The translations under genes and the position numbers were made by a program. The notes under the pieces were generated by a model, which was not told the DNA's origin, did not search any database, and saw only the letters and a program-made list of their open reading frames with translations. From assembly GCA_017475765.1 (NCBI GenBank), contig JAFVEY010000043.1, positions 1 to 42,889 on the forward strand: 42,889 nt of DNA. Direction: 5' to 3'. The stretch is from Clostridia bacterium. Its GTDB lineage: Bacteria > Bacillota > Clostridia > Oscillospirales > Acutalibacteraceae. This document shows, piece after piece, positions 1 through 42,889 of the stretch (the stretch's first letter is position 1; each line of letters begins with the position of its first letter).

Positions 1-1
1 A

Positions 2-289
2 CTCCGTCAGGAGGTATATTATCGTGAGAAGCGTCTGCACGATGAAGCGACAGCATTAAATGGTGCAAGACGTGAAGGAATGGAAGAAGGCATTGCCATC
101 GGACAGGAACGGGGCATTGCCATCGGTCAGGAGCGTGGCATTGCCATTGGACAAGAACGAGGTATTGCCATTGGTCAGGAACGTGGCAGAGTAGAAGGCA
201 GAGCAGAATTTGCATATGAGATGATAGAGCGAATGAGAAATATGGGTATGTCCGAGGAAGAAATAAGAAAGATCATGCCTTTGGAATAA
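2..289 (+). CDS. C-terminal fragment of an Rpn/PD-(D/E)XK nuclease family transposase-like protein (5' truncated by window)
   Basis: The frame is open from base 2, so the true start lies left of the window; the ATG at base 80 is internal and has no ribosome-binding site. What is visible is a charged coiled C-terminal tail (YYREKRLHDEATALNGARRE), four copies of an eight-residue GIAIGQER unit, then a short helical end (EMIERMRNMGMSEEEIRKIM). Known: this tail layout is typical of the Rpn (recombination-promoting nuclease, PD-(D/E)XK transposase-like) family of Firmicutes, where the nuclease domain lies N-terminal. The nuclease core is not in the window, so the family call rests on the tail alone. 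A similar tail lies on the opposite strand at the other end of the window. Confidence 0.6.
   Translation, partial: LRQEVYYREKRLHDEATALNGARREGMEEGIAIGQERGIAIGQERGIAIGQERGIAIGQERGRVEGRAEFAYEMIERMRNMGMSEEEIRKIMPLE
89..184 (+). repeat. Four tandem 24-bp in-frame repeats in the Rpn-like tail
   Basis: Four consecutive 24-bp units encode GIAIGQER four times. The copies differ at a few third-codon positions, so the array is not brand new. Unit length is a multiple of three, so copy-number change would lengthen or shorten the linker without a frameshift. Confidence 0.9.
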
Positions 290-350
290 ACAGAGGATGA
301 CATTATAGACAAAAATTGATACACAGTATATACAAACTTTTACTCAAAGT

Positions 351-402
351 AAAAAGCCCGGAACCTGCTGTCTGATATCGTCAGCGTTTCCGGACTTTTT
401 TA
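351..402. terminator. Bidirectional rho-independent terminator
   Basis: Arms at 351-363 and 388-400 (A-rich, then CCGGAA; TTCCGG, then T-rich) give a stem flanked by an A run on the left and a T run on the right. It sits between the convergent Rpn-like gene and the yhhQ-type gene and can serve both. Confidence 0.8.
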
Positions 403-440
403 TTTTCAAAGCAGAATTATAAATTCAGTTTGCTAAAAGC

Positions 441-1187
441 TCAGGCTTCTTCCTTCCCGGAATCAGCCTTTTTGCTTCTCTTTTCTCCGATTTTTCTTGC
501 AATATAAACTGCAGGAGTATCGCACAATGATGTAACAATAAATATTACATAGCTTGACCACATGATGCTGAGAAGCGTCGGAACATCATACGTTCCCCAG
601 AATGCAAACAAAGTGAAAAGTGCTGTATTCAATATCTGAGAAATAAGTGTTGAACCATTATTTCTGAGCCACAAAAATTTCTTTTTGTTGCCGCAAAGCC
701 TTTCTGTCAGCTTCCACCAGGCATGATAAAGCTGAACGTCTACTGCCTGAGATATTGCATACACAACAAGCGAAGATATCATCATTCTCGGCGTATTGGA
801 AAATACGGATGAAATGGACGGCATGATAAAGTCAGAAGCAGACGGAACATACAGCATCCAGCTTTGGGATATGATAATAAAAAATACTGAGGTAAATACT
901 CCGACCATTACTGCCTTATTTGCTTCTTTTTTGCTGTGATTTTCACTAAGAATATCCGTTACCAGAAATGTAACTGCAAAAAACACATTTCCCAATGTCT
1001 GCTCCATTCCAAAGGCTTCCACCATAATCAGACATTCTATATTTGCCGTTATTGTGGCTATGACCGTTACAGCATACAGACCCACTTTTCCAAAAATCCT
1101 GTATGCAAGTAAGGTTGACCCGAAAATCACTATCAAAGAACCTACCAGCAGAATTTCATTTGTTAAACTTCCAAAAACACTATACAT
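441..1187 (-). CDS. yhhQ: Queuosine precursor transporter, YhhQ/VUT family
   Basis: A 248-residue polytopic membrane protein with about six hydrophobic segments and the family signatures FFAVTFLVTDILSE (about residues 68-81) and the conserved polar DTPAVYIARKIGE stretch near the end. Known: YhhQ (DUF165, vitamin uptake transporter family) imports queuosine precursors such as preQ1, preQ0 or queuine. Its ATG overlaps the stop of the upstream radical SAM gene by one base (TAATG), so the two are very likely translationally coupled. Length fits the family. No own promoter is seen; expression should follow the riboswitch-like leader at 1985-2087. Confidence 0.9.
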   Translation of the reverse strand: MYSVFGSLTNEILLVGSLIVIFGSTLLAYRIFGKVGLYAVTVIATITANIECLIMVEAFGMEQTLGNVFFAVTFLVTDILSENHSKKEANKAVMVGVFTSVFFIIISQSWMLYVPSASDFIMPSISSVFSNTPRMMISSLVVYAISQAVDVQLYHAWWKLTERLCGNKKKFLWLRNNGSTLISQILNTALFTLFAFWGTYDVPTLLSIMWSSYVIFIVTSLCDTPAVYIARKIGEKRSKKADSGKEEA

Positions 1188-1909
1188 TATTTTATTCCCT
1201 CCTGAACCTTTGTTCCCACGCCGAAGCTGAGATTATCCATTAGTATATCAATACGGCTGCTGTCTATGTACAATGGTGCAACTTTGTCCGCAAAGCACTT
1301 TATAACATCCGCATCGGGTTTTATGTCAGTCGAATTTTCATTCATTATATTGACACAGACCCTTTCAAAATATTTCAGTCCCGTTTCGATATCGTTTATC
1401 ATTCCTTCTTCGTTCTGACCGCTTAGCCCAAAAAGCAGACAAACCTCATCAGCATATTCCGCTATCTGCTCCGGAGTTGCCTTTCCGAAGCCTTTTTTCA
1501 TCACTTTTTCTCTGAAATCAACATCAAAGGTTTCAACGCCTGTTTTTATCTTAAGCGTTATTCCGTTTTCGGCAAAGTATTTCTTTGCGTTTATCGCCTT
1601 ATTCCGATACATCAGATGACTTTCAAAGTGCAGAAGCTTTATTTTGTTTTTCAGACAAATATCCTCTATCATATCCATTGTCTGTTCATCAAGCTCGCAG
1701 AAGCTGCCGGAATTGATTACCTCAAGACTTCCGTAGGTTCCGGTTACTTTCGATAAGACCTTACTGTTCAGCCTGAAATTTTCCTCCCATGATACCGAGC
1801 TGTCAAGATGATAGTCGCAGAAGGTGCATTTTTTCCATTTGCATCCGCTTCCACGTAAAAGCACTATTTCTCTCGGATTTTTTTCTGTAATGATACTGTA
1901 CCTTTCCAA
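1187..1909 (-). CDS. Radical SAM protein, probable queuine lyase (QueL-like)
   Basis: About 241 residues from a TTG at 1909 preceded by GAGG. A longer reading from an ATG at 2002 would cross the leader terminator hairpin and is rejected. Near the N-terminus lies GSGCKWKKCTFCDYH, a three-cysteine [4Fe-4S] motif with Cx4Cx2C spacing rather than the usual Cx3Cx2C. Downstream there are GE/ETFD- and glycine-type elements fitting a radical SAM TIM barrel. Known: QueL of Clostridioides is a radical SAM queuine lyase that works with YhhQ-type transporters to salvage queuine to preQ1. The one-base overlap with yhhQ and the preQ1-type leader point to this role. Radical SAM is sure; the QueL assignment is inference from context. 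Confidence 0.72.
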   Translation of the reverse strand: MERYSIITEKNPREIVLLRGSGCKWKKCTFCDYHLDSSVSWEENFRLNSKVLSKVTGTYGSLEVINSGSFCELDEQTMDMIEDICLKNKIKLLHFESHLMYRNKAINAKKYFAENGITLKIKTGVETFDVDFREKVMKKGFGKATPEQIAEYADEVCLLFGLSGQNEEGMINDIETGLKYFERVCVNIMNENSTDIKPDADVIKCFADKVAPLYIDSSRIDILMDNLSFGVGTKVQEGIK

Positions 1910-1957
1910 TCTTCTACCTCGTTTCCTTTTTACTTGGAACCGGGGGGTGCAATAGAA

Positions 1958-1984
1958 ACAAAAAAGGACGCACCACGGCGTCCT
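1958..1984 (-). terminator. Rho-independent terminator in the leader of the queuosine operon
   Basis: On the reverse strand a perfect 7-bp stem (AGGACGC / GCGTCCT, arms 1978-1984 and 1965-1971) with a 6-nt loop is followed directly by a U6 tract. It lies about 50 nt upstream of the TTG start of the radical SAM gene, the position expected for a riboswitch expression platform. Confidence 0.8.
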
Positions 1985-2087
1985 GAAAATGCGCAATTGC
2001 ACAAGCCTGAAAACATATATTTTTTCAGACCAAAGCCCGTAGTTTTGTTTAACGTCAGGATGGTTCCGAACTGACGGTTATTCTGCT
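1985..2087 (-). promoter_or_regulatory. Probable riboswitch aptamer, preQ1 class suspected
   Basis: Between a promoter (2097-2125) and a leader terminator lies about 100 nt of structured RNA. Visible elements are a 6-bp hairpin (arms 2071-2076 and 2053-2058) with a GGAACCA-containing loop, an ACCA stretch in that loop that could pair with a downstream UGGU (pseudoknot), and a second AU-rich hairpin of CUGAAAA / UUUUCAG. Known: preQ1-III riboswitches are about 100-nt pseudoknots found in Ruminococcaceae before queuosine transport genes. Size, context and the termination platform fit; I have not matched the consensus base by base. Confidence 0.55.
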
Positions 2088-2096
2088 GTATTAATC

Positions 2097-2125
2097 ATTC
2101 TATCATATTTTCAATGAATAATCAA
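2097..2125 (-). promoter_or_regulatory. Promoter of the queuosine operon
   Basis: On the reverse strand TTGATT (2120-2125), a 17-nt spacer and TAGAAT (2097-2102). The predicted start near 2090 would place the whole leader structure in the transcript. Confidence 0.55.
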
Positions 2126-2178
2126 CAGCAAAATGATTTAAAATCCGACAATTTTGTTTTTATCACAGTCTTTTACGC

Positions 2179-2207
2179 TTGAATAACGGATAAATCTATT
2201 GTATAAT
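2179..2207 (+). promoter_or_regulatory. Promoter of the malic enzyme gene
   Basis: TTGAAT (2179-2184), 17-nt spacer, TATAAT (2202-2207), about 38 bp upstream of the malic enzyme ATG. Confidence 0.7.
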
Positions 2208-2244
2208 ATGATAAATAAAACTGTAAAACGAAAGGACAATCAAA

Positions 2245-3417
2245 ATGGATATAAGACAGGAATCACTTAAAAAACATTATGAATGGAACGGAAAAATCGA
2301 GGTCATCTCCCGTGCGCCTATCACCAACTCGGAAGAGCTTTCCCTCGCATATACTCCCGGCGTTGCCGAACCTTGTCTGGAAATACAGAAGGACTATGAC
2401 AAATCCTTTAAGCTAACAAGGAGAAATAACCTTGTTGCAGTTGTAACAGACGGTACGGCTGTTCTCGGTCTGGGAGATATCGGTCCTGAAGCAGGTATGC
2501 CCGTAATGGAGGGCAAATGCGCCCTGTTCAAGGAATTCGGTGATGTTGACGCATTCCCGCTCTGCGTTCGCTCAAAGGACGTTGATGAAATTGTACGCAC
2601 AGTATACCTGATTTCAGGCAGCTTCGGCGGAATCAATCTTGAAGATATAGCTGCTCCAAGATGCTTTGAAATTGAAAAAAAGCTTAAAGAAATATGCGAC
2701 ATCCCTGTTTTCCACGATGATCAGCATGGTACTGCCGTTGTCGTTGCCGCTGCCCTTGTCAATGCACTTAAGGTTGTAAAAAAGGACATTAAGGATATAA
2801 AGGTGGTTATAAATGGTGCAGGCTCTGCAGGAATAGCTATTGCAAAGCTGATTATGCTTATGGGAGTCCGGTACCTTACTCTTTGCGATAGTGTCGGCAT
2901 TATCTGTGAAGGCGATAAAAGACTTAACAACGCAAAGGCTGAAATAGCTGCTGTTACAAACACAGAGCATCTTACAGGCTCGCTTGCAGACGCTATGAAA
3001 GGTACTGACGTATTCATCGGCGTTTCCGCTCCTGATATCGTAAGCGAAGATATGGTTAGAGCCATGAATAAGGACGCTGTTGTTTTTGCAATGTCAAACC
3101 CGACTCCCGAAATCATGCCCGACAAGGCAAAATCAGCCGGTGCAAAGGTGGTCGGCACAGGACGTTCGGATTTCCCGAACCAGATCAACAATGTACTTTG
3201 TTTTCCCGGCATTTTCCGTGGCGCTCTGGACTGCCGTGCAAAGGAAATCAATGACGAAATGAAGGTTGCTGCGGCTTATGCCATTGCTTCTCTTGTTGAC
3301 GAAAAGGAACTTAATGAAGAATATGTTCTGCCCTATGCTTTTGACAAAAGAATCGGTCAGACAGTAGCTGCGGCTGTCATTGAAGCAGCCAAAAAGACAG
3401 GAGCAGCACGCATATAA
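2245..3417 (+). CDS. NAD(P)-dependent malic enzyme (oxaloacetate-decarboxylating)
   Basis: Catalyses oxidative decarboxylation of malate to pyruvate with NAD(P) reduction, in the cytoplasm. The 390-residue length matches the short bacterial form. Seen in order: [12 protein letters not shown] (33-44), [15 protein letters not shown] (68-81 region), catalytic-lysine segment [11 protein letters not shown] (about 88-98), the metal-binding DDQHGTAVV stretch, the Rossmann element [13 protein letters not shown], and FAMSNPTPE followed by [17 protein letters not shown] near the C-terminus. The start follows an AAAGGA site. It is monocistronic, with its own promoter and terminator. Confidence 0.96.
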
Positions 3418-3426
3418 CAGAATTTT

Positions 3427-3456
3427 GCAGGGAACATATACGTTCCCTGCTTTTGC
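3427..3456 (+). terminator. Terminator of the malic enzyme gene
   Basis: A 9-bp stem (GCAGGGAAC / GTTCCCTGC, arms 3427-3435 and 3442-3450) followed by TTTT, 10 bp after the stop codon. Confidence 0.8.
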
Positions 3457-3560
3457 ATATTGTAAGAAAGGAAAATAACTATGCCGAATTTAATTTCCAT
3501 TTTTATTGACACAGAAAAGTCATGCAAAACGGTATCGTATAATTTTTTATTGATCGGTAT

Positions 3561-3589
3561 TTGACATACGGCTGAATTTATATTATAAT
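3561..3589 (+). promoter_or_regulatory. Consensus promoter of the RNase P RNA gene
   Basis: A perfect TTGACA (3561-3566), 17-nt spacer, perfect TATAAT (3584-3589). The RNA 5' end predicted near 3595 is six bases downstream. This is among the strongest promoters in the window, as expected for a stable RNA. Confidence 0.88.
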
Positions 3590-3594
3590 TGTAG

Positions 3595-3942
3595 CGTGAG
3601 TGGGATAAACAGCTGCGGATGCAGTGCCGAGAGGCCGCACCCGAGGAAAGTCCGGGCTCCTCAGGGCAGGATAACGGCTAACGGCCGCCGGGGGTGACCC
3701 CAGGGAAAGTGCAACAGAAAGATACCGCCTGCAATAGCAGGTAAGGATGGAAAGGCGAGGTAAGAGCTCACCGGCGCACAGGAGACTGTGCGGCCATGTA
3801 AACCCTATCCGGAGCAACACCACAGCGAAGTGTATTCATCGGCCCGATGGCTTCAGTAGGTGGCATTGAGCAGATTCGGCAACGGTCTGCCAAGATAGAT
3901 GGCTGTTCACGACAGAACCCGGCTTATCGTCCCACTCGCTTC
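3595..3942 (+). ncRNA. rnpB: RNase P RNA component
   Basis: Catalytic RNA of ribonuclease P, which matures tRNA 5' ends. Hallmarks seen: the conserved GAGGAAAGTCCGGGCTCC near the 5' end, AGGGAAAGTGCAACAGAAA, GGTAAGAGCTCACCG, and the closing ACAGAACCCGGCTTA near the 3' end. The termini pair (3598-3605 GAGTGGGA with 3930-3937 TCCCACTC). Length near 345 nt and the internal arms fit the A (ancestral) type found in Clostridia rather than the B type of Bacilli. Ends are estimated from the terminal helix. Confidence 0.95.
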
Positions 3943-3953
3943 TATGATTTTAT

Positions 3954-3990
3954 GCGGTGTTTGCAAATCAAACATCGCTTTTGTCATTTT
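3954..3990 (+). terminator. Terminator of rnpB
   Basis: A 10-bp stem (arms 3954-3963 and 3969-3978, one G-U) with a 5-nt loop followed by TTTTGTCATTTT. It overlaps the spurious upstream extension of the next open frame. Confidence 0.75.
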
Positions 3991-4064
3991 ATGTCATTTA
4001 TATATTTATTTTTTGGTTGATTGATGTTATAATAGTTACAGAATCAATTCAGGGAGGTAATGAT

Positions 4065-4730
4065 ATGAACATTGAAGATATCAAAAAAAAGACCAAGAAA
4101 ATCAAAAAAGAATTTTATTTTGTCAATATCGGCATAATAGCGCTGGGACTTCTGCTGGTCATATTTCCGGGACAGTCTTTGGAACTGATCTGTCGGTGCG
4201 TCGGAGGTGCTTTGGGTATATGGGGATTATTCAGAATATGGGATTACATCAAGCTAAGACAAAATAATATCTTCGGATCCTTTTCCCTCGTTCAGGGCTG
4301 CGCCCTTCTCGGCTTTGGTATATATATACTGGCAAGACCCGATACCCTTGCTGCGTTTATTATTGCGGCTCTTTCTCTGATACTTTTAATCGGTGCCGTA
4401 CTAAAGCTGCAATACGGATTAGAATTTGCTTCCTTCAATTCAAAGGTTCAATGGCTGCAGGCTGCGGGAGCGGTCATTATGATTGCAGCAAGCGTTGTTG
4501 CCTTTATCAATCCTTTTGAAACAGCGAGTGTCCTGATGATTTTCCTCGGCATTTCCCTCATTGTGGACGGTATATGGGATCTTCTGACCATTATCTTTAT
4601 ATCCAGATTTGTCAACAGCGTAAAAGAGGATATCAAGACCGCAAAAAAATCACGGAAAAAGGATAATAAGGAATATATCGAAACCGAATATTACGATGAA
4701 GATGATTTCGATGAAGATGACAAAAAATGA
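4065..4730 (+). CDS. DUF308/HdeD-like membrane protein
   Basis: 221 residues from the ATG at 4065, preceded by AGGGAGG; the frame extends upstream but would start in the rnpB terminator. A lysine-rich N-terminus (MNIEDIKKKTKKIKKEF) is followed by about six hydrophobic segments in paired helices with conserved glycines (LIFLGISLIVDGIWDLLTII-like end), then a strongly acidic cytoplasmic tail (YDEDDFDEDDKK). Known: HdeD in enterobacteria is an acid-resistance membrane protein; Firmicute DUF308 proteins are uncharacterised. A TATAAT at 4028-4033 suggests its own promoter, with only a weak -35. Specific function unknown. Confidence 0.82.
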   Translation: MNIEDIKKKTKKIKKEFYFVNIGIIALGLLLVIFPGQSLELICRCVGGALGIWGLFRIWDYIKLRQNNIFGSFSLVQGCALLGFGIYILARPDTLAAFIIAALSLILLIGAVLKLQYGLEFASFNSKVQWLQAAGAVIMIAASVVAFINPFETASVLMIFLGISLIVDGIWDLLTIIFISRFVNSVKEDIKTAKKSRKKDNKEYIETEYYDEDDFDEDDKK

Positions 4731-4753
4731 TGCCAGCATTAAAAAGCGATAAC

Positions 4754-4786
4754 AAAAAATCCGACCTTTGCGGCCGGATTTTTTTG
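4754..4786. terminator. Bidirectional terminator between convergent genes
   Basis: Stem of AATCCG-A-CC with GG-C-CGGATT (one mismatch) at about 4758-4780, with an A run on the left and T7 on the right. It serves the DUF308 gene on the forward strand and the operon ending at 4789 on the reverse strand. Confidence 0.8.
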
Positions 4787-4788
4787 TA

Positions 4789-5205
4789 TCATTTTTTATT
4801 TTCACAAGAAAAAGGTTTGATTTTAATACCATATTCTTCGGGTATGCAGGCACCGGGAACAGCCTCTGTGCTGTTTCTGCGGCAGACCTCTTCATAAATC
4901 ACATACAGCGTCTGAACACCATTTTCCAGAATATAATAATGGCGGATATAAGGCACAAGCAAGACAAGAAGCATGAAAAACAAAACCAAAAGCGCTATGC
5001 TTGCCTGAAACACCATTACCAGCAGAACCGACATGGTCAGAAGCGCAAACAGCATTGTGACAAGCAGATGAATCAGACGCTCATGCTGCCAGAACTGTAT
5101 CTCCCGGAAAAGCTCCTGCTTGAAGGCTTCAACATCCTTTATCTCCTCTTCCCTTTCAAGAAACGCACGGAGATTTTTTATATACTGCTTCAGTTTGTTA
5201 CCCAT
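4789..5205 (-). CDS. Small two-helix membrane protein of unknown function
   Basis: 138 residues. A charged, helix-prone N-terminal part (about 1-43, KNLRAFLEREEEIKD) precedes a hydrophobic block at about 44-85 that reads as two transmembrane helices with a very short turn, then a soluble C-terminus with two cysteines. The ATG follows AAGGCGG, and that site overlaps the stop of the acetyltransferase gene 10 bp upstream, so the two form one operon. I do not recognise a family. Confidence 0.7.
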   Translation of the reverse strand: MGNKLKQYIKNLRAFLEREEEIKDVEAFKQELFREIQFWQHERLIHLLVTMLFALLTMSVLLVMVFQASIALLVLFFMLLVLLVPYIRHYYILENGVQTLYVIYEEVCRRNSTEAVPGACIPEEYGIKIKPFSCENKK

Positions 5206-5214
5206 ATTACCGCC

Positions 5215-5733
5215 TTAATTCTTTTTTATTTTTCGCTCCATGATATATTCCTGACAGACAAATCCGCCGCCGATATTGGTATCCTCGGATTTCACCTTAT
5301 AAAATCCGAGATGCTCATATACGTTTATGGCAAAGCTGTTCTGACGCTCCACTCTCAGTCTGATTTTTTTTATGTAACTGAAACCCAGCTCCGATTTTGC
5401 AAACATTGCATCAATATGCGCAAGCGTTTTTCGTGCAAGACCCTGACGGCGGTATTCAGCCTTGATGTAGAGTCTTGCCAGATAAACATAATCACTTTGC
5501 GGAAGAATACACATATAGCCTGCGAGCTTATTATCGGCAAGAAGCATATAATAAATATATCCCTTTGCCATCTGGTTTTTTAGTGCTTCTCTTGACTGAT
5601 ATTTATGAAGCATATAGTCTATCTGTTCAGACGAAAATATCCCCTTATAATAATTGTGCCACACATGATTGGCTGCTTCTTCCACTTCAATTATCTGCTT
5701 TTCTGTGGCAACAGGCATAACATCAAATCTCAT
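5215..5733 (-). CDS. GNAT family N-acetyltransferase
   Basis: 172 residues from the ATG at 5733, which has GAGG five bases upstream; the in-frame ATG at 5760 has no such site. GNAT signatures are clear: strand-4 YLARLYIKAEYRRQGLA carries the acetyl-CoA pyrophosphate-binding RxxGxA loop, followed by the RLRVERQNSFAINVYEHLGF motif B. The N-terminal VWHNYYKGIFSSEQIDYML is typical of GNATs acting on small molecules or peptides. Substrate unknown. Operon with the downstream two-helix membrane protein. Confidence 0.88.
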   Translation of the reverse strand: MRFDVMPVATEKQIIEVEEAANHVWHNYYKGIFSSEQIDYMLHKYQSREALKNQMAKGYIYYMLLADNKLAGYMCILPQSDYVYLARLYIKAEYRRQGLARKTLAHIDAMFAKSELGFSYIKKIRLRVERQNSFAINVYEHLGFYKVKSEDTNIGGGFVCQEYIMERKIKKN

Positions 5734-5847
5734 TTTAACCTCACATTTCGTTCCCGTCATCCAGGAAAACTGCTATATTTTTCTGTTGAAGCCTGACCAT
5801 CACTTTTCCATAAAAACAATCGGATGTTCAGTATATGCGGTCAGGAT

Positions 5848-6234
5848 TTAATTATTTCTCCGCTCGATACGTCTTTTTGTGACCTGGGTGTCAATCAGCT
5901 CGTCCTCTGCCAACGTCAGCTGAAGAGGCGCCTTTTTACTGTACTGATACGGTTCGGTCTGACCGTTATACTTATATCCCCGATAGATGGAATGTACTGT
6001 CAGACCTGTCACAACAACACTTATGCCCAAGGAAATCAGCACTACCCTCACCATATTCGGCTTTTCAGAGCGTGATGAGGAAAGCTCCTGATACTCCTCC
6101 GCCTGCGCTGCGGCCGTTGTATTGTCACCGAGATCGTCATCCTCAGCGGCAAAAGCAAAAGATGAGATCATCAGTATTGCCGCAAAAGCAGCCATCACGG
6201 CCAATATATTTATGATATATTTCGATCTTTTCAT
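5848..6234 (-). CDS. Small secreted/membrane protein at the end of the SPFH/zinc-ribbon cluster
   Basis: 128 residues. An N-terminal signal peptide (about 1-29, positively charged start, hydrophobic core, SFAFA-A) is followed by an acidic Ala/Glu-rich stretch, a second hydrophobic helix (about 62-82), and a basic tail (TKRRIERRNN). The ATG overlaps the stop of the upstream gene by four bases (ATGA) and has GGGAGG 12 bases before it. Unknown family. The tight overlap implies that it works with the TFIIB-type zinc-ribbon membrane protein. Confidence 0.72.
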   Translation of the reverse strand: MKRSKYIINILAVMAAFAAILMISSFAFAAEDDDLGDNTTAAAQAEEYQELSSSRSEKPNMVRVVLISLGISVVVTGLTVHSIYRGYKYNGQTEPYQYSKKAPLQLTLAEDELIDTQVTKRRIERRNN

Positions 6235-7304
6235 AACAGGAAATAACCTCCCAGCAAACAGATCAATAACAGTCCTATAAACATTCCGATACCGAAAGCT
6301 GCAAGCTTTTTCTTATCAATGGGCAGCTCTCCGAAATTCTTTCCGGTCTGACCGTTCATAGCATAAAGATATTTCTGACCGTTATAATCAAACGTCATCA
6401 GCCACACCGGAAGAAGTGCATAATCCCACGATTCTCTTCTTGTGCTTAATCTCATATCATCAATGCTGACCGAGTCATAGCCGCTGATGGAATCGCTGTA
6501 AATCCTTTTGGCATAGTCAGCCAGCTCATTATCAACCTCGTTCTGCACATCCTGCCTTTCAAGATCACGCTTCTCAGCCAGAAAGCCTGAAAGATAGGAC
6601 ATCATAAACGGACGGTAGTCCTTATCATCATAAGGATTGACATATTTGAGTGCTTTCAGATTTTCATCACTCTTCAGCGCTGTATGCGGATAATCTCTGA
6701 AATCTATCGTACCATTTCTGATAACCCTGTAAATTTTTGTTTCTTCAAACTCAAAATCGCCCTCTCTCCATGTGCGCTTTTTCTTAGCTGTTGCACGTAT
6801 GCCGCCGATTTTAAGAGAATCAACAAGCCAGTAGGGATAGTAAACACCCTTCATCATATCAAGCTGAGCGCCCGACACAAAATCCTTTGGCAAAAACTTT
6901 TTCTTGGCACAGAAATCCAGAAACTTCTGCTTTGCATCCTGTTCGGATATCATAAAAGGTATAACTCTGTTCGGCTTGAAATTGCCTGCCATTCTGTTTG
7001 ATATCATAACAGGGTTATGACAGAATACACAGAAGGTCGCAGCCGTGTTTTTCTCTGTTATCACCTCTGCTCCGCAGCTTTGGCAAACATAAACGGCAGC
7101 ATAAGATGAAAAATCATCATCGCTGACCTGCTCAGGTTCTTTTTTATGCTCCTGGTCGAGCTTTTTTTCGAGTTTGGAGAAATAATCGGCAAGCTCTGTC
7201 TCGGCAAATTCACTCCGACAAAATTCACATACAAATTTCTGCTGCTTCGGGTCAAACTGCAGCGGTGCATCGCAGTTAATACATTTATAGGAAACGGTTT
7301 CCAT
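6231..7304 (-). CDS. TFIIB-type zinc-ribbon membrane protein, YdjG-like
   Basis: 357 residues. Two zinc ribbons lie at the N-terminus: CINCDAPL...CEFC (8-29) and CQSCGAEV...CVFC (about 74-96). They are followed by a soluble domain with a conserved VYYPYWLVD segment and a repeat-like VWLMTFDYNGQKYLYAMNGQTGK strand region, and end in one transmembrane helix (about 334-356). Known: this layout matches B. subtilis YdjG and relatives, which form a membrane complex with YdjH beside PspA and YdjI. The start has a weak ribosome-binding site, and an in-frame TGA six bases upstream rules out a longer form. Confidence 0.78.
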   Translation of the reverse strand: METVSYKCINCDAPLQFDPKQQKFVCEFCRSEFAETELADYFSKLEKKLDQEHKKEPEQVSDDDFSSYAAVYVCQSCGAEVITEKNTAATFCVFCHNPVMISNRMAGNFKPNRVIPFMISEQDAKQKFLDFCAKKKFLPKDFVSGAQLDMMKGVYYPYWLVDSLKIGGIRATAKKKRTWREGDFEFEETKIYRVIRNGTIDFRDYPHTALKSDENLKALKYVNPYDDKDYRPFMMSYLSGFLAEKRDLERQDVQNEVDNELADYAKRIYSDSISGYDSVSIDDMRLSTRRESWDYALLPVWLMTFDYNGQKYLYAMNGQTGKNFGELPIDKKKLAAFGIGMFIGLLLICLLGGYFLL

Positions 7305-7397
7305 ATGTCAGCCTGTGCCTATGCACAAGCCGTTCACCTCTTTTCGGGGTAAAAAATATACTTCGTAATGAATATTCAATCACGATATTTAGCATAA

Positions 7398-7431
7398 CTT
7401 CTCTCTGCCGCTGTAAGACGACAGAGAGAAG
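7398..7431 (-). other. Strong intercistronic hairpin between the SPFH and zinc-ribbon genes
   Basis: A perfect 10-bp stem (CTTCTCTCTG 7398-7407 with CAGAGAGAAG 7422-7431) lies in the 151-bp gap between the two genes. No U run follows on the reverse strand, so it is more likely an mRNA processing or stability element, or a weak attenuator, than a plain terminator. Confidence 0.6.
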
Positions 7432-7455
7432 CAAGATCAGTACAAAACAATAGGA

Positions 7456-8817
7456 TTATACAAAATCAGCATCATTAATGGGATCGCCGCATTCAGGGCA
7501 GAATTTCGGTATAGGCTGACTCATATCCGGTTCATATCCGCACTTGTCGCATTTGATCTTCTTAGGCTGCTCCGGCTTCGGTTTACCGCACTCGGCACAG
7601 AATTTGCCTGTGTTTTCAGTTCCGCAGCTGCATTTCCATGTACCTGATGCTGCCGGAACAGGCTTCGGCTTTCCACATTCTGCACAGAACTTGCCTGTAT
7701 TGCCTGTCTTACCACAATCACAGTTCCAGCCGCCTGCCGTAAATGCCGCTGCTGCCGGCTGCTGCGGCTGAACGGGCTGAGCCTGGGCAGCCTGCTGCAT
7801 CTGCATCTGCTGCATATTGGCATTGGAAGCATTTCCCATAAATGCGCCGCCATACTGCATACCCATTCCGACACCCATGAAGCCTGCCATTGCTCCGTTT
7901 GCATTCGAGCCTGCTGCTTTCACACCTTCGGAAACATTCATCTGAACGAGTGTTTCTCTCATGGAAGGATCATTGAAAATAGCAACGTCATTTCTCTTAT
8001 CAATCAGCGCCTGTGTTTCCTCGCTGGGAGTTACCTCCATGCTCAGATTAGACAGCTTGATACCACGCTTGCTTGCCCATTGGAATCTTTCTTCCAGAGC
8101 CTGCTGAACGCTGTCAGCAACCTCGAAATTATAGGCACCGACATCGAATACACAGATCTGTTGCATAGAGAGCTTTGTGAATGCGACCTGAAGAACATTG
8201 ACGATTTCATAGTCATATCTGTTTGCCACGATTGTCTGCATATCAACAGGGCGCATATTGGTGACATCCGCTGTCGGAATAACATTCTTATAGAAAAGGA
8301 GCGGATCAATGATATCTATGGAAGTAAAGCCATGCGCACGTACTCTTGCCACTATATTGTAAACAGAATCACGATAGGAAACCGGACTCTTTGTACCGAA
8401 CTTAATACCCTCGATCGGCTTAAGGTTGATATAAATGACCCTCTGTGCAGTAGGTGTCACACCGCTGAATCTGAAACGGTTGAAGGTTTCCTTGAGCGAA
8501 TCACCGAACTGACCGTTCAGAAGTGACGGAAGAGAGGAATTCTTCACCTCGAAATAGCCGGGTTCTGCTGTATAGTCAACGATGGCACCGCCGTCGATCA
8601 GAAGCATCATCTGATTATCGTAAACATGGATGATGGATCCGTTTGAAACCGTAAAATCTGTTCCCTTTGTATTTGTATTTCTTGAATCATTTCTTGCTTT
8701 CATAACACCGGGACACATAACCGTTGTCTGATTCATGTCGCTGGGTTCGATGACTTCAAGCCATGAATCGGCAAGTGCGCCTCCAACCATACTCATCGCA
8801 GCTTTAATAATTCCCAT
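7456..8817 (-). CDS. SPFH-domain protein with C-terminal zinc ribbons, YdjI/'virion core protein' family
   Basis: 453 residues. An N-terminal SPFH/band-7-like domain (about 1-290; GSIIHVYDNQMMLLIDGG, IYINLKPIEGIKFGT) is followed by a Gly/Met/Gln-rich linker and three consecutive zinc ribbons. Two are near-identical (WNCDCG...FCAECGKPKP and WKCSCG...FCAECGKPKP) and the last is CDKCGYEP...CPECG. Known: YdjI-type SPFH proteins act with PspA-family membrane-stress systems. No transmembrane helix is seen, so membrane contact is probably through partners. The ATG has AAGGAG eight bases upstream and follows the TIM44-like gene by 18 bp. Confidence 0.85.
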   Translation of the reverse strand: MGIIKAAMSMVGGALADSWLEVIEPSDMNQTTVMCPGVMKARNDSRNTNTKGTDFTVSNGSIIHVYDNQMMLLIDGGAIVDYTAEPGYFEVKNSSLPSLLNGQFGDSLKETFNRFRFSGVTPTAQRVIYINLKPIEGIKFGTKSPVSYRDSVYNIVARVRAHGFTSIDIIDPLLFYKNVIPTADVTNMRPVDMQTIVANRYDYEIVNVLQVAFTKLSMQQICVFDVGAYNFEVADSVQQALEERFQWASKRGIKLSNLSMEVTPSEETQALIDKRNDVAIFNDPSMRETLVQMNVSEGVKAAGSNANGAMAGFMGVGMGMQYGGAFMGNASNANMQQMQMQQAAQAQPVQPQQPAAAAFTAGGWNCDCGKTGNTGKFCAECGKPKPVPAASGTWKCSCGTENTGKFCAECGKPKPEQPKKIKCDKCGYEPDMSQPIPKFCPECGDPINDADFV

Positions 8818-8835
8818 TTCAATGCATCTCCTTTG

Positions 8836-9654
8836 TTAAAATAATTTTTTGGTCATTCTGTTTTTCTCTTTTATATCCGTAAATGTCCATCCAAAGACAT
8901 CATCGGGCAGATTTTTCATGCCGGTTCCGCAGAACTCACAGAAGCTGACGCTTGAGGAGCGGAGCGGCGCACCGCAGTTGGGGCAGTTGAGTCCGATGAC
9001 ATCTATGACTCCTGCCTGACGTGCAAGCTCTGAATCCAGAACTCTTGCATAAGAGGTGACAAAAACTGTTTCTTCGGCAACATCCCTGCTTCCGCTGATC
9101 AGCTTGCCTTTTGAATTGACGGTATAATTCAGATAGCCGACAGCCGACTGGAAGCGGATGATCGTCATGCCATTTTCCTTGACATATTCGCTGATGACTG
9201 TCCGGTGAACAACAATATTATCATAAAAAACGCTGATATCACGGGAGCGGAGATCAGTAATAATTTCATCGGCTCTGTCGATAAGACTCGGCGCAATCGA
9301 CAGTTTATCGAGGGATTTTGTATCCTTCGACTCAATCGCATTCAGATAGGTTTTGATAAATGTTTCGATCTGCGGAATGAGAGGTGTAAGCTGAAAATCG
9401 GGAAAATCCCGATGAATCTGCGGAAGATATATTCTGTCCATACCATTAAGCGGAGCAGCCGATTTGACTGTGGCATCCGTACTCTTCATATCCCTGATAA
9501 AATCCTTGGCTCTGATTTTTTTGCCGGATTCCTTTTCAAACTGCCTTATCATTATGCGGATTCTGATGATAATAACAAGTATGACAGCAACAGGCAGCGC
9601 AAAAAGCAGTCCTGCTATTATCAGACCGATCGTATTAGCAGACAAGCACCTCAC
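8836..9654 (-). CDS. TIM44-like domain protein with N-terminal TM helix and C-terminal zinc ribbon
   Basis: About 272 residues. A hydrophobic helix (about 9-33) is followed by a basic linker, a TIM44/NTF2-like domain (about 85-205; LTPLIPQIETFIKTYLNAIESKD), and a zinc ribbon CPNCGAPL...CEFCG (about 225-243). First gene of the cluster. The listed start is GTG at 9654; a TTG at 9645 preceded by AGGTGAGG is an equally good start, so the N-terminus is uncertain by three residues. Known: TIM44-like zinc-ribbon proteins occur beside SPFH/TFIIB-ribbon genes; it may fill the YdjH place, which is inference. Confidence 0.75.
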   Translation of the reverse strand: MRCLSANTIGLIIAGLLFALPVAVILVIIIRIRIMIRQFEKESGKKIRAKDFIRDMKSTDATVKSAAPLNGMDRIYLPQIHRDFPDFQLTPLIPQIETFIKTYLNAIESKDTKSLDKLSIAPSLIDRADEIITDLRSRDISVFYDNIVVHRTVISEYVKENGMTIIRFQSAVGYLNYTVNSKGKLISGSRDVAEETVFVTSYARVLDSELARQAGVIDVIGLNCPNCGAPLRSSSVSFCEFCGTGMKNLPDDVFGWTFTDIKEKNRMTKKLF

Positions 9655-9736
9655 CTCACAATGTATATGCTTTTGGAGCTTTTGTTAAGCATATATTTCA
9701 AATCGGGATTTCATACAACATATCTTACCGATTTGT

Positions 9737-9765
9737 ATTATACTATTTTTTGACAACATTTGCAA
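9737..9765 (-). promoter_or_regulatory. Promoter of the SPFH/zinc-ribbon cluster
   Basis: On the reverse strand TTGCAA (9760-9765), 17-nt spacer, perfect TATAAT (9737-9742), about 83 bp upstream of the first gene. Confidence 0.7.
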
Positions 9766-9829
9766 GAGTAATGTGCAAATCTGCTTTAATTTCCTGAAAT
9801 ATATAAAAATAATTATGTATTTTTAATCA

Positions 9830-9862
9830 GAAAAACGCATCACCTATCAACAGATGATGCGC
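9830..9862 (-). terminator. Terminator of the M15 peptidase gene
   Basis: On the reverse strand CGCATCA / TGATGCG (arms 9855-9861 and 9836-9842), then U5, just after the stop at 9869. Confidence 0.75.
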
Positions 9863-9868
9863 TGCTGT

Positions 9869-11032
9869 TCAGGATAACTGCACGGTGACAATAAAACCGC
9901 TGTAATTATCGCCCGATATTTCGTATTCATAATCTTGCGGAACAGGCACCTTTGTCATTGTTGTGGGGTCGGCTTCCACATAGTACACACACCAATGACC
10001 GCCGCTGCTGTCATCCATCAGAAGAGCGTTATCCTGTTTGTGGGTATGGATAATGTCTATATATTCCTCAAATGTCATCTTATTGTTTTCGATATATTCA
10101 GAATGAGGTATTCCGACATATCTGAAATGCCATTCTTCGTTGGAATAGCCTGTGATATTCTCCTTGCCCTTCGGGTAGCGGAGAATAAAGCCGTATTTGC
10201 AACAATTCTCGTTGATCCATGAATAAATGCCTTCACCATTATATTTGATTCCCGACTGTCCCTCAACATTAAGGTCAAGATCGAATACATAGCCTGTCTG
10301 ATGTTCGCTGTAACCCGGAGGAGCAACCCATTTTTCGGCTTCCTCCCAGCTTCCTGAGCTGCTGGCCTCTTCATTGAAAAGGCTTGCCTGAAGCTCATAG
10401 CTGCGGTAGCCGCAGGCTATCATAATGTCCGTACTGCCGTAAATGGATTCAAAATCATCAAAAAGTGCATTGACGTTATCCACAATGGAAGAATCAAGGC
10501 TTACGCTGTTATCGGTTACCACATAAGAATCTGATTTGGTGCTGAAAATAGATTCCACATTTTCTCCGTCATGGTGACACGAAAAGTCTTTGTTGACCAG
10601 TATCAGCTTTCCATCATAGATCTCGTCATAATATTTTTCGATATTTGTCATTGTGCCGAAAAGGGCAGAAGCATTGGTCACTTTATCTTCTGCCTTTGAC
10701 GGTTCAGCAACAGAAGGCTCAGTAGGCAGAGACGTTTCCGGTGACGAGCTTTGCGGCGATTCGGGAGCAGATGTGCGAGAGCTTTGCACAGGTTGTGAGG
10801 ACGGCTCCTGCACAGCCAGTCTTCCGGAGAGAAGCTGCACCAGATATACTGCCGAAAAAAGGATGCAGGATATGAACAGAACCGTACACATGATTGTAAA
10901 CTGCTGTCTGAAGGTGATAGGCTTGTCAAAATCTATTTTCAGAAATTTCGGCATTTTTATATAATTCCAGAATTTGAGATATTGCAGATATTTTTTTATA
11001 TCAAATTTTTTATCATTCTCTGAGCTGTTCAT
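9869..11032 (-). CDS. Membrane-anchored D-alanyl-D-alanine carboxypeptidase, VanY/M15B family
   Basis: 387 residues. A cytoplasmic N-terminus, one transmembrane helix (about 46-68), a Ser/Pro-rich extracellular linker (about 76-112), then an M15 LAS-type peptidase domain. Zinc and catalytic residues are visible: SEHQTGYVFDLD gives His244 and Asp251 (SxHxxGxxxD), and NEEWHFRYVG gives Glu300 and His302 (ExWH). GYRSYELQ precedes them as usual. Known: trims D-Ala from peptidoglycan stem peptides. It lies directly after the pilus operon but is separated from it by a terminator and has its own upstream region with an inverted repeat. Confidence 0.9.
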   Translation of the reverse strand: MNSSENDKKFDIKKYLQYLKFWNYIKMPKFLKIDFDKPITFRQQFTIMCTVLFISCILFSAVYLVQLLSGRLAVQEPSSQPVQSSRTSAPESPQSSSPETSLPTEPSVAEPSKAEDKVTNASALFGTMTNIEKYYDEIYDGKLILVNKDFSCHHDGENVESIFSTKSDSYVVTDNSVSLDSSIVDNVNALFDDFESIYGSTDIMIACGYRSYELQASLFNEEASSSGSWEEAEKWVAPPGYSEHQTGYVFDLDLNVEGQSGIKYNGEGIYSWINENCCKYGFILRYPKGKENITGYSNEEWHFRYVGIPHSEYIENNKMTFEEYIDIIHTHKQDNALLMDDSSGGHWCVYYVEADPTTMTKVPVPQDYEYEISGDNYSGFIVTVQLS

Positions 11033-11049
11033 ATTAATTCCCTTCGTGA

Positions 11050-11115
11050 ATCGTAAATATAATACTATAACTAATCTGATAAGGATGATCTATATTATTT
11101 TATCATATTTACGAT
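11050..11115 (-). promoter_or_regulatory. Perfect 11-bp inverted repeat upstream of the M15 peptidase gene
   Basis: ATCGTAAATAT (11050-11060) and ATATTTACGAT (11105-11115) are exact inverted copies 44 bp apart, spanning the expected promoter. TATAGT and TATTAT sequences lie between them on the reverse strand. They could be paired half-sites for a regulator; none is identified here. Confidence 0.4.
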
Positions 11116-11144
11116 TTTATTTCCACATAAATACAAAAATTTTG

Positions 11145-11182
11145 CAAAAATGAGCGGATATTCCATGACGGGAATATCCGCT
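11145..11182 (-). terminator. Terminator of the pilus operon
   Basis: A perfect 12-bp stem (AGCGGATATTCC / GGAATATCCGCT, arms 11171-11182 and 11153-11164), then CATTTTTGC, 9 bp past the last pilin stop. Confidence 0.82.
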
Positions 11183-11190
11183 TTGTAAAA

Positions 11191-12348
11191 TTACTGATTT
11201 TTATCTTTTTTCTTTCTGTTGCCGAGTACCACCAAAAGAATGATGACTGCAAGCGAAACACAAACAGCAAATCCTATGATACAATATTTGATAATGTCAT
11301 CACCGGTAAGCTCAAATCCGGGCTTATCAGGTTCGTAGGAGGTGGAGCTCACACTGCCGCCGGGGTAGTGAGAAGAGCCTGAATATTCACTTGGTTCGGG
11401 ATTGCTTGGTTCGGGTGTCGAGGAACCGGGTTTTGAGCTTTCGGTTGCGATATCATTCGTCACAGTAAGCTCAACTATTTCTCCGATATCCTTGACATAT
11501 TTTTCGTTTTCGATTTTAAGAGTACCGTGATGGGTAACATTAAATTCGTGGGGCGTGGGATCAAGCATATAACCTGCAGGTGCTTCTGTTTCGATGAAGC
11601 GGAAGGTCGCAAACGGAAGCTCCTCCACAACAATCTGACCATTTTTATCCGATGTGAGGGCTTTCTTGAAACGCTTCCAGTAGTAGGTGCCTGTTTCATC
11701 CTCGCCAAGTTCAAGACCGTCCCTGAGCTTGGAAGGATCGGTGTAGTAGATCTTCTGCCAGAAAGAGAAGGTTGCGCCGGGCAGCTTGATATTATCATAG
11801 CCGACCTTGGTAAGAATAACAGCGCCCTGAAAATCCTGATCACGGTTGTCAACATATTTGGGTACGATGGAGATATCATAGTCAAGACCGTTGTCTGTGG
11901 CAAGGGGAACTGTGAGAATCATCGGCTGGATCTGAACAACCTCTTCACCCATCGGCTGCATTACGAGGTAGGTTTTGTCCAGGGGAAGATCTGTGAAATT
12001 AGCTTCGCCGTCAACATCAAGCCAGCTGATCGTTCCGGTGATACCGTTTGCTTTGGTAAATGCGGATGCAATATTTGCAGCTTCAATGTATTCATCGGTG
12101 GTTGTTGCCGACTCGATACCGATATTCGCAGGAGCAAAGGTATCGTTAATGACGATCGTCCCGTTTTCATACGAGCCGATCTCGATAAGATAGAGCGGAA
12201 TACCCTCGAAATCAGGTTTCACGACAATTTTGATCGAGCCTGTTTCCGGAGCAGCAAGAACCTGCGACGCCGATGCTATGAGAGTCATGCAGAGCATACA
12301 GAGCGTGAGCAGGACTGCCGATATCCGTTTAAGAATTGTTTTTTTCAT
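11191..12348 (-). CDS. SpaA-type pilin, probable basal/minor subunit, without a canonical LPxTG
   Basis: 385 residues from the ATG at 12348, which has GGAGG upstream; a longer in-frame reading to 12462 overlaps the sortase and lacks a site. Signal peptide about 1-32 (LLTLCMLCMTLIASASQVLA). An N-terminal pilin D1-like domain is followed by a Cna-B/SpaA domain (GATFSFWQKIYY ... FRFIETEAPAGYM, E-box glutamate visible), a Ser/Pro/Glu-rich wall-spanning linker, and a TM helix plus KKKDKNQ tail. In the sorting-signal position stands FELTG, lacking the Pro of LPxTG. Last gene of the pilus operon, suggesting a basal pilin or an uncleaved membrane-held partner. Confidence 0.82.
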   Translation of the reverse strand: MKKTILKRISAVLLTLCMLCMTLIASASQVLAAPETGSIKIVVKPDFEGIPLYLIEIGSYENGTIVINDTFAPANIGIESATTTDEYIEAANIASAFTKANGITGTISWLDVDGEANFTDLPLDKTYLVMQPMGEEVVQIQPMILTVPLATDNGLDYDISIVPKYVDNRDQDFQGAVILTKVGYDNIKLPGATFSFWQKIYYTDPSKLRDGLELGEDETGTYYWKRFKKALTSDKNGQIVVEELPFATFRFIETEAPAGYMLDPTPHEFNVTHHGTLKIENEKYVKDIGEIVELTVTNDIATESSKPGSSTPEPSNPEPSEYSGSSHYPGGSVSSTSYEPDKPGFELTGDDIIKYCIIGFAVCVSLAVIILLVVLGNRKKKDKNQ

Positions 12349-12370
12349 AATGATTCCTCCGGTTTCGAGG

Positions 12371-13285
12371 TCATCCATCTGAGCCGTCGGGGGGCGGATC
12401 GGAATTCTGACCGGTTGATGGTTCGTTCTTTTTGCGCTTCTTTTTATGGAATGTGGGAACAAAAAGTATTATGAATATAATGAGTACAACAGCGCTGACA
12501 ATAAATAAGCCGGCATACCATACAATAGTTCTGAAAGGAATTTTTTGTTCTTCCTTGTGGATGACCGGCCACGGGTCTGTTGTTGCCATTTCCTGAGTTT
12601 TGTAGGGAACACGGATTCCTCTGACAAGGAGTCGGTGGCTGTTGATTCCGTAGGGGGTGCAGGTTACGAGGGTGACATAATCCTCTGCATCTGTGATCTG
12701 AATATCATCGGTTTCGTAGGGGAGAACCTTTTTGATCTGATCCACCTTGTAGGCAAGCACCTTGTCAAGAGAATGAATATAAAAGGTATCGCCGGGTGTG
12801 AGCTGGTCGAGGTCGGTAAAAAGGTTAGCCGAGGGCAGACCTGTGTGGCCTGCAAGGACACAGTGGGTGCTTTTTCCGCCAATAGGAAGAGAGGAGCCTT
12901 CCATGTGGCCGACGCCTTTCTGAAGTACATCGTCCGACATACCGTGGTAGATCGGGAGATAGACATTGATTTTAGGAATTTCTATGTATCCGATACTGTC
13001 CGAAACTGCCAAAAGGTCGTTATATTTGATAGATGAGGTGATTTCGGTTTCATGCTTTGCAAGTGCTTCGTTATAAGCTTCGGCTTCCTTCTGCATTTTA
13101 ACGATCGCATCGTTGCCGAGGTTCTGAATCACCTTATCATAGCTTGCTATTTCGGTGTGGGCGGTGTATTCACCGTACCAGTTGGATATAATAGGATACA
13201 TAAAAATTCCGATGCCGATGAGCAGGACAAGAAAAATCCCGACAAGCGGCAAACGGCTTTTTATTTGTTTTTTCAGAGAAGCCAA
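12371..13285 (-). CDS. Class C (pilus) sortase
   Basis: 304 residues from a TTG at 13285 with GGAG nine bases upstream. An N-terminal TM helix (about 12-33), the sortase barrel with catalytic His147 (LAGHTGLPSA), Cys209 (TLVTCTPYG) and Arg218 (HRLLVRG), then a C-terminal TM helix (about 253-278) and a basic tail. Known: class C sortases polymerise pilins through LPxTG-lysine isopeptide bonds; the C-terminal membrane helix is diagnostic. The usual DP(F/W/Y) lid is not obvious before the barrel. It lies 22 bp before the last pilin gene. Confidence 0.93.
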   Translation of the reverse strand: MASLKKQIKSRLPLVGIFLVLLIGIGIFMYPIISNWYGEYTAHTEIASYDKVIQNLGNDAIVKMQKEAEAYNEALAKHETEITSSIKYNDLLAVSDSIGYIEIPKINVYLPIYHGMSDDVLQKGVGHMEGSSLPIGGKSTHCVLAGHTGLPSANLFTDLDQLTPGDTFYIHSLDKVLAYKVDQIKKVLPYETDDIQITDAEDYVTLVTCTPYGINSHRLLVRGIRVPYKTQEMATTDPWPVIHKEEQKIPFRTIVWYAGLFIVSAVVLIIFIILFVPTFHKKKRKKNEPSTGQNSDPPPDGSDG

Positions 13286-13323
13286 TCAGGATCACTCCGA
13301 TTCAGAGATGGGGAATTCACGGG

Positions 13324-14214
13324 TCAGGCAGTGCCGTCCGGGGGTGCCGGGGCAGTATGAGCTCCGTTTTGTTTCGTCTTAATTGAGCCAAGGAGCCAAA
13401 TCAGAGCAAATATATACAGTAACACAGCGACAATCGCTATGGCTGCAATCACGGTAATCTGATGGGCAATTTCCGAGGAAAGTGCATCATCAGCGGAATT
13501 GTCGGCTTTCGGGGAGGACGCCGTGGAAATGAGTTGTTCGGGAGTATAAGGAATCCGGACACCACGGACAAGAAGCCGTTTGTCGTTAATACCGTAGGGG
13601 GTGCAGGTCAGGAGAGTCAGATAGTCCTGACCGTCAACAACTGTGAGAAGCTCGGTTTTGTCGGGCGTTACTGCTTCTATGCTGTCAACCTGATACGCAA
13701 GAATCTCATCAAGAACGTGGATATAGAAAACATCGCCGAGAACCAGCTGATCAAGTTTTGTAAACATATCGGCAGAGGGCAGACCTGTGTGGCCTGAGAT
13801 TACCGAATGGGTCGATTTTCCGCCAACGGGCAGGGAGGTATTTTCAAGATAGCCGCAACCCTTGGCAAGAACCTCGTCTGTTGTGCCGTAATAAACGGGC
13901 AGATAAACATTTATGGCAGGGATATCGACATAGCACATCAGACCGTTTTCATCACAAAGCGATTTTTCCAGTCCGTCATTATATTTGCCGTTTGCGATAT
14001 CCGCATTATATTTTTTTGCATTTTCAAATTTATCATCAATCACATCTTCGGGCATTTTCGCAACCTCGACATCGTAATCGGATATAACGGTTTTGGATGT
14101 CGAAAGCGAATAGACATTGCTGACCATCGGATAAAGTATTGCTGCAATGCCTGCAAAATACAGGCAGCCGATGGCAATAAAAATGAAAATGTGCTTTGCT
14201 TTAAGGAAATTCAA
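13324..14214 (-). CDS. Class C (pilus) sortase, second copy
   Basis: 296 residues from a TTG at 14214 preceded by GAAAGGAA; the frame stays open to 14469, but that part is hairpin-rich repeat DNA and has no ribosome-binding site. TM helix about 9-31, catalytic His142 (ISGHTGLPSA), Cys204 (TLLTCTPYG), Arg213 (KRLLVRG), C-terminal TM about 251-275. About half identical by eye to the next sortase and clearly a paralogue. Two class C sortases in one operon usually split backbone polymerisation and minor-pilin attachment. Confidence 0.92.
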   Translation of the reverse strand: MNFLKAKHIFIFIAIGCLYFAGIAAILYPMVSNVYSLSTSKTVISDYDVEVAKMPEDVIDDKFENAKKYNADIANGKYNDGLEKSLCDENGLMCYVDIPAINVYLPVYYGTTDEVLAKGCGYLENTSLPVGGKSTHSVISGHTGLPSADMFTKLDQLVLGDVFYIHVLDEILAYQVDSIEAVTPDKTELLTVVDGQDYLTLLTCTPYGINDKRLLVRGVRIPYTPEQLISTASSPKADNSADDALSSEIAHQITVIAAIAIVAVLLYIFALIWLLGSIKTKQNGAHTAPAPPDGTA

Positions 14215-14337
14215 TCTTATGTTCCTTTCAGGAATGTTGTTTCGGGGATATTCACTATCGGAACCCCTCTGGGCTGCGCATAACTTCCGCCAACGAATCA
14301 GCGTTTTTCGCCTACTTGCGACCTCTCCGTTCCCTTG

Positions 14338-14418
14338 CTTTCCAAAACCTTCGCTCTCTGAATTCAGACAGACCGAAGATTTTGGAAAGCCTGCTCTCCT
14401 TGAATAAGTAAGGAGAGC
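14338..14418. repeat. Hairpin-rich intergenic segment between pilin and sortase genes
   Basis: The 314-bp gap 14215-14528 holds no credible gene. It contains a 16-bp inverted repeat with one mismatch (CTTTCCAAAACCTTCG 14338-14353 against 14374-14389) whose loop carries a small palindrome (TCTGAATTCAGA), then a perfect 9-bp hairpin (GCTCTCCTT 14393-14401 / AAGGAGAGC 14410-14418). No U tract follows on the reverse strand. This looks like a dispersed intergenic repeat or an mRNA stability element setting pilin against sortase levels. Confidence 0.6.
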
Positions 14419-14493
14419 AAACTTTATTATGTCAATAATTTGTTGGGTCAAAGCGCCATGTGTTTGCATTGATCAAACCCACCGCACATCATC

Positions 14494-14526
14494 CATTGCA
14501 CATTGTACATTGTACATTGCACATTG
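14494..14526. repeat. Short tandem repeat, 7-bp unit
   Basis: Nearly five copies of CATTGYA end three bases before the backbone pilin stop codon. Non-coding; a simple repeat open to slippage. Confidence 0.75.
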
Positions 14527-14528
14527 AA

Positions 14529-16424
14529 TTATTCCTCAGTCTTTCTCTTCTTCATGTAAACCACGAACAGGAAGCCTGCCAGCAGCACAACAGCTGCGCC
14601 GCCTACTGTAAACAGTACTGTACCCATTCCGCCTGTGCCGGGGAGAGAATCAGCCTTCGGATCTTTAACAACAATTGTATAGTCACCATGAGTAGAAGAG
14701 TTTGTATCTGTAAGCGATACAGTATCGCTTGTTGTCAGAGAAACTTGATAAGTGTTAAACTCTGTGTCTGTTTCTTCTTTAGCTTTTACTGTAAACGTAA
14801 TGTCACTAACAGTCCTGTGACCTGCAGGAGCTGTTGTTTCATGAAGGGTATAGGTACCGGGTGCAAGATAACCGAAATCAAATTTACCATTATTATCTGT
14901 TGTGAAGGTTGTAACCTGAGTCGGAGCATTCGAAGCAGCATCAGTATCTTCTGTTACGGTTGAATCTGTAATCGTGTAATACTTATTACCATTCTTATAT
15001 ACGGTCTTTGATATAACTTGGGATGTTTCTGTGTCTGTATATGTATATGTATAAATTTCATATACTACACCATTAACAACTTTTGTGGGATTAACATTAT
15101 TGCTGCCTTTTTTAAGTGTAAACACGGCACCTGCAAGCTTTATGGTTTCAGAATCTTTTTCTACCTTTTCAAGATCAATTTCGCCTACGTATGTTGTAAC
15201 TGTATCTTTTTTATTTGGTGTGGTAGGCTCATCAGGCTTATCATCTCCACCATCGGGATCTGCATAACCACCTGTTGAGAAGTTATTACCATATGTAAGA
15301 GTAGCTGTGTTCGGGTTACCTGTCTGACCTTGATGAGCTGTGTCATAATCAGCAACAGTTGCTGAACCTAAAACTGCGCTGTCACTAACTGTTGCTTTAA
15401 AGGTTACTGTAACATCAGCCTCTTCATTTGCCTGCACAACATAACCAGGAATCGTTACTGTAAAACCATCTGTTCCGGCTGGTCTTTTGACTTCAACTGA
15501 TTGAGCGGTTGCCGGTAAATGATTCGCACTATCTACTGAATCTTTAGCTACTGTACCTGCAGCAGTTGCAGCACCATTTGTATAAACAACTATGTCACCA
15601 AACTTTACAACAACATTAGCTCCAGCTTCAGTAAGGTCACTATTAATTGTAATACCCGATGAAGGATCATCTCGAATAATAAAGGGTTTTGTCTTTTCAC
15701 CTGTTACATCATCTGCATATTTAGGAAGTTTTGTCGTAATTGTATAGTCAACTTCAGAACCTTTTGTACCAACACTTGTATCACCAGTTGATGAGAGTTC
15801 TCCGGAAGTTGTACTCGTAATCTTCTTTTCAAATGGAAGGGGATTTGCTTTCGATGTAACTGTTGTTACAGAATCACCAGTAGATGTTATTGTAACAAGT
15901 GCAGGCTGAATAATAACATCCGTATCCGCTGATGTAGGAACAACAAGATAATAAGCTGTACCAGCAACTTCTGCTCCATCTGCAGCATCATTATCAAGTA
16001 TTACACCTGAAATATTCTCAGATTTAATTTTTTCATCTTCTACTGTCGCATCTTTATCAAGAACCAGATATTTAGCTACACTACTTGCACTAGTAGTCAA
16101 TTGTTTTTTAAGACTTCTTGCAAGTTCATTAACTTTTTCAGCCGACAAACTACTCAAATCCGAAAAATCAGTACTGTCAATAGTAGTAAAAGGAGTATTC
16201 CATGACCACACTTTTGTATCAGCATCCTGCTTTGCAACCTGATATACCTTTACATTACTAATAACATAATCGCCTTTAGTGCCTTCTGCTTTAATCTGGC
16301 TTACAACAATCGTTTTTGCGTCACCTGTCGCCGCATTAGCACTAAGACTGACCGCCCCCATGCTCAGGAGCATAGCCATTGAGAGAACTGCGACTCCTGC
16401 TCTTTTAAAAGTTTTCTTTTTCAT
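14529..16424 (-). CDS. LPXTG-anchored isopeptide-forming major (backbone) pilin
   Basis: 631 residues from the ATG at 16424 after GGAGGT; the upstream in-frame extension lies in the pseudoknot region. Signal peptide about 1-31 (VAVLSMAMLLSMGAVSLSANA). D1-type pilin domain, a SKANPLPFEKK segment in the place of the pilin-motif lysine (YPKN-like), a D2 domain, then a Cna-B/SpaA domain beginning IDLEKVEKDSETIKLAGAVF and ending with the E-box YTLHETTAPAGHR. The sorting signal SLPGTG (LPGTG about 594-598) is followed by a TM helix and MKKRKTEE. Known: such proteins form the covalent pilus shaft. A strong predicted RNA fold precedes it. Confidence 0.92.
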   Translation of the reverse strand: MKKKTFKRAGVAVLSMAMLLSMGAVSLSANAATGDAKTIVVSQIKAEGTKGDYVISNVKVYQVAKQDADTKVWSWNTPFTTIDSTDFSDLSSLSAEKVNELARSLKKQLTTSASSVAKYLVLDKDATVEDEKIKSENISGVILDNDAADGAEVAGTAYYLVVPTSADTDVIIQPALVTITSTGDSVTTVTSKANPLPFEKKITSTTSGELSSTGDTSVGTKGSEVDYTITTKLPKYADDVTGEKTKPFIIRDDPSSGITINSDLTEAGANVVVKFGDIVVYTNGAATAAGTVAKDSVDSANHLPATAQSVEVKRPAGTDGFTVTIPGYVVQANEEADVTVTFKATVSDSAVLGSATVADYDTAHQGQTGNPNTATLTYGNNFSTGGYADPDGGDDKPDEPTTPNKKDTVTTYVGEIDLEKVEKDSETIKLAGAVFTLKKGSNNVNPTKVVNGVVYEIYTYTYTDTETSQVISKTVYKNGNKYYTITDSTVTEDTDAASNAPTQVTTFTTDNNGKFDFGYLAPGTYTLHETTAPAGHRTVSDITFTVKAKEETDTEFNTYQVSLTTSDTVSLTDTNSSTHGDYTIVVKDPKADSLPGTGGMGTVLFTVGGAAVVLLAGFLFVVYMKKRKTEE

Positions 16425-16458
16425 AAGAATACCTCCAAATAATTTTGTGTTTTGTTTT

Positions 16459-16516
16459 TTTGCCGTGCGGTGGGTGGATATGGCAGCCGCACCGCACGGC
16501 AAACAAACTGCCATAT
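16459..16516 (-). other. Predicted H-type RNA pseudoknot upstream of the backbone pilin
   Basis: Two interleaved perfect helices: 16459-16472 with 16490-16503 (14 bp, core GCCGTGCGGTG) and 16478-16486 with 16508-16516 (9 bp, ATATGGCAG). They share no bases, so both can form at once as an H-type pseudoknot with loops of 4, 3 and 5 nt. It lies 38 bp after the tip-adhesin stop and 35 bp before the pilin ATG. No U run follows, so it is not an ordinary terminator. Confidence 0.65.
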
Positions 16517-16553
16517 TTTATTCCTGCGTTTTTTACTTCTTTTCTCTGCCGCT

Positions 16554-18692
16554 CTACCTCCCCCTGCTTTCAGTTATTTCAACTGTTGACAATTTCTTTT
16601 TGTATATCACAACCGCAATGCCTGAAAGCAGTATTGCGATAATGCCAAAGGGAAGTAGGAAGATCAGCGGGCTGCCGCCGGTTTCCGGCATGGTGATGGG
16701 TTCCACCTGATTTTTAACAGTTACTTTTTCGCCGTTGTCACTATCTATTGTTTGCAAAACAGTTGAATCCAAATTGTTGTATTCCACATTATTGGATGAT
16801 AACTTTTTATATCCGGATGGAATACTGCTGTCTATTTCCTCAACAGTATATGTAGTTCCATACGGTATACCGCTTATAGTAACTATACCATCACTAGGCT
16901 TGATCTTTACATCAAATGAATTATCCTCACCAATCACCGCACCTGTTGCAGTACCGCCCGAATGGTTATACGAAATTGCATAGTTTGAAACTGCTACACC
17001 TGTTGCCGGAGTAAGGCATACCCTAACAGTAAACTCTGTTGTATTTGTTGTATATTGAGTTGTACCATCCAAGTCATATAATTCCTTAACAAGTTGAATG
17101 TTGCCGGTTTTACGCTTATTAAATGCAATAGCCGTAGTATTTCCATCTATTTCGGTCGGATTGTCAGCTGTACCCAAATTTACAGAATAGTCAGAATTCA
17201 ATGTGTACATCTGGGTTGCATCATTACTACCAAGCTCTGTTATATAATACTTAGTACCCACAGGAATATTTTTGATCTCAATACTTTCTCCTGCTCTTAG
17301 CTCAAATGCATTATTAGCACCATCAATCTGTGCTAAGGTGCCTGATTCCGTAGTACCGTCAAGTTTTGTACGAATATACGGAACAGTATTATCCCTATAT
17401 TCTTCGTCACCAACCGTTGAACCGAATATATTGCTGAACACTATCTGGAACTTGAATGTTGTTGTAATATCTGTCACAGAGTCGCCTTCAAGTATTGCCT
17501 TCTGTACAACAAGATTAGCCAAATTCGGCTCATTTGCAAATACCTGACGAAGATGAACATATGCACTTTTTGAATCTGTCGGATCAGAAAAATTAAATTT
17601 CGTTACGATATTTCCATTGCTATCTTCAGCCTGAAGATTAATAATACCATAATTACTGTAATTCGTCGTACCTGAATACATAGTTTCAATGTGATTCATC
17701 GTAGTATTCTTAACATCATTACCGTTATACATACCTGCATATCTAGGTCTTATTGCATTTCCGGTATCCGTTGTGCTTTTGGTATACGTCTTGTAATATT
17801 TGCTGACAGTTCGCTCACTTGCTTGAGAATAACTGTCTCCGGCAGTACCTGTCGGTTTATATAGTGTGTCAAGCTGCGTTACCTTCATCTTGCTTCCTGT
17901 CTGGAACTGTTTCGAAATACTTGCAAGCTGCCCGTATTGTAAAGGAATAATACCATCAGTCAATGTATTGCGGTATACATTTGTTGAACCAAGATTATAA
18001 TTTGCAGTATTACTAACATTACTTGATGTAGTATTTAAAGCAAACGGATCGTTCATTCTATAAGTTACACCGCCACCAGAATCGTTCACAAGATACGAAT
18101 ATATCTCACCTTCTGTTTCATTATCTTGTTTGGTTCCTGGTGAAAACTTTTGCGAGGTTTTAGTCTGTTTATACACTGTTTTAGTCAATGTATAATTTGT
18201 ATCTGACCAAGATGTATTCCCTACATCAGTCCACACAACCTCATTCTTATTGTAAATATCAATAATATTGTCCGCACCCTGCATGTTTTTCAATTTGCCA
18301 TCTACATATGTCGTTATTAGTGTCACATGACTTGACCAATCACTCCAAGCATTTGTTGTAGTGCTATATTCTTTTGTATATGTTCCTTGTACTCGAACAA
18401 ATATTACTGTATTATATCTGTCATCATATGGAACTCTCCAAATATATTGGCTTGAATCCACTTCTGTTGCTGTAACATACTTTGCCTTATCAGTATCATT
18501 ATTAAACATATATGCTCCAACTACGCAACCATCATTTTTCCACCAACTTTTCGCCTTAAAATAGATATTGTCTATATCATTATAAGTAACAGTTGTAGGT
18601 GTTGTACTGATCGAATTCTGCCCACTCAAATCAGTAGTGAGATCAAGGCTTTGATCTGTATTTTTACGAGTTATATATTCATACGTGGGAAG
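16554..18692 (-). CDS. C-terminal half of the pilus tip adhesin (continues the N-terminal half after an in-frame TGA)
   Basis: About 712 codons in the same frame as the gene part ending at 18693, separated from it only by one TGA. No signal peptide is present, and the first possible start (TTG at 18629) has no ribosome-binding site, so this is not an independent gene. Contents: a carbohydrate-module-like stretch (IYFKAKSWWKNDGC ... YMFNNDTDKAKY), a long Thr/Ser/Asn-rich region, a Cna-B-like pair (IEIKNIPVGTKYYITELG; VTISGIPYGTTYTVEEID), and the sorting signal MPETGG with TM helix and YKKK tail. It carries the wall anchor that the N-terminal half lacks. Confidence 0.8.
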   Translation of the reverse strand, partial: LPTYEYITRKNTDQSLDLTTDLSGQNSISTTPTTVTYNDIDNIYFKAKSWWKNDGCVVGAYMFNNDTDKAKYVTATEVDSSQYIWRVPYDDRYNTVIFVRVQGTYTKEYSTTTNAWSDWSSHVTLITTYVDGKLKNMQGADNIIDIYNKNEVVWTDVGNTSWSDTNYTLTKTVYKQTKTSQKFSPGTKQDNETEGEIYSYLVNDSGGGVTYRMNDPFALNTTSSNVSNTANYNLGSTNVYRNTLTDGIIPLQYGQLASISKQFQTGSKMKVTQLDTLYKPTGTAGDSYSQASERTVSKYYKTYTKSTTDTGNAIRPRYAGMYNGNDVKNTTMNHIETMYSGTTNYSNYGIINLQAEDSNGNIVTKFNFSDPTDSKSAYVHLRQVFANEPNLANLVVQKAILEGDSVTDITTTFKFQIVFSNIFGSTVGDEEYRDNTVPYIRTKLDGTTESGTLAQIDGANNAFELRAGESIEIKNIPVGTKYYITELGSNDATQMYTLNSDYSVNLGTADNPTEIDGNTTAIAFNKRKTGNIQLVKELYDLDGTTQYTTNTTEFTVRVCLTPATGVAVSNYAISYNHSGGTATGAVIGEDNSFDVKIKPSDGIVTISGIPYGTTYTVEEIDSSIPSGYKKLSSNNVEYNNLDSTVLQTIDSDNGEKVTVKNQVEPITMPETGGSPLIFLLPFGIIAILLSGIAVVIYKKKLSTVEITESRGR

Positions 18693-18695
18693 TCA
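18693..18695 (-). other. In-frame TGA interrupting the tip adhesin
   Basis: Reverse-strand codons read YDSSY, TGA, LPTYEYITR, with the same frame open on both sides for thousands of bases. One base change (from TGG, CGA, AGA, TCA, TTA, GGA or TGC/TGT) would restore a 1,655-residue protein. No selenocysteine-type hairpin is visible directly after the TGA. Confidence 0.85.
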
Positions 18696-21521
18696 ATAGC
18701 TGCTGTCATATACCTTACCGGGATCAGTACCCTGATTCTCAATCTGATAGGCAAATTGATCGTTATTAGCTACTTTCACAGTTGATTTTAAAAATGCAGA
18801 GTTTACATTACTGAAGTCTGTATCTTCCTGAACCTCATAATTCGTAATACTCAAAGGCAGGTTAAACATAACATAAAGATTGGAATTAAGCATACCTCGC
18901 TCCATATAAAACATTCTGATCGTATGCTTTCCTGTTGTAAGATAACTGTTTACATCGGTTGTTGTCAAATCTGTCATCTTACCATTTTTGCTGCTTGACA
19001 CAATTGAAGAATCTGATGCGTAGCCTACCGAGCTGACCCATGTAGTCTTATCCTTGAAATTAATTTCTCCAAGTGCATTTTTATGTGCACCACCCATATC
19101 AAGAATCAATTGATCATCGATAAATACCCACACATCATCATCACCCTGGAATGTAAAGGTAATAGGTGTGCCATCAGGCGTTCCGTCAATAGTGCCGTTT
19201 TCGTTCAGATAGAAATCTATCGAATACTTTACACCAAATCCATAATGTAAAGCATCACTATTTGCACCGCCATCTTCTGGTTTATTGAACGGGAAAAGAC
19301 CATATGTCTGACCGGTTGAATCAGATTTTCCGCTGCCTGTTGTACCATAATTATCATACACAAGATTTTGATCTCTTTTGTACTTATTTAATTTTCCATT
19401 TTCATCAACATACACCGCATAATGCTGCGAATCAAACACATAGTAATTACCACTATACTTTTCCTGAACATTACTCAGCATATGCGTAGCAGTATAACCA
19501 TTGGCAAAACCGGTTTCTTCAACCTGAGCACTTGTCCGTTCAAAAAATGGGAAATCAAGATTTTCATAACTTTTTATGTAGCTTCCCAAATTAACTGTTG
19601 TGTTTTGAGAGGTTGTGAAATTATCTCTGCCGTCTCTTGTCCACCAACTAGTATCAAAATACGGAACAGTTTCCGTAGAATTGTAAGCAAGAAGTTTACC
19701 ACTATCGCTGTTTGCACTTAACTTCGGATTGACAAGTCCCTGTGCAACTGCATTATAGGGATAATATGTACCTGAATTTTGATTCTCTGTTCGATATGCT
19801 AAGTTTGCTGCCCATGTAAAATTAGCAAGCTTTTTACCAAAACCAAAATTCATGTAATAACCATCTTCTTGTTCTTGGCTAATATAATACATATCCGAAT
19901 CTTTGTTATGGCCCGCTCTTTGTGCTTGAGCTGTGGCGGATGTATAAGCCTGGCTACTTGTTTTCCAATTATTGTTTGTATATGGAAATCCTAGATCCGT
20001 ACCGGTATAAAGCGGCAGCCAAAACTGACCCAAATACATAGGATATGTAGTCTTGCCATAATTAGAAGCACTAAGTGCCTCATTTATCGCCAGATAAGGT
20101 CTTTTTGCATTCGCTTTTTCCGAAGCCTCCTTCTTACTGGTGTTATCTTTAACACCATCTCCACTTCCCCACATAGGTTTTGCTGTTGTGTAAGTATATT
20201 GAGGGTTTGCCTGATCAAAATAATCATACTGATAATCATACATATCAGCTCTGACAGTAATATACTTTTGTCCGTCTATGTCATTGTTTTCACTCTGCAC
20301 GGTATATTTGCCAGCCATAAACGCAACATTATCGTTGATAGTTATAAGATTGTCACTATCCGTTGCTGACCAAAAAAGATTATATGTTGCATTATTATAA
20401 ACTACTGAAATAATACCATTATTTGACTGTGTGGCAGTAACTTCCCCTGTTGTTACATAATTTGCATTACCATCGGTGGTAACAGCTGTCGTATTTACAC
20501 CTTCAACTTCTATATTATTGTATCCGGACGCAAACTTTTCATCAAGGTATACCACCTTCGAACCATCACTAATGGATGTTCGATTTTCATCATAATAACA
20601 AAGTGCCTTACCATCGCCATAATCCAAAGTCGAGTCGGAAAATTCTGTAATACCATAATAAAATGTTCGACCGAGAAGTTTATTGTCGCTAAATATATAT
20701 TGTTTAAGAATTTTAGGAACATTATGTTCGTCAACCACACCATCTTGATATATCTCCACTTTTGTATAAGGTGCAGATGTACCGGAATCAGGCACGGTTA
20801 TATTTGTATATTGCGTTCTTCCGTTAAAACTTCTAACATTCCAGTTTGCCGTGCAAGTACCATCATCTTTAAGATATACACTATCCGTTCCATTTGTAAA
20901 CTTTATTATCAGCTTTGCTGTGCTTGAACTCATGTTGAATAGATTAAACGTCTGTCCGACATAACCGTTAAGCTGCCAATTATAATCGCTTACACTATTT
21001 GCCCATATGTTACGCTTTGCAGAAGATCCTACATTAAAACTACCACATACATAGTAAACCTTTTCATTTTCTATTCCGCTACCTGCACCTCCTGTTGTTA
21101 CATCAATGGACTGTTTATTAGCATCTCCTGTCCAATTGTCAGTCGAATTAAAGATAATTGAACTTGGTTTTGAAGAAAATGTTATACTGTATATTTTACC
21201 GTCACTACTCTTTGATGCAAGAGTGGGCTCAAGTTTCATTTTATAAAAAGTTCCTCCGCCCGAAGAACTTTTGCTATCGCTGTAACTTCCTGAAACTGCT
21301 TCCGTTTTCGACCATACATACATCTCCATATCCTTGGTCCATCCGGAAGTTCCAACGTCCTTTTCATTATTATATGTATCAAAATAAATGGTAATCTCAT
21401 CATCTGCTGCCTCAGCGCCAAAGCCTCCCCAAAGCTGAGTAGGAAAAATGCCAATAAGCAGCATAAGGACAACAAGCACCGCCGTGCCCGCCATGAATCT
21501 GTTTTTAATCACTTTGGTCAT
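18693..21521 (-). CDS. N-terminal half of giant pilus tip adhesin with fibro-slime/PA14-like domain
   Basis: 942 codons from the ATG at 21521 (GGAGGG eight bases upstream; a GTG three codons earlier is too close). Signal peptide about 1-37 (GTAVLVVLMLLIGIFPTQLWGGFGAEA). Domains: a CBM26-like beta module at about 40-145 (ITIYFDTYNN ... MYVWS ... SSIIFNSTDNWTG), a long Tyr/Asn/Thr-rich region, and a fibro-slime/PA14-like lectin fold at about 770-900 (FTFQGDDDVWVFIDDQLILDMGG). It then stops at a TGA without a wall anchor. First gene of the pilus operon; the position and size fit a tip adhesin. As written it would be secreted, not attached. Confidence 0.85.
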   Translation of the reverse strand: MTKVIKNRFMAGTAVLVVLMLLIGIFPTQLWGGFGAEAADDEITIYFDTYNNEKDVGTSGWTKDMEMYVWSKTEAVSGSYSDSKSSSGGGTFYKMKLEPTLASKSSDGKIYSITFSSKPSSIIFNSTDNWTGDANKQSIDVTTGGAGSGIENEKVYYVCGSFNVGSSAKRNIWANSVSDYNWQLNGYVGQTFNLFNMSSSTAKLIIKFTNGTDSVYLKDDGTCTANWNVRSFNGRTQYTNITVPDSGTSAPYTKVEIYQDGVVDEHNVPKILKQYIFSDNKLLGRTFYYGITEFSDSTLDYGDGKALCYYDENRTSISDGSKVVYLDEKFASGYNNIEVEGVNTTAVTTDGNANYVTTGEVTATQSNNGIISVVYNNATYNLFWSATDSDNLITINDNVAFMAGKYTVQSENNDIDGQKYITVRADMYDYQYDYFDQANPQYTYTTAKPMWGSGDGVKDNTSKKEASEKANAKRPYLAINEALSASNYGKTTYPMYLGQFWLPLYTGTDLGFPYTNNNWKTSSQAYTSATAQAQRAGHNKDSDMYYISQEQEDGYYMNFGFGKKLANFTWAANLAYRTENQNSGTYYPYNAVAQGLVNPKLSANSDSGKLLAYNSTETVPYFDTSWWTRDGRDNFTTSQNTTVNLGSYIKSYENLDFPFFERTSAQVEETGFANGYTATHMLSNVQEKYSGNYYVFDSQHYAVYVDENGKLNKYKRDQNLVYDNYGTTGSGKSDSTGQTYGLFPFNKPEDGGANSDALHYGFGVKYSIDFYLNENGTIDGTPDGTPITFTFQGDDDVWVFIDDQLILDMGGAHKNALGEINFKDKTTWVSSVGYASDSSIVSSSKNGKMTDLTTTDVNSYLTTGKHTIRMFYMERGMLNSNLYVMFNLPLSITNYEVQEDTDFSNVNSAFLKSTVKVANNDQFAYQIENQGTDPGKVYDSSY

Positions 21522-21635
21522 CAGAATCACCCTCCGTGTGAATTACGTATTGCGATATATTATCAATTCTTAGTTAAATGTGCATATTTTAATTAATTCA
21601 CATTTGTTATATTCGTACATATCAATTTAGTTTAT

Positions 21636-21664
21636 ATCATAACCTATTTCCAAATTGTTGTCAA
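21636..21664 (-). promoter_or_regulatory. Promoter of the pilus operon
   Basis: On the reverse strand a perfect TTGACA (21659-21664), 17-nt spacer, TATGAT (21636-21641). The transcript start would be near 21629, giving a 5' leader of about 108 nt. Confidence 0.72.
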
Positions 21665-22106
21665 CACCTTTTTTGGCAGATTTACATAAATTCTTGATAA
21701 CAGCTTTGAATTTAATTCAACATTAGCAATAATGTCTCATTTGCATAGATATCATACAACGCTTTTTCACAACTGTCAATACGTTTTTTCTGCCATTTTG
21801 TCACGTATGTAATGATTTTTTTGCTATAATTATACAAAATCACAAATATGTCTGATTTCATCCCCCTAAAACCTTCTCTACATTATAGTGTATATGATTT
21901 TCTTTTCCCAAACGCTTGACAAACCATAGTTCAATCCCCCATCGCCCATTTCTTTTTTATATCAAAAACCTTGACATCCGTATTTACCATACAGTCACTC
22001 CGCATTCATGATAAAAAAATCTTTACATTATAATATAAAAAGTGTACAATATAATAAACATTTAGCCGGCGCTTTCTTTCGCCTGCAATCCAAGGAGTTG
22101 ACCGAT
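21665..22106. other. AT-rich divergent intergenic region
   Basis: About 440 bp between the pilus promoter and the lipoprotein gene. No gene is credible: the forward frame from 22008 runs on into the lipoprotein but its ATG has no ribosome-binding site. TATAAT-like boxes occur near 22030 and 22052 for the forward gene, with only weak -35 matches. Two isolated TTGACA sequences (near 21917 and 21972) have no matching -10. Confidence 0.5.
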
Positions 22107-23936
22107 TTGTCTAAATATATCCGCACCCTGCTTCTGATACTCGCAGCAGCAGCGCTTTTGCTCCTGCCCTCCTGTGCGCCCTCCGCACCCGAATCAGCAG
22201 AGCTGCACACTTCCCTTAATGTTTCAAAGGGCTTCTCAGGCTCACGAACTATCCGACTTGTCATTCCCTCTTCTGTTATTACTCCCGGTTCGGAACAAGC
22301 TGAAAACCTTGAAACCGTCATTCGCCGTCATTGCCCCCCTTCTCTTTCCTACACAGCCTCCTCCGACAGCTCGATCAATTATATCTTCACTCTCTCCTTT
22401 TCTTCCTTTTCCGATTACAACTCCAAACTTACCGACCTTCTCGGCTCCCCCCCGACCGTCATCTTCTCCAACCCCGACACACCCATCACGACCGGCTGGC
22501 GCATTCAGGAATATTTCCAGTCCTCCCAGCTTCTTTCCTGGATCTCGGACGGTGCAAAAACTGAAAATCTTCCAGATCTTTCCCTGCATTTTTCCGAACC
22601 GGAAACATCCGTCACCTTCGGCACATCCTCTGTAAAAACGACCCCGACAATCTCCGTGAACTGTCTCAACGGTTCCCCCATTGATTCGATCAAAATCTCC
22701 ACGCTGAACAAAAAATCCACCTTTGACCGCACCATTTCGTTCACAATCTCTCAATCCACCTTCGACTCTCTCGGCTCGGATTTCTCAGACTACTTCTCTT
22801 CTGTGACAGATTCCTCCGCTGATACCTCATGGCAGCTTGAACAAAACAAATACATCTATACCGTTTCCTTCACCGATATCACCCTCAAACAGCTAGAAGG
22901 CTACACAAACCGTCTCCTTTCCTCTGTTTACGGCGATATCGACTATCTCGACAAAACGCAGGGTTCCACTCCCCTCGCCTTTCAGAATTCCTTCACGGAA
23001 ACCCTCGATTTTTCAAATTATATCGGCTCCTCCGGTTCTGATGTTCCTGTGGAATATACCTACTCCCTCGCCGATCATTCAAAACCCGACCAGCCCCTGA
23101 TCTATTCTGACCTCGAATGGTCTCCTGCCGATATTCCCGAAAATTCCGATTCCTACTCTGTTACTGTCACTTCCCAGTCCCCCTCTCTTACTGTAAAAAT
23201 CAATGACGGCAAACAGTATGTTCCCGTTTCTATTGATATATCCCTCACACCCCTTGACGGAGAAAACCTTTCAAAAACCTACGCTTTTCGCTATGACATA
23301 GCTGACGGCGGCATTGAAGCTGCGGAATACACGCTCTCCTATTTTGCTTCTCTTGACCTCCTTCCGAACCAATATGTCGAAGGCGGTCAGGCTGTCTGTG
23401 CAATATCATTTTCGGGTACTCCTGCCGAGCTTAACTCAAAAATTACCGATATTTTCGGCGATTCCAACTTAATCTCCATTACCTCCTCGAACCCGTTCAT
23501 GACCCTCCGCACCAAAAAGCAAATCAGCGACCATACTGATTTATCCTCTCTTCTCACAGGCAAGAACATTGACACCCCTGTAAACTACACGCTTCTTCCC
23601 CGTGACGGAGAAAAAGCCGAATCACTTTCTCTTCAAAGACCGTCCGACACCGACCCGACCGCCGCCGAACTCTCTGAAAACGGCATATTTACTCTCTCAC
23701 TTGCCGGTACTGAGGGCGATCTCTATTCAACCGTATCTGTCGCCAACTGGCAGGATATCATCATTTTCCTGCTGATCTCTCTCATTCTTATATTAATAAC
23801 ATCCGCTCTCATATTCATTCTGCGTTCCCGCAAGCCGCAATCTCCGGCGCTCAATGGCGGCGAATCCTCTGCACCTCCCATGCCGACTCAGAAAAAGCGC
23901 CGCCCTCTCCCTGATTCCACAAAAAAAGGAAGGTAA
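22107..23936 (+). CDS. Lipoprotein with C-terminal transmembrane helix, unknown function
   Basis: 609 residues from a TTG at 22107 preceded by AAGGAG. Signal sequence with lipobox-like LLPSC (Cys23), then a Ser/Thr-rich extracellular region with three weak internal repeats ending in similar strands (IFTLSFSSFSDYNSKLTDLLG, YTVSFTDITLKQLEGYTNRL, AISFSGTPAELNSKITDIFG), a TM helix at about 545-568, and a basic Pro-rich cytoplasmic tail. Lipidation plus a C-terminal TM would hold it at both ends. The coding strand is unusually C/T-rich compared with its neighbours. Followed after 5 bp by the HAD gene. I do not recognise a family. Confidence 0.8.
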   Translation: MSKYIRTLLLILAAAALLLLPSCAPSAPESAELHTSLNVSKGFSGSRTIRLVIPSSVITPGSEQAENLETVIRRHCPPSLSYTASSDSSINYIFTLSFSSFSDYNSKLTDLLGSPPTVIFSNPDTPITTGWRIQEYFQSSQLLSWISDGAKTENLPDLSLHFSEPETSVTFGTSSVKTTPTISVNCLNGSPIDSIKISTLNKKSTFDRTISFTISQSTFDSLGSDFSDYFSSVTDSSADTSWQLEQNKYIYTVSFTDITLKQLEGYTNRLLSSVYGDIDYLDKTQGSTPLAFQNSFTETLDFSNYIGSSGSDVPVEYTYSLADHSKPDQPLIYSDLEWSPADIPENSDSYSVTVTSQSPSLTVKINDGKQYVPVSIDISLTPLDGENLSKTYAFRYDIADGGIEAAEYTLSYFASLDLLPNQYVEGGQAVCAISFSGTPAELNSKITDIFGDSNLISITSSNPFMTLRTKKQISDHTDLSSLLTGKNIDTPVNYTLLPRDGEKAESLSLQRPSDTDPTAAELSENGIFTLSLAGTEGDLYSTVSVANWQDIIIFLLISLILILITSALIFILRSRKPQSPALNGGESSAPPMPTQKKRRPLPDSTKKGR

Positions 23937-23941
23937 ATCCC

Positions 23942-24595
23942 ATGCAGACAAAATTATGTATATTTGACCTTGACGGAACTTTGATCAATTCACTTTATGA
24001 TCTTGCCGATGCCATGAATTATGCCCTGAGAAAAAACAACTTTCCCACCCATGACCGTGAAAAATACCGTTTCATGGTCGGTTCGGGAATTTCCGTCCTT
24101 GCCGACCGTGCGATGGTCGTCCCCGAAGGCACCGATTCTGACATTAAAAAATCCATTCTCTCTGATTTCGATGAATATTATCATTCACACAACACAGATC
24201 TTACCCGACCCTACAACGGTATTCCGGAGCTTCTGAAAGCACTTCGGGCTAAAGGCATCCAATGCGCCGTGCTTTCAAACAAACCTGACAAATTTGCCGC
24301 CGGAATCGTCAATTCCCTATTTCCGACAGGCACATTTTCAGCAATATGGGGTAAACGTGACGATTACCCCCGAAAGCCTGATCCCGCATCGGTTCTTGCT
24401 ATCATTAGTCAACTGAATGTAATTCCTGATGACTGTCTTTACATTGGTGACAGCAATGTTGATATTCAGACGGCAAAAAATGCCAATCTGAGAAATGTCG
24501 GTGTCAGCTGGGGATTTCGTCCTGTTTCGGAGCTTTTGGAAGCAGGTGCCGATTTCATTGCCGAAATTCCCTCCGATATACTTACTCGTCTGTGA
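23942..24595 (+). CDS. HAD-superfamily phosphatase, phosphoglycolate phosphatase-like
   Basis: 217 residues. HAD motif I FDLDGTLINS (nucleophile Asp9, acid Asp11), cap domain of alpha-helical subfamily IA type, motif II LSNKPD (Ser/Asn), a KPDP loop giving the motif III lysine, and motif IV YIGDSNVDIQTAKNA. Known: such enzymes dephosphorylate phosphoglycolate or other small phosphates; substrate cannot be fixed from sequence. The ATG follows AGGAAGG and lies 5 bp after the lipoprotein stop and 9 bp before queH, so the three genes probably form one operon. Confidence 0.9.
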   Translation: MQTKLCIFDLDGTLINSLYDLADAMNYALRKNNFPTHDREKYRFMVGSGISVLADRAMVVPEGTDSDIKKSILSDFDEYYHSHNTDLTRPYNGIPELLKALRAKGIQCAVLSNKPDKFAAGIVNSLFPTGTFSAIWGKRDDYPRKPDPASVLAIISQLNVIPDDCLYIGDSNVDIQTAKNANLRNVGVSWGFRPVSELLEAGADFIAEIPSDILTRL

Positions 24596-24604
24596 GGTAA
24601 CACT

Positions 24605-25243
24605 ATGCCGCAAACTCCAAAAATAAACTACCAGCTTGCACTCGACAAAACTCTTTCGGAAATAACCGCCGCAAACACCAGACCCTCGCTTCTGCTTCAT
24701 AGCTGCTGCGCCCCGTGCAGCAGCTATGTTCTTGAATATCTCACAAAATATTTTGATATCACCGTATATTACTATAACCCCAATATTTCTCCCGAAAAGG
24801 AATATACTCACCGTGTGGACGAAATCAGACGGCTTATCTCTGAGATGTGTCCGTCCGTCAGCTTTATCGAAGGAAAATATGAACCTGAGCGCTTCTATGA
24901 GATGGCAAAGGGTCTTGAAAGCGAACCGGAACGTGGCGCAAGATGCCTGAAATGCTACCGAATGCGCCTTGAAGAAAGTGCTAAGGCTGCTCTTTCTCTC
25001 GGCTCCGACTATTTCACCACTACACTTTCGATATCTCCGCAAAAGGATTCCGCTGTCCTGAATGTAATCGGAGCGGAGCTCAGCGAAAAATACAATATTC
25101 CCTATCTGTATTCCGATTTCAAAAAACGTGGCGGATATAAACGCTCCATTGAGCTTTCTGCCGAATTTGGACTGTATAGACAGAACTTCTGCGGCTGTAT
25201 ATTTTCAAAAGCAGAAGCTGAACGGAGAAATCAGAAAACATAA
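24605..25243 (+). CDS. queH: Epoxyqueuosine reductase QueH
   Basis: 212 residues of the DUF208/QueH family. It reduces epoxyqueuosine to queuosine in tRNA, replacing QueG. Diagnostic cysteines are present: HSCCAPCSS (Cys34, Cys35, Cys38), GARCLKCYRMRL in the middle, and NFCGC (Cys196, Cys198) near the C-terminus; SISPQKDSAVLN is the conserved loop. It is the last gene of a three-gene operon with no obvious tie to the HAD enzyme. Together with the salvage operon at 1.2-2.1 kb it suggests that the cell imports and recycles precursor and finishes queuosine itself. Confidence 0.93.
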   Translation: MPQTPKINYQLALDKTLSEITAANTRPSLLLHSCCAPCSSYVLEYLTKYFDITVYYYNPNISPEKEYTHRVDEIRRLISEMCPSVSFIEGKYEPERFYEMAKGLESEPERGARCLKCYRMRLEESAKAALSLGSDYFTTTLSISPQKDSAVLNVIGAELSEKYNIPYLYSDFKKRGGYKRSIELSAEFGLYRQNFCGCIFSKAEAERRNQKT

Positions 25244-25253
25244 CCATATAATG

Positions 25254-25303
25254 AAAAGGCGTTATCAATCAGAGCTTGCCGCTTCAATTGATAACGCCTT
25301 TTA
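25254..25303. terminator. Bidirectional terminator between queH and the reverse-strand lipoprotein
   Basis: A long perfect stem (AAAGGCGTTATCAAT with ATTGATAACGCCTTT; arms about 25255-25269 and 25287-25301) with a 17-nt loop, A and T runs on the two sides, between convergent genes. Confidence 0.85.
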
Positions 25304-25311
25304 TATTAGAT

Positions 25312-25920
25312 TTACGGATTGGCAAAAAGCCTTCCCAGAGTTGTTTGACGCTTAAGGTCTGATACATAATTTTCATAACCCTGAATATCCGGATCCGATT
25401 TTGAAAGGATATCTCCCTGCTGATGAGTCCCAAAGCCCTGATCGGCAAAGCACATTTCATCAATACTGATATCATTGAGTTTTTCGTATCTGATAACATC
25501 GTCTATCGTGAATTTCATTGCCTTCTGCGTTTTCTCAGCGGTGCTTTCATCCTTGGCAGGCAGCTCAGCGCTAAGCTCCGCTCTGATCGCATCCTCACTT
25601 TCGGAATTCAGCTTTCCCGAAACAACAGACGAATAAAATGTTTTTACTGCGCTGCTCAGAGTCAGCGCATCCTGCTTACTTAAATTTATTTTCAGTTGGT
25701 TGTCTGTATTGCTGCCCTGAAAGTTCTCACTTTCTTCATCATTAACGGTACTGCTGCTGCCGTATATTGTTTCATCAACCGTATCCTTCAGTTCGCTTGC
25801 TTCACCGAGCATACTGTTAAAATCACTATTAAGACTTTCCTGCGCTTCTTTCAATTCATCACACGCACACATTGCAAACGCCATCATTCCTACAAGTACC
25901 ATTACTGCCAGCTTCTTCAT
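25312..25920 (-). CDS. Small lipoprotein of unknown function
   Basis: 202 residues. Type II signal peptide with lipobox FAMCAC (Cys about 18-20), then an acidic coiled region (ELKEAQESLNSDFNSMLGEASELKD), an Asn/Ser-rich linker, and a helical domain (SKQDALTLSSAVKTFYSSVVSGKL ... TIDDVIRYEKLND). The ATG has GAGGAGG upstream. Expected on the outer face of the membrane. No enzyme motif. The 5' leader can fold into a three-way junction (25948-26020), so expression may be controlled at RNA level. Confidence 0.78.
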   Translation of the reverse strand: MKKLAVMVLVGMMAFAMCACDELKEAQESLNSDFNSMLGEASELKDTVDETIYGSSSTVNDEESENFQGSNTDNQLKINLSKQDALTLSSAVKTFYSSVVSGKLNSESEDAIRAELSAELPAKDESTAEKTQKAMKFTIDDVIRYEKLNDISIDEMCFADQGFGTHQQGDILSKSDPDIQGYENYVSDLKRQTTLGRLFANP

Positions 25921-25947
25921 TTTAACATCCTCCTCGTTTCATGTTAT

Positions 25948-26020
25948 GGGCATATTCTGCACCTATACAGCAGCCTTTCATCGCCTCGGTAAATTTTCAC
26001 CACAAAGAATTAATATGCCC
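25948..26020 (-). promoter_or_regulatory. Candidate structured 5' leader (three-way junction) of the lipoprotein gene
   Basis: A perfect 9-bp closing stem (GGGCATATT / AATATGCCC, 26012-26020 with 25948-25956) encloses two small hairpins (GGU-AAAUUU-ACC type, and CUGC ... GCAG). The ribosome-binding site lies about 20 nt downstream. No known riboswitch consensus recognised. Confidence 0.4.
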
Positions 26021-26033
26021 GTCAAACTAAAAA

Positions 26034-26093
26034 GTGAACATATAGAAATCTATATGTTCACAAAAAATGACGAATAAAAAGTTCGTCATTTTT
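26034..26093. terminator. Two tandem perfect hairpins, probable terminators
   Basis: First: 12-bp arms 26034-26045 / 26050-26061 with an AAAT loop, followed on the reverse strand by U5. Second: 12-bp arms 26063-26074 / 26082-26093, A-rich left and T-rich right, usable in both directions. They back up the terminator of the reverse-strand small RNA and insulate the lipoprotein leader. Confidence 0.7.
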
Positions 26094-26137
26094 GTTGATA
26101 AATTTATTTCAAAAAATGTAATATATAATTACTAACA

Positions 26138-26237
26138 AATAAAAAAGACATCTACAACCCATCAGTTGTCCCCACAACCAATGGACGTACGCCGGAAAGG
26201 TACTGACTATACCCCTCGACTTATAGACGCCATTCTT
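26138..26237 (-). ncRNA. Candidate small structured RNA with own promoter and terminator
   Basis: Transcript predicted from about 26237 down to 26138. The ends pair in an 8-bp helix (GGCGUCUA / UAGAUGUC, 26224-26231 with 26147-26154) followed directly by U6. Inside is an 11-bp hairpin (CCATTGGTTGT / ACAACTGATGG with two G-U pairs, GGGG loop) and a GUACC-containing stem. A 71-residue open frame covers it but has no ribosome-binding site and odd composition. Not recognised as 6S, tmRNA or SRP RNA. Confidence 0.6.
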
Positions 26238-26243
26238 AGGCTT

Positions 26244-26273
26244 ATTATAGCCTATTTGAATATATTTTGTCAA
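26244..26273 (-). promoter_or_regulatory. Consensus promoter of the reverse-strand small RNA
   Basis: Perfect TTGACA (26268-26273), 18-nt spacer, perfect TATAAT (26244-26249) on the reverse strand. Confidence 0.8.
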
Positions 26274-26317
26274 GTTTGAATACCTTTTTTGGAGTGCGAA
26301 TCTTTGGGTATTTTGGC

Positions 26318-26346
26318 TTGACATTCTTTTTAATTGCCTTTATGTC
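26318..26346 (+). promoter_or_regulatory. Promoter of the forward-strand structured RNA
   Basis: Perfect TTGACA (26318-26323), 17-nt spacer, TATGTC (26341-26346). It diverges from the reverse promoter 45 bp away. Confidence 0.5.
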
Positions 26347-26347
26347 A

Positions 26348-26630
26348 GCACATAGGCATGAATCTGTGTGATGACATAAGAGCGAGCCAATAAAATGGGA
26401 CAATGATTGCTACCTTTCCGAATACTGGGTAAGGATTTAATCCTGTTTAATACGCAAATCGAAGTAGTTGTATAGTTAAACGATGACTGTCGGGAAGACA
26501 GACTGAGTGCAAAACCTGTAAATCGCTGTATTGCGTTGGCTGACTATACCACGAACCTTTCTGCAGGAGAAAATAATCTTCTGATAAGGGAATAAGTAAT
26601 ACTTACACCTTTATCGGAGGATAATTCTCT
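26348..26630 (+). ncRNA. Candidate large structured noncoding RNA (raiA-motif-like class possible)
   Basis: About 280 nt with no open frame. Helices visible: a 5' hairpin (ATGTCA 26342-26347 / TGACAT 26372-26377, so the 5' end may be a few bases left), AGGA/TCCT, GTTTAATAC with GTA..TTAAAC, CTGTC-GGGAA-GACAG (26487-26501), a long-range 7-bp pair GTATAGT/ACTATAC (26470-26476 with 26543-26549), and a 19-bp 3' hairpin with one mismatch (26572-26590 / 26608-26626). Known: Clostridia carry raiA-motif RNAs of similar size; the family match is only a guess. Confidence 0.5.
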
Positions 26631-26638
26631 CAATAAAA

Positions 26639-26676
26639 TAGCATAGGCAAGAAACATATATTCCTTGCCTATGCTA
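26639..26676. terminator. Perfect 13-bp hairpin between the RNA gene and the tRNAs
   Basis: TAGCATAGGCAAG (26639-26651) with CTTGCCTATGCTA (26664-26676). On the reverse strand it follows the tRNA pair and is trailed by TTTTATT; on the forward strand by TATTCTTT. It probably ends both transcripts. Confidence 0.72.
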
Positions 26677-26683
26677 TATTCTT

Positions 26684-26758
26684 TGGTGACCCGGACGGGA
26701 ATCGAACCCGTGTTACCGCCGTGAAAGGGCGGTGTCTTAGCCGCTTGACCACCGGGCC
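26684..26758 (-). tRNA. tRNA-Glu (anticodon TTC)
   Basis: Cloverleaf complete: acceptor GGCCCGG / CCGGGTC (one G-U), anticodon loop CTTTCAC, T arm CGGGTTCGATTCCCG, discriminator A, and an encoded CCA end. Part of a two-tRNA transcript. Confidence 0.95.
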
Positions 26759-26768
26759 AACTATATAG

Positions 26769-26842
26769 TAGCGGTAGTGGGATTCGAACCTACGACACTC
26801 CGGGTATGAACCGAATGCTCTAGCCAACTGAGCTATACCGCC
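26769..26842 (-). tRNA. tRNA-Met (anticodon CAT, elongator type)
   Basis: Acceptor GGCGGTA / TACCGCT, D arm AGCTCAGTTGGCTAGAGC, anticodon loop TTCATAC, T arm TAGGTTCGAATCCCA. The 3' end reads ACTA, so CCA is not encoded, unlike the Glu tRNA 10 bp downstream. The anticodon stem fits elongator Met better than initiator or Ile2. Confidence 0.92.
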
Positions 26843-26876
26843 ATTTGAAAACTGACCATCAATAATCAGCTTTATT

Positions 26877-26905
26877 ATTATATTACAGATAGAATCATTT
26901 GTCAA
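26877..26905 (-). promoter_or_regulatory. Consensus promoter of the tRNA-Met/tRNA-Glu transcript
   Basis: Perfect TTGACA (26900-26905), 17-nt spacer, perfect TATAAT (26877-26882), 35 bp before the first tRNA. Confidence 0.9.
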
Positions 26906-27247
26906 GTTTTTTTGATGAAATTCTCAGAAATATTTTATACTAAATGCAATATAAAATAAAATTATACAATATGGAAATTTTACAAGCTGTAATATTTTGA
27001 TTTTTATTTTTCTTTAAAAGAATTCAACAGTTTTCAACATTAAAATGTTGAAAACGTGGAAAACTTATTAACAGACGTGTTGAAACATATATATTGATTA
27101 TTTTAAAAAAATCTGTATTTTATCCACTATATATAGGGTTTTTTCAAAAAACAAGGCATATTTCAAAGTAATATTTCCGCAGAAATTTACAAACCGTAAA
27201 ATCTTTTTAACACTTTCAACTTTTCGATGTTGAAAACTTATTGATTT
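26906..27247. repeat. Very AT-rich intergenic region with repeated TGTTGAAAAC motif
   Basis: No gene. A perfect inverted repeat GTTTTCAACA / TGTTGAAAAC (27030-27039, 27046-27055), another TGTTGAAAAC at 27228-27237 facing TTTCAAC at 27214, and a partial copy near 27080. TTTTATCCACT and GTGGAAAAC are near-matches to DnaA boxes. Could be a protein-binding cluster; no replication gene is nearby. Confidence 0.5.
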
Positions 27248-27805
27248 TTAACTTTTACAATTTGTAAAATATTCTTTTCTGAGGATAGAAAGATGATCTA
27301 TATCATAGTATACCCCGTCTTTCAGCAGTTCAGACCGCATTGTACCCTCAAATTTCATTCCTATTTTTTCCATTATCCGTCTGGATGCAGAATTCATGCT
27401 CATACAAAGTCCCGATATTTTTTCAAATCCGAAATATTCAAATCCCAACCGGAGCATTTCTTTTGCTGCTTCTGTTGTTAAACCCATACTGCGGAAATTG
27501 GTATCAATATAGTAGGAGATATCGGCATGATTATGCTCCATGCTTACATTGATCAGTCCGACATTTCCTATATACCTGCCGCCTTCTCGCAGAAACATTC
27601 CGAATTCGTAGGACTGCATGGCTTTCATATTACTTTTTATAAATTTAAACCAGTTTTTTGCTCTGCTGCGGGAGTACTCCCTCGGAATACCATAGGTAGT
27701 GGCATAAATTTCAGGCTGACGGACAATCCGCAGGAAATCGTCAATATCATTTTTGTTATATTCTCTGATGAGCAGTCTTTCCGTAAGCATTTCAAATCTG
27801 TACAT
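27248..27805 (-). CDS. GNAT family acetyltransferase, RimJ/RimL-like
   Basis: 185 residues from the ATG at 27805 (GGGAGG upstream; the TTG five codons earlier overlaps that site). RimL-type signatures: LTERLLIREYNKNDIDDFLRI at the start, IGNVGLINVS beta strand, YYIDTNFRSMGLTTEAAKEML (acetyl-CoA loop; the usual RGxG is RSMG), and MNSASRRIMEKIGMKFEG. Known: such enzymes acetylate protein N-termini or small amines; substrate unknown. Its start lies inside the end of the 64-residue upstream gene (14-bp overlap), so the pair is coupled. Confidence 0.88.
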   Translation of the reverse strand: MYRFEMLTERLLIREYNKNDIDDFLRIVRQPEIYATTYGIPREYSRSRAKNWFKFIKSNMKAMQSYEFGMFLREGGRYIGNVGLINVSMEHNHADISYYIDTNFRSMGLTTEAAKEMLRLGFEYFGFEKISGLCMSMNSASRRIMEKIGMKFEGTMRSELLKDGVYYDIDHLSILRKEYFTNCKS

Positions 27806-27986
27806 TTTCTCGCCTCCCAATAATTAAATTGCTTAAATTATACCCTCTTGTTTCGGTATTGTCAATAAAAAGCGACAGACTGTCTGTTGTCTGCCGCCGG
27901 ATCTCATCCAAATTATTATAACTTTCCTCAAGAAAATTTTTAACCTCATTAAAATTCTCATTGCTGACGGCTATTTTTATTTTCAA
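27792..27986 (-). CDS. Small protein of unknown function, 64 residues
   Basis: Starts at a TTG at 27986 behind a strong GGAGGTGAAG site, with a good promoter 41 bp further up. The sequence begins KIKIAVSNENFNEVKNFLEE and is mixed, not low-complexity, with a short beta start and a helical middle. It overlaps the GNAT start by 14 bp, so translation of the two is probably coupled. No family recognised. Short length and non-ATG start make it easy to miss. Confidence 0.6.
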   Translation of the reverse strand: MKIKIAVSNENFNEVKNFLEESYNNLDEIRRQTTDSLSLFIDNTETRGYNLSNLIIGRRENVQI

Positions 27987-28026
27987 CCCGCTTCACCTCC
28001 GCCGCATTATGTGATATTGCTCTATC

Positions 28027-28055
28027 ATTATATATGCCATATTGAATATTTTCAA
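28027..28055 (-). promoter_or_regulatory. Promoter of the small-protein/GNAT pair
   Basis: TTGAAA (28050-28055), 17-nt spacer, perfect TATAAT (28027-28032) on the reverse strand. Confidence 0.7.
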
Positions 28056-28100
28056 TATTATCCGCACAGACTGCATATATATACGCATACAATACAAAAT

Positions 28101-28136
28101 CAAAAAGTCCGGTGCATCATTATGACACACCGGACA
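28101..28136 (-). terminator. Terminator of the rbfA-ribF operon
   Basis: 8-bp stem GTCCGGTG / CACCGGAC (28107-28114, 28128-28135) followed on the reverse strand by U5, 15 bp past the last gene. Confidence 0.8.
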
Positions 28137-28150
28137 AACCGTAAGTTATT

Positions 28151-28492
28151 TCATAAAATGGATATGAGCAGCATGACTGCGGCGGTGATCACTCCTCCGA
28201 TAACGGTAATCACCGGTACCGCACATCCCAGACATCCGTTGAAACATCCTCTTCGCCTGTATCCGCCATATCCACCATAACCACCGTATCCTCTGTAACC
28301 GCTTCTGCGGGGCGGAGGGGGCGGCGGCGGTTCAAAACCTCCGCCAAATCCGCCTCTTCCTCTTCTGCCTCCGGGTGGCGGTCCGCCAAATCCTCTTCCG
28401 GAACCTCCTCCGTGCGGCGGTCCCCCAAAACCTCCGTGACCACCCCGACCGCCCGGTCCGCCGGGACCTCCCGGACCATGTCCTCTGTTCAT
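28151..28492 (-). CDS. Gly/Pro/Arg-rich low-complexity protein with C-terminal membrane helix
   Basis: 113 residues. Residues 1-50 are Gly/His/Pro-rich (GPGGPGGPGGRGG), then a proline run (EPPPPPPPRR), a Tyr-Gly repeat (GYRGYGGYGGYGGY), a short Cys-containing RRRGCFNGCLGC, and a C-terminal hydrophobic helix (about 92-113, VPVITVIGGVITAAVMLLISIL). Its ATG overlaps the ribF stop by four bases (ATGA). A tail-anchored disordered protein is the simplest reading. The RGG/GYG character resembles RNA-binding or condensate-forming segments, which is inference. Some annotations may drop it as low-complexity. Confidence 0.72.
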   Translation of the reverse strand: MNRGHGPGGPGGPGGRGGHGGFGGPPHGGGSGRGFGGPPPGGRRGRGGFGGGFEPPPPPPPRRSGYRGYGGYGGYGGYRRRGCFNGCLGCAVPVITVIGGVITAAVMLLISIL

Positions 28493-29424
28493 AATGCTTC
28501 CCCCTTATGATAAATCTTAAAAATTTCTTTTGCCTGTTCTCCGTTCCGGTATATTTCATCCTTAAGCTGATTGATTCCTACAAATTTACGCTCACTGCGT
28601 ATATTTTTCAGAAAACGGACATCAACCGCTTCATCATAAAGATCTCTGCCGCTGTAATCCGGCATCCATGTTTCAATCAGCACCCTGTCCGAACCGACAG
28701 TCGGCTTGATTCCGACATTTGTGACACCACAGTATTTTTCCCTGTCAATGGTAACGCATGAAGCATACACCCCGAACAGCGGCTTTACAAGACCTTCGGG
28801 GAATTCCTGATTCAGCGTTGGTGTTCCCAGCTGTCTGCCGAGCTGCCGCCCGTGAATAACAGGGAGACAGAATCCATATTCTCTGCCGAGCATATCATTT
28901 GCAGAAATCATATTCCCTTCAATGATACATCCTCTTATCCTTGTTGAGCTGATTGGCTGCTCCCCCATGGTGATCCTCGGACGTGCCATCACGCTGATAC
29001 CGTAGCTTCTGCACATTTCTTCCAGCATGGCTCCGCTGCCTGCGGCACCTGCTCCAAAATGATAATTGAACCCGCATGAAATATGTCTTGCATGAAAACA
29101 GCCGCATATCATATTCTTTATGAAATTCTCTGCGCTGATATCCTTTATGCTATTAAAATCAATCAGATATACCTGCTCTATGCCCGATTCCTCAAGAAGT
29201 CTGAGCTTTTCTTCAATTGTCAGGATATTATTGCCTTTTTCTCCCCTGAGAACAGTTCTCGGACTTTGCACAAGTGTGAATACTGTCGGAACAAGTCCGT
29301 TTTGTTTTGCATATTCAACAGCCTCACCGATGACAGCCTGATGTCCTCTGTGTATGCCGTCAAAATATCCCAATGCCGTTGAAGTCGGCTTTGCCGAGGG
29401 TACAAGCTCATAAATAACCTTCAT
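28489..29424 (-). CDS. ribF: Bifunctional riboflavin kinase/FAD synthetase
   Basis: 311 residues, full length. Phosphorylates riboflavin to FMN and adenylylates FMN to FAD. N-terminal nucleotidyltransferase domain with GYFDGIHRGH (19-28) and the ISSTRIR motif; C-terminal flavokinase domain with GRQLGTPTLN, LFGVYAS, and GVTNVGIKPTVGSDR followed by the catalytic-Glu segment VLIETWM. Sits after truB as in many Firmicutes (rbfA-nrnA-truB-ribF). Confidence 0.96.
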   Translation of the reverse strand: MKVIYELVPSAKPTSTALGYFDGIHRGHQAVIGEAVEYAKQNGLVPTVFTLVQSPRTVLRGEKGNNILTIEEKLRLLEESGIEQVYLIDFNSIKDISAENFIKNMICGCFHARHISCGFNYHFGAGAAGSGAMLEEMCRSYGISVMARPRITMGEQPISSTRIRGCIIEGNMISANDMLGREYGFCLPVIHGRQLGRQLGTPTLNQEFPEGLVKPLFGVYASCVTIDREKYCGVTNVGIKPTVGSDRVLIETWMPDYSGRDLYDEAVDVRFLKNIRSERKFVGINQLKDEIYRNGEQAKEIFKIYHKGEAL

Positions 29425-29465
29425 AAATTCTCCTCATAATGCAAGTATACATTCACTTTCATATT

Positions 29466-30377
29466 TCATATAAACCTTTTCTTGACGGAAAGCTCCTGCT
29501 TTTCCAAATCTGTGATTCCCAGTCCTATAAATGTTTCGGGTGTGCCGTTTACCGTTCCGTAAACTCTGTATACAGCGCCGTCTTTTATATTCTTAAGCTC
29601 TTTTAATCTGCTCAGCATAAGACCTCCGCCGTTTAAAAAACGGAATGTCTGCTTTTCGCTTGCTGTCACCCTCGGAAAACAGCCGAAAATACTGTCTGTC
29701 GGGCGAATGACACTTTCCTCCTTGCCTTCTTCCGCCAGCTGTTTCAGTTTTTCAAGCGTGATCGAATCCGAAAGCTCATATCCGCAGGCTTTTGTTCTTC
29801 TGAGTGCCATCATAACACATCCACATCCCAGTTTCTTCCCGATGTCGTCACAGATCACTCTTATATAGGTTCCCTTTGAGCAGGATATTCTGAGACTGCC
29901 GCTTTGGGAGGATTGATCAAAGGACAAAAGCTCCAGCGTACTGATCGTCACAGGTCGGGCTTCACGCTCCACTTCAATTCCCTTTCTTGCAAGCTCATAA
30001 AGACGTACCCCGTTTTTTGAAACAGCCGAATACATCGGCGGAATCTGCATGATATCCCCACGGAATCCGGGGAGAACTGCTTCGAGATCATCACGGCTTA
30101 CAGAACATTCCGATCGGCTCAGCACCTTGCCTGTCATATCCAGAGTGTCGGTCGTGATGCCTAAGCTGAAATCAGCACAGTATTCCTTGTCTGTGTCAGG
30201 CAAAAGCGACTGTGCCTTTGCCGCCTTTCCGATAAGTATGGGCAAAACTCCCGTAGCCATCGGATCCAGCGTGCCGCTGTGTCCGATTTTCTTCTCGTGA
30301 AGTGTTTTTCTTACAACAGCGACAACATCAAAGGAGGTGAAATCCTGCGGCTTGTCGATTACAATGATCCCGTTCAT
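29466..30377 (-). CDS. truB: tRNA pseudouridine(55) synthase
   Basis: 303 residues. Makes pseudouridine 55 in the T loop of tRNAs. Catalytic Asp38 in HSGTLDPMATGVLP, preceded by GIIVIDKPQDFTSFDVV; PPMYSAVSKNGVRLYELARKG and CSKGTYIRVICDDIG are the conserved later motifs; the C-terminal part is PUA-like. Four-base overlap with nrnA (ATGA). Confidence 0.97.
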   Translation of the reverse strand: MNGIIVIDKPQDFTSFDVVAVVRKTLHEKKIGHSGTLDPMATGVLPILIGKAAKAQSLLPDTDKEYCADFSLGITTDTLDMTGKVLSRSECSVSRDDLEAVLPGFRGDIMQIPPMYSAVSKNGVRLYELARKGIEVEREARPVTISTLELLSFDQSSQSGSLRISCSKGTYIRVICDDIGKKLGCGCVMMALRRTKACGYELSDSITLEKLKQLAEEGKEESVIRPTDSIFGCFPRVTASEKQTFRFLNGGGLMLSRLKELKNIKDGAVYRVYGTVNGTPETFIGLGITDLEKQELSVKKRFI

Positions 30378-31333
30378 TCTGCTTCCTCAACGGCAGCAAT
30401 ACACGCTGCCATTATTTCTTTCTTTGCCTCTGTCTGCTCCTTGAAGATACTGCAGCCGGCAGCAGCTCTGTGACCGCCACCGCCGAATAAGGCACATATT
30501 TTTGATGCGTCAATATCCTCTGAGGAACGAACAGATATTCTGAATTCTCCGTTATCCTTTTCACGCATGGTGATACCGACCTTTACGCCTTCAATCTGTT
30601 TGGTGATGCCTGCAATTCCCTCGGTTTCTCCCTGAGCCGCTCCCGACTTTTCCATCATGTCCTTTGTTATGCAGACAAAGGCAACCTTTCCGTCGGGAGA
30701 AAATTCCATTGTTTCAAGAACCATTTTTTCAAGCTCTATCTTTGCCCTTGATTTGCAGTCAAACATAAGCCGGCATATTTCGGTGCTGTCTGCTCCGCAG
30801 TCCATCAGCTCCGCCGCAATCCTGTGTGTATCGGACGTTACATTTGAAAACTTGAAGCAGCCCGTATCGGTGCATATACCCGTAAATATGGCATTTGCCA
30901 TATCATTATCAATACTGATCTGCATGATATCGAGCAGCTTTTTGATGATCTCGGCACAGGAAGCCGACTTGCCGTCAACATACCCTTCCTTTGCATAGCC
31001 GTTATTGGAACCATGATGATCAATGCAAAGATCCACACTTTCGGCATATTCGACAGCACTTCCGCTGAGAAGTGCTGTCGTTGCAAGATCCACGCTCACA
31101 ATGAATTTCGGCTCAAATCCTATTGCCGGAACTTTATCTGTGATATATGAATAAACCTTCGGTATCTCGTCACCGCAAAGAGGATCTGCCCTTTTGCCGA
31201 GACTGCGCAAAGCCATTGCCAGTCCGTATCCGCTGCCGACAGCATCTCCGTCCGGCGATTTATGCATAAGGATCAGAATATCATCCTTTTCCGACAGCAG
31301 CTTTGCAGCATGCTCAAGCGTTATCCTCTCCAT
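30374..31333 (-). CDS. nrnA: Bifunctional oligoribonuclease/PAP phosphatase (DHH family)
   Basis: 319 residues from the ATG at 31333, preceded by GAGGAGG; the earlier in-frame start (31351) lies within rbfA without its own site. Degrades nanoRNA and 3'-phosphoadenosine 5'-phosphate. DHH phosphoesterase motifs are present: HKSPDGDAVGSGYGLAMAL (DGD 28-30), FIVSVDLA, CIDHHGSNNGYA (DHH), TGICTDTGCFKF, and the C-terminal DHHA1 GGGGHRAAAGCS. Overlaps the rbfA end by 20 bp, indicating coupled translation. Confidence 0.95.
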   Translation of the reverse strand: MERITLEHAAKLLSEKDDILILMHKSPDGDAVGSGYGLAMALRSLGKRADPLCGDEIPKVYSYITDKVPAIGFEPKFIVSVDLATTALLSGSAVEYAESVDLCIDHHGSNNGYAKEGYVDGKSASCAEIIKKLLDIMQISIDNDMANAIFTGICTDTGCFKFSNVTSDTHRIAAELMDCGADSTEICRLMFDCKSRAKIELEKMVLETMEFSPDGKVAFVCITKDMMEKSGAAQGETEGIAGITKQIEGVKVGITMREKDNGEFRISVRSSEDIDASKICALFGGGGHRAAAGCSIFKEQTEAKKEIMAACIAAVEEAE

Positions 31334-31700
31334 TTTCCTCTTCCTCCTCAAGCGGCTTCAGATTAATATCCATCAGAATCCTTGAAATGTTTGCGCTGTA
31401 TTCGATCGAATCTGTTGCTTCAAATGCAAGAGCCGGCGCATATCTGAGTTTGAGCCTTATTCCCAGCTCCTTTCTGATGAAACCCTGTGCATTTTTCAGC
31501 GCCTTGACAGCCGTTTTAGCTGTTTCAATACCGTTCATTGAACTGATATACACTCTGCAGAAGGAAAGGTCGTGCGCCATATCGCAGCGTACAACGCTGA
31601 TAATTCCGTCATGCAGACGGGGATCCTTCATTTCTCTGAGGATCGCCGCAATTTCTCTTTGTATGTCTTCGCCTGTTCTGGCAGCTCTGTGATTAGCCAT
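31314..31700 (-). CDS. rbfA: Ribosome-binding factor A
   Basis: 128 residues. Assists late maturation of the 30S subunit. Begins MANHRAARTGEDIQREIAAIL, contains the KH-type core DPRLHDGIISVVRCDMAHDLSFCRVYIS, and ends LRYAPALAFEATDSIEYSANISRIL followed by an acidic tail (EEEEENGEDN). GGAGG site 7 bases upstream. infB, usually next to it, is absent; an unknown gene precedes it instead. Confidence 0.95.
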   Translation of the reverse strand: MANHRAARTGEDIQREIAAILREMKDPRLHDGIISVVRCDMAHDLSFCRVYISSMNGIETAKTAVKALKNAQGFIRKELGIRLKLRYAPALAFEATDSIEYSANISRILMDINLKPLEEEEENGEDNA

Positions 31701-31722
31701 AAAAAATTTCCTCCGAAATAGA

Positions 31723-32220
31723 TCAATTTTGTTTTAGAGTTTTTACCTTTTTAAAATAGTCTGCTGCGTTCAAATCGGTTCCTGTGACAAGTCTTTTTTC
31801 CGCAAAATCAAGAACATATATTTCTCTTCCTTCAATGATTACGGCGCTTCCTGAGTCGGTATCCTTCCATTCGCCGCCGATATTGGCAATAATAAGAAAT
31901 CCGAGATATGCTCCTGCTTTTTTGGCTATATTATTTTCCTTGTCAAAAAGATTTTTATTCACAATACCTCTGCTGAGTGCGTCCATCACCTCATCGTAAG
32001 CAGCAGCGGAATTTTCTCCGTTTCCGAGCTTAATGCCGAATGAGGTCTGCACAAAGCTTATAAAATCAAGCGCATTTCCGAGCATCACAAGCTCAAGCGT
32101 TGCAAGATCGGTATTTCCCTTTTTTATAAGATCATACTGTTTCTGATAATATTCCTCAAGCTCCGATATTGATGACTGATAGCTGAACCGTCTGCCGCTT
32201 TCTGTATCTAACCGTTTCAT
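31723..32220 (-). CDS. Hypothetical protein heading the rbfA operon
   Basis: 165 residues from the ATG at 32220 (GGCGGG six bases upstream; the ATG two codons earlier abuts the site). Helical N-terminus (SSISELEEYYQKQYDLIKKG), then a core that alternates strands and helices (SAVIIEGREIYVLDFAEKRLVTG) near the end. No membrane helix and no motif that I can name. It is 22 bp before rbfA, so it is probably cotranscribed with the translation genes. Confidence 0.7.
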   Translation of the reverse strand: MKRLDTESGRRFSYQSSISELEEYYQKQYDLIKKGNTDLATLELVMLGNALDFISFVQTSFGIKLGNGENSAAAYDEVMDALSRGIVNKNLFDKENNIAKKAGAYLGFLIIANIGGEWKDTDSGSAVIIEGREIYVLDFAEKRLVTGTDLNAADYFKKVKTLKQN

Positions 32221-32309
32221 AAGCATCCCGCCTTCCGTAAATATATATCATTATCATAACATATTTTTATCTATTTTAACAGTAGTAATTTCAAATTCCT
32301 CAAAATATA

Positions 32310-32339
32310 TTGACGGCGGCGGTGCAGGATTGATATAAT
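32310..32339 (+). promoter_or_regulatory. Promoter of the secreted/membrane-anchored protein gene
   Basis: TTGACG (32310-32315), 18-nt spacer, perfect TATAAT (32334-32339), 34 bp before the start. Confidence 0.68.
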
Positions 32340-32373
32340 TCTGATATATCAACATGATACGGAGAGAAAAGCT

Positions 32374-33384
32374 ATGATCAATAAGCCGGCAAAAATAACA
32401 TTATATCTATTATCTGTCATAATTACGTTTTCTATGTTCCTGTATCTTATCGCTGCCGCTGCAGGAGGAAACATCCGATATGGCAATGACAAGGATAAGC
32501 TGTATCAATGCTACGGAGCAGCGGGCTGTATTTATCTTATGGATAAAAATTCTGTTCCCGTTGACAAGACATACAGAGAAAATGTAAGAAATCAGGCGGA
32601 ACAATTTTTTGAAAATACCACCATCTCAAAGCTCGGATCATCGGAGATCGCCATGATGATATGTATTGACAGCATATTTGAGTTCGGAAAAAGCGATGTT
32701 CTTTTCGAGGAGATGAACGGCAGATATAATGAAAAAGAAAGGCTGTTCGATGAATACTATGGCGACAGCTATTCAGAACTGGATGATGACGGCGCTCTTG
32801 CCATGAGGATCGCATCGACTGACGCTATGTGGATATCATTGAATTCCTTCGGACTGAAAAATGATGAATATAATCTTCCTCAGCTTCTCGCAGACGCCTT
32901 TAATGCTAATCTGGACAAGTATGACCATAATGATATATATGGAAAATACTGGACGGTTTCCAGCGAGCTTGAAAATATATTCTATTATTTTCTTGATACG
33001 GGAGATATCGGACGGATCAATTATGAAAAAATATGGGAAACTCTCGGAGCCGATTATGTCCGTGATCTGTTTGCAACCAATCAGGACAGCGAAACATTCA
33101 GACAAAACAATTCCGCCAATATATCGGGCATTCTGACTGACACAAGAGCCCGTGTACAGCTAGGCGCAGCAATCCAACTTCCATATACTCCGCAAAAGTA
33201 TTATAATTCCCTTGACAGCGCCGAAAGCTTCAATTATTCCGATGATTCCGAAAACAATAAAAACTTTGAATACAATATTTTTGTAGATCTGAGTCAGCCG
33301 TCCGATTTAAAGCTCAGCGAAAATCAATACTTTGTCAAAAATATCAATCAATGGCTGATAGAAAATTATAATGCGAGCTGGTGA
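32374..33384 (+). CDS. Membrane-anchored extracellular protein of unknown function
   Basis: 336 residues. Short basic N-terminus, one hydrophobic helix (about 8-30, YLLSVIITFSMFLYLIAAAAG) serving as signal anchor, then an acidic, Tyr/Asp/Asn-rich outer domain of helical type (SEIAMMICIDSIFEFG; NLPQLLADAFNANLDKYD). It has no wall-anchor, lipobox or enzyme signature. The ATG has CGGAGAG upstream and its own promoter. No terminator was found before the repeat element that follows. Confidence 0.72.
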   Translation: MINKPAKITLYLLSVIITFSMFLYLIAAAAGGNIRYGNDKDKLYQCYGAAGCIYLMDKNSVPVDKTYRENVRNQAEQFFENTTISKLGSSEIAMMICIDSIFEFGKSDVLFEEMNGRYNEKERLFDEYYGDSYSELDDDGALAMRIASTDAMWISLNSFGLKNDEYNLPQLLADAFNANLDKYDHNDIYGKYWTVSSELENIFYYFLDTGDIGRINYEKIWETLGADYVRDLFATNQDSETFRQNNSANISGILTDTRARVQLGAAIQLPYTPQKYYNSLDSAESFNYSDDSENNKNFEYNIFVDLSQPSDLKLSENQYFVKNINQWLIENYNASW

Positions 33385-33408
33385 CAAACCATAAAAATAA
33401 CCTCGAAT

Positions 33409-33622
33409 ATTTATAGTAAACGTCATTTAAATTATCCTATTAAAATATGTGGGTGCAGGGGCTTCAGCTCCTGCCGAGGTCCAGGGCGAGCAGCCCTGGT
33501 GGGGTTTGGGGGTGCGGGTGTCCAGTAGACACCTCTGCAAAGCAGAAGCATCGACCGAGCCGGCAGGTGAGACTCAAAGCCCCAATTGTAATAGGAATTA
33601 ATTCATGTCGTTGACTATAAAT
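33409..33622. mobile_element. MITE-like element with imperfect ~38-bp terminal inverted repeats and GC-rich hairpin core
   Basis: Outer arms begin ATTTATAGT (33409-33417) and end ACTATAAAT (33614-33622). The inverted similarity extends about 38 bp with gaps in identity (shared AACG, CAT, TCCTATTA blocks). The GC-rich core holds four successive hairpins: GCAGGGGC/GCTCCTGC, CCAGGGC/GCCCTGG, GGTGTC/GACACC and TCTGC/GCAGA. There is no open frame and no clear target-site duplication. The core resembles GC-rich intergenic repeats common in gut Firmicutes (recollection, not searched). Confidence 0.6.
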
Positions 33623-33712
33623 CTCAAAATATAACTGAAAAAGATTGTGCTTCCGGCACATTTATGATAAAATAATGACAATAAATCGAACAAGTGTCCG
33701 GAGGTTTTTGAT

Positions 33713-34621
33713 ATGAGTAAAATTCTTATTACAGGAGGAACTGTTTTTGTAAGCAAATTCCTTGCCGAATATTTTATCAGCGAAGGAAACGAGGTTTATG
33801 TTTTTAACAGAGGCTCCCGTCAGCAGTCAGAAGGCGCCCATCTTATCAAGGGCAATAAAAAATATATCAACAAAAAGCTGTCAGAGCATTTCTTTGACAT
33901 AGTCATCGCTGTCAATATCTATACAAAAGAAGAAATGAAGAATCTTCTGGACGGACTGAAAAACTTCGGAGATTTTATCTTTATCAGTTCCAGCGCCGTT
34001 TACTGCGAAAATAATTCCCTGCCTTTCAAAGAAACTTCTGAAACAGGCAAGAATTCAATATGGAGAGATTACGGTATCAACAAGCTGGAAGCAGAGAATT
34101 ATCTGCTTCGGAATATTCCGAGAGCGTATATCCTTCGTCCGCCGTATTTATACGGAAAATATCAGAATCTCTACCGTGAGGGCTTTGTTTTTGACTGTGC
34201 GATGAAAGGACTGCCGTTCTATATACCGAAAAAAGGAACCATGCCGCTGCAGTTCTGTCATGTTTTTGATCTGTGTCTGTTGATACAGGAGATTGTCAGA
34301 GTCAGACCGAAATCACATATCATGAATGTGGGCAATCGGGAGCTGACAGACATCAACGGCTTTATGGAAATGTGCTATGACATTGTCGGGGCAAAGCTCG
34401 AAAAAATATATGTGGATTCATCCCATCAGCAAAGGAGCTATTTTCCGTTCCATGACTACAACTATTATCTCGATGTGACAAAACAATATGACATCATTCC
34501 GCAGACGGTTCCTCTTTACAGGGGACTGCAAAAGGATTTTGAATATTATAAGAGCCATCAGGATGAGGTTATGAAAAAACAATCTTATTTCGATTACATA
34601 GAAAAATATCTCAAAAAATAA
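33713..34621 (+). CDS. NAD-dependent epimerase/dehydratase family protein (extended SDR)
   Basis: 302 residues. Rossmann start KILITGGTVFVSKFLAEYF, where the usual GGTGFIG has become GGTVFVS; FISSSAVYCE gives the catalytic Ser, and DYGINKLEAE the Tyr-x-x-x-Lys pair; ILRPPYLYGKYQN and a substrate-domain end follow. Known: such proteins act on nucleotide sugars or similar substrates, and NAD-binding is expected. The altered glycine motif (second Gly to Val, third to Ser) may weaken or change cofactor binding. Single gene with GGAGG upstream. Confidence 0.85.
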   Translation: MSKILITGGTVFVSKFLAEYFISEGNEVYVFNRGSRQQSEGAHLIKGNKKYINKKLSEHFFDIVIAVNIYTKEEMKNLLDGLKNFGDFIFISSSAVYCENNSLPFKETSETGKNSIWRDYGINKLEAENYLLRNIPRAYILRPPYLYGKYQNLYREGFVFDCAMKGLPFYIPKKGTMPLQFCHVFDLCLLIQEIVRVRPKSHIMNVGNRELTDINGFMEMCYDIVGAKLEKIYVDSSHQQRSYFPFHDYNYYLDVTKQYDIIPQTVPLYRGLQKDFEYYKSHQDEVMKKQSYFDYIEKYLKK

Positions 34622-34665
34622 TTACCGTTTTTAAAATAAATAATAATGAAAATTGAAAGATTTTG

Positions 34666-34694
34666 TTGCTTTATTTATTTCTTGATGTTATAAT
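34666..34694 (+). promoter_or_regulatory. Promoter of the HD-GYP gene
   Basis: TTGCTT (34666-34671), 17-nt spacer, perfect TATAAT (34689-34694), 36 bp before the ATG. Confidence 0.65.
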
Positions 34695-34730
34695 AAATGT
34701 GGTATTGGATTTCAAAAGGACGGTGAGCGG

Positions 34731-36008
34731 ATGGAATATGACTATTTTACGATAAATTTCTTTCCTTTGACCGGAATTGCTTTTCTGATGATCTTTCTTT
34801 GGCGTAATTCATATCTTGAAAAACAAATCCGCCGGCTTTTTTACTCAATAATCTCATTGATATTAGCAGAGCTTCTCATTTATAACCTTGAACTGTATCT
34901 TTCGGCTATTCACAGCAGCAGATTCATGCTGACTCTTGCAACAGCTCTTGGATATACAATACGGCCGCTGATCCTTTATCTGCTGATCTCCCTTATCATA
35001 AGAAATGACGAACGGCAAAATATCAAAAAAGTACTCCTTATTCCATTTGTGGTTAATATGGCTTTTTCATTTTCTGCATTTTTTACAGATCTGACTTTTT
35101 ACTACGATATATTTAGTGTGTTTCACCGTGGTCCTTTAGGATGGACTCCGCATATTGTCACCATAATATATCTTCTGTCAATGGTAACACTTTCTTTTGC
35201 TCATACAAACAAACCCAATAAATTCGAGCAGATCATTATCATAGAAATCACATTGATACTTATTGTAGGGACTTTAGCCGAATCCTTTTTTTCAAGCTAT
35301 ATCGTCCTGAGAACTGCGATTACCGCCTCTTTGATTTTCTACTATATGTTTTTTCAATCACAGATATATAAAGATGAAATAATCGAAAAGCATATTGAGC
35401 AGACAAAAATGATTGAGCGCTTTACATTACAAATGGTGACTGCTCTTGCAGGAACCGTTGACGCAAAGGATTCCTACACAAACGGACATTCTCTCCGTGT
35501 TGCCGGATATTCGAAGGAAATCGCAAAAAGACTCGGCAAGGATGAAAATTTCCAGCGGCGCATATACTATATGGGAATGCTGCACGATATCGGAAAGATC
35601 GGTATTCCCGATGAAATTATACATAAAACCGGCAAGCTGACGGAAGAGGAATTTGAGATTGTAAAATCTCATCCGATTATCGGTGAAGAAGTTCTGAAAA
35701 ACATAACAGAGATGCCTAACCTCTATTATGCGGCAAGGTGGCACCACGAAAGATATGACGGAAAAGGATATCCCGACGGTCTGAAGGGAGAGGAGATTCC
35801 TTTAGAAGCACGAATTGTTGCTGTTGCCGATATATATGATGCAATGACTTCAAAAAGAAGTTACAGAGATGTGCTTCCCCAATCATCTGTGCGTTCCGAA
35901 GCTGTTAAAGCCAAGGGTACTCAGCTTGATCCTGAACTTGCTGATATTATGATAGAGATGATTGACGAGGATAAGGAATATAAGATGAGGGAGCATTATG
36001 ATAAATAA
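34731..36008 (+). CDS. Membrane HD-GYP domain protein, probable cyclic-di-GMP phosphodiesterase
   Basis: 425 residues. The N-terminal half has about seven hydrophobic segments (8-24, 37-57, 74-90, 101-119, 140-156, 167-184, 190-208), a 7TM-type sensor layout. A short coiled linker leads to an HD-GYP domain: DAKDSYTNGHSLRVAGYS, HDIGKIGIPDEI (His285, Asp286), SHPIIGEEVL, WHHERYDGKGYPDGL (HHE 338-340; GYP 346-348), VAVADIYDAMTSKRSYR. All metal and GYP residues are intact. Known: HD-GYP enzymes hydrolyse c-di-GMP. No partner cyclase is in the window. Confidence 0.93.
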   Translation: MEYDYFTINFFPLTGIAFLMIFLWRNSYLEKQIRRLFYSIISLILAELLIYNLELYLSAIHSSRFMLTLATALGYTIRPLILYLLISLIIRNDERQNIKKVLLIPFVVNMAFSFSAFFTDLTFYYDIFSVFHRGPLGWTPHIVTIIYLLSMVTLSFAHTNKPNKFEQIIIIEITLILIVGTLAESFFSSYIVLRTAITASLIFYYMFFQSQIYKDEIIEKHIEQTKMIERFTLQMVTALAGTVDAKDSYTNGHSLRVAGYSKEIAKRLGKDENFQRRIYYMGMLHDIGKIGIPDEIIHKTGKLTEEEFEIVKSHPIIGEEVLKNITEMPNLYYAARWHHERYDGKGYPDGLKGEEIPLEARIVAVADIYDAMTSKRSYRDVLPQSSVRSEAVKAKGTQLDPELADIMIEMIDEDKEYKMREHYDK

Positions 36009-36028
36009 CTGTATTGAGCAGCACAATG

Positions 36029-36071
36029 GCACGGAATCCGGTTCAAGGTTTCCGTGCTTCTGTATTTTTTT
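36029..36071 (+). terminator. Terminator of the HD-GYP gene
   Basis: Stem GCACGGAA / TTCCGTGC (36029-36036, 36050-36057), a short gap, then a T7 run. Confidence 0.6.
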
Positions 36072-36074
36072 GTA

Positions 36075-36103
36075 TAGACAGCAGAAATAACAGATGATAT
36101 AAT
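36075..36103 (+). promoter_or_regulatory. Promoter of the flavoprotein/GNAT pair
   Basis: TAGACA (36075-36080), 17-nt spacer, perfect TATAAT (36098-36103). Confidence 0.6.
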
Positions 36104-36139
36104 AAATGACAGATAAATCTGCAAAAGGAGAGATTGCTA

Positions 36140-36679
36140 TTGAGCAAAATTATTGTGTTGGTTGGCAGTATGAGAAAGGGCGGCAATACTGATTTGCTTG
36201 CAAAGGCATTTGCAAAAGGGGCAGGAAAGAATAATACGGTTGAAATAATCTCTGTCGCTGATTATAAAGTAAATCCATGTATAGGCTGCAATTCATGTTT
36301 TAAAAGAGAGGGCAATGAATGTTTTCAAAATGATGATATGTCTGCCATATATGGTAAATTAAAAAATGCCGATATCCTTGTCATTGCGTCCCCTGTGTAT
36401 TTTTATGGTATAAGCGCACAGTTAAAGGCGGTTGTAGACAGACTGCACACACCTATGAGGAACGAATTTAAAATAAAGAAGCTGGGTCTTATATTGGTGG
36501 GAGCCGCCGTACTGCCTGAATTATTTGATTCTATAAAAATGCAGTATCAGCTTGTTCTGAATTTTTTTCATCTGGAGGATGCAGGTATGGTGCTTGTAAG
36601 GGGAGCTAAAGACAAAGGGGATGTTACAGAAAGCAAAGCATTAAAGGAAGCCTATGATCTTGGTTTGTCGATGGTATGA
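36140..36679 (+). CDS. Flavodoxin-like NAD(P)H-dependent reductase with cysteine motif (iron-sulfur flavoprotein type)
   Basis: 179 residues from a TTG at 36140, eight bases after AAAGGAGA. Flavodoxin fold: KIIVLVGSMRKGGNTDLLAKAF (FMN phosphate loop), a CIGCNSCFKREGNEC segment (Cx2Cx2Cx7C) where iron-sulfur flavoproteins bind a [4Fe-4S] cluster, ADILVIASPVYFYGISAQLKAVVDR (FMN-ring loop). Known: family members transfer electrons or reduce quinones/nitro groups. The C-terminal part is short. Followed 22 bp later by a GNAT gene. Confidence 0.86.
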   Translation: MSKIIVLVGSMRKGGNTDLLAKAFAKGAGKNNTVEIISVADYKVNPCIGCNSCFKREGNECFQNDDMSAIYGKLKNADILVIASPVYFYGISAQLKAVVDRLHTPMRNEFKIKKLGLILVGAAVLPELFDSIKMQYQLVLNFFHLEDAGMVLVRGAKDKGDVTESKALKEAYDLGLSMV

Positions 36680-36701
36680 TATGAATTGATAAGGAGATAC
36701 A

Positions 36702-37211
36702 ATGGAGATTTACACCCAGCGTCTGAAAATCAGAAATCTGCAGATTACAGATTGGAAGGCATTAAAAGCAATATGGCGGGATAACAGTTTATCGAAATAT
36801 GCTCAGTATGATGTTCCGCATAGTGAGGATGATGATGATATAAAAACGCTTACAGAAAAATTCAGCCGTACCAATGATTTCTATGTTGTCATGCTTGCCG
36901 CAACAGATACGGTTATCGGTTGCGTTGATCTGCATAATACAGGTGACGGATATGATATCAGATATTGCTTTATTTCACAATTTCATAGAAATGGGTATGC
37001 AAAAGAAAGCTGTAATGCCCTGATAGAATTTTACTGTAAAAATGGTGTCAGGCGGTTTACAGCAGGAAGTGCCTTAAAGAATATTCCTTCTGTCAGCTTG
37101 CTGTTATCCCTCGGATTCCGTCAGACAGGTACTGAAAGCATTTCATTTTACCAGGATGAAAACGGTAATGATATTGTTTTTGAGGGCGGCATATACGAAC
37201 TTATAAAATAG
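36702..37211 (+). CDS. GNAT family acetyltransferase
   Basis: 169 residues. RimL-like start EIYTQRLKIRNLQITDWKAL, strand VIGCVDLHN, core RYCFISQFHRNGYAKESCNALIEFYC (acetyl-CoA loop, RNGYA for RxxGxA), GSALKNIPSVSLLLSLGFRQTGTE. Strong AAGGAGAT site. Cotranscribed with the flavoprotein. Substrate unknown. Confidence 0.88.
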   Translation: MEIYTQRLKIRNLQITDWKALKAIWRDNSLSKYAQYDVPHSEDDDDIKTLTEKFSRTNDFYVVMLAATDTVIGCVDLHNTGDGYDIRYCFISQFHRNGYAKESCNALIEFYCKNGVRRFTAGSALKNIPSVSLLLSLGFRQTGTESISFYQDENGNDIVFEGGIYELIK

Positions 37212-37332
37212 ACAATTGTGCCTTATTGTCAACTAAGATGTTTATTTATACTCATTTCTATTTCCCCAAATCGAAAAAATATTGAAATTGGGAAGTGGGA
37301 GCAGGAAATGAACAGCGCAACTATCTCCTGCT

Positions 37333-37373
37333 AAAAGTCTGCAAATTATCTGACTGTTTGCAGACTTTTTTAT
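37333..37373 (+). terminator. Terminator upstream of the HSP90 operon
   Basis: Perfect stem AAAGTCTGCAAA / TTTGCAGACTTT (arms about 37334-37345 and 37357-37368) continuing in T6. A second small stem AGCAGGA/TCCTGCT sits just before it. It isolates the HSP90 operon from the GNAT. Confidence 0.85.
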
Positions 37374-37391
37374 ATATTTGCCCTCAGCGTA

Positions 37392-37420
37392 TTGAAAAAT
37401 ATTGATAAAGTTGCTATAAT
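37392..37420 (+). promoter_or_regulatory. Promoter of the HSP90/TPR operon
   Basis: TTGAAA (37392-37397), 17-nt spacer, perfect TATAAT (37415-37420), 34 bp before the ATG. No CIRCE-type heat-shock operator is seen. Confidence 0.72.
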
Positions 37421-37454
37421 GATTATAAAAAATCTTCCGGAGTGAATTAGTTTT

Positions 37455-39248
37455 ATGAATAACGATTATAAATTCAAAGTAAATCTTGGCGGTATGATAG
37501 ATATTCTTTCCAATCATCTTTACAGCTCTCCGAATGTATTTGTTCGTGAGCTTCTCCAAAATGGAATTGATGCTATCAGCGCAAGAATTTTTTCTGACAA
37601 CGGTTTTGACTCTTCTGACGCAAAAATCGAAATTGAAGTTGTAAAAGGTGAAAAGATCATCTTCCGTGACAATGGAACAGGTCTTAATGAAGAAGAAATT
37701 CATCAATTTCTTTCGGTAATCGGTCAGTCATCAAAATACGATATTGAAAATAACCGATCAAACGGCGATTTTATCGGACGTTTCGGAATCGGTCTGCTCT
37801 CCTGCTTTATGGCAACAGACAGTATATGCGTGCGCACATCCTCCTTTAAAAACCCCGGTACCGCTCTTGAATGGCGTGGTATGGCTGACGGAACCTATAC
37901 TATTCATCAAATCAGCGAAAATATACCTGTCGGAACAGAAATCATTCTTGAAAACAACAAAAAAGAAAAGGACAGCGAGCTGATAGATGACTACTACACA
38001 AGCGAATCCATCTCTAATCTTGTTTACTACTATGGTCTGTTTCTGAAATACCCTGTCTATGTCATTGACGGTGGAGAAAAAACAAGATTGAATCTGAAAT
38101 TTGATTTTGATACCAAAAAGAATAAGGATGTTTGTATGCAGCTCGGAAAGACATTTCTCGGAGAGGAATTTCTCGACTGCTTCACACTCACATCCCAAAC
38201 CGGACTTTTTAACGGTATTGCTTATGTGCTGCCCTATCCCGTTGCCGCAAATGTACATAATATGCACAGAATATATCTGAAAAATATGCTTCTTACGGAA
38301 AGCGGAGAGAAATTGCTCCCCGAATGGGCATTCTTTATCAGATGTATCATCAATACCGACCATTTGAAACCGACCTCTTCCAGAGAGGATTTCTATGAAG
38401 ATGAGGATCTGGAGAAGGCAAGAAATGAAATTGCAGGCTGCATTGCAGACTATTTTGAAGAGCTTGATCTGCACAATAACGAGCTTCTTTATAAAATCGT
38501 CAGCATCCATAATCTTGCAGTAAAATCCGTCCTGTCCTCCTCCGAAGGAATGGACGATATTCTTCTTCCCTATATCCTGTTTGAAACCTCCCTCGGTGAA
38601 CTTTCGGGAAGAGATATCAGCGAATTCGGCGGTACTGCCTTCTACACACTTGATGTAAACCAGTTCAAACAGCTTGCACCGCTTTATACACAACGATCTG
38701 AGCTGCTGATCAATGCCGGATACGTTTATGAAGGTACCATTCTGCAGAAATTGGCTGAAACAAGCAGAAAAACCGATATTGAAAAACTCACAGAAAGCGA
38801 TATTGATTTTATGCTTGACGATTCTGAATTTGACGGCGATCCCGATGCTGAAAGACTTCTTTCATTGGCAGCAAAAATACTGAAAAAATATGATTGTAAG
38901 GCTTCCATAAAGGAATTTCGTCCGTTTGATATTCCTGCCCTTTATACTATCAATGAAAAGGCTTATGAGGCAAGGCAGATCCGCCGTTCAAAGGAAAATG
39001 CCAATGCTGTTTTTACAGATATGCTCAGTTCCTTTGAAGATGAGATCAATTCAAAGGCAATCGCCTGCCTGTATTTCAACACCAACAATCTTATCATCAG
39101 AAAACTAATTGACTGCAAGGACAAGGATAAAATCAGCTGCTATATCGAAATACTTTATGTTCAGTCACTACTTTCGGGACATTTTCCTCTGCTTAATAAC
39201 GAAATGAAAGTGCTGAACGAAAATCTGTACAAATTGATGGAATTCTGA
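37455..39248 (+). CDS. Divergent HSP90-family (HtpG-like) ATPase
   Basis: 597 residues, slightly shorter than HtpG. N-terminal GHKL ATPase: SNHLYSSPNVFVRELLQNGIDA (catalytic Glu32, Mg-binding Asn36), FRDNGTGL (Asp72), FLSVIGQSSK, GRFGIGLLSCF lid box (108-118). Middle domain with RIYLKNMLLTESGEKLLPEWAFFIRCIINTD and PTSSREDFYED, carrying the expected catalytic Arg310. The C-terminal third is not recognisably the HtpG dimerisation domain and ends KLMEF. Known: bacterial HtpG usually stands alone. Here it leads an operon with two TPR-like genes (14- and 23-bp gaps). GGAG upstream. Client unknown; a two-protein co-chaperone or adaptor arrangement is inferred. Confidence 0.88.
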   Translation: MNNDYKFKVNLGGMIDILSNHLYSSPNVFVRELLQNGIDAISARIFSDNGFDSSDAKIEIEVVKGEKIIFRDNGTGLNEEEIHQFLSVIGQSSKYDIENNRSNGDFIGRFGIGLLSCFMATDSICVRTSSFKNPGTALEWRGMADGTYTIHQISENIPVGTEIILENNKKEKDSELIDDYYTSESISNLVYYYGLFLKYPVYVIDGGEKTRLNLKFDFDTKKNKDVCMQLGKTFLGEEFLDCFTLTSQTGLFNGIAYVLPYPVAANVHNMHRIYLKNMLLTESGEKLLPEWAFFIRCIINTDHLKPTSSREDFYEDEDLEKARNEIAGCIADYFEELDLHNNELLYKIVSIHNLAVKSVLSSSEGMDDILLPYILFETSLGELSGRDISEFGGTAFYTLDVNQFKQLAPLYTQRSELLINAGYVYEGTILQKLAETSRKTDIEKLTESDIDFMLDDSEFDGDPDAERLLSLAAKILKKYDCKASIKEFRPFDIPALYTINEKAYEARQIRRSKENANAVFTDMLSSFEDEINSKAIACLYFNTNNLIIRKLIDCKDKDKISCYIEILYVQSLLSGHFPLLNNEMKVLNENLYKLMEF

Positions 39249-39261
39249 TTCAGGTGAAGCA

Positions 39262-40371
39262 ATGAATTTTTATGATTATAAGGAAAAATATTTTAAATTT
39301 CTTGAAAACGGCAGGCAGCGATGCAAAGGAATTCGCCTTGCAATTGATGCCGCATTGGAAACTCAGGATATTGACAATGCTTTAAGATTATATTATGAAT
39401 TTATTTCAGAGGATAATTTTGAATCCGACAGCTTTCAGGCTATCATCATATTCCCCGAATATCTGGCATTATTTGAAAAATATCCCGAATATCAGGATCA
39501 TCATGTAAGAAATCTGATGTGGGCATTCAAGTGGGTGGCAGGAAGCTCGGCGGATTTTTATCAGATACCTTTGCAACAGATATCGGATATTTACAGTCAG
39601 TATGAAAGCTACTGCACCAAATATCATTACAACAAACGCAGCCTTTACAGAAATATGTGGAATGATATGCTCAATCAGGGGATTGCTTCCTTTCCTCTTT
39701 CGCAAAGCATTACCGATTGTCATAAAAAGATGAATCAATATCCGAAAGACGGACTGAGCGAACCGGAATCCGGTGAAATTGATGATCTGGTAAAATATCT
39801 GCTCTTTGTTAAAAATGACATTGAGGCAGCCCTTGATACTGCTGAACCTATTTTTTCCGGCAGACAGTCCTGCAATGTTGTTCCGCATTATACCTACACC
39901 AATTTTGCAAAATATTATTTTGAAAACGGAGATATAGAAAGTGCCCGTTTTTTTGCGGAAAAAGCACTTCGTATTATTAACCGTGATTTCGGCGGAACAG
40001 AATCTATGGGACGCTACAAGGGGATGTGTATCTCGGTTTTTGCCTTCTGCAATATCCGTAAAAGCCTTAAATTTTTCAAAGGACAGATCAGGCACTATTA
40101 TACCAACCAATGCGGATTAGATAATTTCTATTTTTACAGGGGAGCATATCATTTGTTTATGCAGCTTGAAAAAAGCGGAGAGGACTGTGTCAGTCTGAAT
40201 TTTCCGTTGAGGGATGATGACATATATAGCGAAAGCGGAAAATATGCTGTATCTCAGCTTAAGGAATATTTCTTTGAAAAAACAAAATATATAGCTGACA
40301 GATTTGACGAAAGAAATCATAACTCTCATTTTAATTATATTCTTACAAAAGAATATCAATTCAATGAATAA
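39262..40371 (+). CDS. TPR-like helical protein, first paralogue of the HSP90 operon
   Basis: 369 residues, soluble, almost wholly helical. Starts FYDYKEKYFKFLENGRQRCKGIRLAID and carries repeat-like helix pairs (ALRLYYEFISED; YTYTNFAKYYFENGDIESARFFAEKALRIINRDFGG, a good TPR match). It ends ADRFDERNHNSHFNYILTKEY, closely parallel to the N-terminal half of the next gene, so the two arose by duplication. Known: TPR domains bind peptide tails, including those of HSP90 in eukaryotes. It could be a co-chaperone or client receptor for the HSP90 protein, which is inference. 14 bp after the HSP90 stop. Confidence 0.78.
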   Translation: MNFYDYKEKYFKFLENGRQRCKGIRLAIDAALETQDIDNALRLYYEFISEDNFESDSFQAIIIFPEYLALFEKYPEYQDHHVRNLMWAFKWVAGSSADFYQIPLQQISDIYSQYESYCTKYHYNKRSLYRNMWNDMLNQGIASFPLSQSITDCHKKMNQYPKDGLSEPESGEIDDLVKYLLFVKNDIEAALDTAEPIFSGRQSCNVVPHYTYTNFAKYYFENGDIESARFFAEKALRIINRDFGGTESMGRYKGMCISVFAFCNIRKSLKFFKGQIRHYYTNQCGLDNFYFYRGAYHLFMQLEKSGEDCVSLNFPLRDDDIYSESGKYAVSQLKEYFFEKTKYIADRFDERNHNSHFNYILTKEYQFNE

Positions 40372-40394
40372 AATTCAAACAAGGAGTGATATTA

Positions 40395-42512
40395 ATGGGA
40401 CTGAGTGAATATCAAAAGGAATTTTTTGACGGACTGCAACACGGTCTTCCAAGGCTAAAGGGTATCAAAAATGCTATTGATCATGCTTTGGAGCAACAGG
40501 ACACGGAGGGCGTTCTCGAACTCTATTATGAATATTTAGAGGAAGATGTGATTCATGGCAATTCCTATAAAGCGATTCTTATGTTCCCCGAATATGTGGG
40601 GTTCTTTGAAAAGCATCCGGAAGTACACGAGGATTATAACCATGATGTTATGTGGTCATATAAATGGATCCTCGGAAGTATCGAGGAATTTTATCAGATT
40701 CCGATGAGTCAGATAGAGAATATTTATAATCAGTATGTTGAATTCTGCAAGCGTTTCAATTACAGTCTGAGGTCATACTATAATATACTGTGGATGTTTA
40801 TTGACAGTTTTCTCGGTTCGGATCAGCAATTCTGCGGTCTGACAGCAAAGGAAGCCCATAAGAAAATGCTTCTTTCCAAAAGAGATAATCTTTGCGACTG
40901 CCGTGCCTGTGAAACTGCCGATGAGGTATATTATCATATCCATATTGAAAAGGATATGGAAAAGGGTCTTGAAATCGCAAAGCCTCTTCTTGAAGGCAGA
41001 CTGCACTGTACAAGCCAACCCCACGGAATGCTTGCCAATATAGCCGAAGCCTATCTTGAAGCCGGTGATCTTGAAAATGCCGATAAATATATCTCAAAGG
41101 CTGCAAGACTTATCAACAGGGATTTCGGAAACGAAGCCTCTCTTTTTACCAAAAAATCTCTGTGTATTCTCATACTTTCCTATGTTAAACCACAGGACGC
41201 AATGAGAATTTTCAGAAAAACACTTCCCTTTGTTCAGGAAAATGAAAGCGGCAATGAGCTTTTTGAATTTTATCGTGCTGCATACCATTTTATGGCTAAT
41301 CTTGAAGCCAATAATGTTGATATGATCAAATTAAAACTGCCCTTTAAAAATGACCCGATCTATCATGAGGATAATCTCTATAAACCCGGCGAGCTTAAAG
41401 ATTACTTCTATGAAAAGGCAAAGGAATATGCCGACAAATTTGATAAGAGAAACGGCAACAGCTTATTCAATCAAAGACTCGAACAAAAATATGAGCCCAA
41501 TTATGATAAGTATGTTCCGTATGAAGAAGCTCCCGACTGTCCTTATCTTGATTACATAAGAGAAAATATGGAGGATGGTAAGCTGCCATCAGATTTCTCC
41601 CTTCCGAATCCCGATAAGGATGATGAAGGCAACAGATATGATGACGGCGCCATGGACGGAATCCTTTTTTACCATTCCCACGCAGAGAAAAACGAACTGG
41701 GAGAACTGGAACAGATACTAGACCTTGCGGCAAAAGGTTCAGATACGGCTGCGGCTGCAAAAACCGAAAAATATCTGGAAAAGACAGGGTACAAAGCGCT
41801 GACACTTATAGATAATCTTCAGAATTATATTCTCTCACACACAGATAAGCTGCCTGCAAATGCAATTTACAGCTTTGCCATAGAGCTGACTGTCGCATCA
41901 AGAAATAAAGAGGCTGTCAAGCTCGGTCTTTCTATTTTAGAAATATTCTCCGATTATAACGATGCACTTCTGGAAGCGATAATGGATCTTGCAAGATGTG
42001 ATGAATTTTCTCTGTTCTGTATATGGGCAGTCAAAAATCTTGAAAACGGAAATGATCTCATTTTCCAGATTGCAAAGGACACCTTCGGTTGGGGAAGAAT
42101 TTTTGCCATCAATCAGCTTGAGCCAACAACAGATGAAATAAAATCGTGGCTTCTGCAGGAAGGAATCAAAAACAACATTTATTCGGGATATTCCGCCATT
42201 GCCGTTTTCCAGAAGGCTGATATCCACAAGCTGCTTGAAGATGGTCTTCCCCAGGAGCAGCTTACGCCTGTCGGCGCTGATATTGCCTATCTGATTCTTG
42301 ATGGTCCGACGATCGGAATCAAAGCATTTGAGGACGGAGAAAACATTGTCAATATGTATCTTGACAGCGCCGAAAAGCTGGAGATTGAGGAGATAGACCG
42401 CAGTATTCTGCAGATCATTGGTGCAAATTATGATAATGAAGCTGTAAGGACAAGAATAAGAGAAATGGGCATTGAGTTTGAAATAGCAGAAAAAGAAACC
42501 GAAGAGGAATAA
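40395..42512 (+). CDS. Large TPR/HEAT-like helical protein, second paralogue of the HSP90 operon
   Basis: 705 residues from the ATG at 40395 after AAGGAG; a GTG three codons earlier overlaps that site. Residues 1-370 align by eye with the preceding gene (RLKGIKNAIDHALEQQD; AEAYLEAGDLENADKYISKAARLINRDFG; ADKFDKRNGNSLFNQRLEQKY). A Pro/Asp-rich hinge (about 375-425) leads to a second helical domain (about 430-700) of HEAT-like pairs such as LGLSILEIFSDYNDALLEAIMDLARCDE. Ends in an acidic EKETEEE tail. No catalytic motif. Probably the scaffold or client-binding partner of the HSP90 protein. Confidence 0.78.
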   Translation: MGLSEYQKEFFDGLQHGLPRLKGIKNAIDHALEQQDTEGVLELYYEYLEEDVIHGNSYKAILMFPEYVGFFEKHPEVHEDYNHDVMWSYKWILGSIEEFYQIPMSQIENIYNQYVEFCKRFNYSLRSYYNILWMFIDSFLGSDQQFCGLTAKEAHKKMLLSKRDNLCDCRACETADEVYYHIHIEKDMEKGLEIAKPLLEGRLHCTSQPHGMLANIAEAYLEAGDLENADKYISKAARLINRDFGNEASLFTKKSLCILILSYVKPQDAMRIFRKTLPFVQENESGNELFEFYRAAYHFMANLEANNVDMIKLKLPFKNDPIYHEDNLYKPGELKDYFYEKAKEYADKFDKRNGNSLFNQRLEQKYEPNYDKYVPYEEAPDCPYLDYIRENMEDGKLPSDFSLPNPDKDDEGNRYDDGAMDGILFYHSHAEKNELGELEQILDLAAKGSDTAAAAKTEKYLEKTGYKALTLIDNLQNYILSHTDKLPANAIYSFAIELTVASRNKEAVKLGLSILEIFSDYNDALLEAIMDLARCDEFSLFCIWAVKNLENGNDLIFQIAKDTFGWGRIFAINQLEPTTDEIKSWLLQEGIKNNIYSGYSAIAVFQKADIHKLLEDGLPQEQLTPVGADIAYLILDGPTIGIKAFEDGENIVNMYLDSAEKLEIEEIDRSILQIIGANYDNEAVRTRIREMGIEFEIAEKETEEE

Positions 42513-42520
42513 AAAAACAA

Positions 42521-42566
42521 GTCCCTGCTGCTGAATGTATCGGCGGCAGGGATCTGTTTTTTCTTG
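42521..42566 (+). terminator. Terminator of the HSP90/TPR operon
   Basis: Stem TCCCTGCTG / CGGCAGGGA (42522-42530, 42544-42552, one G-U), then TCTGTTTTTT, 8 bp past the stop. Confidence 0.8.
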
Positions 42567-42610
42567 ACAGTATTTTATATTTAATTCAGTTCTTTCAATA
42601 TTTTTTGCTT

Positions 42611-42889
42611 TCAGTTGTACATAGCAAGCAGACCTTCAATTTCAATTTCAGACATTCCAAGCATATCAGAAAGTTGTTTGACAGAATTGCCCAGTTCAAT
42701 GAGTTTTTTCAGTAATTCCGCCTTACCTCTTGCTTCACCTCTTGCTTCACCTCTTGCTTCACCTCTTGCTTCACCTCTTGCTTCACTTTCTTTTCTTACA
42801 GCGATATCATACTGTTCACGCTGAGCCTGCTCATCAAATAAATCTGACAACATAGTTACTACCTCCTGTTTGTGTTGATTAAGAAAATC
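42611..42889 (-). CDS. C-terminal fragment of an Rpn-family-like protein (5' end beyond the window)
   Basis: Although an ATG at 42853 has AGGAGG before it, the frame stays open to the window edge: DFLNQHKQEVVTM continues in-frame, and the apparent ribosome-binding site is just the codons for QEVV. A longer gene running out of the window is therefore more likely. Visible: a charged helix (LSDLFDEQAQREQYDIAVRKE), five EARG repeats, and a C-terminal helix pair (LLKKLIELGNSVKQLSDMLG) of the kind seen at Rpn/transposase-like C-termini. The nuclease domain is outside the window. Confidence 0.6.
   Translation of the reverse strand, partial: DFLNQHKQEVVTMLSDLFDEQAQREQYDIAVRKESEARGEARGEARGEARGEARGKAELLKKLIELGNSVKQLSDMLGMSEIEIEGLLAMYN
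42726..42785 (-). repeat. Five tandem 12-bp in-frame repeats (EARG)
   Basis: Five identical 12-bp units (CCTCTTGCTTCA on the forward strand) encode EARG in the reverse-strand gene. The lack of synonymous change between copies suggests recent expansion by slippage. Confidence 0.92.

Follow-up and report, generated by a model that had tools for sequence, protein, structure and literature searches.

In eukaryotes, the TPR co-chaperones of Hsp90 include Hop/Sti1, FKBP51 and CHIP, and Hsp90 ends in EEVD, a peptide onto which their TPR carboxylate clamp docks. Bacterial HTPG proteins have been divided into groups A, B and C, and two copies from different groups are reported in certain bacteria, Streptomyces coelicolor among them (Chen et al., 2006; PMC1525184); the term TPR is absent from the main text of that paper. 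According to a 2021 paper, no cochaperone participating in protein remodelling has been identified for bacterial Hsp90 (PMC7926864). No description of an Hsp90-TPR pair appeared in the titles and abstract openings of the literature searched (few subscription journals, no preprints), nor was a studied function found in it for Hsp90s of the NCBIfam family NF010683.

The locus described here lies in a stretch of 42,889 nucleotides from a Clostridia bacterium (the window) and, like the eukaryotic systems, pairs an Hsp90 with TPR-superhelix proteins. It differs from them in that the EEVD end is missing in this bacterial branch (neither EEVD nor [DE][DE]x[DE] was found at the C-terminus in any of 86 complete tails) and the bacterial partner is a 17-helix superhelix. 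The features of the locus were as follows.

37392..37420, + strand: promoter-like site TTGAAA-17-TATAAT with an extended -10 (TG before the second hexamer), a consensus match only
37455..39248, + strand: 597-aa Hsp90 with intact ATPase residues, NF010683/PRK14083 branch, without EEVD tail
39262..40371, + strand: TPR-superhelix partner A, 369 aa; Pro168 and Gly171 replace two of the three family cysteines, Cys204 is kept
40395..42512, + strand: TPR-superhelix partner B (protein 3), 705 aa; TPR domain at about 1-370, second all-helical domain at about 387-700, short acidic tail
42521..42553, + strand: intrinsic terminator-like hairpin with a T tail (14 pairs, 8 of them G-C, then a T run)

The Hsp90 gene and those of the two TPR-superhelix paralogues form a real operon in the window. 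The initial annotation had described a self-contained three-gene unit with gaps of 14 and 23 bp; the three same-strand genes, the promoter-like site and the terminator-like hairpin were all located, and the second gap was indeed 23 nt when counted to the ATG at 40395, whereas the first measured 13 nt. Partner B has an alternative start at GTG 40386 (708 aa, 40386-42512), but ATG 40395, 8 nt after AAGGAG, is the better placed one. Of 29 promoter-like sites (18.5 ± 4.1 in shuffles), only the one at 37392-37420 agreed at 11 of 12 positions, and its conservation was not visible upstream of 10 close relatives. Heat-shock control found no support: a few rigid patterns for CIRCE, CtsR and SigB-like elements gave no match from about 400 nt upstream of to 120 nt into 87 Hsp90 genes.

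The window Hsp90 scored 585 bits against NF010683 (PRK14083, 'HSP90 family protein'; curated cut-off 455), its residues 3-596 aligning with positions 4-593 of the 604 in the profile, and 161.6 bits against canonical HtpG (NF003555), below the curated cut-off of 371. Judged by these profile scores it is a full-length member of a known family apart from HtpG, and the word 'undescribed' in the initial annotation does not suit it; the NF010683 entry covers the Hsp90 only, not the TPR proteins. It shares the three-domain Hsp90 fold with canonical HtpG but stands on a separate branch, which probably corresponds to one of the groups of Chen et al. (2006) other than A. An HtpG-type gene is also present in the genome of the window (contig C40). 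Glu32, Asp72, the glycine-rich lid (108-113) and Arg310, which had been noted as intact, were invariant in 87/87 family members. The C-terminal third is divergent in sequence, as had also been noted; the remodelling proposed for it found no support, since the predicted model aligns over residues 8-597 to whole Hsp90s, with all three Hsp90 domains present.

Genetic linkage was surveyed at 87 loci of this Hsp90 branch. The 80 genome loci among them were the best 80 of 587 by likeness to the window Hsp90, and thus not a random sample, and some came from genomes also present in the genus survey. Eleven plasmid records covered at least 80% of the Hsp90 and five were fetched; among phage records there were five with this coverage and one was fetched. 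Left out of the 87 were a second Listeria plasmid-collection record (H36), in which a TPR match also lies beside the Hsp90, the plasmid records H41-H45 (21-24% identity), and the phage records H15 (a short Listeria piece) and H18-H20. One TPR family was present at 76 of the 87 loci, downstream and on the same strand in 75 of those 76 and usually as the gene immediately following, and the Hsp90-TPR gene order was common to loci of six phyla. Seen from the TPR side, the Hsp90 adjoined in 5/6 plasmid-collection records matching the TPR domain. Thus, homologues of the TPR genes were not usually found away from an Hsp90 gene, the finding that the initial annotation had named as evidence against it. 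There were seven real exceptions to adjacency, all in genomes carrying the TPR family elsewhere; one of these copies was broken (L087) and two, in L091 and L120, were divergent (E 6e-58 and 8e-55), about as much as the homologues of the TPR-only genomes described below, and may not be true partners. The genome of L123 gave no TPR match, but the contig carrying its Hsp90 stops at that gene. The TPR gene lay upstream of the Hsp90 in L067 and G728, the two genes were about 8 kb apart in G756, and an Actinomyces oris plasmid had a TPR protein without Hsp90 within about 7 kb. A possible Hsp90-TPR fusion was rejected, as only Hsp90 was recognised in the one long frame inspected (L177, 1099 aa).

The two families also share their inheritance: in 610 genomes both were present in 33, Hsp90 alone in none and the TPR family alone in two, and among 14 named controls the same two had Hsp90 and the TPR family; P values for this co-occurrence overstate the evidence because the surveyed genomes are related. 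Deinobacterium chartae, with both families, is taken here to represent a seventh phylum beside the six with adjacent genes. Within the order of the window's organism, some Hsp90 match was obtained in 189/245 genomes and a TPR match, by single-sequence search, only in the window's own. Chance proximity of functionally unrelated genes, for which the seven loci without adjacency and the two TPR-only genomes could be cited, is already disfavoured by the presence of both families in all 33 Hsp90-bearing genomes of the 610 and by the same gene order in six phyla, and we regard it as scarcely credible. The fact that the Hsp90 never occurred without the TPR family would be explained equally well if the TPR protein were an obligate client, mainly folded or held by the Hsp90 and working by binding other proteins. 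The somewhat higher variability of the TPR rows (mean column identity 32%, as against 39% for the Hsp90 rows) is in line with such a role, although the two TPR-only genomes (G798 and G843, 2 of 64 congeneric genomes) carry a TPR homologue, admittedly divergent, without any Hsp90; on balance we think this explanation rather unlikely.

The TPR partner model (pLDDT 94.9) is a predicted 17-helix superhelix, and structure matches over residues 1-370 were led by TPR superhelices. The predicted fold of this part resembles MalT domain III, the Rap proteins and the APC/C TPR chain 5a31_O, the likeness being limited to the repeat fold, with 7 to 13% identity in the matches listed; the partner profile likewise gave repeat matches only against solved structures. 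The window TPR proteins reached no Pfam cut-off and matched no NCBIfam model at E ≤ 1, and the family appears undescribed. A signalling module, in which a TPR sensor-regulator like MalT domain III or the Rap proteins is kept poised by the Hsp90, as eukaryotic Hsp90 does with receptors, is a reading that we hold to be very unlikely. Pfam detected no MalT- or Rap-type effector domain (DNA-binding or phosphatase) on the TPR proteins, and function cannot be read from a shared fold by itself.

No recurrent third gene or defence family was found near the Hsp90-TPR loci. When the neighbours at the 87 loci were clustered, no family reached more than 6/32 sequence clades, and distances were scattered; Pfam searches with 140 neighbours at 32 loci (of 142, two long ones being left out) gave none in more than 4. 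In these two surveys no client gene recurred beside the operon. An anti-phage defence module, as the initial annotation had suggested among other roles, would fit the patchy distribution (6/398 and 6/149 genomes), the matches of the phage-protein families phrog_32952 and phrog_34905 to the Hsp90 and TPR proteins, and strong matches of one neighbour each to PDC-S18 (1e-141), PD-T4-6 (3e-83) and mad6 (5e-78). However, the TPR proteins matched no PADLOC model at E ≤ 1, the Hsp90 gave matches only via its N-terminal ATPase part (TmtA and restriction enzymes, best 5e-10), and no defence family matched more than 3 of the 140 neighbours. Moreover, the Listeria copies sit among ordinary genes in an annotated Listeria record, and the short unannotated 'Listeria phage' records may therefore be host DNA. 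Relatives of protein 3 were found neither in viral contigs by pattern scan nor in a viral fold library at E ≤ 0.001. The defence proposal was thus not sustained, and we consider it extremely improbable.

The linkage points to an Hsp90-plus-TPR system in some bacteria, of the sort so far described in eukaryotes. We consider it likely that the NF010683-type Hsp90 and its dedicated TPR-superhelix protein constitute a bacterial Hsp90 machine, the latter acting as co-chaperone or client adaptor. The two proteins would be in physical contact, and their role would be in general protein care and not in defence. The clamp cycle of the Hsp90 dimer would be the usual ATP-driven one, and the TPR protein would bind its middle or C-terminal part, presumably not via an EEVD peptide since the Hsp90 has none, and would either hold and deliver clients or time the clamp. 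A duplication of the TPR gene took place in the window's lineage: A lost two of the three conserved cysteines, and B retains all three and bears an additional helical domain; as the copies differ in cysteines and in the extra domain, they probably serve different clients or steps. With somewhat less assurance, we favour the broader view that in at least seven phyla an Hsp90 machine depends on its own TPR co-chaperone, having arisen separately from the Hsp90-TPR systems of eukaryotes, lacking the EEVD docking tail, and having diversified through TPR duplication, with the first copy shedding the three-cysteine set and the last acquiring a second helical domain. Linked in several phyla to a single branch of Hsp90, the TPR family offers a concrete candidate for a bacterial Hsp90 cochaperone, and in easily handled organisms: Corynebacterium glutamicum, for example, gave matches to both families. 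It opens the question of whether Hsp90 acquired TPR helpers on two occasions, and the TPR partner offers a handle for finding clients of NF010683 Hsp90s.

Partners A and B are 38% identical paralogues, duplicates as the initial annotation had proposed, and two TPR proteins are not the basic design: 57 of the 76 TPR-holding loci have one TPR gene and 19 have several, the pairs being later duplications. The first copy was without the three-cysteine set in 14 of these 19 loci and the last copy kept it in 19/19, partner B holding all three cysteines in its TPR domain. The acidic tail noted for partner B exists and is loosely kept: in 19 long forms, the final 15 residues include between 2 and 11 acidic ones (of the 20 listed, L071 was set aside, its C-terminal part matching a transporter family). 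In Rhizobium, Nonomuraea and Streptomyces, the C-terminal domain of partner B has sequence matches to stand-alone proteins.

The layout given in the initial annotation, three genes with a promoter-like site and a terminator, was found in the window, except that the first gap measures 13 nt instead of 14. The products have 597, 369 and 705 aa, and the third gene likely starts at ATG 40395.

37455-39248, Hsp90 gene
39262-40371, protein 2, TPR partner A
40395-42512, protein 3, TPR partner B (TPR domain at about residues 1-370 and a second all-helical C-terminal domain)

The Hsp90 had been regarded as undescribed but belongs to a known family, NF010683 (NCBIfam), apart from HtpG. The partnership with a TPR protein is apparently what is new, the operon of the window being one case of a widespread and apparently undescribed bacterial association.

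A TPR gene was present in 76 of the 87 Hsp90 loci of this branch (window counted; 6 other loci from phage and plasmid records and 80 from a species-genome scan, these being the best 80 of 587 relatives) when searched with a profile made from 73 TPR proteins of the surveyed loci, one match (L080) being only a 94-aa piece; plain blastp gave 74/87. The gene was located downstream of Hsp90 on the same strand in 75 of these 76 loci, the sole upstream case being L067, and with starts set at the first possible codon the gap ranged from -60 to +60 nt in 63 of the 75, -4 and -8 being the most frequent values. Four of the 11 loci without TPR gene corresponded to contigs that stop at ≤163 nt from Hsp90 (L050, L060, L095, and L123); the genomes of the first three hold the TPR family elsewhere, and it was not found elsewhere in that of L123. 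The other seven were real exceptions (L055, L061, L062, L066, L087, L091, and L120), all with the family elsewhere in the genome, although L087 has just a broken copy and the copies of L091 and L120 are divergent (E 6e-58 and 8e-55, respectively). Protein 3 matched 11 plasmid records, six through its TPR domain and five through the C-terminal domain only. An Hsp90 match adjoined the TPR-domain match in five of the six (two from L. monocytogenes, one from Paenibacillus and two from Streptomyces), bearing out the association proposed from the window; the sixth was from Actinomyces oris. Stand-alone relatives of the C-terminal helical domain (41574-42512) occurred in Rhizobium, Streptomyces, and Nonomuraea (loci L042, L043, and L044), and the retrieved stretches contained nothing matching Hsp90.

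The two families also co-occurred across genomes. The window's phylum was covered by 398 genomes, in which hits to NF010683 (above its cut-off) and strong hits to the TPR family (E < 1e-100) fell in an identical set of six, with adjacent genes in all six; weak partial TPR matches in six others (E 4e-4 to 4e-7) were excluded as generic repeats. Both families also fell in an identical set of six among 149 genomes from the phylum of G254, the source of L095 (Schlesneria, a planctomycete), with TPR E ≤ 4e-64 and six weak matches excluded (E 4e-5 to 9e-4). The two genes were adjacent in G693 and G696, neighbouring with a contig end between them in G254, in reversed order in G728, about 8 kb apart in G756 and on separate contigs in G667. 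Within the window's genus (64 genomes), all 22 genomes bearing the Hsp90 (21 above the cut-off and one truncated where its contig stops) carried the TPR gene, and 40 had neither family. Pooling 610 genomes, the window's own counted once, gave 33 with both, 2 with TPR only, none with Hsp90 only and 575 with neither (Fisher P 1.5e-52, uncorrected for kinship). Only Corynebacterium glutamicum and Deinobacterium chartae matched the TPR family (phrog_34905) among 14 named controls, and the same two passed the NF010683 cut-off. Some Hsp90 match was obtained in 189 of 245 genomes of the window's order, the TPR protein appearing in the window's genome only (single-sequence search); the tie is thus specific to the NF010683-type branch and not to Hsp90 generally.

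Two genomes of the genus, G798 (L183) and G843 (L184), had a divergent TPR only (E 1e-59 and 3e-55) without NF010683 Hsp90; L184 also carries a gene that we take to resemble a dynamin-type GTPase and several unidentified genes. Two Hsp90-type proteins, L181 (in G786) and L182 (a second such gene in G254), scored between HtpG and NF010683, below the cut-off of the latter, and perhaps represent a further Hsp90 branch.

The TPR protein would act as a co-chaperone or adaptor of Hsp90, a role that we consider probable; the reverse arrangement, with the TPR protein as obligate client of Hsp90, seems rather improbable. Hop and FKBP51 dock to Hsp90 through its EEVD tail, whereas none of the 86 complete Hsp90s of this branch has it, so that any TPR docking must differ from that mode. 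No other recurring gene was found among the neighbours of the surveyed loci, which indicates that clients are probably encoded away from the operon. The same result makes the defence module once suggested unlikely, although individual neighbours give strong matches to defence models.

Paired TPR proteins, as proposed initially, are not the rule: 57 of the 76 loci have one TPR gene, 13 have two and six have three. In a 62-row TPR tree the two Listeria copies were sisters, and those of the window diverged inside an 11-row clade of its relatives; pairs therefore arose more than once. Cys168 and Cys171 (protein 2 numbering) were both present in 55 of 73 short TPR proteins, all 55 also having Cys204, with one of the two in a single protein and none in 17. 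The 76 loci contain 101 TPR-family frames, 81 of which have the three cysteines (CxxC plus one); these are present in 53 of the 57 single-TPR loci (exceptions: L056, L067, L083, and the L080 piece). At multi-TPR loci the last TPR had them in 19/19 and the first lacked the full set in 14/19; the window, where protein 2 is the first TPR, fits this pattern. Such conservation suggests a putative metal or redox site, and its distribution a possible division of labour between copies. Partners in the Streptomyces loci and also in L040 and L041 are longer, at about 1000 aa, and in the three checked with Pfam (L037, L040, and L041) additional TPRs follow downstream. A gene of about 275 aa separates the two TPR genes in L063, L064, and L065; that of L064, the one searched, has an N-terminal MazE-type antitoxin domain.

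Passages of earlier works state that no cochaperones taking part in remodelling have been identified for bacterial Hsp90 (PMC7926864) and that orthologues of Hop, Aha1, and p23 are not apparent for HtpG (PMC8082187); Chen et al. (2006) divide HTPG into three groups, some genomes having two copies (PMC1525184). No account of the Hsp90-TPR pair was found in the literature searched, with few subscription journals and no preprints. The Listeria Hsp90 gene appears to be lmo0942, mentioned in two papers as adjoining fri (PMC3534079) and among heat-shock genes (PMC10393277). By gene order, the first TPR partner would be lmo0941, for which PMC6901971 reports signs of selection and which it lists as hypothetical, with no known function. 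The Listeria record L036 (NZ_LR134399.1), labelled as plasmid, has the chromosome-type genes fri, queG, and trmL flanking the operon, and the short unannotated 'Listeria phage' records OR847793 and OR849496 may be host DNA.

Elsewhere in the window, a short minus-strand frame (42611-42853) with tandem 'EARG' repeats (GCTTCACCT units) gave no Pfam match and resembles the last part of a gene from a mobile element. Two neighbouring surface-protein-like genes lie at 14529-18629 on the minus strand, one with SpaA and LPXTG-anchor domains and the other with DUF7601 and DUF5979.
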